DNA of 64,000 bases from contig CANLOV010000008.1 of assembly GCA_947492955.1 (NCBI GenBank), positions 124,001 to 188,000 on the forward strand, written 5' to 3'. Each line of letters starts with the position of its first letter. Within the stretch, counting starts at the first letter, position 1. The position numbers and the translations under genes were made by a program. Source of the DNA: an uncultured Cellulophaga sp. (GTDB taxonomy: Bacteria; Bacteroidota; Bacteroidia; Flavobacteriales; Flavobacteriaceae). The notes beneath the pieces are model-generated. The model made no database searches. It saw only the letters and a program-made list of their open reading frames with translations, and had not been told where the DNA came from. Positions 1-64,000 of the stretch are shown piece by piece.

Positions 1-1
1 A

Positions 2-829
2 TTAGCAATTTCTAGAGATCGTATCCAAATTATGCTAGATAAAGGTATGGATAACGATAAGAAAGTATTACAAGGCTTAGTAGATAAAGCAAACAAGCGT
101 ATTGCAGAGTTAAAATCTGGTGAAAGACCAGCTTTAAAACCAGATGCAGATGCGGAGTACCATGCAGAAGTGGTAATTGATTTAGATAAGATTGTGGAGC
201 CAATGATTGCGGATCCAGATGTAAACAACGAAGATGTATCTAAGCGTTATACACACGATAACATTCAGCCATTATCTTTCTACGGAGGTACTAAAAAAGT
301 AGACTTAGGATTTATTGGGTCTTGTATGATCCATAAAGGAGATATGAAGATTTTAGCACAAATGCTAAAGAATGTAGAAGCACAACAAGGAGAAGTAGTA
401 TTTAATGCGCCTTTAGTAGTAGCACCACCGACATACAATATTGTAGATGAGCTAAAAGAAGAAGGCGATTGGGAAATATTAGAAAAATACTCTGGTTTTG
501 TGTTCGATGATAGTGCACCAAAAGGATTAGCACGTACTAAGTATGAAAACATGTTATACTTAGAGCGTCCTGGATGTAACTTATGTATGGGTAACCAAGA
601 AAAGGCTGAACCAGGAGATACCGTAATGGCAACTTCTACACGTTTATTCCAAGGAAGAGTTGTGAGAGATGCTGCGGAGAAAAAAGGAGAGTCATTATTA
701 TCATCAACACCAGTGGTTGTATTATCTACTATTTTAGGAAGAACACCTACTTTAGAAGAGTACGAAGCTGCTGTAGAAGGTATTGTACTTACAAAGTTTA
801 AACCTTCTCAAAAGCAATTAGTAAGCTAG
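2..829 (+). CDS. acnB: Aconitate hydratase B (AcnB), C-terminal part
   Basis: The reading frame is open from the first bases, so only the last 275 residues of the protein are visible; the family is usually about 900 residues. AcnB interconverts citrate and isocitrate in the cytosolic TCA cycle and often also acts as 2-methylisocitrate dehydratase. Visible iron-sulfur ligand segments are GSCMIHKGD and PGCNLCMGN (CxxC), which match the C-terminal [4Fe-4S] cysteines of AcnB. The product ends in SQKQLVS. A strong hairpin terminator follows within 30 bases. A second, unrelated-length aconitase lies at 4607-6880 on the same strand. The identity is secure; the start lies outside the window. Confidence 0.93.
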   Translation, partial: LAISRDRIQIMLDKGMDNDKKVLQGLVDKANKRIAELKSGERPALKPDADAEYHAEVVIDLDKIVEPMIADPDVNNEDVSKRYTHDNIQPLSFYGGTKKVDLGFIGSCMIHKGDMKILAQMLKNVEAQQGEVVFNAPLVVAPPTYNIVDELKEEGDWEILEKYSGFVFDDSAPKGLARTKYENMLYLERPGCNLCMGNQEKAEPGDTVMATSTRLFQGRVVRDAAEKKGESLLSSTPVVVLSTILGRTPTLEEYEAAVEGIVLTKFKPSQKQLVS

Positions 830-855
830 TTTTAGGTTTCGATTATAATATTTTT

Positions 856-887
856 AAAAGTCCGAGTTTTTAAGCTCGGACTTTTTT
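856..887 (+). terminator. Rho-independent terminator after acnB
   Basis: Arms 856-866 and 875-885 form an 11-bp perfect stem (AAAAGTCCGAG) with an 8-base loop, followed by a T run. It sits 27 bases after the acnB stop. Confidence 0.85.
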
Positions 888-895
888 GTTTTTAT

Positions 896-991
896 ACGTC
901 ACTTCGAGTGATTCTGAAGAATGAAGAATTGTATCGAGAAGTTGGGTGTTGTCTTCGTTTTGTTTGGTTGAGTTTCTCGTTTTGGTGTGAC
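896..991. repeat. Candidate flavobacterial intergenic palindromic (REP-like) element
   Basis: The segment starts with GTCACTTCGAGTGATTCTGA and ends with GGTGTGAC. The outer arms GTCAC (898-902) and GTGAC (987-991) and the inner arms CGAGAA (935-940) and TTCTCG (974-979) are inverted repeats, so the element can fold into a long interrupted hairpin. The wording strongly resembles dispersed intergenic elements of flavobacterial genomes (GTCA-TTTCGAGTGA ... TATCGAGAA). Only this one copy was noticed in the window, and the arms are partly degenerate. Confidence 0.5.
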
Positions 992-1062
992 TGTTTGGAA
1001 ATGTTACATATCAAATTGTTTTAGAAACGTTCTTGATTTTAAGCAAGTTTTAATTTTCTTAA

Positions 1063-1083
1063 AATCAACAATCAACAATCAAC
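1063..1083. repeat. Short tandem repeat, AATCAAC x3
   Basis: Three exact copies of the 7-base unit AATCAAC stand head to tail just downstream of the AsmA-like gene stop. No function can be inferred. Confidence 0.7.
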
Positions 1084-1110
1084 AAACAACTAAGAACGAA
1101 GCAATAATTA

Positions 1111-4100
1111 CTACTTCTCTTTTTTCTTGCCCAAAGAAACCTTGTAGTCGTCTATATTTCCTTTAATTTTTAAATTAAGGTATTTTGTTTTTTGATTAGC
1201 ATCTACTTTTACAATTTCATCTTCTTGTTGGGTATTGCTAATACTGTCTTTTTTATTGCCAAATAATTTTTGCCAAGCGGCTTTTTTTACTGTTTTCCAT
1301 GGAATACGTATATAATAATCAATGTTTTGATTGCTATCATGTGTACCAGATAATTCCATGTGCCCCAAAGTAGATTCAATAGTCATTGCAGGGATATTAA
1401 TTTTTCCTTGTTTTATATGAAGGCTATTTTGCAAGGTATCAAACCTAATATTTTGCAAGTTTTTATCCTCCATATAATCGGATAGTGCTAGCATTGGGTT
1501 GTAATTTTTTAACCTTCCGTTTAATACTTTTACATCCATATCTATAGTAGATTGGTCTAAATCTGGCACCAAATCTGGATATACTCTAATTTTACCTTTT
1601 ACTCTGGATGTAAGTTTTCCTTGTAAATTATCTGAAACGAGATGGTCTTGTCCAAAATTTTCAAATTTAAACAGCAATTTATCTAGATCAACATTGTTTA
1701 AAACCAAATTGGGTTGCATATAAATATGCTTTGGGTCGCTACCATTAAAATAGCCATTTAATTTAATATTTCCTCCTGCTGCATCCATATCTAATGTATC
1801 TATATAGATATAATGGTTGGGTGTTGTGCGTAAGTCTGCTTTAATGTTTTGTAGATCTATTCTATGGTATATAAAGTGATCAATATCTGCCTTAAATTGC
1901 ATAGCTGTAAATGGCAACTCATATAAATTAAATGCATTTGTATGTTCTTTTACATAAGCAGTTTTAGATGTGGTAGTTACTTCTTTAGGTTTGGGCGGAC
2001 TTACATTGAAATTAAAAAGGGTATCAAAATCTATATAATTTGCTTTTAAAGCCAATAGGTTATCGTTCTTCTTTGTTTGTGGGTCTTTCCCTAGGTAATA
2101 GTTTAAATCAAAATTAAAATTGGTGCGTCCTATTTCTCCATGAAAGTCTTTTATAACTACATGTTCGTCTTCGTAATGAATATTCCCTTTAAAATCATGA
2201 AAGCGAAGTGGATGTAGTTTCATGGTTGTATTTAAAGAATCTAAAGCCAAATCTATGGAGTGTAACTCAGAATCTTTATAATGCATACTAGAGCCAAAAT
2301 GTAATACTAAATCATCAAACTCTTCGTGTCTGTATTCTTTAGGGACATAATTTTCTCCTTTGTACGAAAACAGGTCTTCTAATCTTAATGTATTAGAAGT
2401 AAGATTTATATCTAATTTAACATCTCCATTACGTTCGGGTTTCATCCAAAAAGCATAATCATGTATAAGTCCGTTAAAATGAAAATCGCTATCATCTATA
2501 TAACCTGTAAAATCTACTATTTTTAAGTCTTGATCATCTATTAATATGTCAGCATTAAAATCATGTAATTTGTGCGGATAATGTTTAAGGTCTGCATATA
2601 AACTATCGATAAAAAACTCACCTTTTGGTAAATGTTTAGCTTCTGTAAAATCTTTGGCGGAAGCTTTAAAAAAGAGCCCAAGGTTTAAGTTTTTTATTTG
2701 TTCATCGATACCAGTTTGGATAGAGTCTTGTATAGAAAAACCAGTTAGTTGTGCAACATCTAAGGTTTTAGATGTAATGTTTAGATGAGTTTCTACAGGT
2801 GTATTGGTATGATGTACTAAGGCAGGTAAATTAGAAAGAAAACCACTTATAGATACATCTGAATTACCCAGTAGTAGTTCAAATTGGTTTAGGCTTGCCT
2901 TCTTATCGTTCATAACTAAATGAACATCTAAATTGTGTAAGGGAGCGGGGAGTTCTTTAGCAGTAAAACTTAAATCTTTTACAATTAGTTCTGTAAAATA
3001 TGCTTGGTTAAGTTTTTGTAATGCATTTTCTGGGTTATCTAGATCAATAATATCATGAAAATTCATTTTAAGAGCTACTTGTCCAGAGGCATTTTGTACC
3101 TGTTGTAGTTCAAAAAAATCTGTAATAAAATCGAGATTAAAATTCGAGTTTATTTGCATATCAATTTCTGGAGCTTCAAAATTTTTAACAAAAACAGCTC
3201 CTTTAAATATCCCTTTTTCTAAAGAGGCTGTCATATCTGTTAAAGAAAATTCCATGGTACTGGCATTCCTATTTGCTCCATTGGTAAAATGGCCGTTAAA
3301 GCCCATGTTATCTATTTTTTTTCCTTTTTTAGTGTTTTCTAAAAAAGCTTTTCCTGCCCCAAAATAGGCATTAATAAACGGTCTGTTTCCTTTATTAGAT
3401 GGTCCTTGTATACTAGCATTAAAATAAATTTCACCTGCATTTTTATATTTTTCTAATATGGGGATTACATCTGCTGGTGCAAAGGCAATAAGCATATCAA
3501 AATTAGGCTTGGTTCCTTTTATGGAAAGGTCTAGGTCTACATCATTCTTTGTGTCTATAGTCCCTTCTAATTCAAAATCGCCATTTTCCATAGCAATACC
3601 AGAAGGTTCTATGTTAAGAATACCCGTAGCCTCGTTAAATGTTACATTTGTATGTACTTCAAAATGTTTTTTATGGATAAAAGTAGTGTCTCCGTCTTTT
3701 ATTACATTGAGTTCAAAATTGGTATCTATATGCCCAGCGATAGTGCTATCTTTTTGGCGAAAACCGCCTGTGCCAGAATAAATAAACTTTTCTACATCGG
3801 TATTAGTAGCTTCATCTAGCGTATGAATATCTAGATTTTTAAGCTTTATTTTTTTTAAATGAATATTGGTGGTAGGAGTTTCTGTTTCAGAAGTATTCGC
3901 TAAGGAATTTTGAATATTAGTTGTATTATTTTCATGAATTACAATATTAAAAACACCTTCTTCTAATATTAAAGACTGTATATCATAATTTCCTTTTACA
4001 ATATCCCATAGATTAAAACCTATAAATAGGTCTTTTACATCCATTATACTGGGGGCATTGTCTTCTTTTGTTTCAAAAATATGTACATCATATACTTTTA

Positions 4101-4308
4101 TAGAGATATAAGGAAAACTGCCAAAAAGAGATAATTCACTTTCTCCAACACTAATAAGGCCTTTGTGTTCTTTATTTAGTTTTGCAATTTCCTCTTTAAC
4201 AATTTCAGATTGGTTATGCTGTATATATAGCATTAGACCTCCTACTAGTAGTATTGGTACTAAGACTAGTACTAATAAAATTCGTCTCCAGAATTTCTTA
4301 ATCTTCAC
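1111..4308 (-). CDS. AsmA-family protein, large envelope protein
   Basis: The product has 1065 residues. It starts with a basic N-terminus (MKIKKFWRR) and one hydrophobic segment at about residues 9-29, followed by a very long, beta-rich, low-cysteine region. Repeated short stretches such as GEIYFNASIQGPS, LNGYFNGSDP and IESTLGHMELSGTHD match AsmA/AsmA-like C-terminal domains. AsmA-family proteins are inner-membrane anchored, span the periplasm and are thought to help move lipid to the outer membrane or keep it balanced. The C-terminus is strongly basic (SLGKKKEK). The gene is single and transcribed toward acnB, between two aconitase genes on the other strand. Family assignment is good; the precise role is inferred. 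Confidence 0.8.
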   Translation of the reverse strand: MKIKKFWRRILLVLVLVPILLVGGLMLYIQHNQSEIVKEEIAKLNKEHKGLISVGESELSLFGSFPYISIKVYDVHIFETKEDNAPSIMDVKDLFIGFNLWDIVKGNYDIQSLILEEGVFNIVIHENNTTNIQNSLANTSETETPTTNIHLKKIKLKNLDIHTLDEATNTDVEKFIYSGTGGFRQKDSTIAGHIDTNFELNVIKDGDTTFIHKKHFEVHTNVTFNEATGILNIEPSGIAMENGDFELEGTIDTKNDVDLDLSIKGTKPNFDMLIAFAPADVIPILEKYKNAGEIYFNASIQGPSNKGNRPFINAYFGAGKAFLENTKKGKKIDNMGFNGHFTNGANRNASTMEFSLTDMTASLEKGIFKGAVFVKNFEAPEIDMQINSNFNLDFITDFFELQQVQNASGQVALKMNFHDIIDLDNPENALQKLNQAYFTELIVKDLSFTAKELPAPLHNLDVHLVMNDKKASLNQFELLLGNSDVSISGFLSNLPALVHHTNTPVETHLNITSKTLDVAQLTGFSIQDSIQTGIDEQIKNLNLGLFFKASAKDFTEAKHLPKGEFFIDSLYADLKHYPHKLHDFNADILIDDQDLKIVDFTGYIDDSDFHFNGLIHDYAFWMKPERNGDVKLDINLTSNTLRLEDLFSYKGENYVPKEYRHEEFDDLVLHFGSSMHYKDSELHSIDLALDSLNTTMKLHPLRFHDFKGNIHYEDEHVVIKDFHGEIGRTNFNFDLNYYLGKDPQTKKNDNLLALKANYIDFDTLFNFNVSPPKPKEVTTTSKTAYVKEHTNAFNLYELPFTAMQFKADIDHFIYHRIDLQNIKADLRTTPNHYIYIDTLDMDAAGGNIKLNGYFNGSDPKHIYMQPNLVLNNVDLDKLLFKFENFGQDHLVSDNLQGKLTSRVKGKIRVYPDLVPDLDQSTIDMDVKVLNGRLKNYNPMLALSDYMEDKNLQNIRFDTLQNSLHIKQGKINIPAMTIESTLGHMELSGTHDSNQNIDYYIRIPWKTVKKAAWQKLFGNKKDSISNTQQEDEIVKVDANQKTKYLNLKIKGNIDDYKVSLGKKKEK

Positions 4309-4606
4309 AGTAGATGTCTTTAGAGTTAGTAAACTACTTTAAGACATTTAAATCTTAAAGGGCTTGAACTTTAAAAGTAACGAATTCGTAGGAGAAAAAT
4401 TTTGTTTTATATGCGATTTAGTTTGTTGTTTAACAGCTTTTATTAATTAGCTATTTAAAAGTCGTTTTTCTGATAAAAATAAATTTATGGCAGTTAACAA
4501 ATTATGAATCTAGATTATGGAGTAAAACCACGAAATAGTTGCCCTTATAAGCATGCGTTAAATTTCGTATCTTAGGGAGCAATTAAGCTAAAAAACAATA
4601 AGTTAT

Positions 4607-6880
4607 ATGGCATTTGATATTGATGTAATAAAGGGAGTTTACGCAAGAATGAAAGATTGTGTAGATGTAGCTAGAAAAGTTGTTGGGCGACCACTAACAC
4701 TTTCTGAAAAAATATTGTATAACCATCTTTGGGATGGTAAAGCAACTAAAGCTTTTTCTCGTGGTAAAGATTATGTAGATTTTGCTCCAGACCGTATTGC
4801 TTGCCAAGATGCTACGGCACAAATGGCATTATTGCAATTTATGCAAGCAGGTAAAGCTAAAGTAGCCGTACCAACAACGGTACACTGTGATCATTTAATT
4901 CAGGCAAAAGAAGGCGCTGCTAAAGATTTAAAGCATGCAAATAATACAAGTAGTGAAGTTTTTAACTTTTTAGAGTCCATATCTAACAAATATGGTATTG
5001 GATTTTGGAAACCAGGCGCAGGTATTATTCACCAAGTAGTATTAGAAAATTATGCTTTCCCGGGTGGGATGATGATTGGAACCGATTCTCATACCGTTAA
5101 TGCAGGAGGATTAGGTATGGTTGCTATTGGTGTTGGTGGCGCAGATGCTGTAGATGTTATGGCAGGAATGGCTTGGGAATTAAAATTTCCTAAATTAATT
5201 GGTGTAAAATTAACCGGAAAATTATCGGGTTGGACGGCGCCGAAAGATGTAATTTTAAAAGTAGCCGAAATTCTTACTGTAAAAGGAGGAACAGGAGCAA
5301 TTGTAGAATATTTTGGACCAGGTGCTACCGCAATGTCTTGTACAGGAAAAGGAACCATTTGTAATATGGGTGCAGAAATAGGCGCAACAACATCTACCTT
5401 TGGTTATGATGCGTCTATGGAGCGTTATTTACGTTCTACAGATAGGGCAGATGTTGCAGATGCGGCAAATACAGTGAAAGAATACCTTACCGCAGATGCA
5501 GAAGTGTATGCAAATCCAGAACAGTATTTTGATCAAGTGATTGAAATTAACCTATCGGAATTAGGACCATTATTAAACGGACCTTTTACACCAGATTTAT
5601 CTACGGAAGTAGGAGTAGCTATGTTAGAAAAAGCGAAAGCTAACGATTGGCCATTAGAAGTAGAATGGGGTTTAATAGGTTCTTGTACAAACTCGTCTTA
5701 TGAGGATTTGTCTAGGGCTGCTTCAATTGCACAACAAGCTTTAGATAAAGGAATAAAAATGAAATCGGAATTAGGGATTAATCCTGGTTCTGAGCAAGTA
5801 AGATATACCGCAGAAAGAGATGGTATTCTAAATGTTTTTGAAAAATTAGATGCCAAAATATTTACGAATGCTTGTGGGCCTTGTATTGGGCAATGGGCAA
5901 GGTATAGTGACCCTAAAAATGCTCCAAAAAATAGCATAGTACACTCTTTTAATAGGAACTTTGCAAAGCGTGCAGATGGTAACCCTAATACACACGCATT
6001 TGTTGCTTCTCCAGAACTAACGGCTGCAATTGCAATTGTAGGTCGTTTAGATTTTAATCCGTTGAAAGATAAATTGATAGCAAAGAATGGAGATGAGGTT
6101 ATGTTTGATGAGCCTAAAGGATGGGAATTACCACCAAAAGGTTTTGAGGTAAAAGATAACGGCTATTTAGAACCTGTTAAAGATGGTAGTGGGGTAGAAG
6201 TAGTTGTAAGTCCAACATCAGAAAGGTTACAATTATTAACTCCGTTTAAGCCTATTGGGAATAAAATTACAGGAGCTAAATTATTAATTAAAGCATTTGG
6301 TAAATGTACTACCGATCATATATCAATGGCTGGCCCTTGGTTACGTTTTCGCGGTCATTTAGATAATATTTCTAATAACTGTTTAATAGGAGCCGTTAAC
6401 GCTTTTGGTAAAAAAACTAACTTTGTTAAAAATCAGCTCACTGGAGAGTATGCTGGTGTCCCAGATACGGCAAGAGCGTATAAAGCTGCTGGAGTAAAAA
6501 CAATTGTTGTTGGCGATCATAATTATGGAGAAGGTTCGTCTAGAGAGCATGCTGCAATGGAACCGCGCCATTTAGGAGTTGCTGCTGTATTGGTAAAATC
6601 CTTTGCTCGTATTCATGAAACCAACCTAAAAAAACAAGGTATGTTGGGCTTAACTTTTGCGAACGAAGCGGATTACGATTTAATTCAAGAGGATGATACA
6701 TTTAACTTTACAGATTTAAATGCTTTTGCACCTGGTAAACCATTAACTATAGAAGTGGTTCATACAGACGGAAGTACAAATACTGTTATAGCAAATCATA
6801 CTTATAATCAGTCACAAATAGATTGGTTTAATGAAGGTTCTGCTTTAAATGTTATAAAAAAGGAAAATGCTGCTTCTTAA
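4607..6880 (+). CDS. acnA: Aconitate hydratase, mitochondrial type
   Basis: The product has 757 residues, the length of the mitochondrial-type aconitases (bacterial AcnA is nearer 890). It catalyses citrate to isocitrate through cis-aconitate. The three [4Fe-4S] cysteines are visible in GSCTNSS (about residue 362) and ACGPCIGQW (about 423 and 426). [11 protein letters not shown] is the substrate-binding segment, and the C-terminal swivel domain has [17 protein letters not shown]. The ATG follows a long AT-rich leader. A strong terminator follows the stop. The neighbouring fragment of acnB means the organism carries two aconitases close together. The symbol is used loosely because this is not the long AcnA form. 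Confidence 0.93.
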
Positions 6881-6904
6881 AAGCATTTTCTGTAAATAAT
6901 TAAC

Positions 6905-6936
6905 AAAAACTCCTGATATTCGTCAGGAGTTTTTTA
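6905..6936 (+). terminator. Rho-independent terminator after aconitase
   Basis: AAAAACTCCTGA (6905-6916) pairs with TCAGGAGTTTTT (6923-6934) around a 6-base loop, and the T run follows. It ends directly in front of a promoter-like box for the next gene. Confidence 0.85.
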
Positions 6937-6942
6937 GTTTTG
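6935..6942 (+). promoter_or_regulatory. -7 box (TAGTTTTG) for the thioredoxin pair
   Basis: TAGTTTTG fits the Bacteroidota TAnnTTTG consensus and lies 18 bases before the ATG at 6961. No good -33 TTTG was seen, because that position falls in the preceding terminator. Confidence 0.45.
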
Positions 6943-6960
6943 GCTAAATCCTAATAAGCA

Positions 6961-7521
6961 ATGAAAATAAACAAGAAGACCATTTTAAATATTTTACTTT
7001 TTGCTTTTATTTTATCCTTTTTTGTAACGCCATTAGGGGATTATAGTAAGGTGCTGTTAAATAAAATATTCTCTTTTAGTCCTTCAGTAACCGAAGAGAC
7101 GAACCGAAATCAGATTAAGGATTATGATTGGAAGTTGAAAGATGCGGAATGGAATGTTTTCAATTTTAAAAAATCGAAAGGAAATGTAGTTTTTATAAAC
7201 TTTTGGACTTCTTGGAATTTACCTTGTGAGGCCGAATTGGCTAGTATACAAAAGTTGTATGATGTATATAAAGATAAAATAGACTTTTATATTATTACCA
7301 ATGAAGAGCGTGCTCCTGCAGAGGAGTTTATGTTAGAAAATGGATTTACTTTCCCTGTTACCTATTTGTATATAGGAGAAAAAATGCCAATTACAGAAAC
7401 AAAAGCTCCCATGTCTTATTTAATAGATAAAAAAGGAAATATAGTAATACATAAAACAGGTATTGCTAATTGGAATACAAGTAAAGTGCATCAGTTGTTA
7501 GATAAACTTATAGCAGAGTAA
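6961..7521 (+). CDS. TlpA-like thioredoxin with a degenerate active site (NLPC)
   Basis: The product has 186 residues: an N-terminal membrane anchor (about residues 8-23), then a TlpA/redoxin thioredoxin fold. Where the paralogue encoded just downstream has FWATWCPPC, this protein has FWTSWNLPC, so the N-terminal, nucleophilic cysteine is replaced by Asn. The proline before the last beta strand is kept (KAPMSYLID). The partner gene starts on the stop codon (TAATG, 1-base overlap), so the two are co-transcribed and clearly arose by duplication: both share the N-terminal layout, SFSPS and the C-terminal KTGxAxWN. Without the first cysteine it is unlikely to be a normal disulfide reductase; it may bind a partner or act as a monothiol protein. 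Function is inferred. Confidence 0.85.
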   Translation: MKINKKTILNILLFAFILSFFVTPLGDYSKVLLNKIFSFSPSVTEETNRNQIKDYDWKLKDAEWNVFNFKKSKGNVVFINFWTSWNLPCEAELASIQKLYDVYKDKIDFYIITNEERAPAEEFMLENGFTFPVTYLYIGEKMPITETKAPMSYLIDKKGNIVIHKTGIANWNTSKVHQLLDKLIAE

Positions 7522-8081
7522 TGCCAGTATCTAAAAAACAAATTTCTAATGCGATTTTTATACTATTTATTATAATACTTCTTTTTACTCCTGTAGGTTT
7601 TCAAGTAAAAGTTTTTGTAAATAAATTATTGTCATTTAGCCCATCTACAATAGAAATAGATGAGCAAGAAAAATTAAAAAGTTACAATTGGTTGTTAGTT
7701 AATAATAAAGGAAAATCAATTGATTTTAAAAATGAAAAAGGGAATATTGTAGTTGTAAATTTTTGGGCTACATGGTGTCCGCCATGTGTAGCAGAAATGC
7801 CTAGCTTTCAAGAGTTATATGATGATTACGGTGATAAAGTAACCTTCCTTTTTGTAGCTTTAGATGATAAAGAAAAAGTAGCTGAGTTTATTTTAAAAAA
7901 AGGATATTCATTACCAGTTTATTATGAGGTAAATAATAGATCTAAACAATTTAATGCATCTAGTATTCCTGTAACTTACGTTTTAGATCAAAAAGGAAAT
8001 ATAATTGTAGAGAAAACTGGTGCGGCAGATTGGAATAGTACTTCTTTTAGAGTGTTGTTAGATGGTTTGTTGGTGGATTAG
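7521..8081 (+). CDS. TlpA-like thioredoxin, membrane anchored (CPPC)
   Basis: The product has 186 residues with an N-terminal hydrophobic anchor (about residues 10-26) and a periplasm-facing thioredoxin fold. The active site is FWATWCPPC, followed by VAEMPSFQELY as in TlpA/ResA reductases, and the cis-proline segment is SSIPVTYVLDQKG. Such proteins reduce disulfides in the periplasm, for example in cytochrome c maturation, but no cytochrome assembly genes are adjacent, so the substrate is unknown. The start codon overlaps the stop of the degenerate paralogue, indicating translational coupling. Confidence 0.88.
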   Translation: MPVSKKQISNAIFILFIIILLFTPVGFQVKVFVNKLLSFSPSTIEIDEQEKLKSYNWLLVNNKGKSIDFKNEKGNIVVVNFWATWCPPCVAEMPSFQELYDDYGDKVTFLFVALDDKEKVAEFILKKGYSLPVYYEVNNRSKQFNASSIPVTYVLDQKGNIIVEKTGAADWNSTSFRVLLDGLLVD

Positions 8082-8146
8082 AAGATTACTAGTTTTGGAA
8101 ATTGTACTAAGGTTTCTCGTAGGATACGTTGTTGTAGTTAGTTTTT

Positions 8147-8491
8147 TTACCAGATATGACCGATAAAATATAAAAATGCGCACCAGTATGTCCATAGGGA
8201 ACTAAATAACGTTCCACTAATAAAAAAGAAAAGCCTGAATCTTTTTAATCTTATTCTATTTTTCAAATAATACCAATCAAAAAGTTCCAACAAAAGTCCT
8301 AAAGAATAGAAAATATTTGCTCCGATACCCCATGTTATAACTCCAAGTGTATCAGATGTTGACCAATAATATTCGCTTTCTGACATACCTCTATAAAGAG
8401 CTAAAATTCCAAAAGTTCCAACCGCAACGTTAAAAATCCATCTTTTGGATTCCCACCATTTAATATTTAATTTTAACTCTTCTATTGTCAT
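8147..8491 (-). CDS. Hypothetical membrane protein (114 aa)
   Basis: I do not recognise a family. The product is a small, Trp/Tyr-rich protein with about three hydrophobic segments (near residues 18-33, 47-68 and 86-110) separated by short charged loops (LKNRIRLKRFRL). It starts at an ATG shortly after a gene-poor stretch and is transcribed on the same strand as the HEPN-type gene upstream of it (gap about 80 bases). It lies in an accessory-looking patch between thioredoxin genes and the carotenoid operon. Confidence 0.6.
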   Translation of the reverse strand: MTIEELKLNIKWWESKRWIFNVAVGTFGILALYRGMSESEYYWSTSDTLGVITWGIGANIFYSLGLLLELFDWYYLKNRIRLKRFRLFFFISGTLFSSLWTYWCAFLYFIGHIW

Positions 8492-8572
8492 TTTTAAATG
8501 TTACGTCCTAAAATACGGCTAAAGATTAATACTTGTTTTTAAGTGGCATCTTTGTGCACGTAATTAGGTGTT

Positions 8573-9355
8573 TTATAATTTAAACTCTTTCTTTTCATCA
8601 TATGTTTTATTCTTGTCGGAAAACACATCTCTCATCAATTGAAAACTTCCTTGCTCGATAAGAGGCGTGTCCGTATATTTATTTAATTCCTTATTAAACT
8701 TTAAATAGTAATTAGTCTTTCTCTTCCGAGTATGATTGTTCATTATCAAGGAATCAATTTCCATTAACCAATTAGCTATTAAATCCAAATAATCAATAAA
8801 TGTATGAGAACTGATATAAAACTTCTTTTCTTTTACTCTATTTGAATCATGAACTATGCTATGTCTAACTTTAATTATTAAAAAAATAGTTTTTATATCT
8901 ATATTAGAAATATTAAGGATATCCATTTCGAAAATTATCTTGAATAAAGTATTTACTTTAGGTAAGTTATGATAAATGACGTCCTCCAAAGTGTTTATTG
9001 TTAATGATTCGGGACCTTCGATTACATGTTTAGGAGATAAATTTTTCTGGAAATTAAATTCTTCTACAAATTTGATTGATTTGGAAGAATCTTTCTTTAT
9101 GTGCTCTACGAGTATATTATGCAGGTAACTTTCCATGATAGAAATAACATTAACTAATAAATGGTTATGGATAAGGTTTTTATCATTGAACTTTTTAATT
9201 TCTTCGTAAGTTAGGTCTTCTTGAGAATTAGTCTGTATGTTGGAGTTTTTAAATAGAGATGGATTTATAAACTTAAATAATGAAATATTGATAGCCGTTT
9301 CTAAAATATCTTCTAGGTCGGTAATAAATAATTTAATAGAATTACTCTTCTTCAT
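8573..9355 (-). CDS. HEPN-domain-like protein (260 aa)
   Basis: The product is an all-alpha, Lys/Asn/Ile-rich soluble protein. Two features resemble the MAE_28990/RiboL-PSP-type HEPN families: an N-terminal helix pair with HNHLLVNVISIMESYLHNIL, and a later helix with the motif VRHSIVHDSNR, which fits the R-x4-H signature of HEPN RNases. HEPN proteins are often RNA-cleaving toxins or defence effectors, but many are not catalytic. No nucleotidyltransferase antitoxin partner is adjacent; the only same-strand neighbour is the 114-residue membrane protein. The family assignment rests on the motif and fold pattern and is tentative. Confidence 0.6.
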   Translation of the reverse strand: MKKSNSIKLFITDLEDILETAINISLFKFINPSLFKNSNIQTNSQEDLTYEEIKKFNDKNLIHNHLLVNVISIMESYLHNILVEHIKKDSSKSIKFVEEFNFQKNLSPKHVIEGPESLTINTLEDVIYHNLPKVNTLFKIIFEMDILNISNIDIKTIFLIIKVRHSIVHDSNRVKEKKFYISSHTFIDYLDLIANWLMEIDSLIMNNHTRKRKTNYYLKFNKELNKYTDTPLIEQGSFQLMRDVFSDKNKTYDEKKEFKL

Positions 9356-9842
9356 TTTATTTCTTAATTAATTACAACAATTGGATATATCAGTTTCCTA
9401 AAACTAAAATAGGAACTTTTAAACTAAATAAGTAATCAGTTAACTACAATAATGTTTTTTTTTGTTGTTCTTAAGAATAAGTAGGAGAGTAGTAAAATTA
9501 TGAGTTGGTCTATGGTAGAAAATTTATTACCACCAGTGGGTTTGATCCCTCGATGCTTGCATAGAAATGGCAAAAGGTAATTCCTTTTAACCTGAGTTGG
9601 ATTCATCTTAATAACGTGTTTTCGATACAAAATTCTTATCAGAATTTCACTCTAACTGACGTTATTAAGATTAAAAAGCGTCATCTTTAGTACTTCTAAA
9701 TTTCGACTAATCTAAGTACAGAATCCAGAGAAGAGTATTGAGATTAGTTTTTTAAATTATAGATTTTCATTAAAAGAATGAAATATATAGCTTGTATACT
9801 ATTTTATTTAGGGTATTTATTTATATCAATATAGAAAATAGA
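9356..9842. other. Gene-poor stretch, no supported feature
   Basis: About 490 bases between the HEPN-type gene and crtZ. A 64-codon frame on the minus strand (9436-9630) and a 17-codon hydrophobic frame on the plus strand (9778-9831) exist but show no family features. The stretch CCAGTGGGTTTGATCCCTCG (9533-9552) looks faintly like a tRNA T-arm but does not fold as one. It may hold decayed sequence. Confidence 0.5.
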
Positions 9843-10295
9843 TTATACTTTTTTAAAATATTTAAAAGGAACGAAAAGCATTCCAAAACATTCTCCTTTG
9901 TCTTTTCCTAAATGTTTATGGTGCATTTTATGAGCTCTCCTTAATCCTTTTGCATACCAATTATTGGTGTTTCTTAGGATTTTAAAACGTTGGTGTATAA
10001 AAATATCATGCACAATAAAATAGGCAGCACCATATGCCATTATACCAAGTCCTAGTGGCCATCCGTACCAAAAATTGGTGTTTGCAGCAGCTGCAAAAAG
10101 AGACATACTAACTACGGCATAAAAAATAAAAAAAGCATCATTTCTTTCAAACCAAGAATCATGGTCTTTTTTATGATGGTCTTTGTGTAAAGACCATAGA
10201 AAACCATGCATTACATATTTATGTGTAAACCATGCCATAAATTCCATAAAAGCAAAAGTGCCTACAAATAGTAATATCCAAATGGTTGTATTCAT
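9843..10295 (-). CDS. crtZ: Beta-carotene hydroxylase CrtZ
   Basis: The product is a 150-residue integral membrane di-iron hydroxylase of the fatty acid hydroxylase superfamily. The histidine clusters are all present: HKYVMH, HKDHHKKDHD, HDIFIHQR and RAHKMHHKH. CrtZ adds hydroxyl groups to the beta-ionone rings of beta-carotene, giving beta-cryptoxanthin and then zeaxanthin, in the cytoplasmic membrane. It is the last gene of the operon carH-like, crtI, crtB, crtZ; only 3 bases separate it from the crtB stop. The length is normal for the family. Confidence 0.95.
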   Translation of the reverse strand: MNTTIWILLFVGTFAFMEFMAWFTHKYVMHGFLWSLHKDHHKKDHDSWFERNDAFFIFYAVVSMSLFAAAANTNFWYGWPLGLGIMAYGAAYFIVHDIFIHQRFKILRNTNNWYAKGLRRAHKMHHKHLGKDKGECFGMLFVPFKYFKKV

Positions 10296-10298
10296 AAT

Positions 10299-11138
10299 TT
10301 ATACTAAATTAAGTTTAAAGTTTATATACGATTTAGCTAACAATTCAAACTTCTGATAATTTGGTACTCTAATACGAGTATTTTTAATTTCTAAAGGTGG
10401 AGTGTTTTGTAATTTTTCTAATAACTTATAATAATATTTATAAGCAGTATATACACCAAATTTAGCTCCATTTGGTAATTGAGCTATACCTTTATAGCCA
10501 ACAGCAAAATCGTGCTTAATTTCATTAATTATTTTTGTTTTAGAACCTTCATCCAACTCCATTAAATTTGTATTTGGGAAGTAAGTACGACTTAAATCTT
10601 CGAAATCTGCTTTTAAATCTCTTAAGAAGTTTACTTTTTGAAAAGCAGAACCTAATGCCATGGCACTATGTTTTAATTTTTCGTAAGTAGCATCATCACC
10701 TTGTACAAATACTTTTAAACACATAAGACCAACTACATCTGCAGAACCATAAATGTATTGTTTATATTCTTCGTCGGTATCGTATATTTTTTTATTTAAA
10801 TCCATACGCATACTTTTCATAAAAGATGCTACTAAATGGTATGGGATATTGTATTTATGATAGGTATGCTGAAAAGAATTTAAAATAGGGTTTAAACTAA
10901 TTTTTTGCTCTAAAGAAATTTTAAAATCTTCTTCGAACTTATTAAAAAGAAGCTCTTTGTTATAATCATGAAAACTATCTACTATTTCGTCTGCAAAGCG
11001 AACAAAACCATAAATATTATAGATATCTTTTCTAATAGTAGGAGATAGCATTTTTGTAGCTAATGTAAAAGAAGTGCTGTAAGATTCTGTTACTAATTTG
11101 CTACAATCGTATGAAATGGTGTCGAATATGGCTTTCAT
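10299..11138 (-). CDS. crtB: Phytoene synthase CrtB
   Basis: The product has 279 residues, the usual size. It condenses two geranylgeranyl diphosphates to phytoene, the first committed step of carotenoid synthesis. Both aspartate-rich, magnesium-binding motifs are visible: FADEIVDSFHD (about residues 48-58) and FLRDLKADFEDLSRTYFP (about 171-188). Its ATG overlaps the crtI stop by four bases (ATGA), so the two are translationally coupled. Membrane-associated enzyme. Confidence 0.95.
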   Translation of the reverse strand: MKAIFDTISYDCSKLVTESYSTSFTLATKMLSPTIRKDIYNIYGFVRFADEIVDSFHDYNKELLFNKFEEDFKISLEQKISLNPILNSFQHTYHKYNIPYHLVASFMKSMRMDLNKKIYDTDEEYKQYIYGSADVVGLMCLKVFVQGDDATYEKLKHSAMALGSAFQKVNFLRDLKADFEDLSRTYFPNTNLMELDEGSKTKIINEIKHDFAVGYKGIAQLPNGAKFGVYTAYKYYYKLLEKLQNTPPLEIKNTRIRVPNYQKFELLAKSYINFKLNLV

Positions 11139-12598
11139 GTGTTACTGTTTTTAATGATTAGCTCAGAAGCTAGCTTTCCTGAGATTAAAGCTGGAGGAAC
11201 TCCTGGTCCTGGGACCGTTAATTGTCCAGTAAAATATAAATTCTCTACTTTCTTACTTTTTAACTTAGGCCTTAAAAATGCAGTTTGTAAAAGAGTATTT
11301 GCCATGCCATATGCGTTTCCTTTATAAGAATTGTACTGTTCTTTAAAATCGTTAACACAAAAGCTCTCTTTAAATATAATACTATTTTCTACATTTTGTT
11401 TCGTTTTTTCTTGAAAACGTTTAATGATTAAATTAAAGTAAGATGTTCTTAATTCTGGTGTATCTTTTAAGTCTGTAGCTATAGGAATTAAGAAAAATCC
11501 TGTTTCGCATCCTTTTGGAGCCATACTATTGTCTGTAATAGATGGGAAGTTTACATAGAATAATGGATCTTTAGGCCATTTGGGGGTATCGTATATTTCT
11601 TCGGCATGTTTTTCAAAATCTGTATCAAAAAATAGATTGTGATGTTCAATATTATCTAACTTTTTATCAAAACCAACATAAAACAACAAAGAAGAGGGAG
11701 CAAAAGTTTTTTTATCCCAATAAGCCTCAGAATACTGTCTATGTTCAACATCTAATAAGCTTTCTGAATGATGGTAATCTGCTCCGCTTAAAACAACATC
11801 TGCATCAATATTTTCATTATTTACTGTAATTCCAATTGCTTTTTTGTGCTGTACTCTAATTTTTTCAACATTAGCATTGGTGTTTATAGTAACGCCTAAT
11901 TCTTTTGCTAACGAAGTCATAGCTTTTATAATTTCGTACATACCACCTTTTGGGTGCCATGTGCCTAAACCAAAATCGGCATAATTCATAAAATTGTAGA
12001 AAGACGGAGTTTTGTTTGGTTTAGCTCCTAAAAATAGCACAGGGAATTCTAGTGTAGCTATTAATTTAGGATTTTTAAATTTTTTACGAACTTGTTTACT
12101 TATGGTCGTAAAAAACTGATTTACTCTTATAGCTGTTTCTGGAGTAATTAGTTCTAGAGGTGAAACTCCAGGGCGTAATACTATCTTATTAATAGCAATA
12201 TTATAGTTTTTTTGCGCTTCTGAAATAAATTTTCTTAAGTGCTTAGAGCTACCTTTTTCTATACGTTCAAATTCTACACAAATTTTATCCATAGAATCAC
12301 CAATGGTTATGCTATCATCTGAAAAGAATATTTTGTAAGCAGGGTTTAATTTATCTAACTGGTAGTAATCACTTGTTTTTTTATTAAAATCAGCGAAAAA
12401 TTTATCAAAAATATCGGGCATCCAATACCAACTAGGACCAATATCAAACGTAAATCCATCTTTTATTAGTTGTCTGCATCTACCTCCTGTAGTATTGTTT
12501 TTTTCATAAATAGAAACACTGTTCCCTTCTTTAGCAAGGTAACAAGCTGCTGCTAGAGCAGAGAAACCTGAACCAATAATGATAATTTTTTTCTTCAT
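11135..12598 (-). CDS. crtI: Phytoene desaturase CrtI
   Basis: The product has 487 residues, typical of bacterial CrtI. It is an FAD-dependent enzyme that converts phytoene to lycopene by successive desaturations. The N-terminus carries the dinucleotide-binding GSGFSALAAACYLAKEG followed by YEKNNTTGGRCR, and the C-terminus has the family signature LYFTGQLTVPGPGVPPALIS. It lies 21 bases after the regulator gene and overlaps crtB by four bases. No lycopene cyclase is encoded in this operon although CrtZ needs cyclised substrate, so a cyclase must be elsewhere in the genome. Confidence 0.95.
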   Translation of the reverse strand: MKKKIIIIGSGFSALAAACYLAKEGNSVSIYEKNNTTGGRCRQLIKDGFTFDIGPSWYWMPDIFDKFFADFNKKTSDYYQLDKLNPAYKIFFSDDSITIGDSMDKICVEFERIEKGSSKHLRKFISEAQKNYNIAINKIVLRPGVSPLELITPETAIRVNQFFTTISKQVRKKFKNPKLIATLEFPVLFLGAKPNKTPSFYNFMNYADFGLGTWHPKGGMYEIIKAMTSLAKELGVTINTNANVEKIRVQHKKAIGITVNNENIDADVVLSGADYHHSESLLDVEHRQYSEAYWDKKTFAPSSLLFYVGFDKKLDNIEHHNLFFDTDFEKHAEEIYDTPKWPKDPLFYVNFPSITDNSMAPKGCETGFFLIPIATDLKDTPELRTSYFNLIIKRFQEKTKQNVENSIIFKESFCVNDFKEQYNSYKGNAYGMANTLLQTAFLRPKLKSKKVENLYFTGQLTVPGPGVPPALISGKLASELIIKNSNT

Positions 12599-12619
12599 TT
12601 ATAGTAGTGGGAATTCTAT

Positions 12620-13543
12620 TTAGATATTATTTGTTAGTTCTTCTATAGAACGAAACACCTTTATATTGGTAGGTAAATTATCTTTTTCTAAATATTGAGT
12701 CTGATGACCTAAAATCCATAAATTAGAATTAGAAACAGTTGTTATTTCTTTTGTAAATTCTGTAATATAATTATTGATTTTATCCTTAGTGGGTTGAATA
12801 GTAAAATAGGATATAAAATATAAATCTGAATGATAACCAAGTATTCTTTTTAAATCCTTAATAGGTAAGGATTGTCCTAAATAAATGGCTTTGTAGCCAT
12901 TTAATAAGATTTCATAATTTAAGTACAGTAAACCTAATTCATGAATTTCATTCTCAGGTAAATAAAGCACAAATGTTTTATCTTTTTTTATAGGTTTGCT
13001 TACTTGTAAAGCATCAATATTTATTATTGTTTTTTGTTTAATTAAGTTAGTTACAAAATGTTCATGTGCAGGACTAATAGTATTTGTTTGCCACAACAAG
13101 CCTATTTCATTTAAAAAAGGAATAAATACATTGTAAAAAATATCTTTAAACGATTTTTCTTTAGATAATGTATTGTAGGTTTTAAAGAAAAGATTTTGGT
13201 CAAAATTAATCATGGCTAATTTAAAAGCATTGTATACATAATCTTTGTTCGCATGCTTTGTTATAATTTCATTGACCAATACCGGAATACTATTTTCTGG
13301 TATTTTAGCTATTTTAGAAATTTTGTAACCACTGTTGTACAACAATGTTATATTTAAGAGTTTTTGTAAACTACTTAAATTGTAGTGTCTTATATTGGTA
13401 ACAGTTCTATCTGGGGATAAAAGGTTGTATCTTTTTTCCCATATACGGATAGTATGAGCTTTTATACCAGATAAATTCTCTAAATCCTTTATACTAAAAC
13501 TATCTTTTATATTGTTCATTGTTTTGCTAAAAAAATTAAACAA
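12620..13543 (-). CDS. CarH-like MerR-family, cobalamin-binding transcriptional regulator
   Basis: The product has 307 residues. Residues about 16-85 form a MerR DNA-binding domain (IKAHTIRIWEKRYNLL). The middle helical bundle carries W-x9-EH (WQTNTISPAHEHF), the adenosylcobalamin-capping signature of CarH. The C-terminal Rossmann-like domain carries ExHxxG (EIHELG), which supplies the lower axial histidine to B12. CarH proteins repress carotenoid genes in the dark, and light breaks the Co-C bond and releases DNA. Being first in the crt operon suggests it regulates itself as well. The motifs are seen; light sensing by this protein is inferred from the family. Confidence 0.88.
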   Translation of the reverse strand: MFNFFSKTMNNIKDSFSIKDLENLSGIKAHTIRIWEKRYNLLSPDRTVTNIRHYNLSSLQKLLNITLLYNSGYKISKIAKIPENSIPVLVNEIITKHANKDYVYNAFKLAMINFDQNLFFKTYNTLSKEKSFKDIFYNVFIPFLNEIGLLWQTNTISPAHEHFVTNLIKQKTIINIDALQVSKPIKKDKTFVLYLPENEIHELGLLYLNYEILLNGYKAIYLGQSLPIKDLKRILGYHSDLYFISYFTIQPTKDKINNYITEFTKEITTVSNSNLWILGHQTQYLEKDNLPTNIKVFRSIEELTNNI

Positions 13544-13668
13544 AATAAAGTTAGTTAAAAAATTAATACATACACTAGCTTAATTCATTTTTTTTGAAAT
13601 TTTAGTAGAAAAAGAAGAAATAATGTGCTTTAGGAGGTAAAAAAGAACATTGTTTTGATGTTTTTTTG

Positions 13669-13752
13669 TGCCCACGACTGGATTCGAACCAGCACGTCCT
13701 TGCGAACACCACCCCCTCAAGGTGGCGTGTCTACCAATTTCACCACGTGGGC
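13669..13752 (-). tRNA. tRNA-Leu (GAG)
   Basis: On the minus strand the acceptor stem GCCCACG (13752-13746) pairs with CGTGGGC (13676-13670), followed by discriminator A at 13669. The anticodon arm CCACC-TTGAGGG-GGTGG gives anticodon GAG. A long class II variable arm (TGTTCGCAAGGACG) and a T-arm with GGTTCGAATCC are present. CCA is not encoded. Confidence 0.95.
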
Positions 13753-13945
13753 TTGTATATTAAAATACTAAAAAAATAAGTTACAAATATATTATAACAA
13801 AGCTTTAATTCGTATTTTTTTTGATATAAAATACTTAGCCGTAGTGGTAGATTTTATCTCTTAGTAAAAGGCACTAAAAACTTAGTTCTACCATTTTAAT
13901 GTTAAAAATAGCGAACTGATAAACGTATAATAAAGTTATTATTAT

Positions 13946-14047
13946 TTAATGCTTGGTTTTTATTTTGCTATCGATTTCTTTAATAAGCCAGCATAATACG
14001 CCTATAGCAATTCCTCCAAAACCAATTAAAATTAGTAGTTTTTCCAT
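13946..14047 (-). CDS. Small single-pass membrane protein (33 aa), possible gene
   Basis: An ATG-started frame encodes MEKLLILIGFGGIAIGVLCW and then a charged tail, LIKEIDSKIKTKH. One clear membrane helix (about residues 4-22) with a charged cytoplasmic-like tail is what real small membrane proteins look like. It fills an otherwise empty gap of about 470 bases between tRNA-Leu and the peroxiredoxin. No family is recognised, and short open frames of this kind can arise by chance in AT-rich DNA. Confidence 0.4.
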   Translation of the reverse strand: MEKLLILIGFGGIAIGVLCWLIKEIDSKIKTKH

Positions 14048-14173
14048 TTTATATTTGTTAGTTAGGTTGTAATACAATTAACGTATTTTTCTTGTTAATT
14101 TTGAAAGAAAAAACTGCTAACTGCTGGTTGTGCTAATATATATAAAATGTTAAGTTTTAACAAATTTTTAAAC

Positions 14174-14198
14174 AAAAAACCTCCATTTAGGAGGTTTT
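14174..14198 (-). terminator. Terminator after the peroxiredoxin gene
   Basis: Read on the minus strand, AAAACCTCC (14198-14190) and GGAGGTTTT (14184-14176) form a 9-bp stem with a 5-base loop, followed by a T tract. It lies just past the stop of the gene at 14220-14858. Confidence 0.8.
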
Positions 14199-14219
14199 AA
14201 ACTGTTTGTAATAAGTGAG

Positions 14220-14858
14220 TTAAATATTTGGTTGTGGAGTCATTCGTAAATATGGTTTTACTTCTTCTACTCCTTTTGTAAATATTCCTTTAGCATCTTC
14301 TGTTGTTATAGCTGGGCTAATAACAACATCATCTCCGGGTTTCCAATTTGCTGGTGTAGCCACTTTGTGGTTTGCTGTTAATTGTAAAGAATCTATAACA
14401 CGTAATAGTTCATGAAAATTACGACCAGTAGAGGCTGGGTAGGTAATAATTAACTTTACAGTTTTATCTGGACCAATGATATATACAGAACGTACGGTTA
14501 AAGTACTGTTAGCATTCGGATGAATCATGTCATAAAGGTCAGAAACTTTCTTGTCCTCATCGGCTATAATAGGAAAGTTAACAGTGGTATTTTGAGTTTC
14601 GTTAATATCTTTAATCCATTCGGCATGTGATGCAGCTCCATCAACACTTAGTGCTAACATTTTTACATTACGTTTTTCAAAATCATCTTTAAATTTTGCG
14701 GCTGTACCTAGTTCTGTAGTACAAACCGGAGTAAAATCTGCTGGGTGAGAAAATAATATTCCCCATCCGTCACCAATATAATCATATAGATTAATCATTC
14801 CAGCAGAACTATCCGCTGTAAAATCTGGAGCTATATCTCCTAATCTTATTGTTGCCAT
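14220..14858 (-). CDS. Peroxiredoxin, 1-Cys (Prx6) type
   Basis: The product has 212 residues. The peroxidatic cysteine is in HPADFTPVCTTELG (about residues 39-52), and the family arginine is in the segment around SVYIIGPDKTVKLI. A long C-terminal extension (PANWKPGDDVVISPAI) matches the Prx6 subfamily. It reduces hydrogen peroxide, peroxynitrite or lipid peroxides in the cytosol. It is transcribed alone and ends at a terminator; it is divergent from the BstA-like gene at 15021. No resolving cysteine is seen, as expected for the 1-Cys type. Confidence 0.92.
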   Translation of the reverse strand: MATIRLGDIAPDFTADSSAGMINLYDYIGDGWGILFSHPADFTPVCTTELGTAAKFKDDFEKRNVKMLALSVDGAASHAEWIKDINETQNTTVNFPIIADEDKKVSDLYDMIHPNANSTLTVRSVYIIGPDKTVKLIITYPASTGRNFHELLRVIDSLQLTANHKVATPANWKPGDDVVISPAITTEDAKGIFTKGVEEVKPYLRMTPQPNI

Positions 14859-15020
14859 AATATATTTTTAAGTTGAAATATTTAGTTAATTTCTTAATGT
14901 GGATAATTCTATAAAGTTAAGAGTATCTTAAATAAGTTTCATTTTTGAAAGGTTAAAAATCTATTAAAGTTTATGTGTATTCATTAAAGTTTTTTAGTGT
15001 AACTTTTGTACTTTTATTTT

Positions 15021-15563
15021 ATGGATACTGCTACGTTAGAAAATTTAAAATACCCAATCGGACATTTTCAATGTCCTGAATCTATTACAGAAGTTCATGT
15101 TTCTAATTGGATAAAAGAACTAGAAATACTTCCAAAGAAGTTAGAGGATTTAGTATCTGGATTAAATGCATTACAATTAGAAGTAACTTATAGGCCTGGA
15201 GGGTGGACTATAAGGCAAGTAATACATCATATTGCGGATAGTCATCATCATAGCTATACGCGTTTTAAATGGGCGCTTACCGAGGGTAAACCTTTAATTA
15301 AGGCTTATGATGAGAACAGTTGGGCAAAGTTATTTGATGCCCATACAGCCCCTATACAATTATCTATAGATTATATTAAGGCTTTACATGCAAAGCTAGT
15401 ATACCTTTTAAGAGGACTTTCGGAAGAAAAATTAGAGAAAAGATATATACATCCAGAAGGTAATATAGAAGTAACCGTTGCAGAAAATATAGGGAAATAT
15501 GCATGGCATGGAAATCACCATTATGCGCATATAGAAAACTTAATTATTGAGCAAGGGTGGTAA
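15021..15563 (+). CDS. DinB-superfamily protein, YfiT/BstA-like transferase
   Basis: The product has 180 residues from the ATG at 15021. The frame is open to a TTG at 15006, but that codon lies in a near-promoter sequence (TAACTTTTG, 15000-15008) and is not a likely start. The three metal-binding histidines of the DinB four-helix fold are in VIHHIADSHHH and HGNHHYAHIENL, and the segment KPLIKAYDENSWAKL is characteristic of YfiT/BstA. Related proteins use metal to transfer a thiol (bacillithiol) to electrophiles. Whether this organism makes bacillithiol is not shown here. Confidence 0.85.
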   Translation: MDTATLENLKYPIGHFQCPESITEVHVSNWIKELEILPKKLEDLVSGLNALQLEVTYRPGGWTIRQVIHHIADSHHHSYTRFKWALTEGKPLIKAYDENSWAKLFDAHTAPIQLSIDYIKALHAKLVYLLRGLSEEKLEKRYIHPEGNIEVTVAENIGKYAWHGNHHYAHIENLIIEQGW

Positions 15564-15565
15564 TA

Positions 15566-15895
15566 TTAAGCATCTTTTTCTCCTCCTTTTGGGCCATAAA
15601 AAATCACCCAAGTAGAAAAATCATCTGTAAAATTTTCAAATCTGTGGATATTCCCTGCTGGCACAAATAAAAAATCACCAGGTTTAAAGGTGCATCTTTT
15701 GTCATTATTTAAAAATTCACCAGAACCAGAAATTATAATGTATGCTTCATCTTTGGTATGTGGTTGCTGTAGGTCTACTTTATTAGGTTTGTAAACCTCA
15801 ATTTCTAAAGTTCCATGATTAAATAATGATATAAATTCTTCTTTGCTATTAGTTAATTTAGCTAAGGCATCATCTTTATCTATTTTCATAACCAT
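15566..15895 (-). CDS. Cupin-domain protein
   Basis: The product is a 109-residue single cupin barrel. Two cupin motifs are visible: QPHTKDEAYIIISGSGEF (about residues 43-60) and PGDFLFVPAGNIHRFEN (about 70-86), with metal-binding His, Glu and His. Ligand and reaction are unknown; small cupins of this type may be isomerases, dioxygenases or sensors. Its start overlaps the end of the thioredoxin-like gene by ten bases, so the two form an operon. The stop lies 3 bases from the convergent BstA-like gene. Confidence 0.85.
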   Translation of the reverse strand: MVMKIDKDDALAKLTNSKEEFISLFNHGTLEIEVYKPNKVDLQQPHTKDEAYIIISGSGEFLNNDKRCTFKPGDFLFVPAGNIHRFENFTDDFSTWVIFYGPKGGEKDA

Positions 15896-16440
15896 TTAAT
15901 ATTACAGCCAATACTGGGTTTTTGTTCCGAGTTAACTTCCTTACCTGTTAAAACGGCATCCATTGCATTGCATAAATCTATACCCGTTAAAGGAAGATCA
16001 TTTCCAGGCCTAGAATCATCTAATTGTCCACGATATACTAATTCTAAATTGTTATTAAATAGGTAAATATCTGGGGTGCAAGCAGCATCGTAAGCTTTTG
16101 CAACCTCTTGTGTAGCATCATATAAATAAGGGAAACTGTAATTTTCTTTTTTGGCAAGCTCTGTCATTAAATGCGGAGCATCTTGCGGATAGTTTATAAT
16201 ATCGTTACTAGAGATAGCAACAAAAGATATTCCCTTTGCTTGGTATTCTAAAGCTAGCTTAGTTATTAGCGGATTTACGTGTATTACAAATGGGCAATGG
16301 TTACATATAAATAATATTACAGTTCCTTTTTCTCCTTTTGTATTTTCTAATGTTTTGTAGTTGCCAGATACAGTATCTAAAAGGTTAAAATTAGGTGCTA
16401 TTGTACCTAGAGCTAACATATTACTTGGTGTTCTTGCCAT
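15886..16440 (-). CDS. Thioredoxin-family (PRX-like) protein
   Basis: The product has 184 residues with a thioredoxin/AhpC-TSA fold. The conserved motif FICNHCPFV (CxxC, about residues 45-53) and the C-terminal PSIGCNIKWL are signatures of the PRX_like2 redoxin group common in Bacteroidota. CTPDIYLF provides the cis-proline region with a further cysteine. No signal peptide is seen, so it probably acts in the cytosol as a thiol oxidoreductase with an unknown substrate. It is the first gene of a two-gene operon with the cupin. Confidence 0.88.
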   Translation of the reverse strand: MARTPSNMLALGTIAPNFNLLDTVSGNYKTLENTKGEKGTVILFICNHCPFVIHVNPLITKLALEYQAKGISFVAISSNDIINYPQDAPHLMTELAKKENYSFPYLYDATQEVAKAYDAACTPDIYLFNNNLELVYRGQLDDSRPGNDLPLTGIDLCNAMDAVLTGKEVNSEQKPSIGCNIKWL

Positions 16441-16470
16441 GCTATTTTATAATTATGTTTTGTAAAATAA

Positions 16471-16500
16471 AAAACGACTCTTTTTCGGAGAGTCGTTTTT
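16471..16500 (-). terminator. Terminator after the DUF3276 gene
   Basis: AAAACGACTCT (16471-16481) and AGAGTCGTTTT (16489-16499) form an 11-bp stem with A and T runs on both sides. It stands between the DUF3276 stop and the start of the thioredoxin-like gene, both on the minus strand. Confidence 0.85.
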
Positions 16501-16523
16501 TGTGTTTTTATATGAATTGATGT

Positions 16524-16910
16524 TTAAATATCATCAAAATCTACATCTGTAAAACTCTCTGTAGAAGTTTCTACTACATCTTCTGCTTTAGGGCTTTCTA
16601 AAACTTCGTCTTTTTTAAAGTCTTTTTGGTGTCTTTCAGAAATTACCTCGCTACCTTTTTCATCAACAATGTAATTCATCATTTCGTTTAAAATTTCTTG
16701 GAAAGAAGTAAAGTCTTCTTTGTACAAGTATATTTTGTGTTTTTTGTAATGAAATGAACCATCGTCATGCGTAAACTTTTTGCTTTCTGTTACCGTTAAA
16801 TAGTAATCTCCAGCTTTTGTACTTCTTACATCAAAAAAGTAAGTTCTTCTTCCTGCTCTTAAAACTTTAGAATAAATTTCTTCTTGATCCATTAAATTTT
16901 TCTCGCTCAT
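16524..16910 (-). CDS. DUF3276 family (PUR-alpha-like) nucleic acid-binding protein
   Basis: The product has 128 residues. Residues about 10-85 form the PUR-like domain (SKVLRAGRRTYFFDVRSTKAG, then LTVTESKKF and HKIYLYKEDF), and an acidic tail ends in FTDVDFDDI. Bacteroidota DUF3276 proteins are similar in fold to PUR-alpha and bind single-stranded DNA or RNA; the cellular role is not settled. The gene stands alone with its own terminator. Length and layout are typical. Confidence 0.88.
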   Translation of the reverse strand: MSEKNLMDQEEIYSKVLRAGRRTYFFDVRSTKAGDYYLTVTESKKFTHDDGSFHYKKHKIYLYKEDFTSFQEILNEMMNYIVDEKGSEVISERHQKDFKKDEVLESPKAEDVVETSTESFTDVDFDDI

Positions 16911-16991
16911 CTCGTCTAGTGTTCTAGTTATGTCAATTACTCATTAATTCTGTCAAAAATGGAAAAAAAAACCTAATATAACAAGACTTTT

Positions 16992-18749
16992 TTAGTTTTC
17001 TTTCTCTGATACTTGATTGAGGTAAAGTTCTTTGTAGTAGCTATTTGCGTTAATTAAATCTGCATGAGTTCCTTCTTGTAGAATTTTTCCATCTTCTAAA
17101 ACTATAATTTTATCAGCATTTTTAGCGGCGGAAACTCTATGGCTTACAATAAGTGTGGTTTTATTTTGAGAAGCTTTTTTTAAGTTGTTTAAAATTTCTT
17201 CTTCTGTTTCTGTGTCAACAGCAGATAAACAATCATCAAATAAATAAATGGTTGGATCTTTTAAAAGAGCTCGGGCAATAGAAACACGTTGTTTTTGCCC
17301 GCCACTTAATGTAATTCCTCTTTCCCCTAGAACAGTATCGTAACCATTAGAAAAGCCTGTAATGTTTTTATGTACAACTGCTTTTTTAGCAACGGTAATA
17401 ATTTCATTGTCGGTAGCATTTTCTTTACCAAATTTTATGTTGTTTTTTATGGTGTCTGAAAATAAGAAGGCGTCTTGTGGTACAGTACCAATAGCGTTTC
17501 TTAAATTGTTTAGGTTTAATTTTTTTATGGAATAATCTCCGATAGTTATTTCGCCAGAATCGGCATCGTATAATCTTGTAACTAAGTTTAGTATAGTAGA
17601 TTTTCCAGAGCCTGTTTTACCAATAATAGCAACTGTTTCTCCTTCGTTAATTGTAAACGAGGTATTTTTTAATGCTGTAATATTAGTATCATCATAGGTA
17701 AAAGATACATTCTTAAATACAATTTTTCCTGTTATTGGTGTTTCTTCTTTAACTTCATTTTTAATGTCTGGAACAATATTTAAAAATTCATTAATTCTTT
17801 TTTGCGAAGCTTCAGCACGTTGAATAATAGAGGTTAGCCAACCCACAATGGCAACAGGCCAAGTAAGCATATTTACGTAAAGTATAAATTCTGCAATAAT
17901 ACCAATAGAGGCTATTTCTCCGTTTATATATTGTTTACCACCTATATAAATAACAAAAATGTTACTAATACCTATTAATAGTATCATTAGCGGAAAAAAC
18001 CAGGCATTTACTTTTGCTAATGCCATACTTTTTTGTTTCCCTTCTAGGGCAAGTGCTTGTATGTCTGTATTTATTTTAGGCTCTAATCCATATGCTTTTA
18101 TAACAGAAATACCAGAAAAAGCTTCTTGTGTAAATGTAGATAAAGAAGATAGGTATTCTTGAACAACTGTACTGCGTTTGTGAATTATTTTACTAATCTG
18201 ATATATAAGAACAGATAAAAAAGGCAATGGTATTAATGTGTAAAAGGCTAACGTAGGAGCCTTTATAAACATAATAGGAATTAAACAAGCAAATAAAGTA
18301 AGTGTTTGTATGCCATACATAATGGCAGGACCTCCGTACATACGTACTTGTGTAACGTCTTCACTAATACGATTCATTAAATCGCCAGTTCTGTTTTTCT
18401 TATAAAAATTTAAGTTTAAGGCTTGGTATTGCTCATAGATTTCATTTTTTAAATCGTACTCTATATACCTAGATACATTAATAATAGTTTGCCGCATTAA
18501 AAATGTAAAAAAACCAGAAAGTAAGGCTGCTGCTATTATAATAAATATATTTTCTAATAATTGTTCTTCTATAACAGCCACAGACATAGTACCATTCTTA
18601 ATGGCATTTTCTACTATTTTAAAAGACTTATTTACATACGGAGGCATTACTAAAGAAAAAACACGAGCTATAACAGTAATTATTACACCTAGTAATAATT
18701 TAAGCCAATATTTTTTTAAGTATTTGTTAATGTATTTTAATTCTTTCAT
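16992..18749 (-). CDS. ABC exporter, fused permease and ATPase
   Basis: The product has 585 residues. Residues about 15-310 form the six-helix ABC transmembrane domain and residues about 340-580 the ATPase. Walker A is GKTGSGKST, the signature is LSGGQKQR, Walker B is IYLFDDCLSAVD, and the switch histidine is in VSHR. It belongs to the MsbA/MdlB-like half-transporters that work as dimers in the inner membrane to export lipids, drugs or peptides. The substrate is unknown. The gene is divergent from nusB. Confidence 0.92.
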   Translation of the reverse strand: MKELKYINKYLKKYWLKLLLGVIITVIARVFSLVMPPYVNKSFKIVENAIKNGTMSVAVIEEQLLENIFIIIAAALLSGFFTFLMRQTIINVSRYIEYDLKNEIYEQYQALNLNFYKKNRTGDLMNRISEDVTQVRMYGGPAIMYGIQTLTLFACLIPIMFIKAPTLAFYTLIPLPFLSVLIYQISKIIHKRSTVVQEYLSSLSTFTQEAFSGISVIKAYGLEPKINTDIQALALEGKQKSMALAKVNAWFFPLMILLIGISNIFVIYIGGKQYINGEIASIGIIAEFILYVNMLTWPVAIVGWLTSIIQRAEASQKRINEFLNIVPDIKNEVKEETPITGKIVFKNVSFTYDDTNITALKNTSFTINEGETVAIIGKTGSGKSTILNLVTRLYDADSGEITIGDYSIKKLNLNNLRNAIGTVPQDAFLFSDTIKNNIKFGKENATDNEIITVAKKAVVHKNITGFSNGYDTVLGERGITLSGGQKQRVSIARALLKDPTIYLFDDCLSAVDTETEEEILNNLKKASQNKTTLIVSHRVSAAKNADKIIVLEDGKILQEGTHADLINANSYYKELYLNQVSEKEN

Positions 18750-18875
18750 TTAGCTAGAGTGCTATAAATCGTTTTTTTTACAAAAGCACAAATATAGCGG
18801 TTTGCCCTATAAATAAATGTTATAAAAAGTATAATATAAAAACAGTTTGCTGTAGGTAGGAAAGAAAATATAAAT

Positions 18876-18883
18876 TACTTTTG
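18876..18883 (+). promoter_or_regulatory. -7 box (TACTTTTG) of the nusB operon
   Basis: TACTTTTG fits TAnnTTTG exactly and lies 36 bases before the nusB ATG. Its final TTG is in frame with nusB and can be mistaken for a start. No well-spaced -33 box was found. Confidence 0.6.
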
Positions 18884-18919
18884 CCACGCAAAATATTTAT
18901 AAAAATAAAGTTCTTTAAA

Positions 18920-19867
18920 ATGCTTACAAGAAGGCACATTCGTGTAAAAGTAATGCAGTGTATTTATGCACTTACGCAATCAAAGAGTGATTCTTTAGAG
19001 GGTCAGCAAAAGTTTTTAAAAGCTAGTATAGACAACATGTACTCTTTGTATTTGTTAATGTTAAGTCTTATGATAGAAATTCATAAGATGGCAGAAGACC
19101 AATTAGAGCGTTCTTCTAAAAAATATATTGCAGTAGATACAGATAATTATCCTAATAAAAAGAAGTTTGTTGCTAATAAATTATTACAACAAATAACAGA
19201 AAACAGAGTATTAAAGAACGAATTAGAAGCAAGAAAACTTAAAAATTGGTATTTAAATGAGGAGTATGTAAAAATACTTTACAAAGAGATACTAAATTCT
19301 GATGTTTATAAGGCTTACATGAGTGCTACTACAAGCACTTACAACGAGGATAGAAAATTAATCTTGGAACTTTTTAAAACTGTAATAGCTCCAAATGATA
19401 AAATTTACGAGTATTTTGAAGACGATAAGCTTACTTGGGTAGATGATATTCCTATTGTAAATACATTTATTTTAAAGCAGTTAAAGAAAGTAAAAGAGGA
19501 CGATAGTGTTTCTTTCTTTTTGCCTCAATTATTAAAGGATGACGATGATTTAGAATATGCTAAAAAGTTATTAACTAAAACACTATTAAACAACGAATCT
19601 TTAGTAAAAGAAATAGAAGGGAAAACACCCAATTGGGATAAGGATCGTATAGCAGATATAGATGCTATTTTATTAAAGATGGCTATATGCGAATTGCTTA
19701 ATTTTTCATCAATTCCAGAAAGAGTAACTATAAATGAGTATGTAGAAATTTCAAAAGAATACTCTACACCTAAAAGTAGTATTTTTATTAATGGTATTTT
19801 AGATAATTTGGTAAAGGAATACAAAGCGGACGGAAAATTAAAAAAGATAGGTAGAGGTTTGTTATAA
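18920..19867 (+). CDS. nusB: Transcription antitermination factor NusB
   Basis: The ATG at 18920 (MLTRRHIRVKVMQCIYALTQ) is chosen over an in-frame TTG at 18881 that belongs to the promoter box. The product has 315 residues, long for NusB but normal in Bacteroidota, where a helical insertion separates the N-terminal segment from the C-terminal NusB domain. The latter is seen in DIDAILLKMAICELL, VTINEYVEISKEYS and IFINGILDNLV. NusB binds boxA RNA with NusE and supports rRNA transcription. The operon continues with the DUF1573 lipoprotein and yajC. Confidence 0.93.
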   Translation: MLTRRHIRVKVMQCIYALTQSKSDSLEGQQKFLKASIDNMYSLYLLMLSLMIEIHKMAEDQLERSSKKYIAVDTDNYPNKKKFVANKLLQQITENRVLKNELEARKLKNWYLNEEYVKILYKEILNSDVYKAYMSATTSTYNEDRKLILELFKTVIAPNDKIYEYFEDDKLTWVDDIPIVNTFILKQLKKVKEDDSVSFFLPQLLKDDDDLEYAKKLLTKTLLNNESLVKEIEGKTPNWDKDRIADIDAILLKMAICELLNFSSIPERVTINEYVEISKEYSTPKSSIFINGILDNLVKEYKADGKLKKIGRGLL

Positions 19868-19894
19868 GTAAATATTCCTTTAATTTCGCAACAA

Positions 19895-20380
19895 ATGAAA
19901 AATTCTACACTGATGAAAAAAATATTTTTAACTTTTAGTTTAGCATTAACTTTAGCTTTTGTTTCTTGTAAAGAAGAGGCATCTAAAAAAATTAATTCGG
20001 CTAATGTTGAGGCTGCTGCAGATAGAGATGCTGCTGCAAAAAATGTACCTGTAATGAGTTTTGAAAAATCTGAGCACGATTTTGGTTCTATTACACAAGG
20101 GACTCCTCAGAAAACTGTTTTTAAGTTTACAAATACCGGAAACGCACCATTAATTATTACGAATGCAAAAAGTACTTGTGGTTGTACAGTACCAGAATAC
20201 CCTAAAAAACCTATTGCACCTGGAGCTACAGGAGAGCTTTTAGTAAACTTTAATGGTTCTGGAAAAAATGAAGTAACAAAAACAATAACAGTAACTGCTA
20301 ATACAGCAAAAGGCACTGAATTACTAAAAATTAAAGCCTTTGTTAACCCTAAAGATGCACCTATTGGTGTGGTAAAATAA
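19895..20380 (+). CDS. DUF1573 lipoprotein
   Basis: The product has 161 residues, or 155 if the second ATG at 19913 is used, which would give a tidier signal peptide (MKKIFLTFSLALTLAFVSC). The lipobox FVSC marks a lipoprotein. The mature part has one Ig-like DUF1573 domain: HDFGSITQGTP, FKFTNTGNAPLIITNAKSTC then GCTVPEYP. Such proteins are periplasmic or surface located, with unknown role. It sits between nusB and yajC, a conserved Bacteroidota order. Confidence 0.9.
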   Translation: MKNSTLMKKIFLTFSLALTLAFVSCKEEASKKINSANVEAAADRDAAAKNVPVMSFEKSEHDFGSITQGTPQKTVFKFTNTGNAPLIITNAKSTCGCTVPEYPKKPIAPGATGELLVNFNGSGKNEVTKTITVTANTAKGTELLKIKAFVNPKDAPIGVVK

Positions 20381-20394
20381 TACCAATTTTAAGA

Positions 20395-20691
20395 ATGGAA
20401 AATATAGGACAATTTCTTCCGATGATATTAATTTTTGTGGTAGCATATTTTTTTATGATACGCCCACAAATGAAACGCCAGAAGGATGAAAAGAAATTTG
20501 GAGAAGAATTAAGTAAAGGAGACAAAGTAGTTACCAGAAGCGGAATGTATGGTAAAGTCGTTGAGTTAAACGATAAAGACAATTCTTGTGTTTTGGAAAC
20601 TATGGCAGGGAAAATTAAATTTGATCGTTCTGCTATTTCTTTAGAAATGAGTAAAAAATTAGCAAAGCCCTCGGCAATAGAGAAAAAATAA
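20395..20691 (+). CDS. yajC: Preprotein translocase subunit YajC
   Basis: The product has 98 residues with one membrane helix (about residues 7-22), then RPQMKRQKDEKKF and a small soluble domain (GDKVVTRSGMYGKVV). YajC joins SecDF in the accessory Sec complex of the inner membrane. It starts 14 bases after the DUF1573 stop and ends before a bidirectional terminator. Confidence 0.94.
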   Translation: MENIGQFLPMILIFVVAYFFMIRPQMKRQKDEKKFGEELSKGDKVVTRSGMYGKVVELNDKDNSCVLETMAGKIKFDRSAISLEMSKKLAKPSAIEKK

Positions 20692-20713
20692 TTACTCTAT
20701 ATAAATAGGATAT

Positions 20714-20751
20714 AAAAAGCATCAATTTTAAATCTAAAATTGATGCTTTTT
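20714..20751. terminator. Bidirectional terminator between yajC and pepT
   Basis: A perfect 17-bp stem (20714-20730 with 20735-20751) has a 4-base loop and A/T runs on both sides. It serves the two convergent genes. Confidence 0.88.
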
Positions 20752-20754
20752 GTT

Positions 20755-21984
20755 TTAAGAAGCCTGTTCAGCTGTAAGTTCGCATATTTTAGTAATAACT
20801 TCTACTGCTTTTTGCATGCTCTCTACAGGTACGTATTCGTATTTTCCATGGAAATTATGTCCGCCTGCAAAAATATTAGGACAAGGTAGTCCCATATAAC
20901 TTAGTTGAGAACCATCTGTACCCCCACGTATGGGTTTAATAATAGGTGTAATACCAATTGCTTCCATGGCATTTTTAGCAGTTTCTACAATATGAAAAAC
21001 AGGTTCTACTTTTTCTCTCATATTATAATATTGATCATTTACTTCTAAAGTAATACAATCGTTATATGTGCTATTAAGTTTTTTAGTAATAGTATGTAAA
21101 AGCAATTTTCTATCTTCAAAATTAGTTTTGTCGTGATCACGCACTATTAACTCAATTTCAGCATGTTCTATACTTCCGTTTATATGGTGTATATGATAAA
21201 AACCTTCTCTTTCTGTAGTATGTTGGGGTACTTCTTGTTGGGGTAATAAAGCCATAAATTCATTAGCAATACCAATGGCATTTATCATTTTACCCTTTGC
21301 ATAGCCAGGATGTACACTTTTACCCTGAATTGTAATTTTTGCACCAGCAGCATTAAAATTTTCGTATTCTAACTCGCCAATTTGGCTACCATCCATAGTA
21401 TAAGCCCAAGAAGCACCAAATTTAGCAACATCAAACTTATGAGCACCTCTACCAATTTCCTCATCAGGAGTAAAGCCTACTCTAATAGTACCATGTTTAA
21501 TTTCTGGATGTTGAATTAAATATTCCATAGCGGTAACAATTTCTGTTATTCCTGCTTTATCATCGGCACCCAAAAGGGTTGTACCATCTGTAGTAATAAT
21601 AGTTTTGCCTTTGTATAGTAACAAATCGTCAAAATAATCGGGAGAAAGTATAATGTTTTTTTCTTCGTTTAAAACAATATCTTTTCCATCATAATTTTTT
21701 ATAATTTGTGGCTTTACATTAGTTCCAGAAAAATCAGGGGTAGTATCAAAATGCGCAATAAAACCAATGGTAGGGACATCAAAATTACAATTACTAGGCA
21801 ATGTAGCCATAATGTAAGCATGTTTATCTATGGTTACCTCTTGCATTCCAATTTGCTTTAATTCAGCTACTAGTTTATGCGCTAAATCCCACTGCTTTTT
21901 TGTGCTGGGAGTAGTGTTAGAACTGGCATCGCTTTGCGTATCAATAGTAACATAGCTTAAAAATCTATCTATAATGTTTTGCAT
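20755..21984 (-). CDS. pepT: Peptidase T (tripeptidase)
   Basis: The product has 409 residues, the usual size. This zinc-dependent M20 aminopeptidase releases the N-terminal residue from tripeptides in the cytosol. Metal and catalytic motifs are visible: [32 protein letters not shown] and, at the C-terminus, [22 protein letters not shown] is also typical. The dimerisation insert lies at about residues 210-320. The gene is monocistronic and convergent with yajC. Confidence 0.94.
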
Positions 21985-22058
21985 GCATATAATTTTATCT
22001 CAAAAATAAGGTTTATATTGTTGTTGCGATACTGTTTAATAGATGTAAAAAGAAAATA

Positions 22059-22466
22059 ATGAATGTTAAAAACTATACTTTTTTAGCCCTGTTTTTATTA
22101 ATTGGTCTTCTAGGAAAAGCACAAGATTGTGTGTTAGATATTGGAGGAGAACATTATAAAACTATAGAAAGTGCTTTTCAGTTAAATGCAGCACAAAAAC
22201 AAAAATTAGAAAGTTTACGAGCAGCATTTGCTGTAGAAGCAAGATTGATTAATGAGGAAGCAGAAAAGCTTTTTGATACGCATCCGCAAAGCACACCAGA
22301 AGAATTAACGGTTTTAGGACAAAAGTATAATGTTATAAAGCAAAAGTTATTAGATGTAACTATTAAGTACGATAAAAAATTATTAAGCTCTTTTAACGAA
22401 AAGCAAAAAGAACGTTATCATAACCTTTGTAAAGAAGCTGCTAGGCGTCCATTGGTTGTTAAATAA
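22059..22466 (+). CDS. Secreted helical protein of unknown function (135 aa)
   Basis: A signal peptide is seen (residues 1-21, ending GKAQ) followed by a helical, Gln/Lys/Glu-rich protein. Two cysteines (in AQDCVLD and HNLCKEA) could form a disulfide. The layout, with FNEKQKERYHNL, recalls periplasmic Spy/CpxP-like helical chaperones or metal sensors, but the LTxxQ repeats of that family are not clear. It is a single gene between pepT and pyrD. Confidence 0.75.
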   Translation: MNVKNYTFLALFLLIGLLGKAQDCVLDIGGEHYKTIESAFQLNAAQKQKLESLRAAFAVEARLINEEAEKLFDTHPQSTPEELTVLGQKYNVIKQKLLDVTIKYDKKLLSSFNEKQKERYHNLCKEAARRPLVVK

Positions 22467-22529
22467 CAATGTTTCGTATTTATGTTGATAAAATAGTGTG
22501 TAAAAGCATTTCTAGAGCATTGTAGTTTG

Positions 22530-22537
22530 TATTTTTG
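22530..22537 (+). promoter_or_regulatory. -7 box (TATTTTTG) of pyrD
   Basis: TATTTTTG fits TAnnTTTG and lies 18 bases before the pyrD ATG. Its last three bases form an in-frame TTG upstream of the real start. Confidence 0.55.
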
Positions 22538-22555
22538 CAAAAATCAAAAATACCA

Positions 22556-23593
22556 ATGTACAAACTACTCCTCCGGCCTATTTTTTTTCTTTTTGATCCA
22601 GAAAAGGTACACCATTTTTCTTTCTCAATGATAAAGCTATTCTCTAAAATTGGCTTTTCGGGACTTTTTAGGTCAATGTATTTGGTAGAGGATAAGCGTT
22701 TAGAACGAGAAGTTTTTGGTTTAAAATTTAAAAATCCAGTAGGTTTAGCAGCCGGATTTGATAAGGATGCTAAGTTATACAATGAGTTGGGTAATTTTGG
22801 ATTTGGATTTATAGAAATAGGAACACTAACTCCAAAACCACAAGAGGGGAATCCTAAAAAACGATTATTTAGACTAAAAGAAGACCAAGCTATTGTTAAC
22901 CGTATGGGTTTTAACAATAAAGGGGTAATGAATGCTGTAGAGCGTTTGCAGCAAGACAGAAATATATTAGTAGGAGGTAATATTGGTAAAAACAAAGTAA
23001 CCCCTAATAGCGAGGCAACAAAAGATTATTTAATCTGTTTTGATGTTTTGTTCGATTATGTAGATTATTTTGTAGTAAATGTAAGTTCTCCTAATACGCC
23101 AGGTCTAAGAGAGTTACAAGATAAGGAGCCTTTAACTGCTTTATTAAAAGATTTAAAGAAAGAAAACGTAAAAAAGGCTGCAAGAAAAAAGGTAAAAGAA
23201 AAACCTATTTTACTAAAAATAGCTCCAGATTTAACAGAAGATCAGTTATTAGATATTATAACAATTGTAAAGGATAGTAAAATAGATGGTGTTATAGCAA
23301 GTAATACAACTATTGAGCGTAAAGATTTAAAATCGCACCGCATTTATGTAGAAGAAAAAGGAGGTTTAAGCGGTAAACCATTAAAAAATAGAAGTACAGA
23401 AGTAATACGTTTTTTAGCAGAAAAAAGTAATAAGGCATTCCCTATTATTGGCGTAGGGGGAATTCATTCTGCAGAAGACGCATTAGAAAAGTTAGAGGCA
23501 GGAGCAGACTTAGTACAATTGTGGACAGGATTTATTTATGAAGGCCCAGCATTGGTAAAACAAATAAATAAAGCCATTTTAGCAAATGCTTAA
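22556..23593 (+). CDS. pyrD: Dihydroorotate dehydrogenase (quinone), class 2
   Basis: The ATG at 22556 ([20 protein letters not shown]) gives 345 residues, the normal class 2 length with the N-terminal membrane-binding helices. The frame upstream to TTG 22535 overlaps the promoter box. PyrD oxidises dihydroorotate to orotate with FMN and passes electrons to quinone in pyrimidine synthesis. FMN and substrate motifs: [34 protein letters not shown] (catalytic Ser) and [11 protein letters not shown]. It is followed by the HMG-CoA lyase gene with its own promoter-like box. Confidence 0.95.
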
Positions 23594-23629
23594 ATAACAG
23601 TAAGTATATTATTTTCTCATAAATAATGG

Positions 23630-23637
23630 TAAATTTG
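23630..23637 (+). promoter_or_regulatory. -7 box (TAAATTTG) before the HMG-CoA lyase gene
   Basis: It fits TAnnTTTG, 22 bases before the ATG at 23660. No clear -33 box. Confidence 0.4.
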
Positions 23638-23659
23638 AGATTGAGAAGATAAGATTTTC

Positions 23660-24526
23660 ATGTCCGAATACCTTAAAATTATAGAATGCCCAAGAGATGC
23701 CATGCAAGGCATTAAACCATTTATACCTACTAATGAAAAGGTAAAGTATATTCAATCTTTATTAGGGTGTGGTTTTGATACTATAGATTTCGGAAGTTTT
23801 GTTTCTCCAAAGGCAATACCACAATTGGTAGATACTGCAGAAGTGCTTTCTAAATTAGATTTATCTAAAACAAAAAGTAAGCTTTTAACTATAGTAGCCA
23901 ATGTAAGAGGGGCTAATGATGCCTGTAAGCATTCAGAAATAGATTATTTAGGCTTTCCGTTTTCAATCTCAGAAAACTTTCAAATGCGTAATACGCATAA
24001 AACTATAGCAGAGTCTGTAGCTAATTTAGAAGAGATTTTTAATATTGCTGATGCTGCAAATAAAGAAGTAGTAACCTATTTATCTATGGGATTTGGGAAT
24101 CCTTATGGAGACCCCTGGAATGTAGATGTTGTAGGGGAGTGGACAGAGAAATTAGCAAGTATGGGCGCTAAAATTTTGTCTTTGTCCGATACTGTTGGTA
24201 CTTCTACACCAGAAACAATAGATTATCTTTTTTCTAATTTAATTCCAAAGTATCCAAATATTGAGTTTGGTGCGCACTTGCATACTACACCGGCAAAGTG
24301 GCACGAAAAAGTAGATGCAGCCTATAAAGCAGGTTGTAGAAGATTTGATGGTGCAATTAAAGGTTTTGGAGGCTGCCCTATGGCTACAAACGAGCTTACA
24401 GGAAATATGCCTACAGAAAAAATGCTTTCCTATTTTACGTCTGAAAAAGCAGAAACCAATGTAAATTGGATGGTTTTTGAAGCTGCTCATAATAAAGCTT
24501 TGGCTTTATTTTCTACGTATCATTAA
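23660..24526 (+). CDS. Hydroxymethylglutaryl-CoA lyase
   Basis: The product has 288 residues with a TIM-barrel fold of the HMGL/DRE family. The N-terminal ECPRDAMQG holds the catalytic Arg-Asp, LSLSDTVGTSTP and AHLHTT hold metal-binding residues, and GGCPMATNELTGNMPTE is the flexible loop with the active-site cysteine. The enzyme splits HMG-CoA to acetyl-CoA and acetoacetate, the last step of leucine breakdown. It is about 10-20 residues shorter than typical bacterial versions, and the cysteine-loop sequence is divergent, so a related acyl-CoA lyase is possible. Confidence 0.88.
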   Translation: MSEYLKIIECPRDAMQGIKPFIPTNEKVKYIQSLLGCGFDTIDFGSFVSPKAIPQLVDTAEVLSKLDLSKTKSKLLTIVANVRGANDACKHSEIDYLGFPFSISENFQMRNTHKTIAESVANLEEIFNIADAANKEVVTYLSMGFGNPYGDPWNVDVVGEWTEKLASMGAKILSLSDTVGTSTPETIDYLFSNLIPKYPNIEFGAHLHTTPAKWHEKVDAAYKAGCRRFDGAIKGFGGCPMATNELTGNMPTEKMLSYFTSEKAETNVNWMVFEAAHNKALALFSTYH

Positions 24527-24582
24527 GACTTAATCATCTGTTATTATGTGATTTATATATTACCTAAATGTTAAATATTAAT

Positions 24583-24607
24583 TTTATTTAGATTTAGTAC
24601 AAATAAA
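24583..24607. promoter_or_regulatory. Inverted repeat next to the iron-locus promoter
   Basis: TTTATTT (24583-24589) and AAATAAA (24601-24607) are perfect 7-base arms with an 11-base spacer, just upstream of the -33 box. It could be a repressor site, for example for an iron regulator, but AT-rich palindromes are common here. Confidence 0.25.
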
Positions 24608-24608
24608 C

Positions 24609-24639
24609 TTTGCGGTTTTGACTTTAGGTTTTATATTTG
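24609..24639 (+). promoter_or_regulatory. Promoter of the iron/heme locus
   Basis: TTTG (24609-24612) and TATATTTG (24632-24639) are separated by 19 bases, an exact Bacteroidota promoter. It is 36 bases before the DUF4856 ATG. Confidence 0.75.
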
Positions 24640-24675
24640 CGCTTTATTTGTAATGAATCTTAATAAGAATAGATA

Positions 24676-25881
24676 ATGAGAAAGTTTTATATAATACCCC
24701 TTTTAGCAGCAACATTTTTTGCATCGTGTAAGAGTGATGATAATGGTGGTTCAGAATTACCAAAAATAGATAATCCTACTTCGTATACTTTCGAAAGAAA
24801 TGGAGAGTCTACAGTAAGTTTTGGTGGGCAAACAACCAGAATTAAAATGGGAGAAGAAATTATTTCTGCATTAAAAGACCCAACTAATACAAAAGCAGAT
24901 ATAGAATCTATGTTTGCGCATGTAGAAGGTAATGCAAATTTTAGTGATGCAGCATTAAATGCTTCTGATAAGAGTGTACGTAGTAAAACTGCCGCTTCGG
25001 AAGATTATTTTAAAGCTAATACTACAGATGGTAATGCAATAAAAGCAGATTTTGAGTCATGGATTGCAGCACAAGATGATGAGATTTTTGAAAATTGGAA
25101 TAATGATGCAACCAAAGGTAATGCTGGTAATATACAAGAAGCGGGTGGTGGTGCAACACGTTATGTAAGTGCAAAAGGATTAGAATATAACCAAGCAATT
25201 AATAAAGGTTTAATAGGAGCTTTAATGGTAGACCAGGCGCTTAATAATTATTTAAGCCCAGCCGTTTTAGATGCAGCAACTAATAGAGCAGATAATGATG
25301 CAGGTACAGTTGCCAGTGGTAAAACATATACTACTATGGAGCATAAATGGGACGAGGCTTATGGTTATGTATATGGTTTAAATGCAGACCCAGCAAATCC
25401 TAATGCAGATTTAGGAGCAGATAACTTTTTAAACAAATACATCGGTAGAGTAGAAGGAGATACAGATTTTGCTGGTATAGCAGCAGATATCTATAATGCC
25501 TTTAAATTAGGAAGAGCAGCTATTGTAGCTAAAGATTATAAAGTTCGCGATGAGCAAGCAGAAATTATAAGAGAAGAAATATCTAAAGTTATAGGTATAA
25601 GAGCTGTTTATTATTTACAACAAGGGAAAGCAAATTTAGCAACAGATAAAGCATCTGCTTTCCATGATTTATCCGAAGGTTTTGGTTTTGTTTACAGTTT
25701 ACAGTTTACTAGAAAACCAAACACAAGCGAGCCATATTTTACTAAAGCAGAAGTAGATGCTTTTATTAGTACATTAACTGCTGGTAATGGTTTTTGGGAT
25801 TTAGACGCTGCAACTTTAGACACAATGTCTGATGCAATATCTGCTGAATTTGATTTTACAACTGTTGAAGCAGGGAGTTAA
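24676..25881 (+). CDS. DUF4856 lipoprotein
   Basis: The product has 401 residues: a signal peptide with lipobox (LLAATFFASC) and a mature part of repeated helices with many Ala and Asp, as in DUF4856. Conserved-looking segments are SYTFERNGESTVSFGGQT, then MEHKWDEAYGYVYGL and LSEGFGFVYSLQFTR. This family is regularly found beside imelysin-type proteins, TonB receptors and haem-binding proteins, so it probably handles iron or haem at the outer membrane. It is the first gene of the locus, behind an exact consensus promoter. Confidence 0.88.
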   Translation: MRKFYIIPLLAATFFASCKSDDNGGSELPKIDNPTSYTFERNGESTVSFGGQTTRIKMGEEIISALKDPTNTKADIESMFAHVEGNANFSDAALNASDKSVRSKTAASEDYFKANTTDGNAIKADFESWIAAQDDEIFENWNNDATKGNAGNIQEAGGGATRYVSAKGLEYNQAINKGLIGALMVDQALNNYLSPAVLDAATNRADNDAGTVASGKTYTTMEHKWDEAYGYVYGLNADPANPNADLGADNFLNKYIGRVEGDTDFAGIAADIYNAFKLGRAAIVAKDYKVRDEQAEIIREEISKVIGIRAVYYLQQGKANLATDKASAFHDLSEGFGFVYSLQFTRKPNTSEPYFTKAEVDAFISTLTAGNGFWDLDAATLDTMSDAISAEFDFTTVEAGS

Positions 25882-25907
25882 AAATTATAAGATATAGTTA
25901 TCTTAAA

Positions 25908-25945
25908 AAAGTAGCTGTTGTACTAATGGGTACAGCAGCTACTTT
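25908..25945 (+). promoter_or_regulatory. RNA hairpin between DUF4856 and imelysin genes
   Basis: Arms 25908-25923 and 25930-25945 can form a 16-bp stem with one G-U pair and a 6-base loop. No T run follows, so it is not a classic terminator. It could stabilise the upstream message or set the ratio of the two lipoproteins. Confidence 0.5.
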
Positions 25946-25947
25946 AG

Positions 25948-25955
25948 TACATTTG
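25948..25955 (+). promoter_or_regulatory. Possible internal -7 box (TACATTTG) before the imelysin gene
   Basis: It matches TAnnTTTG, 22 bases before the ATG at 25978, directly after the hairpin. No well-spaced -33 box. Confidence 0.3.
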
Positions 25956-25977
25956 TAAAATATTTATTAAAAGAGTT

Positions 25978-27081
25978 ATGATTACAGGGAAGAAAGTTTT
26001 TTTAGTATTAATCGCAGCATTAATTGTTGTTGCTTGCACTAGTTCATCAACCGATGATGAGCCAAAAGTGAATAATGATAATTTTGACAGAACAGCTTTG
26101 TTAGTTAATGTAGCTGATAATATTGTAATACCTGCTTTTGAAGATTTAGGAGCTAAACTTTCAGAATTAAAGTCTAAAAAAGATGCGTTTGTAGCAACAC
26201 CTAATCAAACAAATTTAGAAGAACTTAGAGCATCATGGGTTAATGCATATACAGTTTGGCAATCTGTAGAAGTTTTTAATATAGGTAAAGCAGAAGAATT
26301 GCTATATGGCTTTCAAATGAATGTTTACCCAACAAATGTATCAGATATAGAAAATAATATTAGTACAGGAACTTATGATTTAACTGCTGTAAATAATAAT
26401 GATGCAGTTGGTTTCCCAGCAGTAGATTATATGTTATATGGTTTAGGAACAGACGATATGGCTATCATTAGTAAATATGCAGATGCAAAATATACTACCT
26501 ATTTGTCAGACCTTGTAAATCAAATGGAATCATTAACAGAAACAGTATTAGAAGATTGGAAAACATCTTACAGAACTACCTTTGTTAATTCTACAGCAAA
26601 TACAGCAACAAGTTCATTAAATAAGTTTGTAAACGATTTTATATTTTATTACGAAAAAGGATTACGAGCTAATAAATTTGGAATTCCGGCAGGTAATTTT
26701 TCAGCAAGTCCATTGCCAGAAAAAGTAGAAGCTTTTTATAATAACGATATATCAAAAGAGTTAGCTTTAGAATCATTAAATGCTGTTCAGGATTTGTTTA
26801 ATGGAAAAGCATACGCAACAAACGGAACAGGGAGTAGTTTTAATGCATATTTAGTAGCATTAGAAAGAAATGATTTGGCAGTTCTAATAAATTCTAAATT
26901 TGATGATGCTAGAGAAAAAATACAAGCATTAGATGCAAGTCTTAATAATCAGGTTACTGCTGATAATACTAAAATGACAAAAGCTTTTGATGCGCTTCAA
27001 CTAGCTGTTGTTTCTTTAAAAGTAGATATGCTACAGGCTTTTAATGTAAGTGTAGATTTTGTAGATGCAGACGGAGATTAA
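25978..27081 (+). CDS. Imelysin-family lipoprotein
   Basis: The product has 367 residues with a signal peptide and lipobox (IVVACTSSS). The mature region is made of two helical bundles typical of imelysin/ICMP (EfeO-like) proteins: RASWVNAYTVWQSVEVFNIG, then GFPAVDYMLYGLG. Family members bind iron or haem-related ligands at the cell surface. The HxxE metal-binding motif known from some members was not seen. It lies between DUF4856 and the HTTM gene and is followed by a terminator-like hairpin. Confidence 0.9.
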   Translation: MITGKKVFLVLIAALIVVACTSSSTDDEPKVNNDNFDRTALLVNVADNIVIPAFEDLGAKLSELKSKKDAFVATPNQTNLEELRASWVNAYTVWQSVEVFNIGKAEELLYGFQMNVYPTNVSDIENNISTGTYDLTAVNNNDAVGFPAVDYMLYGLGTDDMAIISKYADAKYTTYLSDLVNQMESLTETVLEDWKTSYRTTFVNSTANTATSSLNKFVNDFIFYYEKGLRANKFGIPAGNFSASPLPEKVEAFYNNDISKELALESLNAVQDLFNGKAYATNGTGSSFNAYLVALERNDLAVLINSKFDDAREKIQALDASLNNQVTADNTKMTKAFDALQLAVVSLKVDMLQAFNVSVDFVDADGD

Positions 27082-27101
27082 TACTCTAAAATAATGAATA
27101 T

Positions 27102-27137
27102 AAAAGGCTGTTTAACAAGGTTAAAACAGCCTTTTTT
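27102..27137 (+). terminator. Terminator or attenuator after the imelysin gene
   Basis: AAAAGGCTGTTT (27102-27113) pairs with AAACAGCCTTTT (27124-27135), with three inner pairs possible and a run of six T. It lies only six bases before the HTTM start, so part of the transcription probably reads through. Confidence 0.75.
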
Positions 27138-27142
27138 GTAAT

Positions 27143-28507
27143 ATGATACTGAATATAAAAACATATTTAAACAAAACAACACCTTCAGCACCATTAGCAG
27201 TATTTAGAATAGGCTTTGGTATTATGATGTGTTTTAGTATTCTTCGTTTTTGGTATCATGGTTGGATAGATAAACTTTATATACAACCAAAATTTCATTT
27301 TTCTTATTATGGTTTTGAGTTTATAAAACCATTAGGAGCCTACACTTATATCCTTTTTATAATTTGTGCATTAGCTGCTTTGTGTATAGCCGCGGGTTAT
27401 AAATACAGGATAGCTATTATAGCATTTTTCTTAAGTTTTACTTATATAGAATTAATGGATAAAACCACGTATTTAAACCATTATTATTTTATTAGTATAC
27501 TAAGTTTTTTAATGCTTTTTTTACCTGCAAACGCATGTTTTTCGGTAGATAATATGCTTCGTAAAAAAAGCTATAAGCATATTCCCAAATGGACAACAGA
27601 TAGTATTAAGCTTCTTTTAGGTATTGTATATTTTTATGCAGGTTTGGCAAAGTTAAATAGCGATTGGTTATTTAAAGCAATGCCTTTAAAAATATGGTTG
27701 CCTTCTAAATACGATTTACCGTTTATAGGTGAGAATTTAATGCAGCAAAATTGGTTTCATTATGCTATGAGTTGGAGTGGAGCTTTGTATGATTTAAGTG
27801 TTCCATTTTTATTATTGTACAAAAAAACACGTTGGCTAGCTTTTGTTTTGGTAGTTGTTTTTCATGTGTTTACAAGGGTTCTATTTCCTATAGGAATGTT
27901 TCCGTTTATTATGATAATGTCTACATTACTATTTTTCGATTCAGGTTTTCATTACAAAATTATTAATGCTATAAAAAAATTGTTACCCTTTAAAGTATCT
28001 CCAGCATCAGTTTTAAAATTAGAATATTATAATTTTCAATTTAGGAAACCCATTTTACTTGTAGTTAGTTTGTTTTTATGCGTTCAATTGCTTTTTCCTT
28101 TTCGTTATTTATGTTATCCAGGAGAGTTGTTTTGGACAGAGGAAGGCTATCGTTTTTCATGGCGTGTTATGCTTATGGAAAAAATGGGCATAAGTACTTT
28201 TAAAATTGTAAACTCGGAAACAGGGGCTTTTTTCTATGTAGATAATAAGGATTTTTTAACACCTTTTCAGGAAAAGCAAATGAGCTCTCAGCCCGATTTT
28301 ATTTTAGAATATGCACATTTTTTAGGAGATCACTTTACAGCAAACGGGCATAAAAATGTACAGGTTTTTGTAGAGAGTTATGTAGCATTAAATGGCAGAT
28401 TAAGCGAGCCATTTATAGATAAAAACGTAGATTTGTACCAAGAAAAAGAATCATTTAAAACCAAAAATTGGATTTTACCATTTACAGATGAAATTAAAGG
28501 ACTTTAA
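27143..28507 (+). CDS. HTTM-domain membrane protein (gamma-carboxylase related)
   Basis: The product has 454 residues. Residues about 1-285 hold several membrane helices of the horizontally transferred transmembrane (HTTM) domain related to vitamin K-dependent gamma-carboxylase: APLAVFRIGFGIMMCFSILR, NHYYFISILSFLMLFLPANA and FYAGLAKLNSDWL. A soluble C-terminal domain (about 340-454) with QEKQMSSQPDFILEYAHFLG follows, as in bacterial homologues. Bacterial function is not established. Its end overlaps the TonB receptor start by 20 bases, so the two are tightly coupled, which links it to uptake of the receptor's ligand. Confidence 0.88.
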   Translation: MILNIKTYLNKTTPSAPLAVFRIGFGIMMCFSILRFWYHGWIDKLYIQPKFHFSYYGFEFIKPLGAYTYILFIICALAALCIAAGYKYRIAIIAFFLSFTYIELMDKTTYLNHYYFISILSFLMLFLPANACFSVDNMLRKKSYKHIPKWTTDSIKLLLGIVYFYAGLAKLNSDWLFKAMPLKIWLPSKYDLPFIGENLMQQNWFHYAMSWSGALYDLSVPFLLLYKKTRWLAFVLVVVFHVFTRVLFPIGMFPFIMIMSTLLFFDSGFHYKIINAIKKLLPFKVSPASVLKLEYYNFQFRKPILLVVSLFLCVQLLFPFRYLCYPGELFWTEEGYRFSWRVMLMEKMGISTFKIVNSETGAFFYVDNKDFLTPFQEKQMSSQPDFILEYAHFLGDHFTANGHKNVQVFVESYVALNGRLSEPFIDKNVDLYQEKESFKTKNWILPFTDEIKGL

Positions 28508-30911
28508 ACTTATAGTAGCACTAATTTTTAGTGTTTCTGTATTTGCACAAAAAAATATTTCTGGTACAGTTACTTTTTCAAAAGATAAGCAGCCTATTAA
28601 TAATGTAAAAATTTACGATAAAGCTTCTGGGTTATTAACAACTACAGATGCTTCTGGATTTTTTCAGTTTGAAACCTCAAAACAAACCATAACATTGGTA
28701 TTCTTTTCTTATGAATATAATGTAGAGGAAATAACAGTAGATACAAATGATACTTCAGAATTAAAGGTTGAGTTACAAGATTTAACACTGAATTTATCAG
28801 AAGTAGAAGTAACAGCAAGGAAGAAACGAGTATTTGAATTACAACGATTAGATGATGTAGAGGGCACAGCTATTTATGCGGGTAAAAAAACAGAAGTTGT
28901 TTTAGTAGAGCAATCATTAGCTAATTTAGCTTCTAACAATGCACGTCAAATATTTAGTCAGGTAGCAGGTTTAAATATTTATCAGAACGATGATGCAGGT
29001 TTGCAATTAAATATAGGAGGACGTGGTTTAGACCCCAATAGAACAGCCAATTTTAATACAAGACAAAATGGGTACGATATTAGTGCCGATGTTTTGGGAT
29101 ATCCAGAAAGTTATTATACACCAGCATCAGAAGGTTTAGAACAAATTCAAGTTATTCGCGGCGCTGCTTCATTACAATATGGGACGCAGTTTGGAGGTTT
29201 AATTAATTTTAAAATGAAGTCGCCAAATGCAAATAAACCTTTAGAACTTGTAACAAGAAATACACTAGGTAGTTTTGGCTTGTTTACCAATTTTACAAGC
29301 TTAAGCGGAACAAAAAATAAATGGAGTTACTATACGTATTTTAATTACAAAAAAGGAGATGGTTTTAGACCAAATTCGGAGTTTGAGTCTAAAAATGCTT
29401 ATGTACATTTAGGATATAAATTTTCTGATAAAACAAAGTTAACAGGAGAAGTAACGTATTTAAAATATTTAGCAAAACAAGCTGGTGGTTTAACGGATAC
29501 AATGTTTAATGAAAATCCATTACAAAGTAATAGAGCACGTAATTGGTTCGAGGTAGATTGGTTGCTATATAATTTAAAATTGGAGCATGAATTTTCTGAA
29601 AAGACAAATTTTTCTCTTAGTTTTTTTGGTTTAGATGCATCTAGAAATGCTTTGGGCTTTAGAACAAATAGAGTAAATCAGTCTGACCCGGGAGAAGAGC
29701 GTGATTTGATAAAGGGTGATTTTAAAAATTTTGGATTTGAATCTCGTTTGTTAACTAAGTATAAGATTTTAAAGAAAGATGCAACTTTCTTGGTAGGAAC
29801 TAAATTTTACAAAGCAAATAATTTTCAGGTACAAGGCCCTGGAAGTAACGGTAGTGATGCAAATTTTAATTTGGCAAGTAATGAATTTCCAAATTACCCA
29901 AATCAATCTCAGTTCGATTTACCAAATTTAAATATGTCCTTATTTGGAGAGAATATTTTTTATGTTTCTGATAAATTTTCTGTGACTCCTGGTTTTCGTT
30001 TTGAATATATTAAAACAGAAAGTGAAGGCTTTTTTAGGCGTATAAATACAGATGCAGCAGGAAATGTAATACTTAATGAAATAACAGAAGATAATCAGAG
30101 TTTTGATCGTTCATTTCTATTATTGGGTATAGGTTTAAGCTATAAACCTAATGTAATGTTTGAAGCTTATGGTAATATTTCTCAGAATTATCGTTCCGTA
30201 ACGTTTTCAGATATTAATATTACAAATCCAGCATTTTCAATAAACCCTAATATTACAGATGAAGATGGTGTTACAGCAGATTTAGGAATAAGAGGAAATA
30301 TAAAAAATATACTTTCATATGATTTAGGAGTATTTGGTTTGTTTTATAATAATAGAATTGGCTTTGTGCAAAAAGGATTATCAGATGGGCGTGTTACTAG
30401 TGAACGTGGTAATATAGGAGATGCTGTTATGTATGGTGTAGAATCTTTATTTGATTTTAATCTGAAAAGAATATTGAACTTAAATGATAATGTAAAGCTT
30501 AATTATTTTATTAATACATCACTTATAAATTCAGAATACACTGCATCGGAACAATCAGGAGTTAAGGGAAATAATGTAGAGTTTGTGCCCAATTTGAATT
30601 TAAAAACAGGACTTCAAGGAGGTTATAAAAACGTATTGGCTAATATTCAATATAGTTATTTAGGAAATCAATTTACAGATGCTACCAATTCTAAAGAGGC
30701 TACTTTAAGTGGTGTGGTTGGCGAAATTCCTGCATACGATATATTAGATTTATCTTTATCTTACAGCTATAAACAATTTAAATTAGAAGTAGGGGTAAAT
30801 AATGTTCTAGATAATAGCTATTTTACCAGAAGAGCAACAGGTTATCCTGGTCCAGGAATAATACCTTCAGCTCCAAGAAATTGGTATACAACACTACAAT
30901 TTAAATTTTAA
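28488..30911 (+). CDS. TonB-dependent outer-membrane receptor
   Basis: The product has 807 residues. A signal peptide (1-20, ending VFAQ) is followed by a carboxypeptidase-like beta-sandwich (about 22-105), a plug domain (about 125-245; SQVAGLNIYQNDDAGLQLNI then GGRGLDPNR) and a 22-strand-type barrel ending in the aromatic TTLQFKF. It resembles FecA-like Fe(3+)-dicitrate receptors. Neighbours (imelysin, DUF4856, haem-binding protein) support iron, siderophore or haem uptake. The start lies inside the HTTM gene. The exact ligand cannot be read from the sequence. Confidence 0.92.
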   Translation: MKLKDFKLIVALIFSVSVFAQKNISGTVTFSKDKQPINNVKIYDKASGLLTTTDASGFFQFETSKQTITLVFFSYEYNVEEITVDTNDTSELKVELQDLTLNLSEVEVTARKKRVFELQRLDDVEGTAIYAGKKTEVVLVEQSLANLASNNARQIFSQVAGLNIYQNDDAGLQLNIGGRGLDPNRTANFNTRQNGYDISADVLGYPESYYTPASEGLEQIQVIRGAASLQYGTQFGGLINFKMKSPNANKPLELVTRNTLGSFGLFTNFTSLSGTKNKWSYYTYFNYKKGDGFRPNSEFESKNAYVHLGYKFSDKTKLTGEVTYLKYLAKQAGGLTDTMFNENPLQSNRARNWFEVDWLLYNLKLEHEFSEKTNFSLSFFGLDASRNALGFRTNRVNQSDPGEERDLIKGDFKNFGFESRLLTKYKILKKDATFLVGTKFYKANNFQVQGPGSNGSDANFNLASNEFPNYPNQSQFDLPNLNMSLFGENIFYVSDKFSVTPGFRFEYIKTESEGFFRRINTDAAGNVILNEITEDNQSFDRSFLLLGIGLSYKPNVMFEAYGNISQNYRSVTFSDINITNPAFSINPNITDEDGVTADLGIRGNIKNILSYDLGVFGLFYNNRIGFVQKGLSDGRVTSERGNIGDAVMYGVESLFDFNLKRILNLNDNVKLNYFINTSLINSEYTASEQSGVKGNNVEFVPNLNLKTGLQGGYKNVLANIQYSYLGNQFTDATNSKEATLSGVVGEIPAYDILDLSLSYSYKQFKLEVGVNNVLDNSYFTRRATGYPGPGIIPSAPRNWYTTLQFKF

Positions 30912-30932
30912 TTTTATTTAAAAAACATAAGC

Positions 30933-31391
30933 ATGAAAAGAATTATTAAAACAATCTTAATACTATTATTATTAGTTTTAGTTGTAATGCAATTTTTTAG
31001 ACCAGAAAAAAATGCCGCTGAATTTAGAGAGGTAACTGCATTTGAAAATGAAACAAAACCGTCTAAAGAAATAGTTACGCTATTACAAAATAATTGTTAC
31101 GATTGCCATAGTAATAAAACAGAATATCCTTGGTATGCAGAAATTGCTCCAGTTTCTTTTTGGTTGGCTGATCATATAGAAGAAGGAAATGAGCATTTTA
31201 ATCTTTCTTCATGGGATACGTACGATGCTAAGAAAAAAGACCACAAATTAGATGAGTTAATAGAAGAAGTAGAAGAAGGAAAAATGCCTTTAGATGAGTA
31301 TACATGGACACATGGTTCTATGACAAATGAAGAGAAAGAAGCATTAATTGCTTGGGCAAAACAAGCTCGTTTAAATTATAATGTAAAATAA
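30933..31391 (+). CDS. Haem-binding domain protein (CxxCH)
   Basis: The product has 152 residues: an N-terminal membrane anchor (about residues 5-21) and a periplasmic Haem_bd domain. The haem-attachment motif is NNCYDCHSNKT, followed by YPWYAEIAPVSFWLADHIEE and FNLSSW, all signatures of that family. It may carry covalently bound haem c in an electron-transfer or iron-reduction step for the uptake locus. It is the last gene, 21 bases after the receptor stop. Confidence 0.9.
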   Translation: MKRIIKTILILLLLVLVVMQFFRPEKNAAEFREVTAFENETKPSKEIVTLLQNNCYDCHSNKTEYPWYAEIAPVSFWLADHIEEGNEHFNLSSWDTYDAKKKDHKLDELIEEVEEGKMPLDEYTWTHGSMTNEEKEALIAWAKQARLNYNVK

Positions 31392-31461
31392 AAGTGCATA
31401 GTTTATACAAGACACAGAAAAAGAGCTTGTATTAAATTCTTAAGGCTACAGTAAAAATCAC

Positions 31462-31469
31462 TATATTTG
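31462..31469 (+). promoter_or_regulatory. -7 box (TATATTTG) of guaB
   Basis: It fits TAnnTTTG exactly, 23 bases before the guaB ATG. A well-spaced TTTG upstream was not found. Confidence 0.55.
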
Positions 31470-31492
31470 CACGCAATTAATACTTAATTGCC

Positions 31493-32965
31493 ATGCAAGC
31501 ACACCTTAATAAAATTGTTGGAGAAGGTCTTACTTATGATGACGTACTCCTAGTTCCAGCCTTTTCAGAAGTACTTCCAAGAGAAGTAAATATTCAAGCT
31601 AAATTTACGCGTAATATTACCATTAATGTTCCTATTGTATCTGCAGCTATGGATACGGTTACGGAATCTAAAATGGCAATAGCAATGGCTCAAGAAGGAG
31701 GTATTGGGGTGTTGCATAAAAACATGACCATAGAGCAGCAAGCCATGAAAGTACGTAAAGTAAAACGTGCAGAAAGTGGTATGATTCTAGATCCTGTTAC
31801 TTTACCATTAAATTCTTTAGTTGGTGATGCTAAGGCAAATATGAAAGAGCATAGTATTGGTGGAATTCCTATTGTTGATGATGCGGGGAAATTAATAGGA
31901 ATTGTAACTAATAGAGATTTACGTTTCGAAAAAAATAATGAGAGACCTATTTCTGAAGTAATGACTTCTGAAAACCTAGTAACTGTGGCCGAGGGTACTT
32001 CTTTAGAGCAAGCAGAAGCTATATTGCAGGTAAATAAAATAGAGAAACTTCCAGTAGTAAATAAAGACAATAAATTAGTTGGTTTAATTACTTTTAGAGA
32101 TATTACAAAGCTTACACAAAAGCCAATAGCCAATAAGGATAAATTTGGAAGATTAAGAGTAGCAGCAGCGTTGGGTGTAACAGGAGATGCAGTAGATAGA
32201 GCAGAAGCCTTAGTAAATGCAGGTGTAGATGCTGTAGTTATAGATACAGCTCATGGACATACAAGAGGAGTTGTTTCTGTTTTAAAAGAAGTAAAGAAAA
32301 AATTTCCTGAGTTAGATGTTATTGTGGGTAATATAGCAACAGGTGAAGCTGCTAAATATTTAGTAGAAGCTGGTGCAGATGCTGTAAAAGTAGGGATCGG
32401 ACCAGGTTCTATATGTACTACCAGAGTAGTAGCAGGTGTAGGTTTTCCACAGTTTTCTGCAGTATTAGAAGTTGCAGCAGCTATAAAAGGAACAGGAGTA
32501 CCAGTTATTGCAGATGGAGGTATACGTTATACAGGTGATATTCCTAAAGCTATAGCAGCAGGTGCAGATACAGTGATGTTGGGTTCTTTATTAGCAGGTA
32601 CAAAAGAATCTCCAGGAGAAACAATTATATACGAAGGAAGAAAGTTTAAATCGTATCGTGGAATGGGTTCTGTAGAGGCGATGAAACAGGGTTCTAAGGA
32701 TCGTTACTTCCAAGATGTAGAAGATGATATTAAAAAATTAGTACCAGAAGGTATTGTTGGTCGTGTACCTTATAAAGGAGAATTGTTCGAGAGTATTCAC
32801 CAATTTGTAGGTGGTTTAAGAGCAGGTATGGGTTATTGTGGAGCAAAAGATATAGCAACCTTAAAAGAAACGGGGCGTTTTGTAAAAATAACGGCAAGTG
32901 GAATTAACGAGAGTCATCCACACGATGTAACAATTACAAAAGAATCTCCTAACTACAGCAGGTAA
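31493..32965 (+). CDS. guaB: IMP dehydrogenase
   Basis: The product has 490 residues, the usual length. It oxidises IMP to XMP with NAD, the first committed step to GMP. The TIM barrel is interrupted by two CBS domains (about residues 95-205). The catalytic loop [17 protein letters not shown] has the nucleophilic cysteine near residue 308; the flap has [18 protein letters not shown] is the conserved N-terminus. It is followed within 5 bases by a lipoprotein gene. Confidence 0.96.
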
Positions 32966-32969
32966 TTAA

Positions 32970-33587
32970 ATGAAAAATATTTTTAGCCTTATGGCTTTCT
33001 TGTGTTTATTTACTTCTTGTGTGGTAGTGAGTAAAGTGAACCCTAAGGCTAAAAATATAAATCATATTTATTTTTTTCAAGAAGGAATATCTTATGCTGT
33101 AAAAGAAGATATAGCAACGCTAAGTTTAAAACCTTTAGATTTTTCAATTCAGTATTTTAATAAACCAGTTTATAAAAAAGAGGGGAATTATAATATTACT
33201 AGAATTGTTTCGGTACCCAATAAAGCTGAATTAGATAAATTACATGTTGGTTTAAAAACAGAAACTGTAAAGAATTTAGAATCGGGTAGTGGTTTGGCAG
33301 TATCCACAAAGTATGGTTATAATGGAGATTTGTTTATAAATGATTATGGGCATCATATATTGTATTATGATAATGAAGAAGAAAGAACTGTTGATAAAAT
33401 AGGAGTTAAATCCGATTTTTCATTATTTGAATTTAAAGTAGCTCAGATTTTTAAAGAGCCTAATTTTATTCCAGTAAAAGACACAGGCTTAGCAAAGTTG
33501 TATTTTGCTATTTTTAGGGATTATAACAATGATAAAATTATAGATAAGGGAGAGCTAAAAAAAATAATTATAACATTAGAAAAATAA
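32970..33587 (+). CDS. Lipoprotein with an EF-hand-like calcium loop
   Basis: The product has 205 residues and an unknown family. The signal peptide ends in a lipobox (LCLFTSCVVV), so it is probably a lipoprotein. Near the C-terminus DYNNDKIIDKGE fits the EF-hand or dockerin loop (D at 1, N at 3, D at 5, D at 9, E at 12), suggesting calcium binding. It follows guaB by four bases on the same strand and may share its transcript, with no evident functional link. It ends 7 bases from a convergent thioredoxin gene. Confidence 0.7.
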   Translation: MKNIFSLMAFLCLFTSCVVVSKVNPKAKNINHIYFFQEGISYAVKEDIATLSLKPLDFSIQYFNKPVYKKEGNYNITRIVSVPNKAELDKLHVGLKTETVKNLESGSGLAVSTKYGYNGDLFINDYGHHILYYDNEEERTVDKIGVKSDFSLFEFKVAQIFKEPNFIPVKDTGLAKLYFAIFRDYNNDKIIDKGELKKIIITLEK

Positions 33588-33593
33588 GTTTAA

Positions 33594-34127
33594 TTATTTG
33601 CTTTTAGCAGCGTACGTTTTCCAGTCTTTTTTCTTGTGTATATTGTCTCCAAAGTATTTTGCAATTTGTAAAAAAGCAACTGGTTTTTGATATCCAGGTA
33701 CTGGAGATAACATGTTTAATTCTTCATCTAAAAATACAGTGGTAGGATAACTCATTTTTCCATTCATTAAAGCGGCTGCAAATTCATGGTATCCTTTTCT
33801 GCCAGAAGGAACGAATTTAAATGTTTTTCCTTTGTATTCTATAGGCTCAGCACCTTCTCCATCTAATTTTACCATATAATAATGTTCAGACATATATTTA
33901 GCTACTTCTGCATTTTGGAAAGTATCTTTGTCCATCTTTTTGCACCAACCACACCAATCAGTATATATATCAATAAAAATTTTCTTTGGGCTAGCATCAG
34001 TTTTAGCTAATTCTGATGCTTCTTTAAAAGAAATCCATTCTACTTCTTGCGCACTTGTATGTAAGCTAAAAAGCACGATGGATAATAGTAAAGTATATTT
34101 TATGAAGCTGTTGTTTATTTTTTTCAT
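33594..34127 (-). CDS. Secreted thioredoxin-like protein (CGWC)
   Basis: The product has 177 residues. A signal peptide (about 1-26, ending TSAQ) is followed by a thioredoxin fold with active site TDWCGWCKKMD, as in the DsbD-gamma/DUF255-like periplasmic thioredoxins. SYPTTVFLDEE carries the cis-proline. It is probably a periplasmic disulfide reductase. It is a single gene convergent with the EF-hand lipoprotein. Confidence 0.88.
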   Translation of the reverse strand: MKKINNSFIKYTLLLSIVLFSLHTSAQEVEWISFKEASELAKTDASPKKIFIDIYTDWCGWCKKMDKDTFQNAEVAKYMSEHYYMVKLDGEGAEPIEYKGKTFKFVPSGRKGYHEFAAALMNGKMSYPTTVFLDEELNMLSPVPGYQKPVAFLQIAKYFGDNIHKKKDWKTYAAKSK

Positions 34128-34227
34128 GGTGAATATTTATAATAATAGTCTAATAACTATATAAAAACTAACGTATTGAGTGTAAAATTATTTTCAATGT
34201 TAAAGTAGAAAAAAAATAGGTATTAAA

Positions 34228-34250
34228 AAACCCACTCATTAGAGTGGGTT
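34228..34250 (-). terminator. Terminator after lysA
   Basis: Minus-strand stem AAACCCACTC / GAGTGGGTTT around a 4-base loop, followed by a T run on the minus strand. It lies 12 bases past the lysA stop. Confidence 0.8.
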
Positions 34251-34262
34251 TGTATTTTAAAT

Positions 34263-35507
34263 TTATTTAGCTATTGCTTTTTCTTTTTTAGGAGCAGCAA
34301 ACAAATCTTTTACATCTACTTGGTTTTTAATGATGTCGTCAAAAGTTTCGCGTTCTCTTATTAAAATGGCTTTTCCTTTATGCCATAATACTTCAGCTGG
34401 TCTAAATCTAGAATTATAGTTGCTAGCCATTGTATAGCAGTAGGCTCCAGCATTTTTAAAGCATAGAATATCTCCTTCGCTTATTTCAGTGATGTTTTTA
34501 TTGCTAGCAAAAGTATCTGTTTCACAAATATATCCTACAACAGAATAATAACGTTCTCTACCTTCTGGATTTGAGATGTTAGATATTTGATGCGTAGATC
34601 CATAAAGCATTGGACGTATTAAATGGTTAAAACCAGAATCAATACTAGCAAATACAGTAGAAGTAGTTTGCTTAACCACATTTACTTTTGCTAAAAAAGA
34701 GCCAGCTTCACTCACTAAAAATTTACCAGGCTCAAAAGCTAGGGTTAAATCTTTACCATATTCTTTACAGAAAGCATTAAATTTACTAGTTAGTTTTTCT
34801 CCTAACTCTTCAATATTTGTTTCTATATCTCCTTCTTTGTATGGAACTTTAAATCCGCTACCAAAATCTATAAAATCTAAGTTTGGAAAGTTTTTAGCAG
34901 TTTCAAAAAGAATTTCAGAGGCATATAAGAAAACATCAATATCTAAAATATCACTACCAGTATGCATATGAATACCGTTAATGTTCATTTTAGTAACATC
35001 AACAATACGTAATAAATGTGGTATTTGATGAATGCTAATACCAAATTTAGAATCTATATGTCCAACAGAAATATTAGCATTACCACCAGCCATTACATGT
35101 GGGTTTATTCTAATACAAACAGGAACACTAGGGTGTTTGCTACCAAATTGCTCTAATATAGAAAGGTTATCTATATTTATTTGTACGCCTAAAGCAGAAG
35201 CTTCTTCTATTTCTTCTAAAGAAACTCCATTAGGAGTAAAAATAATATCCTCTGGTTTAAAACCAGCTAATAATCCTAATTGCACTTCTTGTATAGATAC
35301 TGTATCTAACCCGCTACCTAAACTATTAAATAGTCTTAATATAGAGATATTAGATAAAGCCTTAGTGGCATAGTTTAATTTTAAGTTGTTAACTCCTTTA
35401 AAGGCATTTGTAAGCCTATTAAATTGAGAAACTATTTTTTCCGAATCGTAAACATATACGGGGTCTCCGTATGTTTTCGCTATCTGTAATAAATCGGAAT
35501 TCTTCAT
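34263..35507 (-). CDS. lysA: Diaminopimelate decarboxylase
   Basis: The ATG at 35507 gives 414 residues. A longer frame reaches TTG at 35528, but that TTG belongs to a promoter box. LysA is a PLP enzyme of fold type III that makes L-lysine from meso-diaminopimelate. The PLP lysine is in LNYATKALSN, and phosphate and substrate motifs are DFGSGFKVPY, FEPGKFLVSEAG and CFKNAGAYCYTMASNYN. The C-terminus is slightly extended with a Lys-rich tail (FAAPKKEKAIAK). Monocistronic. Confidence 0.94.
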   Translation of the reverse strand: MKNSDLLQIAKTYGDPVYVYDSEKIVSQFNRLTNAFKGVNNLKLNYATKALSNISILRLFNSLGSGLDTVSIQEVQLGLLAGFKPEDIIFTPNGVSLEEIEEASALGVQINIDNLSILEQFGSKHPSVPVCIRINPHVMAGGNANISVGHIDSKFGISIHQIPHLLRIVDVTKMNINGIHMHTGSDILDIDVFLYASEILFETAKNFPNLDFIDFGSGFKVPYKEGDIETNIEELGEKLTSKFNAFCKEYGKDLTLAFEPGKFLVSEAGSFLAKVNVVKQTTSTVFASIDSGFNHLIRPMLYGSTHQISNISNPEGRERYYSVVGYICETDTFASNKNITEISEGDILCFKNAGAYCYTMASNYNSRFRPAEVLWHKGKAILIRERETFDDIIKNQVDVKDLFAAPKKEKAIAK

Positions 35508-35525
35508 AATAACAATAATTTTACG

Positions 35526-35533
35526 CAAAGCTA
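35526..35533 (-). promoter_or_regulatory. -7 box (TAGCTTTG) of lysA
   Basis: On the minus strand TAGCTTTG fits TAnnTTTG, 18 bases before the lysA ATG. Confidence 0.55.
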
Positions 35534-35583
35534 ACCTTCTTAATAATTATGAGCAAGAAAAAAAATGTACGATATATAAAATG

Positions 35584-35615
35584 AAACAAAATGTTGTATT
35601 TGTAACATTTTGTTT
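35584..35615. promoter_or_regulatory. Perfect 12-bp inverted repeat between lysA and sucC
   Basis: AAACAAAATGTT (35584-35595) and AACATTTTGTTT (35604-35615) with an 8-base spacer. It lies 50 bases upstream of the lysA promoter box and about 115 bases upstream of the sucC box. It could be an operator; no T run follows it. Confidence 0.45.
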
Positions 35616-35729
35616 ACGTATTAATACTGGTTTATACTTAAAAATGGACAAAGAAAGTGTATTTTGTTAGTTTTAGTATTTAATATTTATAAGCTATTAT
35701 TTTCATTAGGGTAAGTGGCTTTGGTTTAT

Positions 35730-35737
35730 TATTTTTG
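35730..35737 (+). promoter_or_regulatory. -7 box (TATTTTTG) of sucC
   Basis: It fits TAnnTTTG, 32 bases before the sucC ATG. Confidence 0.45.
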
Positions 35738-35769
35738 TTGCTAAACATACGATACAATATAATTTACAT

Positions 35770-36960
35770 ATGAATCTTCACGAATATCAAGGAAAAGAGA
35801 TTTTAGCAAGTTTTGGAGTGCGCATTCAACGTGGAATAGTGGCTCATAATGCTAAAGAAGCTGTAGATGCAGCAAAACAATTAACACAAGAAACAGGAAC
35901 AGGATGGCATGTAATAAAAGCACAGGTGCATGCTGGTGGACGTGGTAAAGGTGGAGGTGTAAAACTTGCCAAAAACTTGAAAGAGGTTGAAGAAATTGCA
36001 GGAAACATTATTGGTATGAATTTAATTACGCCGCAGACTTCTGCTGAAGGTAAGAAGGTTCACCAAGTATTAGTAGCAGAAGATGTGTATTATCCTGGAG
36101 ATAGTGAAACATCTGAGTTTTATATGTCTGTATTATTAAATAGAGGTACAGGTAGAAATATGATTATGTATTCTACAGAGGGTGGAATGGATATAGAAGA
36201 GGTAGCAGAAAGCACGCCACACCTTATATTTACAGAAGAAATAGATCCAGCTGTTGGTTTATTACCTTTCCAGGCGCGTAAAATAGCTTTCAACTTAGGT
36301 TTGTCTGGTACTGCTTTTAAAGAAATGACCAAGTTTGTGGCTAGTTTATATAAGGCATATGTAGAAAGTGATTCTAGTATGTTTGAGATTAACCCAGTTC
36401 TTAAAACATCTGACGATAAAATTATGGCTGTAGATGCTAAAGTGTCTATAGATGATAATGCTTTGTATAGAAGAAAGCAATATGCAGAAATGAGAGATTT
36501 GCGCGAAGAAAACCCTATTGAAGTAGAGGCAGGTGCATTAGGTCTTAATTATGTAGATTTAGATGGTAATGTAGGTTGTATGGTAAATGGAGCTGGTTTA
36601 GCAATGGCTACTATGGATTTAATTAAGCAAGCTGGTGGTGATCCTGCTAACTTCTTAGATGTTGGTGGTACAGCAGATGCAAAAAGAGTAGAAGAGGCTT
36701 TTAGAATTATATTAAAAGATGATAATGTAAAAGCTATACTAATTAATATTTTTGGTGGTATTGTAAGATGTGATCGTGTTGCACAAGGGGTAATAGATGC
36801 TTATAATAACATGGGGAATATTTCAGTTCCTATTATTGTTCGTTTACAAGGAACTAATGCAGATATTGCTAAAAAGTTAATAGATGACTCTGGATTAGCA
36901 GTACAATCAGCAGTACAATTCCAAGAAGCAGCAGATAAAGTAAAGGCTGTTTTAGCATAA
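35770..36960 (+). CDS. sucC: Succinyl-CoA synthetase, beta subunit
   Basis: The product has 396 residues, the normal length. With SucD it makes succinate and ATP or GTP from succinyl-CoA in the TCA cycle. The N-terminal ATP-grasp domain has KAQVHAGGRGKGGGVKLAKN and LFEINPV-like FEINPVLKT; the C-terminal domain has GGTADAKRVEEAFRIIL and NIFGGIVRCD, the CoA/phosphate region. SucD is not adjacent, as is common in Bacteroidota. A terminator follows immediately. Confidence 0.96.
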   Translation: MNLHEYQGKEILASFGVRIQRGIVAHNAKEAVDAAKQLTQETGTGWHVIKAQVHAGGRGKGGGVKLAKNLKEVEEIAGNIIGMNLITPQTSAEGKKVHQVLVAEDVYYPGDSETSEFYMSVLLNRGTGRNMIMYSTEGGMDIEEVAESTPHLIFTEEIDPAVGLLPFQARKIAFNLGLSGTAFKEMTKFVASLYKAYVESDSSMFEINPVLKTSDDKIMAVDAKVSIDDNALYRRKQYAEMRDLREENPIEVEAGALGLNYVDLDGNVGCMVNGAGLAMATMDLIKQAGGDPANFLDVGGTADAKRVEEAFRIILKDDNVKAILINIFGGIVRCDRVAQGVIDAYNNMGNISVPIIVRLQGTNADIAKKLIDDSGLAVQSAVQFQEAADKVKAVLA

Positions 36961-36983
36961 AAAATAAACTAAACTTTATATAT

Positions 36984-37017
36984 AAAAAATCCTGAACTTA
37001 GTTCAGGATTTTTTTTT
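36984..37017. terminator. Bidirectional terminator overlapping the DUF1456 stop codon
   Basis: A 14-bp stem (36984-36997 with 37001-37014) has a 3-base loop, with T runs on both strands. The TGA of the minus-strand gene (37003-37005) lies inside one arm. Confidence 0.88.
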
Positions 37018-37368
37018 GCTCTTGTATTTAAAATTATCCGAATTAGAACCTACTCTGGCTCTTTTAGGAGGTTTTGAGTTAATTTTTTTTAAATCGGAAT
37101 TACTATTACTCTTAGGTTTGGGTAAAGTCTCTTTTGGGTTTTTAGGATTTTCTTTGGTTCCTCTATAGTGTATAACTAAACCGTTTAGAAAGTTTCTAAG
37201 GATTTGGTCTCCACATTCTACATAGTTAGGGTGATCTTCTTTTCTAAAGAAGGCGCCTAATTCACTTTTAGAAACTTTAAAATCTACTAATTTTAAAATT
37301 TCTACTATTTCATCATCTCTAAGCATAAGAGCAACTCTTAACTTTTTAAAGATGTCGTTATTCGTCAT
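37003..37368 (-). CDS. DUF1456 (YehS-like) protein, single repeat
   Basis: The product has 121 residues. Residues about 3-70 match one DUF1456 unit: LRVALMLRDDEIVEILKLVD, ELGAFFRKEDHPNY and FLNGLVIHYRG. E. coli YehS has two such units; here the second is replaced by a basic, Pro/Ser/Asn-rich disordered tail (PKSNSNSDLKKINSKPPKR). The role is unknown; a nucleic-acid function is plausible from the basic tail. Its last codons run into the terminator shared with sucC. Confidence 0.85.
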   Translation of the reverse strand: MTNNDIFKKLRVALMLRDDEIVEILKLVDFKVSKSELGAFFRKEDHPNYVECGDQILRNFLNGLVIHYRGTKENPKNPKETLPKPKSNSNSDLKKINSKPPKRARVGSNSDNFKYKSKKKS

Positions 37369-37443
37369 AAATGTAAATTTTGGTGCAAGTTACCATAAAT
37401 GTGTTATTGGTGTCATTCGTTTTTAGTTTAAAAATTTAAAAAC

Positions 37444-37490
37444 AGTCATTTTGTCATGAGGTTAAAGTTAAAACAAGACAAAAAGTCACT
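37444..37490. promoter_or_regulatory. Inverted repeat upstream of hsp20
   Basis: AGTCATTTTGTC (37444-37455) and GACAAAAAGTCACT (37477-37490) have perfectly inverted TTTTGTC / GACAAAA cores with a 21-base spacer. It is about 70-110 bases before the heat-shock gene start and may be a regulator site. Confidence 0.35.
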
Positions 37491-37557
37491 ATTTTTTACT
37501 TGGTATATGATTTGACTATTGATTAAGCAAGAATGTTTAATTATAAAAATAAATATC

Positions 37558-37983
37558 ATGAGTGTAATAAAAAGAAATAATTTTTTAATCAATCCAATTA
37601 TAGATGAATTATTAAATACAGATTGGTTAGGGGGAATACAGCCTCCAAAAGCACAAATACCAGCTGTTAATTCTAAAGAAACGGCTACTAGTTTTGAATT
37701 AGAGTTATTAGTGCCAGGAAGAAAAAAAGATGATTTTAAAATTGAAATAGATAAGCATATATTAACTATTGCTACAGAGGAAAAAAATGAAAAGAAAAAG
37801 GTTGAAGAAACTTATGCTATAAGAGAATTTGGCTATGCTGCTTTTAAAAGGGCTTTTACATTACCAAAAACAATAGATGAAGAAAAAATAGAAGCTGTTT
37901 ACGAAGACGGAATTTTAAGGTTTACATTTCCAAAAAAGGAAGAAGCACTACCTAAACCTAAAAGATTAATAAGTTTAAATTAA
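37558..37983 (+). CDS. Hsp20/alpha-crystallin small heat-shock protein
   Basis: The product has 141 residues from the ATG at 37558. An upstream in-frame TTG at 37519 is rejected because it would add an atypical extension before the usual MSVIKRNN start. The alpha-crystallin domain (about residues 38-135) shows ELELLVPGRKKDDFKIEIDK, FGYAAFKRAFTLPKTIDEEK and the conserved YEDGILRFTFPKKEE. It is an ATP-independent holdase that keeps unfolded proteins soluble in the cytosol. Heat-shock control is likely but not shown. Confidence 0.92.
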   Translation: MSVIKRNNFLINPIIDELLNTDWLGGIQPPKAQIPAVNSKETATSFELELLVPGRKKDDFKIEIDKHILTIATEEKNEKKKVEETYAIREFGYAAFKRAFTLPKTIDEEKIEAVYEDGILRFTFPKKEEALPKPKRLISLN

Positions 37984-38033
37984 AAATTACTAGCTCATAA
38001 GAGCTATTATAGTTGATTTGTTACGTTGGTTAG

Positions 38034-38071
38034 GGATAGCATTCTAAGAAATTAGAGTGCTATTCTTTTTT
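38034..38071 (+). terminator. Terminator after hsp20
   Basis: ATAGCATTCT (38036-38045) pairs with AGAGTGCTAT (38054-38063) with one G-U pair, followed by CTTTTTT. It abuts the stop codon of the convergent uvrB gene. Confidence 0.75.
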
Positions 38072-40058
38072 AAGACTGTTCTTGTAGCATTTTTATTTCG
38101 TCTCTTAGCTTGGCAGCTTGCATAAAGTCTAAATCTTTTGCCGCTTTTTCCATGGCTTTACGTTTGTCGCGTATCAATTTTTCTCGTTGTTCTTTAGTTA
38201 GGTATTCTAAATCTGGTTCTGCTGCTCTTAATTCTTCTTTTTCAAAGTGATATGCAGAAACAGAGTTTTTTGTTAGGGCATTATCTAGGCTTTTGTTTAA
38301 TGCCTTAGGAACAAGATTGTTTTTGGTATTATAAGCTATTTGTTTTTCTCTTCTGTACTCCGTTTCGTCTATAGTTTTTTGCATGCTATTGGTAATTTTA
38401 TCTGCATACATAATAGCTCTACCATTAAGGTTTCTTGCTGCTCTACCAACTGTTTGTGTTAAGGAACGGGCACTTCTAAGAAACCCTTCTTTATCTGCAT
38501 CTAAAATGGCAACTAAAGAAACTTCGGGTAAATCTAAACCTTCTCGTAATAAGTTTACGCCAATTAATACATCAAAAATACCTTTACGTAAATCTTGCAT
38601 AATTTCTACGCGTTCTAGGGTGTCTACATCGCTATGTATATACCTACAACGTACATTTATGCGTGTTAAATATTTGGCCAATTCTTCTGCCATTCTTTTA
38701 GTTAGTGTAGTAACTAATGTTCGTTCATCTTTTTCTACACGAACCTGAATTTCTTCAACTAAATCATCAATTTGGTTTAAGCTGGGTCTTACTTCTATAA
38801 TAGGGTCTAATAAACCTGTGGGTCTTATAATTTGCTCTACAAAAACACCTTGACTTTTTTGCATTTCATAGTCAGCAGGGGTAGCACTTACGTATAATAC
38901 CTGATTCTGAATCATTTCAAACTCTTCAAATTTTAATGGTCTGTTGTCCATGGCTGCAGGTAAACGAAAACCAAATTCTACCAAATTTTCTTTACGAGAA
39001 CGGTCGCCACCATACATAGCGTGTACTTGCGGTATGGTAACATGGCTTTCATCTATCACCATTAAATAATCATCAGGGAAATAGTCTAATAAACAAAACG
39101 GACGTGTGCCAGCTTCTCTACCATCTAAATATCTAGAGTAATTTTCTATACCAGAACAATACCCTAGTTCACGAATCATTTCTAAATCAAAATTGGTACG
39201 CTCTTCTAATCTTTTAGCTTCTAAGTGTTTTCCTATTTCTTTAAAATAAGCTACTTGCTTTACCATATCGTCCTGAATCATATGTATTGCGTTCTGCAAT
39301 ATATCAGGAGAGGTTACAAACATGTTTGCTGGGTATATATTCAGCTGCTCATATAATTCTAGCACCTTGTTTTTAAGTGGGTCAAAAGCTTCAATTTCTT
39401 CAATTTCATCACCAAAAAAATGTATTCTAAAAGCATGATCGGCATAACTAGGAAATACATCTACAACATCTCCTTTTACTCTAAAATTTCCGTTTCTAAA
39501 ATCGGCTGTAGTTCTAGAGTATAAACTTTGTACTAATTGGTGTAGAAATTTAGTTCTAGATATAACTTGGTCTTTATGAATAGAAATTACATTTTTCTGA
39601 AATTCTACAGGATTTCCAATACCATACAAGCAAGAAACTGAGGCTATTACTAATACATCTCTTCTGCCAGAAAGGAGAGAAGAGGTAGCACTAAGTCTTA
39701 ATTTTTCTATGTCTTCGTTTATAGAAAGGTCTTTTTCTATAAAAGTGCCTGTGGTTGGTATATAGGCTTCTGGTTGGTAATAATCGTAATAAGAAACAAA
39801 ATACTCTACCGCATTTTCCGGGAAAAACTGTTTAAACTCTGAATATAACTGGGCAGCAAGTGTTTTATTATGTGCTAATATTAAGGTAGGTTTTTGCACA
39901 CGCTCTACTACATTGGCAACAGAAAATGTTTTTCCAGAACCTGTAACACCTAATAGGGTCTGAAATTGCTCTCCAGCATTTATTCCGTTTACTAATTGTT
40001 GTATAGCGTGGGGTTGATCTCCTGTGGGCTTAAATTCTGAAACTACCTTAAACTTCAT
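38070..40058 (-). CDS. uvrB: Excinuclease ABC subunit B
   Basis: The product has 662 residues, the standard length. UvrB is the DNA-damage-verifying helicase-like subunit of nucleotide excision repair. Walker A is GVTGSGKTF (about residue 38), the beta-hairpin region has YYDYYQPEAYIPTTGTFIEK, helicase motif DESHVTIPQ is present, and late helicase motifs include GVNLLREGLDLPEV and QTVGRAARN. The C-terminal UVR domain that binds UvrC is in DLDFMQAAKLRDEIKMLQEQ. Monocistronic. Confidence 0.97.
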   Translation of the reverse strand: MKFKVVSEFKPTGDQPHAIQQLVNGINAGEQFQTLLGVTGSGKTFSVANVVERVQKPTLILAHNKTLAAQLYSEFKQFFPENAVEYFVSYYDYYQPEAYIPTTGTFIEKDLSINEDIEKLRLSATSSLLSGRRDVLVIASVSCLYGIGNPVEFQKNVISIHKDQVISRTKFLHQLVQSLYSRTTADFRNGNFRVKGDVVDVFPSYADHAFRIHFFGDEIEEIEAFDPLKNKVLELYEQLNIYPANMFVTSPDILQNAIHMIQDDMVKQVAYFKEIGKHLEAKRLEERTNFDLEMIRELGYCSGIENYSRYLDGREAGTRPFCLLDYFPDDYLMVIDESHVTIPQVHAMYGGDRSRKENLVEFGFRLPAAMDNRPLKFEEFEMIQNQVLYVSATPADYEMQKSQGVFVEQIIRPTGLLDPIIEVRPSLNQIDDLVEEIQVRVEKDERTLVTTLTKRMAEELAKYLTRINVRCRYIHSDVDTLERVEIMQDLRKGIFDVLIGVNLLREGLDLPEVSLVAILDADKEGFLRSARSLTQTVGRAARNLNGRAIMYADKITNSMQKTIDETEYRREKQIAYNTKNNLVPKALNKSLDNALTKNSVSAYHFEKEELRAAEPDLEYLTKEQREKLIRDKRKAMEKAAKDLDFMQAAKLRDEIKMLQEQS

Positions 40059-40108
40059 GCAGTAAATTTAAGGATAAGGAATAAAAATATTTCTACTTTC
40101 TTAAAGTA

Positions 40109-42433
40109 TTATCGTTTTAAGGCAAAATGCCCAGTTATACTTTCGTTACTATTGGTGAGTTTATACCAGTAATCATCTGCTGGTAAATTTTTACCATTAA
40201 AAGTCCCATCCCAAGAAAACGTTCCGTTGAAAGAAATTTGTTTAATTAATTTTCCGAATCTATTAAAAATAACGATACTACTATCGTTATTTGTAGCTAA
40301 AGTTACTTCCCATTTATCATTTATGCCATCATTATTTGGGGTGAAAAATAAAGGAATATTATTATCTTGTGTTATAATTAATTCAAAGTTTTCTTTACTG
40401 GAACAGTCAGTTGAAAAAGCTCCGGATATGTCGTAGATATAAATAGTAACAGGGTAGGAGTTAAAATTGGAAAAAGAAACAATATCACCAGCATTGTATG
40501 CAGTTCCTGTACCATTTGGTCCTGTATAGTATTTTTCATTACCAGTTAGGTTATTTCCATTAATAATAGGAAATGTAAAGGAGCCACTAACGATTTCTGT
40601 TCTAGTATCTCCTATTTGTGGTGCACTAGAACCACCATCTGTAATAGTCCAATTAAATGTGTTAATTAGATTTTCTCTTGCTTTTTCACCAGCACAATAC
40701 ATATTTTTACCTGCACCAAAAACAACATTCGGTTTTAGATTTTGGGAACTCCACCCAATTAATAAAGCATCGTAATTTTTAGTAGATAGTATGGCATTAT
40801 CTGATCTAAACATATTAATGGCTTGTTCTAGATTGCTAACGTTCCATTTTCCTAAATCTTGATCAAAAGCATTTGCACTTTGAAACATTAAAGACATACT
40901 AATTACATTTCCTGTTTTCCAATTACTAATATCTTGATTAAATGAAGATGCACCAGAAAACATTTGATGCATAGTGTTAACATTGCTTACATCCCAGTTA
41001 CCAATATCTTGGTTAAAAGAAGTAGCAGAGGCAAACATAAGGCTCATTTTTTCTACATTTCTAGTATCCCACCCACCAATATTTTGGTTAAAATTAAATG
41101 CGCTACTAAACATAGTGTTCATATCAGTTACTTTGGAAGTATCCCAACCACCAATATTTGCATTAAAAGAACTTGCTCTAGCGAACATAGAATTCATTTT
41201 AGTTACCTTTCCTGTTTTCCAATTGCTGACGTCCTGATTAAAGTTAGTAGCATTAAAAAACATGCCTTGCATTGTTTCTACATTTTCTGTTTTCCAATTA
41301 CTGATGTCTTGGTTAAATGCTACTGCATTCATAAATACCCATAGCATATTAGTAACATTCTCAGTATTCCATTTGCCAATATCTTGATTAAAATTTGAAG
41401 CACCACGGAATATACCACTCATGTTAATAACATTTTCTGTTTTCCAGTTTCCAATATCTTGATCGAAAGTTATAGCATCACTAAACATACCTGTCATATT
41501 AGTAACATTTTCGGTTTTCCATCTACCAATGTCTTGATTAAAATTTGAAGCACCATTGAACATACCACTCATGTTAATAACGTTTTCGGTTTTCCAATTT
41601 CCAATATCTTGATTAAATTCAACTGCATTCATAAACATCTTAGATGTATTAGTTACTTTAGAAGTATCCCAATCGCCAATATTTGCATTAAAAGAGCTAG
41701 CTTCGGCAAACATATCATTCATATTCGTTACGTTCTCTGTTTTCCAATTTCCAATATCTTGATTAAAATTTGATGCTCTACTAAACATGCTAGTCATGTC
41801 AGTAACATTTATTGTGTTCCAATCGCTAATGTCTTGATTAAAATTTGAAGCACCAGTAAACATACCAGCCATGTTAGAAACATTTGTTGTGTTCCATTTG
41901 CTTATATCTTCGTTAAAAGAACTTGCATCAAAAAACATAAAAAACATAGATTCTACATTAGAAACGTCCCAATTATTTAATGATGTATTAAAGGAACTAG
42001 CAGCTCTAAACATACCAGATAAATTGTTTACTCTTGTAAGGTCTGGAGCGTCTGTGAAATTTCCTTCTAAGTTACTACAGCCATGAAAAGCACTATTCAT
42101 AGATGTCCACTCGATATCTCCCCATTGATTAATAGCTATTATTTTTTCTTTATCTCCTTGATTATTAAAAAATATTCTGGGGAAATCACCAGTAATACTA
42201 ACTCTATAGGTGCCTGGATTGGTATAGGTGTGTGTAATATCGGTAGTAATATTAGTATCTATATTTCCGTCTCCCCAATTTACATTATAATTGTAGGTGC
42301 CAGTTGTTGTTGGAATCGTAATTTGATTTGGATTAGATACTCCTGGATTATCTGTTTTCCAAGTTGTTATAAATGCATTCTGCGCATTGGTAATTGTTGT
42401 TATTAATAATGTAAATATTATAATTAGTCTCAT
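40109..42433 (-). CDS. T9SS type-B surface protein with BspA-like DUF285 repeats
   Basis: The product has 774 residues. A signal peptide (1-18, ending TNAQ) is followed by a PKD-like domain (about 40-85; VNWGDGN and HTYTNPGTYRVSI), then sixteen 25-residue DUF285 repeats (about 145-544) of the form ASxFNQDIGxWKTENVTNMxxMF. After an Ig-like stretch, residues about 690-774 form the type-B C-terminal sorting domain (FFTPNNDGINDKWEV, FNRFGKLIKQI, LPADDYWYKL, HFALKR). Such proteins are exported by the type IX system and held on or released from the cell surface, often as adhesins. It is the last of three type-B cargo genes in a row. Confidence 0.92.
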   Translation of the reverse strand: MRLIIIFTLLITTITNAQNAFITTWKTDNPGVSNPNQITIPTTTGTYNYNVNWGDGNIDTNITTDITHTYTNPGTYRVSITGDFPRIFFNNQGDKEKIIAINQWGDIEWTSMNSAFHGCSNLEGNFTDAPDLTRVNNLSGMFRAASSFNTSLNNWDVSNVESMFFMFFDASSFNEDISKWNTTNVSNMAGMFTGASNFNQDISDWNTINVTDMTSMFSRASNFNQDIGNWKTENVTNMNDMFAEASSFNANIGDWDTSKVTNTSKMFMNAVEFNQDIGNWKTENVINMSGMFNGASNFNQDIGRWKTENVTNMTGMFSDAITFDQDIGNWKTENVINMSGIFRGASNFNQDIGKWNTENVTNMLWVFMNAVAFNQDISNWKTENVETMQGMFFNATNFNQDVSNWKTGKVTKMNSMFARASSFNANIGGWDTSKVTDMNTMFSSAFNFNQNIGGWDTRNVEKMSLMFASATSFNQDIGNWDVSNVNTMHQMFSGASSFNQDISNWKTGNVISMSLMFQSANAFDQDLGKWNVSNLEQAINMFRSDNAILSTKNYDALLIGWSSQNLKPNVVFGAGKNMYCAGEKARENLINTFNWTITDGGSSAPQIGDTRTEIVSGSFTFPIINGNNLTGNEKYYTGPNGTGTAYNAGDIVSFSNFNSYPVTIYIYDISGAFSTDCSSKENFELIITQDNNIPLFFTPNNDGINDKWEVTLATNNDSSIVIFNRFGKLIKQISFNGTFSWDGTFNGKNLPADDYWYKLTNSNESITGHFALKR
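40802..42001 (-). repeat. Sixteen tandem 75-base repeats encoding DUF285 units
   Basis: Residues 145-544 of the 774-residue surface protein consist of 16 back-to-back 25-residue units. DNA copies are closely similar, especially the middle ones with ENVTNM or ENVINM, so the copy number could change by recombination. Boundaries were counted by hand. Confidence 0.88.
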
Positions 42434-42509
42434 TGATTAAACTAAGGAGTTGGTTTTTAATGTGTAACGTATTTGTTTTGTTGGTATTATAAATTAAGTT
42501 ATTAATGTT

Positions 42510-45500
42510 TTATCGTTTTAAAGCAAAATGATTTTTAAATTCTCTACCATCTTCTAAAATTACTCTAAACCAATAATCAGAAGAAGGTAAAGGAGTACCA
42601 TTAATAGTGCCATCCCATTTTGTATTCGGAGTAATTTGAATGATTAACCTTCCATACCTGTCAAAAATGTTTACAAATGAATTTGGTTGAAATTGATTGT
42701 TAGTGCCTTTTAAATACCAATAATCATTATTTCCGTCATTATTAGGGGTGAAAAACTTTATAAAGCCTATTACATTCACTGTAATTTCTGATGTTCCGCA
42801 ACCATTTTTATCTCTTACATATAGTTTATAAATACCTGGGAAAACATTTTTAAAAATTGGAGAGTCTTGATAGTTAAAAAAAGCTTCGTTAGAAAGTGTT
42901 GAAAACTCATCTTCTAAAGCATATTCATATACTCCTAAGCCTAAATTATTATTAGCGTTATTAATAGTTATTGTATTACTGTCCGATAAGTCTTCTATTT
43001 CAATATCATCTGGTGTTATTGTTGCCATTTCGGAAGCATTTACAAAAATATCCTTTGTTTTTGGGCATAGTGAGCCATCTGTTTTAGTAAGTGTAACATG
43101 GTATGTTCCTGGCGTTGATACTGTAAGTGTTGGAGTGGTATCTGGTAAAAGTTCTTTTGTTATTGTGCCGTTTAGGTTTGTCCATTCCCATTTGTAATTA
43201 AAAACTTCGGTTGTATTATTTTCAATAGGGTCTAATATAATACTGAAGTTAGGGTCAGAAGAGCATACAATTTGTGGACTATCTACAGAGAATTCTGGTA
43301 AAGGATTTACTGTTAATTCAATATTAGTAGATACTGTACAGGTTCTATTTATGGGGTTTACAACACTTGCTATTATTATTTGTGATGCTGAAATAAGTGG
43401 ATTTGGCAATGTTGTACTATTTGTAATTGTATTTCCATTTTCATCTACATAGTCATAAAATATTTCCATTCCTGTTTGCATACCTAAAACTGTATTTTCA
43501 ATAGTTGAAGTGTTAAAAGGAAATATACCATCATCATCTACATCATTAGCTTCTCCGTCGCAAACTATTATTGGGGTAACGGAATTAGCAACAGGTAGTT
43601 TGTCTACTATAAATTCTAGTATTGTTTCATCGTAACAAGGAGTGCTGAGGTTTGTTAGAGTTGTATTGTTTGTTACTCTTATAGTTATAGTTTGGCTTTT
43701 GGTTAAAAAAGGATTAGGAAGTGGACTAGGTAAGGGATTTTTATTTTTATCAAAATATGTTATAGTAACATCAGCAGCATTTTGATTTCCTAGTACAGTG
43801 TTTTCTATATTAGAGGTGTTAAAAGGAAAGAATTCATCTTGGTTATCATCACATTGTCTAGGAATAGTAACTGGGTTTGCAATTGGTAAGGTTTCTACGG
43901 TTAGTGTTATATGTGCTCCCAATCCTAAGCAATCATTAGATAAACCATTATCTACTCTAATATATATTTGCTGCGAGTTTGGATATCCTATGTTTCTATA
44001 ATTAGAGATGTTTACTATCTCATTTTCTTCGGCTAAAGCATCTATTTCATTTTTATAATAGTGTATAGATAAATTGGGTCTTGCGGGTACTGGAAATAAA
44101 TTTAGTACATCATTAGTAACACTGCTAAAATCGAAATTTGCAATACCATCTCTATTGTTGTTATTACTGTTATCATTTCCGTTTGTATCTAGAAAATCAT
44201 CGCAGACATAAAATGAACGTTGAAAATTAGGAGGTATTTGTGTTGTAGATACATTCAGTTGTATTTCAGAAATAACAGAACATCCATCGGAAGATTTTAT
44301 GTTAGCCCAAACTATATCAGAAGGAATAGTTCTATTTATAAATGTTGTAGGGTTATTAATATAATCTGCATTTGTGATATCTCCGGCAATAGCAGCAGCT
44401 TGCGATGTATAGTAGGTAAATGTTTCGTTAGTTGCATTAGTAGAGATGTTATTTTGGGCTTCAGTTAAATTAAAAGGGCTAAAACCATCTGTGTCATCAT
44501 CGCACTGAACTAGGGTAACATTGGTATTTACAATTGGTAGTGGGTTTACAGTGAGCTTTATTTCGTTAGAATAAATACCACAACTATTGTCTGTTCTGTT
44601 TAAAAAGGCTCTGTATTGGTAATTGTTATAATTTAAAGGAGTTTTTGTAATTGTTAGTTGGCTTGTATTGGCACCATTGTATATGGTGTTATTTGTGATA
44701 GCTGTCCAATTAATACCATTATCAATACTTATTTCCCATTGTATGTTACTTATAGGAGTATATGTAATAGAAATTTCAGTATCACTATTTACACAAGTTG
44801 TTGTGTTCACTGGCTGTGTGCTTATTGTTATTGTGCCATCTGTTATATAATTAGAATTAGGCATTGTATAACCATCACTTGCATTATTAACTACTCCATT
44901 AGAGTTGATGGTTGGTAGGCTATTACCTAGAAAGTTATCTTGATTGATATCTGAAAAGCCTGCTTCTACAACATCATTACAACTATCACCATCACTATCC
45001 CAGTCTATAAAATTAAAAAAATTATCTCCGTCGGTATTTTCAAGGGTATAATTTATAGTATTACTATCGGGTGTGGTTTCTATATTATCAGATAAACCAT
45101 TAGAACCAAAAGATGCGCCATCTTCAATACCATTTAAATCTGTATCTGAAAGTAAGCCTGGTTGCCCTGTTTCAACTAAATCAAATATACCATCATTGTC
45201 ACTGTCTAAATCTAGATGATTAAGAATTCCATCTAAATCACTATCTAAAAGAGTAGGGGTGGTATTAAAAACATCATCTACTCCATCTGCATTGTCATCA
45301 TTTCCAGATAATGAAACTAAAACACCTGTGTGTTCTATACTATCTGGAATTCCGTCGTTGTCACTATCTAAATCTAGCTCATCTAGTACACCATCATTGT
45401 CGGAATCTAATTTGTAGCAGGTTAAAGATATATTTCCTGTGTAAGTTGATGATTTTGATGTGTTTGCTAGTTTATGAGTAAAAGAAAAGCCAGTTACTTT

Positions 45501-47642
45501 ATTAGCTAAAAAAGAATAAGGTGTTGTTCCGTTGGCATTTGGGTTTATTTTGAAATGAATTTCTGAGCCAGAAATTTGTGATATTCCTGTTTCAAAAATA
45601 CCATCGAAATTAGAGTCTACTAGTAATCTATTGTCAGGGTCTATTAATGTTATGTTTTTATTTGCAGGAGTTATTTTTGCAGTAAATAATTCGCCCTCTG
45701 TTGTAGTATGAGTTGTAGCTATATTTTCGGAGAGTTTAACATTAATAGCTTCTGTAAACGTAATGGTGTATTCATTTTCCCCGTTACTATCTGGTTGTAC
45801 AATACTTGTAAATTCACCAGTATTAGTTCCTGTAAAGGAATTGGTTGGCGTGTTTTTTGTTATTTGTGTAGTTGCCAAAGAATTAGTAGTGCTAGCGTCT
45901 TGGAAAATAAAATTTGGATTGCCAGTATCTGTTAAATTAATAGTAACATCTCCTTTAGATTCCGTACAATTTAAAATGCCATCATTATCATTGTCTAAAT
46001 CAATATTATCAATAATACCATCATTATCTATGTCGTCTGGACAAATGCTAATAGGAATTTCGGTAGACTCTAGTTTTTGTAATGTACATGTAATTATTCC
46101 TATTAATTTATATTTCCCAGGATTGGTAGGAGTATAAGAATCTGTTGAAACATTTAAGTTAATATATCCAGAACCATCATTAAACCACCATTCAAAACTA
46201 TCAAATAATTCAGTATTAGCTGCTGTTAATGTAATGTTGGGAATGCAATTACCTAAGGTGTTAAATGTGGTATCAAAATTAATTTCTGGAGCAGACGGAA
46301 ATCCTGAATAAAAACTTCCGGATGTTGCAGCTCCATTAAAATTAAAGTAAGCACAGTATAATTCATCTGTACTTTCAACAGAAATATTACCATTAAGTCC
46401 TGTTACCTTATAAGTTACATAATCCGTATTTCCACTAACATTACTTGGACCAATAGTAGAAAAATTGGCAATTGGCGTATTGTTAATGGTAACAGTAGCT
46501 CCCTTTTTTGTAACCACAGTAATACCACCTGTATACCTTGTATTACCAATATCATTAATATTGGCAATATTATCTAAATTACCACGAGCTTCACAACTTA
46601 AAGGAGGTACAAAAAACATTCCTTGGTTTGCTTCACTATTGGTAGCCCCTACACCTTGGTATACAAAAACATCTTCAGAAGTTTCTACATACATATTACC
46701 AGCGGTATTATATTCATCTCCTTCTATTAAATAATAATCCCCAGCATTAATGGTTGTTGTTGTATTGCCGTTGATACTAATAACAGTATTGTTGCTATGA
46801 GCAACTATTAAAACATTTTCCCAGCCATTACTACCACCTCCTTTTACAAGAATATATTCTTTACCTACTTTGGATAAGCCTACAATCTGATCTATACCGT
46901 AATCTCTTCCTTCTCCATTATCAAAACTACCATTTGTAGACCCACAATTAACCACTATAGGTTTATCTGAAGTAATTTTGGTACCAATTAATCCGTCTCT
47001 GTTTCTAACATCATCAAAACTGTTTGTAGCCATAATATAGCTCTCCCCTTCGTCTAATGTTATATTTAAGCGAGTAATTTGTTGGGTATAATTTTTAATG
47101 ACTAATTCATTTTCTAAATCAAAAGAAACTTTAGTATTATCTTCTGTAGCCATTATAGAAGCAAAATTTAAGTAATTGTCTTGCGGGTTTTGATTAGTGA
47201 AACTTCCAACTCTAAAAGTTTTTCCTAACGCAGAAAGGCCTTTGCTAACAATTGCTCCTGCTTGCGAACCACCACCTGCATTCATACGGACGGATACATA
47301 AATGGGGGAGTTAGCTTCTATAATGTAACCTTTATTATCCGTAGTAGTAGATGTGTTATTAGAATCCATAAAAAGTTGACCATTTCCAGAACCAATGAAA
47401 ACTTCATCTGGCATAGTGTTAGAAACTGTGCCTGTAATATAATTATCAGGAGTTTCGCCAACAGGAATAATTGTATAAGTAATATCTGAAGTATTAGGTG
47501 TAGATATGTATATATATTGATTTTCTGGGTTCGCATTACCAAATGCAGCACTTGTTAGAGGAGGGATGTAATGTTTTTTGCTTAGCTGAGAAAACCCAAG
47601 ATGAGACAATAAAAGAAACAATATAAATAATATTTTGTTCAT
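42510..47642 (-). CDS. Giant T9SS type-B surface protein with TSP3 and Ig-like domains
   Basis: The product has 1710 residues: a signal peptide (1-18), an N-terminal IgGFc-binding-like region (about 20-450), calcium-binding thrombospondin type 3 repeats (about 535-565 and 740-895; DIDNDGIIDNIDLDNDNDG and DSDNDGIPDS-type), then several Ig-like modules opened by repeated phrases such as LPIVNTNVTLVQCDDDTDGF and LPVANSVTPIIVCDGEAND. The C-terminal sorting domain (about 1624-1710) has FFTPNNDGNNDYWYLKG, FDRYGRLIIQI and NHFALKR. It is expected on the cell surface as an adhesin or matrix protein. It lies between the two other type-B genes, each separated by short gaps. Confidence 0.92.
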   Translation of the reverse strand: MNKILFILFLLLSHLGFSQLSKKHYIPPLTSAAFGNANPENQYIYISTPNTSDITYTIIPVGETPDNYITGTVSNTMPDEVFIGSGNGQLFMDSNNTSTTTDNKGYIIEANSPIYVSVRMNAGGGSQAGAIVSKGLSALGKTFRVGSFTNQNPQDNYLNFASIMATEDNTKVSFDLENELVIKNYTQQITRLNITLDEGESYIMATNSFDDVRNRDGLIGTKITSDKPIVVNCGSTNGSFDNGEGRDYGIDQIVGLSKVGKEYILVKGGGSNGWENVLIVAHSNNTVISINGNTTTTINAGDYYLIEGDEYNTAGNMYVETSEDVFVYQGVGATNSEANQGMFFVPPLSCEARGNLDNIANINDIGNTRYTGGITVVTKKGATVTINNTPIANFSTIGPSNVSGNTDYVTYKVTGLNGNISVESTDELYCAYFNFNGAATSGSFYSGFPSAPEINFDTTFNTLGNCIPNITLTAANTELFDSFEWWFNDGSGYINLNVSTDSYTPTNPGKYKLIGIITCTLQKLESTEIPISICPDDIDNDGIIDNIDLDNDNDGILNCTESKGDVTINLTDTGNPNFIFQDASTTNSLATTQITKNTPTNSFTGTNTGEFTSIVQPDSNGENEYTITFTEAINVKLSENIATTHTTTEGELFTAKITPANKNITLIDPDNRLLVDSNFDGIFETGISQISGSEIHFKINPNANGTTPYSFLANKVTGFSFTHKLANTSKSSTYTGNISLTCYKLDSDNDGVLDELDLDSDNDGIPDSIEHTGVLVSLSGNDDNADGVDDVFNTTPTLLDSDLDGILNHLDLDSDNDGIFDLVETGQPGLLSDTDLNGIEDGASFGSNGLSDNIETTPDSNTINYTLENTDGDNFFNFIDWDSDGDSCNDVVEAGFSDINQDNFLGNSLPTINSNGVVNNASDGYTMPNSNYITDGTITISTQPVNTTTCVNSDTEISITYTPISNIQWEISIDNGINWTAITNNTIYNGANTSQLTITKTPLNYNNYQYRAFLNRTDNSCGIYSNEIKLTVNPLPIVNTNVTLVQCDDDTDGFSPFNLTEAQNNISTNATNETFTYYTSQAAAIAGDITNADYINNPTTFINRTIPSDIVWANIKSSDGCSVISEIQLNVSTTQIPPNFQRSFYVCDDFLDTNGNDNSNNNNRDGIANFDFSSVTNDVLNLFPVPARPNLSIHYYKNEIDALAEENEIVNISNYRNIGYPNSQQIYIRVDNGLSNDCLGLGAHITLTVETLPIANPVTIPRQCDDNQDEFFPFNTSNIENTVLGNQNAADVTITYFDKNKNPLPSPLPNPFLTKSQTITIRVTNNTTLTNLSTPCYDETILEFIVDKLPVANSVTPIIVCDGEANDVDDDGIFPFNTSTIENTVLGMQTGMEIFYDYVDENGNTITNSTTLPNPLISASQIIIASVVNPINRTCTVSTNIELTVNPLPEFSVDSPQIVCSSDPNFSIILDPIENNTTEVFNYKWEWTNLNGTITKELLPDTTPTLTVSTPGTYHVTLTKTDGSLCPKTKDIFVNASEMATITPDDIEIEDLSDSNTITINNANNNLGLGVYEYALEDEFSTLSNEAFFNYQDSPIFKNVFPGIYKLYVRDKNGCGTSEITVNVIGFIKFFTPNNDGNNDYWYLKGTNNQFQPNSFVNIFDRYGRLIIQITPNTKWDGTINGTPLPSSDYWFRVILEDGREFKNHFALKR

Positions 47643-47843
47643 GTGTGTGGTAGTATTCTTTTGCTTTGGCTATGTAATAATGTAACTCATATACTTAGTT
47701 AGTATATTTAAGTATATAATTTTACTAATATAAGATATTCTTAATTTTGTGTTTGTTAAATTGAGTGAAGTTTATTTATCGCGGTTTATTATTATGGAAT
47801 AATAGGTTTTTTGTATAAAATAGTAAATTAAATGCGATGAAAT

Positions 47844-50591
47844 CTAACGTTTTAAGACAAAGTTTCCTTTAAATTCTCTACCATCTTCCAAATTAACTTT
47901 AAACCAGTAATTTGAAGCAGGTAAAGGTTGTCCATTAATTGTGCCATCCCAACCTTTAGATATTGGTTGTATTTGAGTAATTAAACTTCCATATCTATCA
48001 AAAATAGAAATAGTACTATTGGCTTGGAACATATCATTTGTGCCAATAATTTGCCATGTATCATTATTCATGTCTCCATTGGGAGTTAAGAATTTTGGGT
48101 AACCAATAACAGATATTTCTTTTTCAGATATGCCACAATTATTCTTGTCTCTAGTGTAAACTGTGATTATACCTGGAAGTACATCATTAAATAGTGACGA
48201 ATTTTGATAATTAATACCATCAATAGAATATTCGTAATTGCCCTCTCCGGAAACTAAAACTTCTACAGTATTATTATTAGATATATCCTTAATTTTTACA
48301 TCTTGTATAAGTGCTCTATTAGAAGGAATAACTTTAAAAGTTTTGCTGTTTTCACAGGTGTTTTCTTTGTTGTTTTGATTGTATGTTGTTCCTACTTCTA
48401 AAATATAAGTTCCTGGTTCGGATATTATAGCTGTTTTATTTAAAGATATTTCTTCTTCTGTATCACCTTTTATTCTTAACCATTTGTAGCTGTCAAAGTT
48501 ATTAGGTCCATTAATTGTTAAAGGAGGGCCATCGGTACAAATAATGTAGCTGGGTTCAATATCAAATTCGGGTATAGGGTTTACAACTAAATTTATTTTA
48601 AAAATATCTTCGCATTGATTTGTATCCTCTTCTCTCCCATATATTGTTGTAGATTCTGTAGTTATACTTTGTTTAATTGGGTTTTGTTCTAATATAGCAT
48701 CCTCTATAGTTCTATAAAGGCTATAATTTTCTGGTGAAATATGAGAGGAAATTACATGTTTAGCTAAATCAAAAGTAGTAGTTAAGGCATTGTCTTCTAT
48801 ATTTTCATCACATTGGTATAAGTAAATGGGAGTTTTATTTGTGATGTCTGTAGATTTTACATTTAATATTATTTCCCCAAGGTTCTCGCATTCAAATTCA
48901 TTTACAATTTTATAGTAAATTGTTTGATTAAATGAGGTAGTATTTGTATAATTTTCAGGAGTTTCTATAGGGGTATCAGTATCTCTATCAGCAATAGTCT
49001 CATAAAAGAAATAGTCATAGTCATAGTCTTTATTTTCTATTAGCTGTTCTATATTAATAGAGGTAATACCATCTGTACTATTCTGATCTGCATCACATTG
49101 TGTTAATGTAATTGTATTTGCTTCTGGTAAGGAATTTATTTTAATGGTAGATTCTCCTATAATGGGGCATTCTTTTGTATCGGCTAATATTATTTCTACT
49201 TTATACCTGCCAGCATCTATTTGTTTACTTGTGCTAACTTCTAAGAAGTAATTATCCGGATTTATAAAGGGAATATTATCTTTATACCAATTATAAGTTG
49301 ATCCTGGATAATTCTCGGCTTCAAGAATAAAACTGTCTCCTTCGCATATTTCTAAAGAGTTGCTTGTGGTACCATCATTATTTTTTATTAAATCTATTTT
49401 ATTAAAAAATGATTGTATAAAAGGAGGTAAGCCTTGTCGGGCTATTTTACCATCTAAATTTACTGCATTGTGCTCGTAGTTAGCATTTATCCCTTTTTCA
49501 TTTGGATTATTTATAACTCCTAAAGATGAAACGCCCTCAAAATAATTTGAAGAAGTAGTTCTGTATATTTTTCCATTATTAGCCAATTGTAAAGAGCCTC
49601 TATATATAGATCTTTTATCTATTACTTCTATAGAATTAGATATATCAGAAGCTTGTATGTCAAACTGTAATAAAGAAGAAGAATGTCCCGTCCTTTGACC
49701 AATAGGTAAATTGTTGTAAGAGATAACGTATAGGTATTGATTGTTAGGAGAAAACTCTAAACCATAAGTAGCAAAATTATCAATAGAAATGTCTATTTTT
49801 TTTTGGTTAGATAATTTGCCAGTATCAGAATTAAAATCGTACAAAAATAAACCATTTTCTATATTAGCACTGGCTAATTTTGTACCGTCAGAAGATAATT
49901 TAAGAGAGCCTCTAGCATCATTTATTTTTAAGTCATCAATTGTTGTTTTTACAGCAATAGGGTTTATTCCGCCAGCGGTTATTTCGAAAGAATGATATGT
50001 GTTGTAAGTAAAATCATTTATAGATCCACTACTAGGTTTGGTGCCGTCTTCAGAAGCTAATGTTACTAACCATATAGATTTGTTAGAACAGTCTTTAATA
50101 ACTGCAGTAATTTTTTCTGAGCAATCTTCTAATAATTGGATGTTTTTTTCTATTATACTACCATTACCTCCATTTTTTGAAATGTCCACAATAGAGTAAT
50201 TTAAGCCTTCATCATTATCTTCTTCATTACTTGATGTGTCTACAGTAATAATATAAAATAGATTCGAATCTTGAGGTTTAGGAACAATAATGGCCGATTG
50301 TGTACTAGAAGGGTCTCCGTAGAGTTCAGTGCCATTCATCATAATAGCATGATTCCTGTTGTATACGGTAATACCATCTGTATAAAAAAGTAAGTCTCCA
50401 AATTCGTTAGAGATGGTAGCGCAGCCTTCTATAGTATTTATTTGTCCGTCAGTAATTGGGTCTACGCTGCCATCATTATTAAAATGCAGACCAGCTTCAT
50501 TGCCAAAATACCAGTTGGAAGTTTCTTCTTGACTATATGTCAAGAAGAAACTATGTATACATAGTAGAGATATAAGTAAAACCTTTTTCAT
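47844..50591 (-). CDS. T9SS type-B surface protein with beta-propeller-like N-terminus
   Basis: The product has 915 residues. After a signal peptide (1-20, ending TYSQ) comes a region of repeated four-stranded blades (about 22-400; NWYFGNEAGLHFNNDGS, LKLSSDGTKLASANIENGLF, LEFSPNNQYLYVISYNN), then Ig-like modules (about 410-800) with a cysteine each, and a type-B sorting domain (about 830-915; FLTPNGDMNNDTWQI, FDRYGSLITQI, LPASNYWFKV, GNFVLKR). It is a predicted type IX cargo at the cell surface, commonly seen in gliding flavobacteria. It shares its C-terminal design with the two genes that follow it. Confidence 0.9.
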   Translation of the reverse strand: MKKVLLISLLCIHSFFLTYSQEETSNWYFGNEAGLHFNNDGSVDPITDGQINTIEGCATISNEFGDLLFYTDGITVYNRNHAIMMNGTELYGDPSSTQSAIIVPKPQDSNLFYIITVDTSSNEEDNDEGLNYSIVDISKNGGNGSIIEKNIQLLEDCSEKITAVIKDCSNKSIWLVTLASEDGTKPSSGSINDFTYNTYHSFEITAGGINPIAVKTTIDDLKINDARGSLKLSSDGTKLASANIENGLFLYDFNSDTGKLSNQKKIDISIDNFATYGLEFSPNNQYLYVISYNNLPIGQRTGHSSSLLQFDIQASDISNSIEVIDKRSIYRGSLQLANNGKIYRTTSSNYFEGVSSLGVINNPNEKGINANYEHNAVNLDGKIARQGLPPFIQSFFNKIDLIKNNDGTTSNSLEICEGDSFILEAENYPGSTYNWYKDNIPFINPDNYFLEVSTSKQIDAGRYKVEIILADTKECPIIGESTIKINSLPEANTITLTQCDADQNSTDGITSINIEQLIENKDYDYDYFFYETIADRDTDTPIETPENYTNTTSFNQTIYYKIVNEFECENLGEIILNVKSTDITNKTPIYLYQCDENIEDNALTTTFDLAKHVISSHISPENYSLYRTIEDAILEQNPIKQSITTESTTIYGREEDTNQCEDIFKINLVVNPIPEFDIEPSYIICTDGPPLTINGPNNFDSYKWLRIKGDTEEEISLNKTAIISEPGTYILEVGTTYNQNNKENTCENSKTFKVIPSNRALIQDVKIKDISNNNTVEVLVSGEGNYEYSIDGINYQNSSLFNDVLPGIITVYTRDKNNCGISEKEISVIGYPKFLTPNGDMNNDTWQIIGTNDMFQANSTISIFDRYGSLITQIQPISKGWDGTINGQPLPASNYWFKVNLEDGREFKGNFVLKR

Positions 50592-50615
50592 AGTGTTCTA
50601 GAACACTACAAGGTA

Positions 50616-51449
50616 CTATAAATCTCTCTTTTTTAATAATTTATATGAAGAAAAGATAAAAACAGCGGTCCAACAAAGAACAATTAATATCTCATACCAG
50701 TGTACTTGATAATCGAATTGAAAATTTTCACCTATCTGATTAGCTACAGATTGAACAGATTTTAAACGGGAAAAAGGCTCTTCTATTAAGTGTGCCATCG
50801 ATTCCATTGGAAAAAACCTTTTGATAGCTTTTGCATTTTCCCATGATGTAATTTGCCAACCTAGAATACCAAATATAAGTTGCTCTAATATTAGTTGTAT
50901 AATTAAAAAACCTAAAGCAAAAGCAGAACGTTTTATAAGTATGCCTAAGAATAAACAAAGCGAAAAAAAGGCAACTAATTTAAAAAAGTAAGCTAATAAA
51001 AATTCCAAATCTGAAAAAATGATAGAAAGCTCATTGTAATCAGAGTAGATTAAACCTAATACAAGGGAAACAACAAAAACGAAAGCAGTAGAAATTAAAG
51101 AAAAAGTGACTACAGTTAAGAATTTAGATAAAATAAATTCTTTTTTAGAAAGCCCATCAATTAAGTTTTGTTTAATGGTTTTGTTACTGTATTCATTAGC
51201 CATCATAGATACAATTACTATGGCTAAAAACAGTTTAAAAAAAGCGGTTATATATGTGGTAAAATGCCAAATGTAAGGGAAGTTAAATATACCTTGTTCA
51301 GCTAGGTGAAATTTTATAGGGCCAATATCAAACTTAATAGCAGAAAATAAAGCTATAGAGGTTAATAAAATAAAATAGGTTAAAATTAGTACTTTACTAG
51401 ACCTATTGTTCCAAAGTTTTATGAATTCTATTTGTAATAAACGTATCAT
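50616..51449 (-). CDS. ABC transporter permease
   Basis: The product has 277 residues with about six membrane helices, of the ABC-2 type: N-terminal LLQIEFIKLWNNRSSKVLIL, a periplasmic loop, then segments such as FFKLFLAIVIVSMMANEYSN and a C-terminal helix before SSYKLLKKRDL. NEYSNKTIKQNLIDGLSKKEF is the usual coupling region. It lies 14 bases after the ATPase gene and works with it. The substrate is unknown. Confidence 0.9.
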   Translation of the reverse strand: MIRLLQIEFIKLWNNRSSKVLILTYFILLTSIALFSAIKFDIGPIKFHLAEQGIFNFPYIWHFTTYITAFFKLFLAIVIVSMMANEYSNKTIKQNLIDGLSKKEFILSKFLTVVTFSLISTAFVFVVSLVLGLIYSDYNELSIIFSDLEFLLAYFFKLVAFFSLCLFLGILIKRSAFALGFLIIQLILEQLIFGILGWQITSWENAKAIKRFFPMESMAHLIEEPFSRLKSVQSVANQIGENFQFDYQVHWYEILIVLCWTAVFIFSSYKLLKKRDL

Positions 51450-51463
51450 TGTAAAGGTTGGTT

Positions 51464-52366
51464 TTAGTTAGATTGGTTTTTTGTTAAGGTTAAGAACTGT
51501 TCTTCTAAACTTTCTTTACGCTTTACTAAATGCGAAAGAAAAATTCCTTTTTCAAACAGAATTTTATTTAATTCTTCGGCCTCTATATCTTCTTTTAAAA
51601 ATACGGTAATGAGTTTGCCTTCTGTTTTTATTTTTCCAAAACTGGCTGTTTTTTCTAAATAAGAAATAAGCTCGGTTTCATTTTTAGTTTTTAACTGAAA
51701 GAAGCCATAGCTGTTAATCATTTCATCAACCCTACCAGAATACAATTTTTGTCCTTTTCGTAGGATAACCACGTGGCTACATACTTTTTCTACTTCATCT
51801 AATAAATGAGAGGCTAATAAAATAGTTGTGCCTTGAGCTGCTATTTTTTTAATTATTTCTCGTATCTGGTGTATGCCTTGCGGGTCTAAACCATTGGTAG
51901 GCTCATCTAAAATTAAAATTTCAGGGTCGTTTAATAGGGCAGAAGCAATAGCTAAACGTTGTTTCATTCCTAAGGAATAGGTTCTAAATTTACTATCCTT
52001 ACGATCTAGTAAGCCTACTAATTCTAATTTTTCCTGAATCTTATCTTCTGAAACATCCTTAATTTTACATACAAGCTTTAAATTTTGTACTGCAGACATG
52101 TAAGGGTAAAAATTAGGGCGTTCTATAATAGCACCTACTTTTTTTAAGGCATTATGGGTACTCGTATTTCCATTAAACCAAGAAAAAGCGCCGTTGGTTT
52201 TATTTACTACATTAAGTACAATACCCAATGTGGTAGATTTTCCACTTCCGTTAGGGCCTAGAATACCATATACATTTCCTTTTTCAATAGTAAATGAAAG
52301 GTCTTTAACGGCGGTTAACGACCCATATTTTTTTGTGAGATTGTTTACAGAAAGAATTGTTTCCAA
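51464..52366 (-). CDS. ABC transporter ATP-binding protein
   Basis: The product has 300 residues. Walker A is GPNGSGKST (about residue 38), the signature is YSLGMKQR, Walker B is ILILDEPTNGLDP, and the switch histidine is in LASHLLDEVE. The C-terminal extension (about 220-300) is typical of the ABC-2 exporters of the CcmA/BcrA group. With the permease it forms an inner-membrane exporter; BcrA-like members give bacitracin resistance, but substrate cannot be read here. Confidence 0.92.
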   Translation of the reverse strand: METILSVNNLTKKYGSLTAVKDLSFTIEKGNVYGILGPNGSGKSTTLGIVLNVVNKTNGAFSWFNGNTSTHNALKKVGAIIERPNFYPYMSAVQNLKLVCKIKDVSEDKIQEKLELVGLLDRKDSKFRTYSLGMKQRLAIASALLNDPEILILDEPTNGLDPQGIHQIREIIKKIAAQGTTILLASHLLDEVEKVCSHVVILRKGQKLYSGRVDEMINSYGFFQLKTKNETELISYLEKTASFGKIKTEGKLITVFLKEDIEAEELNKILFEKGIFLSHLVKRKESLEEQFLTLTKNQSN

Positions 52367-52453
52367 AATAAAATTGGTTTTTTGATTGTTTATAGTAACT
52401 TGACGAGCTAATGTCTTTTTTGTTACAAGATATTGTATATTAAATTAGGAATT

Positions 52454-53509
52454 ATGTCGGAAGAAAAATTAATGTCTAAAAAAAAGCCTGCCTATCCTGT
52501 TAATAAGGAACTAGATGCTTATTTAGAACATTACAATAGAAAAATAGAAATCCCAATTTTTTATGAAGACTTATTGCGGTTTTCTGGTTCTGTAGTGGTG
52601 TACGATTCTAATGATGAGGATAGTTTATGGGTACGTGTTTATTATCCAGATTATGAAAGAGAAGAAATAGATTTAAGTCTTAAAAAGGTATATTCTATTT
52701 TATTGTCTGATGGTAGCGATAGTATTTTTCAGTATTTAAATGTCGATGCTGTAGACTACTGTACTTTTGGTAATTCTAAGCCTTTTAGAATTAAAGTACG
52801 TAATATATTAAACGATAATTTTACCTATTTCTATGTAAAAAAAACAGATGCTTCTAGAGTTTACGGATTAGAATTAGAGCATATGTTGTCTCCTTATAAT
52901 TTAAACTTTTTAGTATGTAAGGATACATTAATAGAAGAGCATATAGCAGGTATTCCAGGAGATGTTTTTATAAAAGAAATTCTGCCAAAATGCCCTGAAG
53001 CAGAAAAGGCGCAACTGGCAAAAGAATTTGTAAAGTTTAATGAACGCTGCATGATTCGTTTATTGGGAGATATGCGTTCTTATAACTATGTTATTGTACC
53101 TACGCACGATTTTGATCATGTGGTATATAAAATAAGACCTATAGATTTTGATCAGCAGTGTTTCGAGGGTAAACTAAAAGTATACCGCCCACAGTTTTTT
53201 AAAGAAAACTATTTAATGGTAGAGTTAGTACGTAGTAAGCTGCAAAAAAAATCTGTAGACCAGTATAAGATAGAAGAGCGTTCTATTGTTGCTAAACGTA
53301 TAAAGAGTTCGGGGAATAGGATAAAAAGGTTGTTAGATACGTGTTTAATAGATGATATTTCTCTCCCTAGTCATATAGAAATGTTACGCGAACAGATTTA
53401 TGAGTTAACACTAGATGCTAAGTTTAGAAATTGCACTACAATGGGTCAAATATTAAACTTAGCTTTAGATTTTGTAAAAAGAAATTATGATGATGTAAAT
53501 GTAAATTAG
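52454..53509 (+). CDS. Predicted kinase-fold (APH-like) protein of unknown function
   Basis: The product has 351 residues from the ATG at 52454; a TTG at 52433 in frame is less likely. I do not recognise a named family. Residues about 200-235 read LGDMRSYNYVIV then RPIDFDQQ: D206-x4-N211 followed by D231-F-D233, the spacing of the catalytic and metal-binding motifs of aminoglycoside phosphotransferase/HipA-like kinases. Upstream, FTYFYVKK (beta strand with Lys), a helix with LELEH, and TLIEEHIAGIPGD look like an N-lobe and hinge. The usual HGD is LGD here. It begins a three-gene set with a peptidase-like gene whose start overlaps its stop. Kinase activity is inferred only from motif order. 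Confidence 0.65.
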   Translation: MSEEKLMSKKKPAYPVNKELDAYLEHYNRKIEIPIFYEDLLRFSGSVVVYDSNDEDSLWVRVYYPDYEREEIDLSLKKVYSILLSDGSDSIFQYLNVDAVDYCTFGNSKPFRIKVRNILNDNFTYFYVKKTDASRVYGLELEHMLSPYNLNFLVCKDTLIEEHIAGIPGDVFIKEILPKCPEAEKAQLAKEFVKFNERCMIRLLGDMRSYNYVIVPTHDFDHVVYKIRPIDFDQQCFEGKLKVYRPQFFKENYLMVELVRSKLQKKSVDQYKIEERSIVAKRIKSSGNRIKRLLDTCLIDDISLPSHIEMLREQIYELTLDAKFRNCTTMGQILNLALDFVKRNYDDVNVN

Positions 53510-54300
53510 TGAAAATAGTACTCCACATTCTAATTTTTATAATACTAACTGTTATTACTCAGGTTGGTGGAATCGTATATTTAATATCCGTTTTAGTAGT
53601 TAAAAAATCAGCTCGTAACAAACGATATAAACGAATCGGAGTTTTTACAGCTTTGTATTTGTTTACTACTTTTTTAGTTGTTCCTAATACAGCACCATTA
53701 TTTGGACGAGAAAAGATTAAAGAATCTAAATTTTTAAAAGCGCATTCTTTCTTCTATAAACTAGCTAATCGTAACTATGTGCGGCCAGAATTAAATAAAG
53801 CTCTCATAAAAATATCAAATGAATTTGAACAACAGAATAATGGTTTAAAAATGGTATACCTGGATGCTAATTTCCCATTTATAGATAAATTTCCTTTGTT
53901 ACCACACTTGAGTCATAATGATGGTAAAAAGATAGATGTTTCATTAATTTATGAAGAGAATGAAAAGTTAACCAATAAAAAGCCATCGGTAAGCGGTTAT
54001 GGAGTTTTTGAAAATCCTTTAGAAAAGGAATATAATCAAATTGATATTTGTAAAGAAAAAGGATATTGGCAATACGATTTTCCAAAATATGTAACCCTAG
54101 GAACAATAAATGAAGATATTAAGTTTTCTAACAAGGGAACAAGAGATTTGGCAAGGTTAATACTAAAACAAAAAGAAGTAAGGAAATTATTTATTGAGCC
54201 ACATTTAAAAAATAGACTAGGATTAACACATAAAAAAGTGAGATTTCATGGATGCCAAGCTGTTAGGCACGATGATCATATACATTTTCAATTAAGATAA
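53509..54300 (+). CDS. Membrane-anchored LAS-type metallopeptidase-like protein
   Basis: The product has 263 residues and starts at GTG on the last base of the previous stop (TAGTG). Two hydrophobic segments (about residues 3-29 and 43-60) anchor it. The remaining domain shows HNDGKKID, matching the HxxGxxxD metal motif of VanX/MepA-like peptidases, and RHDDHIHFQLR, matching their HxH end. LAS peptidases cut peptidoglycan peptides. A glycine-rich SxHxxGxAxD form is only partly kept. It probably acts in the periplasm on cell wall, but activity and substrate are inferred. Confidence 0.7.
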   Translation: MKIVLHILIFIILTVITQVGGIVYLISVLVVKKSARNKRYKRIGVFTALYLFTTFLVVPNTAPLFGREKIKESKFLKAHSFFYKLANRNYVRPELNKALIKISNEFEQQNNGLKMVYLDANFPFIDKFPLLPHLSHNDGKKIDVSLIYEENEKLTNKKPSVSGYGVFENPLEKEYNQIDICKEKGYWQYDFPKYVTLGTINEDIKFSNKGTRDLARLILKQKEVRKLFIEPHLKNRLGLTHKKVRFHGCQAVRHDDHIHFQLR

Positions 54301-54303
54301 TAG

Positions 54304-54951
54304 ATGAAGGTATTAAAAATAGTATTTAAATGGTTTTTGTATGTTTTACTTATTCCCATTATTTATTTGGTGATATCTTTATTATTGAGTTCAATAACTA
54401 TTGATAGAAAAGATAGTGAAACTGCAAGGACTAAGACTATTTATTTAAATACAAATGGAGTTCATTTAGATGTTATTTTATTAAAAAAGGATATAAATGT
54501 AGAATTATTAAAAAGTATAAATCATTCTAAAACAGAAAATTATATTTCTTTTGGATGGGGTGATGAAAACTTTTATATAAACACACCTACTTGGTCAGAT
54601 TTAACTTTTAATAATGCATTTACAGCTTTGTTTTTAAGAAGTTCTGCATTAATGCATGTTACACGCTATAAACATGAGCAGAGTAATTGGATGGCCATAG
54701 AAATAAACGAGAAAGAGTTTCAAAAACTAAATAAGTATTTATTAAACACCTTTAAAACAGATAACAACGGCAATAAGATTTTATTAAAAGATAAAGGCTA
54801 TTCTAACCAAGATGATTTTTATAAAGCTTCGGGTAGTTATTCTTGCTTTAAAACATGTAATAGTTGGGTTAATTCTGGATTTAAAGAAAGTGGATTAAAA
54901 TCTTGTTTGTGGACTCCTTTTGATTTTGGATTAATTAAAAAATACGAATAG
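54304..54951 (+). CDS. DUF2459 / TIGR02117 family protein
   Basis: The product has 215 residues with an N-terminal membrane helix (about 7-29). The family pattern is clear: NTNGVHLDVILLKKD, ISFGWGDENFYINTPTW, SALMHVTRYKHEQSNW, SYSCFKTCNSWVNSG and LWTPFDFGL. The conserved His and Cys suggest an NlpC/P60-like or cysteine-peptidase-related fold, though function is not established. It follows the LAS-like gene by three bases and completes a three-gene operon. Confidence 0.82.
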   Translation: MKVLKIVFKWFLYVLLIPIIYLVISLLLSSITIDRKDSETARTKTIYLNTNGVHLDVILLKKDINVELLKSINHSKTENYISFGWGDENFYINTPTWSDLTFNNAFTALFLRSSALMHVTRYKHEQSNWMAIEINEKEFQKLNKYLLNTFKTDNNGNKILLKDKGYSNQDDFYKASGSYSCFKTCNSWVNSGFKESGLKSCLWTPFDFGLIKKYE

Positions 54952-54958
54952 AACTATT

Positions 54959-56802
54959 TTAGATATCCAAATCAAATTCGGACCTAAGTAAATCTATAAC
55001 GGGGTTTTTTTCTCTTAATTTCTCGTATTTTTCTTCAGGAGTAAAAGCAAATTTTTTGGCTGTTTGTTCGTTTACAGTTATCTGTAGTTTAATAAAATGG
55101 TTGTTTAGTTTACCACGCAAATATTCTATAAGGTCGTATTGCTCGCGCTCAATTTCCTTTTTCATAGTATCGTTTGGTAACTCTATCCAAAGTGTAGTAT
55201 CGTTTCGTAACTTAGGAATATCTGTATTTAAATTAGAAGCTAATATTTTACGCCCGTCCGCATCAATCTTTTGAACAAAATCTGCCCAATGTTTTTGCAT
55301 ATCCTCTTCAATGATAGTTTCTCTAGGTAATTTACTTTCGTCTATTACCTCCTCCTTTTTATTAAGTTGATGTTCTTTTTTTGCTTTTAAGCTAGAGATA
55401 GATAAGCCAGAAATACGTTTTTTAGGAATACTAATATCTATTTTTGGCTTAGGAACTTCGGTTACAGGCTCAGCAATAGTTTCTGTGTTAGGAGCAGTCG
55501 CAAGCTCAGTTTTAGGTTCTGCAACTACGGGTTCTGTTGTAGTTGCTGCACTATATTCTAAAGAATTAGTAGTGTTTACAGGAGTGGGTTCTGGTGTACT
55601 GGTAACTGCTTCTACAACTTTTTCCTTTTCGCTAGTTGTAACTTTAGGAGCTACAGGAGTACTATTTTTATAATAAGCAGCAGGAACAATAGGGATTTCT
55701 ATTCCGTTACTTTCTAGACTAAAGTTTTTTTTTTTTTTTTTTCTCCATCAAAATTGATAGAGGCTAATTTCATAAGTGTTAATTCAACTAGTAAGCGTTG
55801 GTTTTTGCTAGTCTTGTATTTTAAATCACTATCATTAGCAATATCAATGCCTTGTAATAAAAATGCAGGCGATGTTTTTTTAGACTGTTCTAAGTAGTTC
55901 TTTTTGGCTTCTTCTCCTACTTCTAACAGCGAGATAGTATTTTGGTGCTGACATACCATTAAATCTCTAAAGTGGGAAGCTAAACCTGTTATAAAGTGAT
56001 GCCCATCAAAACCTTGGGCTAAGGTTTCATTAAATAAAAGTAATAATGAAGGAATATCATTTGCTAAAATTAAATCTGTAGCCGAAAAATACGTATCGTA
56101 ATCTAAAACGTTTAAATTTTCAGTTACTGCTTTTCTGGTAAGTTCTTTACCAGAAAAACTAACGACTCTATCAAAAATAGATAAAGCATCTCGCATGGCG
56201 CCATCTGCTTTTTGTGCAATAATATGCAAGGCATCATCTTCTGCATTAATCCCTTGATTTTCTGCAATATATTTTAAGTACTCAGCAGCATCTTTTACCG
56301 TAATTCGTTTAAAATCAAATATCTGACAACGAGAGAGTATTGTGGGTATAATTTTATGTTTCTCTGTAGTTGCTAGTATAAAAATAGCGTGCTTTGGTGG
56401 TTCTTCTAAGGTTTTTAAAAAAGCATTAAAAGCAGACTGAGAAAGCATATGCACCTCATCTATAATGTATACTTTGTATTTTCCTACTTGTGGCGGTATA
56501 CGAACTTGGTCTATAAGGTTTCTAATATCGTCTACAGAGTTGTTAGAAGCGGCATCTAACTCAAAAATATTAAAAGCAAAATCCTCGTCGGTATTTTCGT
56601 TGCCTTCTTGGTTTATTTTTTTTGCTAGAATACGAGCGCAGGTAGTTTTACCTACACCTCTTGGACCACAAAAAAGTAAAGCTTGCGCCAAATGATTGTT
56701 ATCAATGGCATTTAATAAGGTATTGGTAATAGATTGCTGCCCCACAACATCTTTAAATGTTTGCGGTCTATATTTACGGGCAGATACTACAAATGGTTCC
56801 AA
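54959..56802 (-). CDS. dnaX: DNA polymerase III gamma/tau subunit, tau reached by frameshift
   Basis: The ATP-loading clamp-loader subunit. The first 362 residues are in one frame: Walker A GPRGVGKTTCAR, Walker B VYIIDEVHM, SRC motif SRCQIFDFKR and domain III. At the end of domain III the coding strand has GAG then 18 A residues (55742-55725), and the genomic frame ends a few codons later (TLV, stop). A -1 shift opens the other frame without any stop down to 54959: a Pro/Thr/Glu-rich linker, then a folded C-terminal domain (MQKHWADFVQKIDADG, NPVIDLLRSEFDLDI). That gives a tau of about 614 residues. Production of both forms by slippage is inferred. The usual four zinc-binding cysteines are absent. 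Confidence 0.85.
55714..56802 (-). CDS. dnaX: Gamma-length DnaX product encoded in the genomic frame
   Basis: Without any shift, translation stops after 362 residues (ending in five lysines and TLV). This covers the AAA+ module (domains I-II, about residues 1-240) and the collar domain III (about 243-355), exactly the part kept in E. coli gamma. It is a complete clamp-loader subunit but lacks the tau tail that binds polymerase and helicase. It starts at an ATG 29 bases after a TATATTTG promoter box on this strand. Confidence 0.75.
   Translation of the reverse strand: MEPFVVSARKYRPQTFKDVVGQQSITNTLLNAIDNNHLAQALLFCGPRGVGKTTCARILAKKINQEGNENTDEDFAFNIFELDAASNNSVDDIRNLIDQVRIPPQVGKYKVYIIDEVHMLSQSAFNAFLKTLEEPPKHAIFILATTEKHKIIPTILSRCQIFDFKRITVKDAAEYLKYIAENQGINAEDDALHIIAQKADGAMRDALSIFDRVVSFSGKELTRKAVTENLNVLDYDTYFSATDLILANDIPSLLLLFNETLAQGFDGHHFITGLASHFRDLMVCQHQNTISLLEVGEEAKKNYLEQSKKTSPAFLLQGIDIANDSDLKYKTSKNQRLLVELTLMKLASINFDGEKKKKKTLV
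55725..55742 (-). promoter_or_regulatory. 18-base homopolymer (A18 on the coding strand), putative slippage site
   Basis: An uninterrupted run of 18 T on the plus strand (A on the coding strand) sits at the gamma/tau junction of dnaX. Runs of nine or more A are known to cause transcriptional slippage (dnaX of Thermus thermophilus uses A9). A length error in the assembly is the alternative. Confidence 0.7.
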
Positions 56803-56830
56803 ATTATACTTAAGCTTTAATCGTGTATTA

Positions 56831-56838
56831 CAAATATA
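56831..56838 (-). promoter_or_regulatory. -7 box (TATATTTG) of dnaX
   Basis: On the minus strand TATATTTG fits TAnnTTTG, 28 bases before the dnaX ATG. Confidence 0.55.
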
Positions 56839-56925
56839 AAAATAGCAATGTACTATCGTAAGTGTTTTAGCGTCTTAAATTAGTTTTTTATCAACAATTG
56901 GTTTAAAAAATCATTAAAACAGTTA

Positions 56926-56958
56926 TTTGGATGTTTCTTTAGTATAGCCTTACCTTTG
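56926..56958 (+). promoter_or_regulatory. Promoter of the RNase P RNA gene
   Basis: TTTG (56926-56929) and TACCTTTG (56951-56958) are 21 bases apart. The rnpB 5' end at about 56964 falls 6 bases downstream, the expected initiation distance. Confidence 0.8.
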
Positions 56959-56963
56959 CGTTT

Positions 56964-57277
56964 AGCAGGTCACCTTATCGCTGCATGTAAAACTTGTTTT
57001 TACATGGAGAGGAAAGTCCGGACACCATAGTGCAGTATAGCGGGTAACGCCCGTCCGCCGAGAGGTGAGGACAAGTGCAGCAGAAAGTATGTACAGGTAA
57101 TGCTGTAGTGAAACCAGGTAAACTCTATGCGGTGCAACGCCATGTAAATCAGTGTTTAAGGGTGCACGCCCAAACTGAAGGGTAGGCGGTTAGAGCTTCT
57201 AAGTAATTAGTTGTCTAGATAAATGATAAGGACCTTTAAACTTGTTTAAAGTTACAGAATCCGGCTTATGACCTGCT
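56964..57277 (+). ncRNA. rnpB: RNase P RNA (class A)
   Basis: The catalytic RNA of RNase P that matures tRNA 5' ends. The terminal P1 stem AGCAGGTCA (56964-56972) pairs with TGACCTGCT (57269-57277). The conserved core is present: GAGGAAAGTCCGGAC in the 5' part (from about 57009), GGGTAACGCCCG, GAAACCAGGTAAACTC-like sequence, and ACAGAATCCGGCTTA near the 3' end. The 3' arm overlaps the stop codon of the converging acetyltransferase gene. Confidence 0.95.
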
Positions 57278-57766
57278 TTTATTATTTAAGATTAATTGCC
57301 AATAAGCTACATCTATCCATTTATCAAATTTGTAACCTACTTCTTTAAAATGGGCAACCTTTTTAAATCCTAATTTTTCGTGCAATGCAATACTAGCCTC
57401 ATTAGGTAGCGCAATACCACCAATTACAGTATGAAACTTTTTAGCTTTAATCCTTTTTAATAATTCGTTATAAAGTAAAGTTCCAACACCTTTTTCTTTT
57501 TTATTGTATTTTAAATAAATAGTAGCTTCTACAGAATTTTTATAGGCACATCTAGATTTCCAATTGCTAGCATATGCATAGCCTATAACTTCATTGTTAG
57601 ATTCGTACACTATCCAAGGAAGATTTGCTGTTATTTCTTTTATCCGTTTTTTTATTTCAGCTTCAGATACCATATCATTTTCAAAGGTAATAACAGTGTT
57701 TTTTATATAGTAATTATAAATATCAGCTATACTTTTAGCATCATTTTCTCTTATAGGTCTTATCAT
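57266..57766 (-). CDS. GNAT N-acetyltransferase, phosphinothricin acetyltransferase-like
   Basis: The product has 166 residues. The pattern IRPIRENDAKSIADIYNYYI, FENDMVSEAE and ASNWKSRCAYKNSVEATIYL matches the Pat/Bar branch of the GNAT family; the acetyl-CoA loop is KKEKGVGTLLY and the C-terminal strand motif is NEASIALHEKLGFKKVAHF. It acetylates small amines, perhaps amino acid analogues, in the cytosol. Its last codon and stop lie within the 3' end of rnpB on the other strand. Confidence 0.9.
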   Translation of the reverse strand: MIRPIRENDAKSIADIYNYYIKNTVITFENDMVSEAEIKKRIKEITANLPWIVYESNNEVIGYAYASNWKSRCAYKNSVEATIYLKYNKKEKGVGTLLYNELLKRIKAKKFHTVIGGIALPNEASIALHEKLGFKKVAHFKEVGYKFDKWIDVAYWQLILNNKSRS

Positions 57767-57833
57767 AAGCAGTTTTTAAAAAGCAATTATAAAATTACTA
57801 AAAAACATAAAGATGCTATCTTACTCTTGAGTG

Positions 57834-59384
57834 CTAGAAAGGTTTTTTATTGTTCTTTAAATTTGATAATCGCCATATAAATATATTTACTCTGTTTTTA
57901 TGTCGAATATAAACAGGTATAATAATAGGTTTAGAAACTGTTTTATATCTGTTTAATAATTCTTGTTTGGGTGTTTTGTAATTATGAGAAGTTGTGATGT
58001 AATATCCGCTAGAATTTATGGGTATTTCTCCTCTTAGTGTATTTATTTCCATGTACTTATGTTGGTTATAAGAATTGCCTAGAACATATAGTTTTGTATT
58101 ATTTGGTTGTGCGTAATAATAGTCTAAATGGCTTCCTGGAAACCAGTTATGGGTAAGGATAACATGATTTTTAGGTATTAAACCTGCTTTTATATCTTTA
58201 TTTATTCTAGATTCTAATTCAGTTGCTATATTTTTCCATAAACCTATGTCTATTGTAAAATCTTTCTTTCCTATTTTTTGACTCTCTTTGTAACTAGAAG
58301 GCAGTACAATTCCTGTTTTAATTTGAATAATTGCTGCTGTAACTACAAGCAGTAAAAATAAATTTCCGAATACAATAGCCTTTTGAAACCTTTTCTTATG
58401 TTTTTTAATATTTATACTACTATATACATAGCCAGCTAAAATGGCTAACGCAAAATAAGATGGGCCACTCCAATGTGGTAAGGTTTTATTATATAAAGCC
58501 ATTATAAGTGTAGTGCTTATAAGTGGAATGCTAATACTTAAAAGAAAACCAATAACTGGAGTCGTATACTTTTTTTGTTTGATAATAAAAAACAGACTAA
58601 GAATAATAACGTAAATAGTAAATGGATTGTTATAAAATATTTGTCCAAAAAATTCAGGAAAAAAGTTTTTTAAGGAAGGTAACCAAGTGTTAGATCCAAC
58701 TCTATTGCTATGGTAATTAATACCAGAATATTCGCTAACCATATTCCACCATATTACAGGGGAAAATAGTATTATACTAATGATAATAGATAACCATAGA
58801 TAGGGCTTAAAAAGTTCTTTTCTATTATAAAATAAAAAATAAATGCCAGCTCCTAGCCATAAGAAAATAGCATGGTATTTAGAAAGTAAAGATAGTCCTA
58901 CGACAACTCCATAAAGAAGTAACCAATAGTTTTGCTTTTTTATAATATAGTTACAGAAAAAGAAAATTGCTAACAACCAAAAGATGCTTAAAGGGGTGTC
59001 TGGTAATATAAAAACACCTGTAATAATGGAACTGTAAAAAGAAGCAGATATTATTAAAGCGCTAATAATCCCTGTTGTTTTATCTTTTAATAAACAACCA
59101 ATTTTATAAATAAGATAAATATTTGCACAGCCAATAATTAATGGCCCAAGGCGTACAAAAAAATCATTATAAATAAAAGAAAGATTAAAAGTAGATAAGC
59201 GTATAAGAATACCAACTAAAGGCGGGTGGTCAAAAAAACTATAATCAAGATAAAGTGCATAGGTGGTATAATACACTTCATCATTACCAAGATTTGTAAA
59301 AAATACTATAATTAATCGTAGTAGTAGATTTATCCCTAATATCCAGTAAATACTACCTTTTCTTTTTAGAAAATCTCTAATCAT
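57834..59384 (-). CDS. Glycosyltransferase family 39-like membrane protein
   Basis: The product has 516 residues, with about ten or more membrane helices over residues 10-360 and a soluble C-terminal part (about 370-516). The first outer loop has GNDEVYYTTYALYL followed by FDHPPLVGILIRL, the acidic catalytic loop of ArnT/PMT-type GT-C glycosyltransferases. These move sugars from lipid carriers onto lipids or proteins on the outer face of the inner membrane. Acceptor unknown. It is a single gene between the acetyltransferase and a 177-base gap. Confidence 0.88.
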   Translation of the reverse strand: MIRDFLKRKGSIYWILGINLLLRLIIVFFTNLGNDEVYYTTYALYLDYSFFDHPPLVGILIRLSTFNLSFIYNDFFVRLGPLIIGCANIYLIYKIGCLLKDKTTGIISALIISASFYSSIITGVFILPDTPLSIFWLLAIFFFCNYIIKKQNYWLLLYGVVVGLSLLSKYHAIFLWLGAGIYFLFYNRKELFKPYLWLSIIISIILFSPVIWWNMVSEYSGINYHSNRVGSNTWLPSLKNFFPEFFGQIFYNNPFTIYVIILSLFFIIKQKKYTTPVIGFLLSISIPLISTTLIMALYNKTLPHWSGPSYFALAILAGYVYSSINIKKHKKRFQKAIVFGNLFLLLVVTAAIIQIKTGIVLPSSYKESQKIGKKDFTIDIGLWKNIATELESRINKDIKAGLIPKNHVILTHNWFPGSHLDYYYAQPNNTKLYVLGNSYNQHKYMEINTLRGEIPINSSGYYITTSHNYKTPKQELLNRYKTVSKPIIIPVYIRHKNRVNIFIWRLSNLKNNKKPF

Positions 59385-59561
59385 ACTACTAGTAAAAGTA
59401 GAAAATAAAACCGATGTTAGGTTGTTTTAGGTGTTAAGAAAGTATTATTCACTAAAAATATTAACAGAAAATTATAGTTTTCGTTGTAGGTGTAATAATA
59501 ACATCTTAGGATATTAATTATGTAAAATTATTTTTTTCGTTTTTAAAAAAGTAAAAAACTA

Positions 59562-60110
59562 TTATGTTGACGTTTTGTTTTCAAAAAAACTAAAAACACT
59601 ACCACCGTATTTACGTTGGTTGGTAAAGTTTTCTAAACCAGACAAATCGGTATGTTTAGAATGTTCTATAATTAACATACCATCTTCTTGTAATAAATTA
59701 TTTTTAAAAACCAGTTCGGGTATTTTAGCAAAATCTTCTAGCTCAATACCATATGGAGGATCTGCAAAAATAATATCATTTTTTAATGTGGTTTTTTCAA
59801 GGTATTTAAAAACATCACTTTTAACACAAGAAATTCCAAAATTTAACTCAGAGGCAACCTGGCTAATATATTTTATGCACCCCATGTCTGCATCTACGCA
59901 AACCAACTCTTGTGTGCCTCTAGAAGCAAATTCATAACTTATATTTCCTGTACCGGCAAAAAGGTCTAGTACAGTAATTTCATCAAAATAATAGGTGTTA
60001 TTTAAGATATTAAACAAACCTTCTTTTGCCATATCTGTTGTAGGGCGTACTGGTAGTTTTTTAGGTGCAGCAAGGCGTCTTCCTTTATAAGTGCCAGATA
60101 TTATTCGCAT
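59562..60110 (-). CDS. rsmD: 16S rRNA (guanine(966)-N(2))-methyltransferase RsmD
   Basis: The product has 182 residues, the normal size. Methylates G966 of 16S rRNA. The N-terminus MRIISGTYKGRRLAAPK is a family signature, SAM binding is LDLFAGTGNISYEFASRG, and the catalytic motif is ADPPYG. The ATG overlaps the stop of the DUF3822 gene by one base (TAATG), so it is the last gene of a three-gene operon. Confidence 0.95.
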   Translation of the reverse strand: MRIISGTYKGRRLAAPKKLPVRPTTDMAKEGLFNILNNTYYFDEITVLDLFAGTGNISYEFASRGTQELVCVDADMGCIKYISQVASELNFGISCVKSDVFKYLEKTTLKNDIIFADPPYGIELEDFAKIPELVFKNNLLQEDGMLIIEHSKHTDLSGLENFTNQRKYGGSVFSFFENKTST

Positions 60111-60943
60111 TAAAGAGTATTTAGTAGGGTAAAATCTATGGAGTCTTCTTCTGTATCTTTTAAATGATACGAAGTGTTTTCTGGGATAAAAATAGAGATG
60201 TTCTTTACGTATTCATAACACAATTGGTAAATAGCATCTTCTTCTTTTATAGCACCAAAAAATTTAACTTTTACACTTTCGTTGTCTAATTTTAATTGTT
60301 CTAGAGCAAAAAGTAAATAATAAATAAAGTCTTCTTTGGTATAATAATTAAAACAATTGTAGAGTAGTAATTTTTTCTCCGCAATAATGGTAATATTCAT
60401 TTGTTGGTCAGATACATATACGTAGCAAACTGTTTCGTTACCGCTGTTGTGGCTTTTTAATAGTGATTCTACTATTACAGTTCCGTTATGTTTAAATTCG
60501 AACTCTCCAAAAATATCGTAGATGTAATTATTAATATTTACAAAAGGAATATAAACATTTACAATATCATGACTATCTATTTCGTCATAAACAATATGGT
60601 CATTCGCTAAAATTTTGGCATTGTATTTTAAATAGTTAGCCAACTCATCTTTATTGAATAATGCTTTTGGCACCAAATTAAATAAGTTGTTTTTATGGAT
60701 AACAACAACTTCGGAGAATGTAGACTTACTTACTTTGTGTTGCTCAAATAAATTCTCTATATGCTTTAAAATTTCATAAGGCGAATGAGTAGTTTCAAAA
60801 GTAATATTTTCAGAAACTATAAGCGTATTACTAAGTATGTCTACCACACAAAAAGAAAGTCCATTCAAACTAATTTGAATGGACAACTTGTGATAATTTG
60901 ATGTAGATTGCTCTACGGTATTGTTATTTTTTCTTTTTGTCAT
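60110..60943 (-). CDS. DUF3822 family protein
   Basis: The product has 277 residues and belongs to a Bacteroidota-specific family of unknown role. The layout, with LSIQISLNGLSFCVVDILSN, repeated beta strands and a second half of similar length (ITIIAEKKLLLYNCFNYYTK), recalls an actin-like ATPase fold, as in PilM/FtsA-like proteins, but no phosphate-binding motif was verified. It overlaps the upstream pilin-like gene by 20 bases and rsmD by one base. Confidence 0.85.
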   Translation of the reverse strand: MTKRKNNNTVEQSTSNYHKLSIQISLNGLSFCVVDILSNTLIVSENITFETTHSPYEILKHIENLFEQHKVSKSTFSEVVVIHKNNLFNLVPKALFNKDELANYLKYNAKILANDHIVYDEIDSHDIVNVYIPFVNINNYIYDIFGEFEFKHNGTVIVESLLKSHNSGNETVCYVYVSDQQMNITIIAEKKLLLYNCFNYYTKEDFIYYLLFALEQLKLDNESVKVKFFGAIKEEDAIYQLCYEYVKNISIFIPENTSYHLKDTEEDSIDFTLLNTL

Positions 60944-61574
60944 AAATTGGAGGCCAGTTACCGTTAGTACTAACTTCTTCTAAAGAACCAACTATAATTT
61001 CACTACCGTTTACTTGTTCAACACTAACTTCAGCATTTTCTTTAGCCATAAGATCTTTTGGTTGATCGTGTAAAATAACATCTTTTGCTACTTTAACTTC
61101 AAATACAGGAGCCATGTAACCACCCGTTTTTTCAATAATATCAGCTCTCATTGTAAACTTTTCTCCGTTTTTAGCATGAGGAACATTCATCATTGATTTG
61201 TAACGTGTATCTTTCTTAAATAAAGAATCTTTTACAGAAACAGTACCTAAAGTATCTATAATTTTTACTTCTTTTAGTACATCAATACCATAAGCTTTAT
61301 CAAATTCCATAAAAGAGGAGTCTCTTTGTTGTGTAATTGTATAATTAGCGGTATCAATAAACTTAATTAAGCTATTAAAATCTTTTGCAAACTTTCCGTT
61401 AACTGTTTTATATGCTTCTTGAGATTTGCCTATATCTTTCATTACAGAAATTACTTTAGCAAAACGCTCTTCTTTTATTTTTTTAAATTCAATAGGTCCC
61501 ATTACAGACTTGTAAATCAAAAATCCTAAACCAATTGATACAATCCAAAGTAAAATTTGTAAAATACGCTTCAT
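60924..61574 (-). CDS. Membrane-anchored, pseudopilin-like protein (216 aa)
   Basis: The ATG at 61574 (MKRILQILLWIVSIGLGFLI) is chosen; the frame continues to a TTG at 61610 that lies in a promoter box. One N-terminal helix (about residues 4-20) is followed by RFAKVISVMKDIGKSQEAYK and TVNGKFAKDFNSLIKFID, a layout like pseudopilins (helix, then 'Y...G.F...L'). The end is basic (PPIYDKKKK). It is the first gene of the operon with DUF3822 and rsmD. Family not recognised; the pilin resemblance is an inference. Confidence 0.7.
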   Translation of the reverse strand: MKRILQILLWIVSIGLGFLIYKSVMGPIEFKKIKEERFAKVISVMKDIGKSQEAYKTVNGKFAKDFNSLIKFIDTANYTITQQRDSSFMEFDKAYGIDVLKEVKIIDTLGTVSVKDSLFKKDTRYKSMMNVPHAKNGEKFTMRADIIEKTGGYMAPVFEVKVAKDVILHDQPKDLMAKENAEVSVEQVNGSEIIVGSLEEVSTNGNWPPIYDKKKK

Positions 61575-61607
61575 TTTATATGTGTTATTTAAATTTTGAG
61601 GTTTTGA

Positions 61608-61615
61608 CAAATCTA
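61608..61615 (-). promoter_or_regulatory. -7 box (TAGATTTG) of the rsmD operon
   Basis: On the minus strand TAGATTTG fits TAnnTTTG, 33 bases before the ATG at 61574. Confidence 0.55.
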
Positions 61616-61661
61616 CAATTTTTTTTTAATCAGAAAAGTATTTACCATTAAAAATCCTCAT

Positions 61662-61669
61662 TATCTTTG
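61662..61669 (+). promoter_or_regulatory. -7 box (TATCTTTG) of the RecD-like helicase gene
   Basis: It matches TAnnTTTG. The ATG at 61677 is only seven bases beyond it, so the transcript should start at or next to the start codon (leaderless). Confidence 0.6.
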
Positions 61670-61676
61670 AACACTT

Positions 61677-63110
61677 ATGGGCATAATAACGGCTTCTTCA
61701 TTTTATAAAATATTAAAGGATAAATTTCCGCACGAGCCAACACTAAGGCAAGAGATAACTTTGGAGAAAATTTCGGACTTTATAATATCCAAAGAAAAAG
61801 ATTTATTATTCCTGTTAAAAGGCTATGCCGGAACGGGAAAAACAACCCTAGTGGGTACTATAGTTACTAATCTATGGCAGGCATCTATGAAGGCAGTTTT
61901 AATGGCTCCTACGGGCAGGGCAGCTAAGGTAATGTCTAATTATGCAAAAACACAATCGTTTACCATTCATAGAAAAATTTATTTTCCTAAAAAAGAAAGC
62001 GGAGGAGGTGTACAATTTGTATTAGCACCCAATAAGCATAGGAATACCATTTTTATTGTAGACGAGGCTTCTATGATACCAGACACGCCTGCAGATTCTA
62101 AACTATTTGAGAATGGTTCTCTGTTAGATGATTTGTTAATGTTTGTATATTCTGGTCATAATTGTAAGCTTATGTTAATTGGAGATACAGCCCAATTACC
62201 TCCTGTAAAATTAAACCTAAGCCCAGCATTAAACGAAGACCAACTATCCTTAAATTACAATAAAGAAATAATAAAGATAGAGTTAGATGAAGTTGTTAGG
62301 CAAGCACAAGACTCTGGTATTTTGGTAAATGCAACCAATTTAAGAGAGCAGTTGCAAAGTAGCTTTTTTGATGATTTTAAGTTTGATGTGCAACCTTATA
62401 CAGATATTGTTAGGCTTGTAGACGGACATGAAATACAAGAAGCCATAGACAATTCTTATGGTGAAAACGGTAAAGACGAAACGGCAATAATTGTACGCTC
62501 TAATAAAAGAGCCAATTTATATAATGAAAATATAAGAAGCAGAATCCTTTTTTTAGAGAACGATTTGGCGGTGGGCGATTTTATGATGGTGGTAAAAAAC
62601 AATTATTTTTGGCTAAAACCACAATCAGAAGCGGGCTTTATTGCAAATGGTGATATTATAGAAGTATTAGAAATTTTTGGGATTAAAGAAATTTATGGCT
62701 TTAAATTTGCAGAGGTAAAAGTAAAAATGGTCGATTATCCCAATATGCAACCCTTAGAAACGGTATTAATGTTAGATACTATAAAAGCAGAAACACCTTC
62801 CTTATCTTATGAAGATGGTAATAAGTTATACCAAGAAGTAATGAAAGATTATGCTGATGAAAAATCTAAGTATAAAAAGTTTTTAGCGGTAAAGAATAAT
62901 AAATATTTTAATGCATTACAGGTAAAATTCTCTTATGCTATAACATGTCATAAATCTCAGGGAGGTCAGTGGAATACCGTATTTGTAGAACAACCCTATT
63001 TGCCCAACGGAGTAGATAAAGAGTATTTGCGTTGGTTGTATACAGCAGCAACAAGAGCAAAAAAACAATTATACCTCATTGGGTTTAAAGACGATTTTTT
63101 TGTTGATTAA
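61677..63110 (+). CDS. RecD-like ATP-dependent DNA helicase
   Basis: The product has 477 residues. Superfamily 1B helicase: Walker A KGYAGTGKTTLV (about residue 48), Walker B FIVDEASM, motif III LIGDTAQLPPV, and the C-terminal UvrD-like motif SYAITCHKSQGGQW with VYTAATRAKK-type LYTAATRAKKQLYLIG. It lacks the long N-terminal region of E. coli RecD and is closer to RecD2/Dda helicases. It probably works in DNA repair or replication restart. Divergent from the rsmD operon. Confidence 0.9.
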   Translation: MGIITASSFYKILKDKFPHEPTLRQEITLEKISDFIISKEKDLLFLLKGYAGTGKTTLVGTIVTNLWQASMKAVLMAPTGRAAKVMSNYAKTQSFTIHRKIYFPKKESGGGVQFVLAPNKHRNTIFIVDEASMIPDTPADSKLFENGSLLDDLLMFVYSGHNCKLMLIGDTAQLPPVKLNLSPALNEDQLSLNYNKEIIKIELDEVVRQAQDSGILVNATNLREQLQSSFFDDFKFDVQPYTDIVRLVDGHEIQEAIDNSYGENGKDETAIIVRSNKRANLYNENIRSRILFLENDLAVGDFMMVVKNNYFWLKPQSEAGFIANGDIIEVLEIFGIKEIYGFKFAEVKVKMVDYPNMQPLETVLMLDTIKAETPSLSYEDGNKLYQEVMKDYADEKSKYKKFLAVKNNKYFNALQVKFSYAITCHKSQGGQWNTVFVEQPYLPNGVDKEYLRWLYTAATRAKKQLYLIGFKDDFFVD

Positions 63111-63143
63111 TAAAAAACTATTTTAGTAGTAAAGATTTAAAAG

Positions 63144-63707
63144 ATGACTTCTGAAACCATTATAAGTTTATTTTTAGGAATAGGACTGGCAGCATCTGTT
63201 GGTTTTCGGGTGTTCTTGCCATTATTTGCGCTTAGTTTATCTTCTTACTTAGGAGTTTGGGAATTGAATGAAAGTTGGCAATGGATTGGTAGTTTAGCAG
63301 CCTTAATAACATTAGGAGTTGCTACATTAGTAGAAGTGTTTGCTTATTTTATTCCATGGGTAGATAATGCTTTAGATGGTATTTCGGTACCCTTGGCAGC
63401 AATTGCAGGTACCGCAGTAATGGTGTCTACAGTAGCAAATTTAGACCCAGTAGTTACTTGGTCTTTAGCAATTATTGCGGGAGGAGGCACGGCAACAGCC
63501 ATAAAAGGAGCATCAGCAGCTGGTAGATTAACATCTACAGCAACTACAGGCGGTATAGCAAATCCGTTAGTATCTACTGTAGAAACAGGAACGGCTGTAG
63601 CAATGTCCGCAGCATCAATCTTTGCACCTATACTTGCCGCAGTATTAGTGGTCATTATTTTAGGGATAATTTTTAAAATATACAGAAAGCTACGTCCTAA
63701 AACATAA
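63144..63707 (+). CDS. DUF4126 membrane protein
   Basis: The product has 187 residues with about four hydrophobic segments; the N-terminus IISLFLGIGLAASVGFRVFL, the YFIPWVDNALDGIS loop and the late glycine/alanine-rich pair (GGGTATAIKGASAAGRLTST) are typical of DUF4126. Function unknown. It ends in a basic tail (IYRKLRPKT). It follows the helicase by 33 bases on the same strand. Confidence 0.85.
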   Translation: MTSETIISLFLGIGLAASVGFRVFLPLFALSLSSYLGVWELNESWQWIGSLAALITLGVATLVEVFAYFIPWVDNALDGISVPLAAIAGTAVMVSTVANLDPVVTWSLAIIAGGGTATAIKGASAAGRLTSTATTGGIANPLVSTVETGTAVAMSAASIFAPILAAVLVVIILGIIFKIYRKLRPKT

Positions 63708-63746
63708 CTTTGTTAATTAAAATAATAACTCATAAATAAAAATCGA

Positions 63747-64000
63747 GTGAAGAGTATTGCAATGATACCTGCCCGTTATGCTGCATCTAGATTTCCAGGA
63801 AAATTAATGCAAGATTTAAAAGGGAAACCAGTTATTCTTAGAACTTATGAAGCAGCTGTTAATACAGCTTTGTTTAATGAGGTGTATGTGGTAACAGATA
63901 GTACAATTATATACGATGTAATAACTAATGCCGGTGGTAAAGCAATCATGAGTAAAAAAGAGCACGATTGTGGTAGCGACCGTATTGCAGAAGCGGTAAC
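63747..64000 (+). CDS. kdsB: 3-deoxy-manno-octulosonate cytidylyltransferase (KdsB), N-terminal part
   Basis: A GTG at 63747 starts a frame that remains open to the window end (84 full codons of about 250). The product opens with [20 protein letters not shown], the CTP-binding signature of KdsB, then [20 protein letters not shown] and [10 protein letters not shown]. It activates Kdo with CTP for lipid A-Kdo synthesis. GTG is preferred since the usual family start is [11 protein letters not shown] and no in-frame ATG lies just upstream. Confidence 0.93.

Follow-up and report, generated by a model that had tools for sequence, protein, structure and literature searches.

A conserved A run with an abutting putative hairpin in dnaX of a Cellulophaga species and its relatives: a candidate recoding module with a variable tau register

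Introduction

In Escherichia coli, gamma and tau are made from one dnaX gene by a -1 ribosomal frameshift at an A-rich site, A_AAA_AAG, which is accompanied by an upstream Shine-Dalgarno (SD) sequence and a downstream stem-loop (PMC5009743, PMC3711429; accessible text). In Thermus thermophilus, as described in the accessible text of the sources, the two proteins come from mixed mRNAs produced at a run of nine A residues (A9) with stops in both non-tau frames, the genomic frame being that of tau (PMC1088944, PMC5009743). Antonov (2013) listed 17 two-ORF dnaX genes that need recoding for tau, nine of them with A10, and proposed transcriptional realignment (PMC3711429, accessible part), and a 2016 review states, in the part available to us, that a change of one base can reverse the roles (PMC5009743). 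According to the available text of a further report, a frameshifted dnaX of Blochmannia is believed to remain functional through slippage (PMC3017870). Outside dnaX, an RNA hairpin directly 5' of the slip site stimulates slippage in Roseiflexus IS630, where a T5C5 site in a transposase gene undergoes single-base deletion (Penno 2015, as summarised in the accessible text of PMC5009743).

How does the dnaX locus of the window, i.e. the whole 64,000-nt stretch of DNA from an uncultured Cellulophaga sp. that was analysed here, compare with these systems? It shares two ORFs, with tau reached via a -1 shift at poly-A, with the genes of Antonov (2013), but its run is A18, and neither an upstream hairpin nor register flipping within a genus is mentioned in the accessible text of that paper. 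Like the Thermus gene, it has an A run of nine or more at the end of gamma and nearby stops in both non-tau frames, so that mixed mRNAs would give gamma and tau, yet the run is twice as long and tau lies one frame off. A predicted hairpin abuts the slip site as in Roseiflexus IS630, but here the site is A10-A18 and the gene is one of replication; unlike the E. coli site, that of the window carries no downstream stem-loop signal. Since recoding-dependent two-ORF dnaX genes were published in 2013, the central idea of the original prediction for this locus, namely that tau is apparently made only by slippage at the run, was known in kind.

Loci compared

Protein searches found dnaX in 18 of 18 genus genomes, 242 of 249 genomes of a family sample, 58 of 60 of a class sample and 59 of 61 of a phylum sample, and the best 80 of 589 named loci were added; E-value limits differed among these searches. 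'Family-level' denotes at least 75% identity over gamma, with no taxonomic check. Duplicates (L035, L118, L137 and L148) were dropped, as were L209 and L211, which are the window again; L035 (Cellulophaga baltica) was removed for sharing its dnaX stretch with L005 of the genus, a match that probably places the window in Cellulophaga or a near relative. The truncated loci L119, L156 and L227 were excluded, and so was G032 from the family rows (contig end). Of the 57 class-sample matches other than the window, 49 were examined. Loci picked for a short open frame (nine picked, one of them truncated and one a duplicate) entered both the tree and the run and register counts at family level, in which the out-of-frame shares are therefore inflated.

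The dnaX locus of the window

The features of the locus, together with two other RNA genes of the window, are collected in Table 1.

Table 1. Features of the dnaX locus and other RNA genes in the window
Feature	Position	Strand	Evidence or remark
dnaX, genomic frame, gamma-length product	55714..56802	-	TTG start at 56802; 362 aa; C-terminal end EKKKKKTLV*; TIGR02397, 393 bits
Putative RNA hairpin CUCUAUCA-AUUU-UGAUGGAG, immediately 5' of the run	55743..55762	-	Fold, covariation, synonymous constraint
Candidate slippage run A18	55725..55742	-	A10 in most relatives
TAG terminating gamma, genomic frame	55714..55716	-	Sequence
TAG closing the third frame	55719..55721	-	Sequence
Tau-specific part: linker rich in Pro/Thr, and C-terminal part	54959..55723	-	Frame accessible via +1 A or -2 A; NF011531, purifying selection
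RNase P RNA (RF00010)	56962..57283	+	199 bits; divergent, just upstream of dnaX
tRNA-Leu (gag)	13668..13752	-	Sole tRNA detected in the window

The layout proposed originally is borne out by the sequence: there is an A18 run on the minus strand, the genomic frame ends in a gamma-length product, and a tau-like frame is open one register over. The run encodes the five lysines of the gamma terminus, the tau frame continues for 254 codons without a stop and includes the peptide HWADFVQK, and the third frame is stopped at most 6 bases past the run (CTT TAG). From this it follows, as had been proposed, that the short form is the default and that tau needs a shift, through the gain of one A, the loss of two or a -1 step of the ribosome. 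The gamma part is a DnaX-family clamp-loader ATPase, its score lying well above the TIGR02397 cut-off of 250 bits, and the 3' part is a tau-type C-terminal extension that aligns with positions 387-613 of the 614 in NF011531 (88.7 bits; the whole-model cut-off of 685 is out of reach for a 3' fragment scored alone). No Pfam family matched the tau-specific 3' part at E 0.1, and no Rfam family matched the hairpin/run site at gathering scores. A second dnaX copy was considered as a source of tau and rejected: the genome search returned a single dnaX in the assembly, the weaker matches being partial only, and tau should therefore come from this locus. The TTG start of the window gene has counterparts among the family-level representatives, TTG being the first aligned dnaX codon in 70 of 129.

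The A run in the window and among relatives

No other A/T run of 12 or more occurs in the window, and when its sequence was shuffled 100 times with dinucleotides preserved, one shuffle reached as many A12 matches. Across the 3.87-Mb assembly, A18 is the longest A/T run and the sole one of at least 13, the second longest of the 18 runs of at least 10 being A11. Runs of 13 or more are found somewhere in the genome in 14 of the 18 genus genomes; within dnaX, such a run is confined to the window, and the other 17 genomes carry A10. (In one genome, G006, long A/T runs at or near the starts of contigs C2, C19 and C23 look like assembly ends, not biology.)

The 138 family-level loci comprise 127 with A10, seven with A11, two with A12, one with A9 and the window with A18, an expansion of the usual A10 site. 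A run of A9 or longer is present in 39 of 47 untruncated loci of the class sample. Among the 16 loci of less than 50% identity, six have A9 (one of the six coming from the class sample). The A10 module at the dnaX junction occurs widely in the class. A set of class and phylum loci (L171, L174, L177, L179, L180 and L199-L208) have no run of A9 or longer near the junction and carry tau in frame; in these the module is lost or was never present.

Closure of the alternative frames

Both non-tau frames stop within 30 nt after the run in 177 of the 188 loci with A9 or longer, a result for which the first control was modest, since 35% of random positions also stop both frames under looser limits. With limits of 9 and 17 nt, both frames are closed in 152 of 171 loci, as against 11% of comparable positions in the same genes; taken singly, the frames are closed in 164 and 159 of the 171, as against 33% and 39%, a background that is uncorrected for kinship. 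Codon choice points the same way. An [IVL]IP motif follows the run in 79 of 162 representatives and begins with ATA in 68 of the 79; where the first residue is Ile, ATA is used in 68 of 70 cases, compared with 23% of Ile codons elsewhere. Because an ATA codon with A as the next base gives TAA in one of the other frames, this preference fits frame closing. Heterogeneity in run length needs both frames to be closed, and a one-way ribosomal shift needs less.

The hairpin abutting the run

When codon choice was scanned along gamma in 129 representatives, a block of synonymous constraint appeared just before the run, with ATC for Ile in 104 of 116 cases (21% elsewhere) and GGA for Gly in 101 of 113 (30% elsewhere). 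Columns of this block rank 5, 7, 9 and 11 among 322, other high ranks being scattered through gamma. A separate observation concerns column 118 of the gamma alignment, possibly in an IIDEVHM motif, where Glu is encoded by GAG in 115 of 129 representatives, as against 28% of Glu codons.

The window hairpin has a fold of -9.6 kcal/mol (z -3.2), and a stem score of at least 15 is found in 82% of the 129 family-level representatives but at 1% of random positions. Among 46 distinct sequences, 90.5% of cells pair and seven of the eight pairs have changed on both sides, values reached by none of 500 shuffles; sliding the partners by 1-3 leaves 28-58% pairing, and RNAalifold, unaided, recovers six of the pairs. 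The alignment behind the structure (A1) omits four of 51 chosen loci (L116, L117, L121 and L131) that differ in the phase, the offset or the length (A9) of the run, and the fixed-register structure is favoured by that omission. When all 129 representatives are held in the fixed register, 895 of 1032 cells pair, compared with a shuffled mean of 857 and a maximum of 871; 21 of the 129 keep fewer than six of the eight pairs, and in several of these the hairpin looks shifted by eye. With a slide of -4, the partners show more double-change cells than the structure does (49 vs 31), yet just 57% of their cells pair; slides of 1-3 in the set of 46 sequences brought no such excess.

A stable hairpin no more than 3 nt away from the run was found at 124 of the 139 family-level loci and at 33 of the 52 outside the family, the other 19 of those 52 lacking one. 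All 18 loci of the genus have it, as do 30 of the 37 out-of-frame loci. The corresponding controls gave 12% and 18% for random positions and 10.8% for 195 other runs of A8 or longer in the same loci, all three still including the six duplicate loci. In the window's genome, the remaining 17 A/T runs of at least 10 all lack a stable hairpin within 3 nt, and a covariance model (R1) run on the assembly scored dnaX at 69.3 bits and the next hit at 20.9 bits (E 2.5; 150 of 3666 first-look candidates scored). Outside the family, the stem sequences are unrelated and the run may lie anywhere between 4 and 119 nt from where domain III ends. Unrelated stems, variable distance and the 17 other runs without a hairpin together indicate that the hairpin travels with the run, not with the protein. 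A terminator was considered for this hairpin and rejected, as neither strand has the order hairpin-then-T: what comes after the hairpin on the coding strand is A, and in the opposite strand the T residues stand before it.

Register changes and selection on tau

Conservation of the A run and of the frame offset among relatives had also been at issue originally. The run is indeed conserved (A10 in 127 of 138 family-level loci), and the offset varies: tau is out of frame in seven of the 18 genus genomes and in frame in 11, and in the family sample it is out of frame in nine of 149 rows among the matches listed (150 of 242), all nine confirmed from sequence. These are the less biased shares. In the class sample, tau is out of frame at 15 of the 39 loci with a run, and 14 of the 15 share the register of the window. 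At least 17 register changes are counted on a quick 138-tip family-level tree that was built from the part before the run and is enriched in out-of-frame loci; by eye, 14 of these flips lead to the +1 register and three to the -1 register (sign test P 0.013). Overall, 33 of 37 out-of-frame loci share the +1 register of the window and four have the opposite one.

Could the length or register of A18 be a sequencing or assembly error, or a culture variant, with tau in frame in the usual dnaX of the strain? No other run among the 138 family-level loci exceeds A12, either 16 or 19 A would bring tau in frame, and the assembly is a 57-contig draft. The run lies inside a contig, however, six other genus genomes are out of frame with A10, and two Flagellimonas loci appear, by eye, to be shifted against their kin at a place outside the homopolymer, which argues against sequencing error as a general cause. 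We regard such an error or variant as improbable, and it would leave the conserved module untouched.

The tau codons themselves are under purifying selection in out-of-frame as in in-frame pairs. Omega for tau is 0.075-0.275 in 10 of 12 out-of-frame pairs, the remaining two being without usable dS, and 0.057-0.169 in eight of 10 in-frame pairs, all of these values being rough, as many dS exceed 1. Only some out-of-frame pairs are sisters. For the window, omega is 0.153 against L005, 0.183 against L013 and 0.154 against the in-frame L007, with no usable dS against L009. Out-of-frame sisters that probably share one flip gave 0.093 (L005-L006), 0.141 (L009-L012) and 0.125-0.258 (three L183-L185 pairs). 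Tau codons kept under such selection suggest that tau is presumably made in the window species. That tau is lost or decaying there, gamma alone being made, would agree with a genomic frame that stops after gamma, but the 254 stop-free tau codons, omega values of 0.15-0.18 against relatives and the single-copy dnaX render it very improbable; some small probability attaches to a very recent loss of tau in this species. Separate translation of the tau domain by internal initiation, e.g. at the ATG at 55300 that begins a 113-aa ORF, would skip the linker, which nevertheless remains open and in frame; as gamma and tau form one ORF in in-frame relatives and the slippage module is intact, we consider this the least probable of all the alternatives.

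Transcription or translation

The window site is, as judged from these comparisons, a real and conserved recoding module. At which level does it act? Transcription appears to be the better-supported level of slippage, because both non-tau frames are closed, the runs are A10 and not A7, both registers occur, a hairpin abuts the run and no downstream stem-loop is seen (z -0.42 in the window; mean z -0.42 in 81 of 162 representatives, every second one being taken, vs -0.23 in controls, P 0.27). The geometry of the site also suggests a transcription complex. The RNA:DNA hybrid measures 9-10 bp (PMC5009743, accessible text), so that with a run of ten the hybrid behind the active site is all rA:dT at the very point where the hairpin can form outside. 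Hairpin-assisted slippage of RNA polymerase that would yield gamma and tau regardless of the genomic frame, the window representing a reversed register and an expanded run, is the reading we favour, with a probability of about 0.7.

According to this mechanism, RNA polymerase would transcribe first the hairpin and then the A run; with the 9-10 bp hybrid now consisting entirely of rA:dT, the hairpin would form at its upstream edge and loosen it, and realignment of the RNA would give mRNAs with extra or missing A residues. One frame class of these mRNAs would be translated into tau, and the other two would run into a stop only a few codons on and give gamma. As the output would be set by slippage and not by the template frame, indels that flip the register would be tolerated. 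In a study of homopolymer slippage, the accessible text states that longer runs lead to more insertion and that the Thermus run in E. coli slips in both directions, with insertions predominant (PMC6260861), a predominance that fits the bias towards the +1 register. The sequences themselves show how the module is built, that the hairpin is conserved and covaries, that the other frames are closed, that the register flips and that tau is under selection; what we infer is slippage in the cell, the effect of the hairpin on it and the resulting tau:gamma ratio.

Alternatively, gamma might be joined to tau by ribosomes that frameshift or slide on the lysine codons, tuned by the hairpin or by an SD-like GGAG. 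A -1 shift on A_AAA_AAA does reach the tau frame in the window, whose register is shared by 33 of the 37 out-of-frame loci, and the mostly +1 register that is tolerated can be explained by a -1 ribosomal shift or by mutational bias as well. Moreover, sliding of ribosomes in an E. coli cell-free system is robust at A11 and slight at A9 or A10, according to the available text (PMC4363877), so that it should act on A18 and may add to the effect. The runs, however, keep a length of A10 and not A7, the frame unused by a -1 shift is closed too (159 of 171 within 17 nt vs 39%), four loci are in the opposite register, and a downstream stem-loop signal is missing from the 81 representatives. The sequence GGAG or AGGA does occur by the run in 106 of 162 representatives, adjoining the run and lying within the 3' arm of the hairpin. 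An SD-like stimulator of the E. coli type sits about 10 nt upstream, and the GGAG beside the run may be better read as the 3' arm of the hairpin. In addition, Flavobacterium johnsoniae rarely uses SD sequences and frameshifts poorly at prfB, as the accessible part of that study reports (PMC12421855), which lowers the likelihood of a ribosomal shift driven by an SD sequence. Taken together, a ribosomal origin of tau strikes us as unlikely, though somewhat less so than an error in the run. The claim that tau arises only by slippage therefore stands in part: slippage by RNA polymerase is better supported, and sequence does not separate from it an action of sliding ribosomes on A18.

Novelty and implications

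A literature search did not find the features of the site that are apparently new: the abutting hairpin, its class-wide recurrence with unrelated stems, and repeated register flips within genus and family. Nor did it find in print the exact A10 of 127 of the 138 family-level loci or the closing of both frames in 177 of 188. The search covered titles and the starts of abstracts in open-licence literature, where no upstream hairpin in dnaX of Bacteroidota was recognised, which is weak evidence of absence. Does a single class-wide design lie behind these features? We put it at slightly better than even that a module of constant geometry sets the tau:gamma ratio by slippage of RNA polymerase throughout the class, so that the genomic frame would be nearly irrelevant and flip freely between species. 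That geometry, to which we extend the same narrow preference, would consist of a hairpin flush against an A run of hybrid length, with both other frames closed and with stem sequences unrelated to one another.

To these comparisons the window contributes the longest run among the loci compared, and the synonymous positions within the hairpin render the slippage idea directly testable. If the reading is correct, a housekeeping gene would use the kind of hairpin-assisted slippage that the accessible literature describes for an insertion sequence. Plain reading of the genomes would then return a truncated DnaX in seven of the 18 genus genomes and in 15 of the 39 class-sample loci with a run, in all of which tau is probably made.
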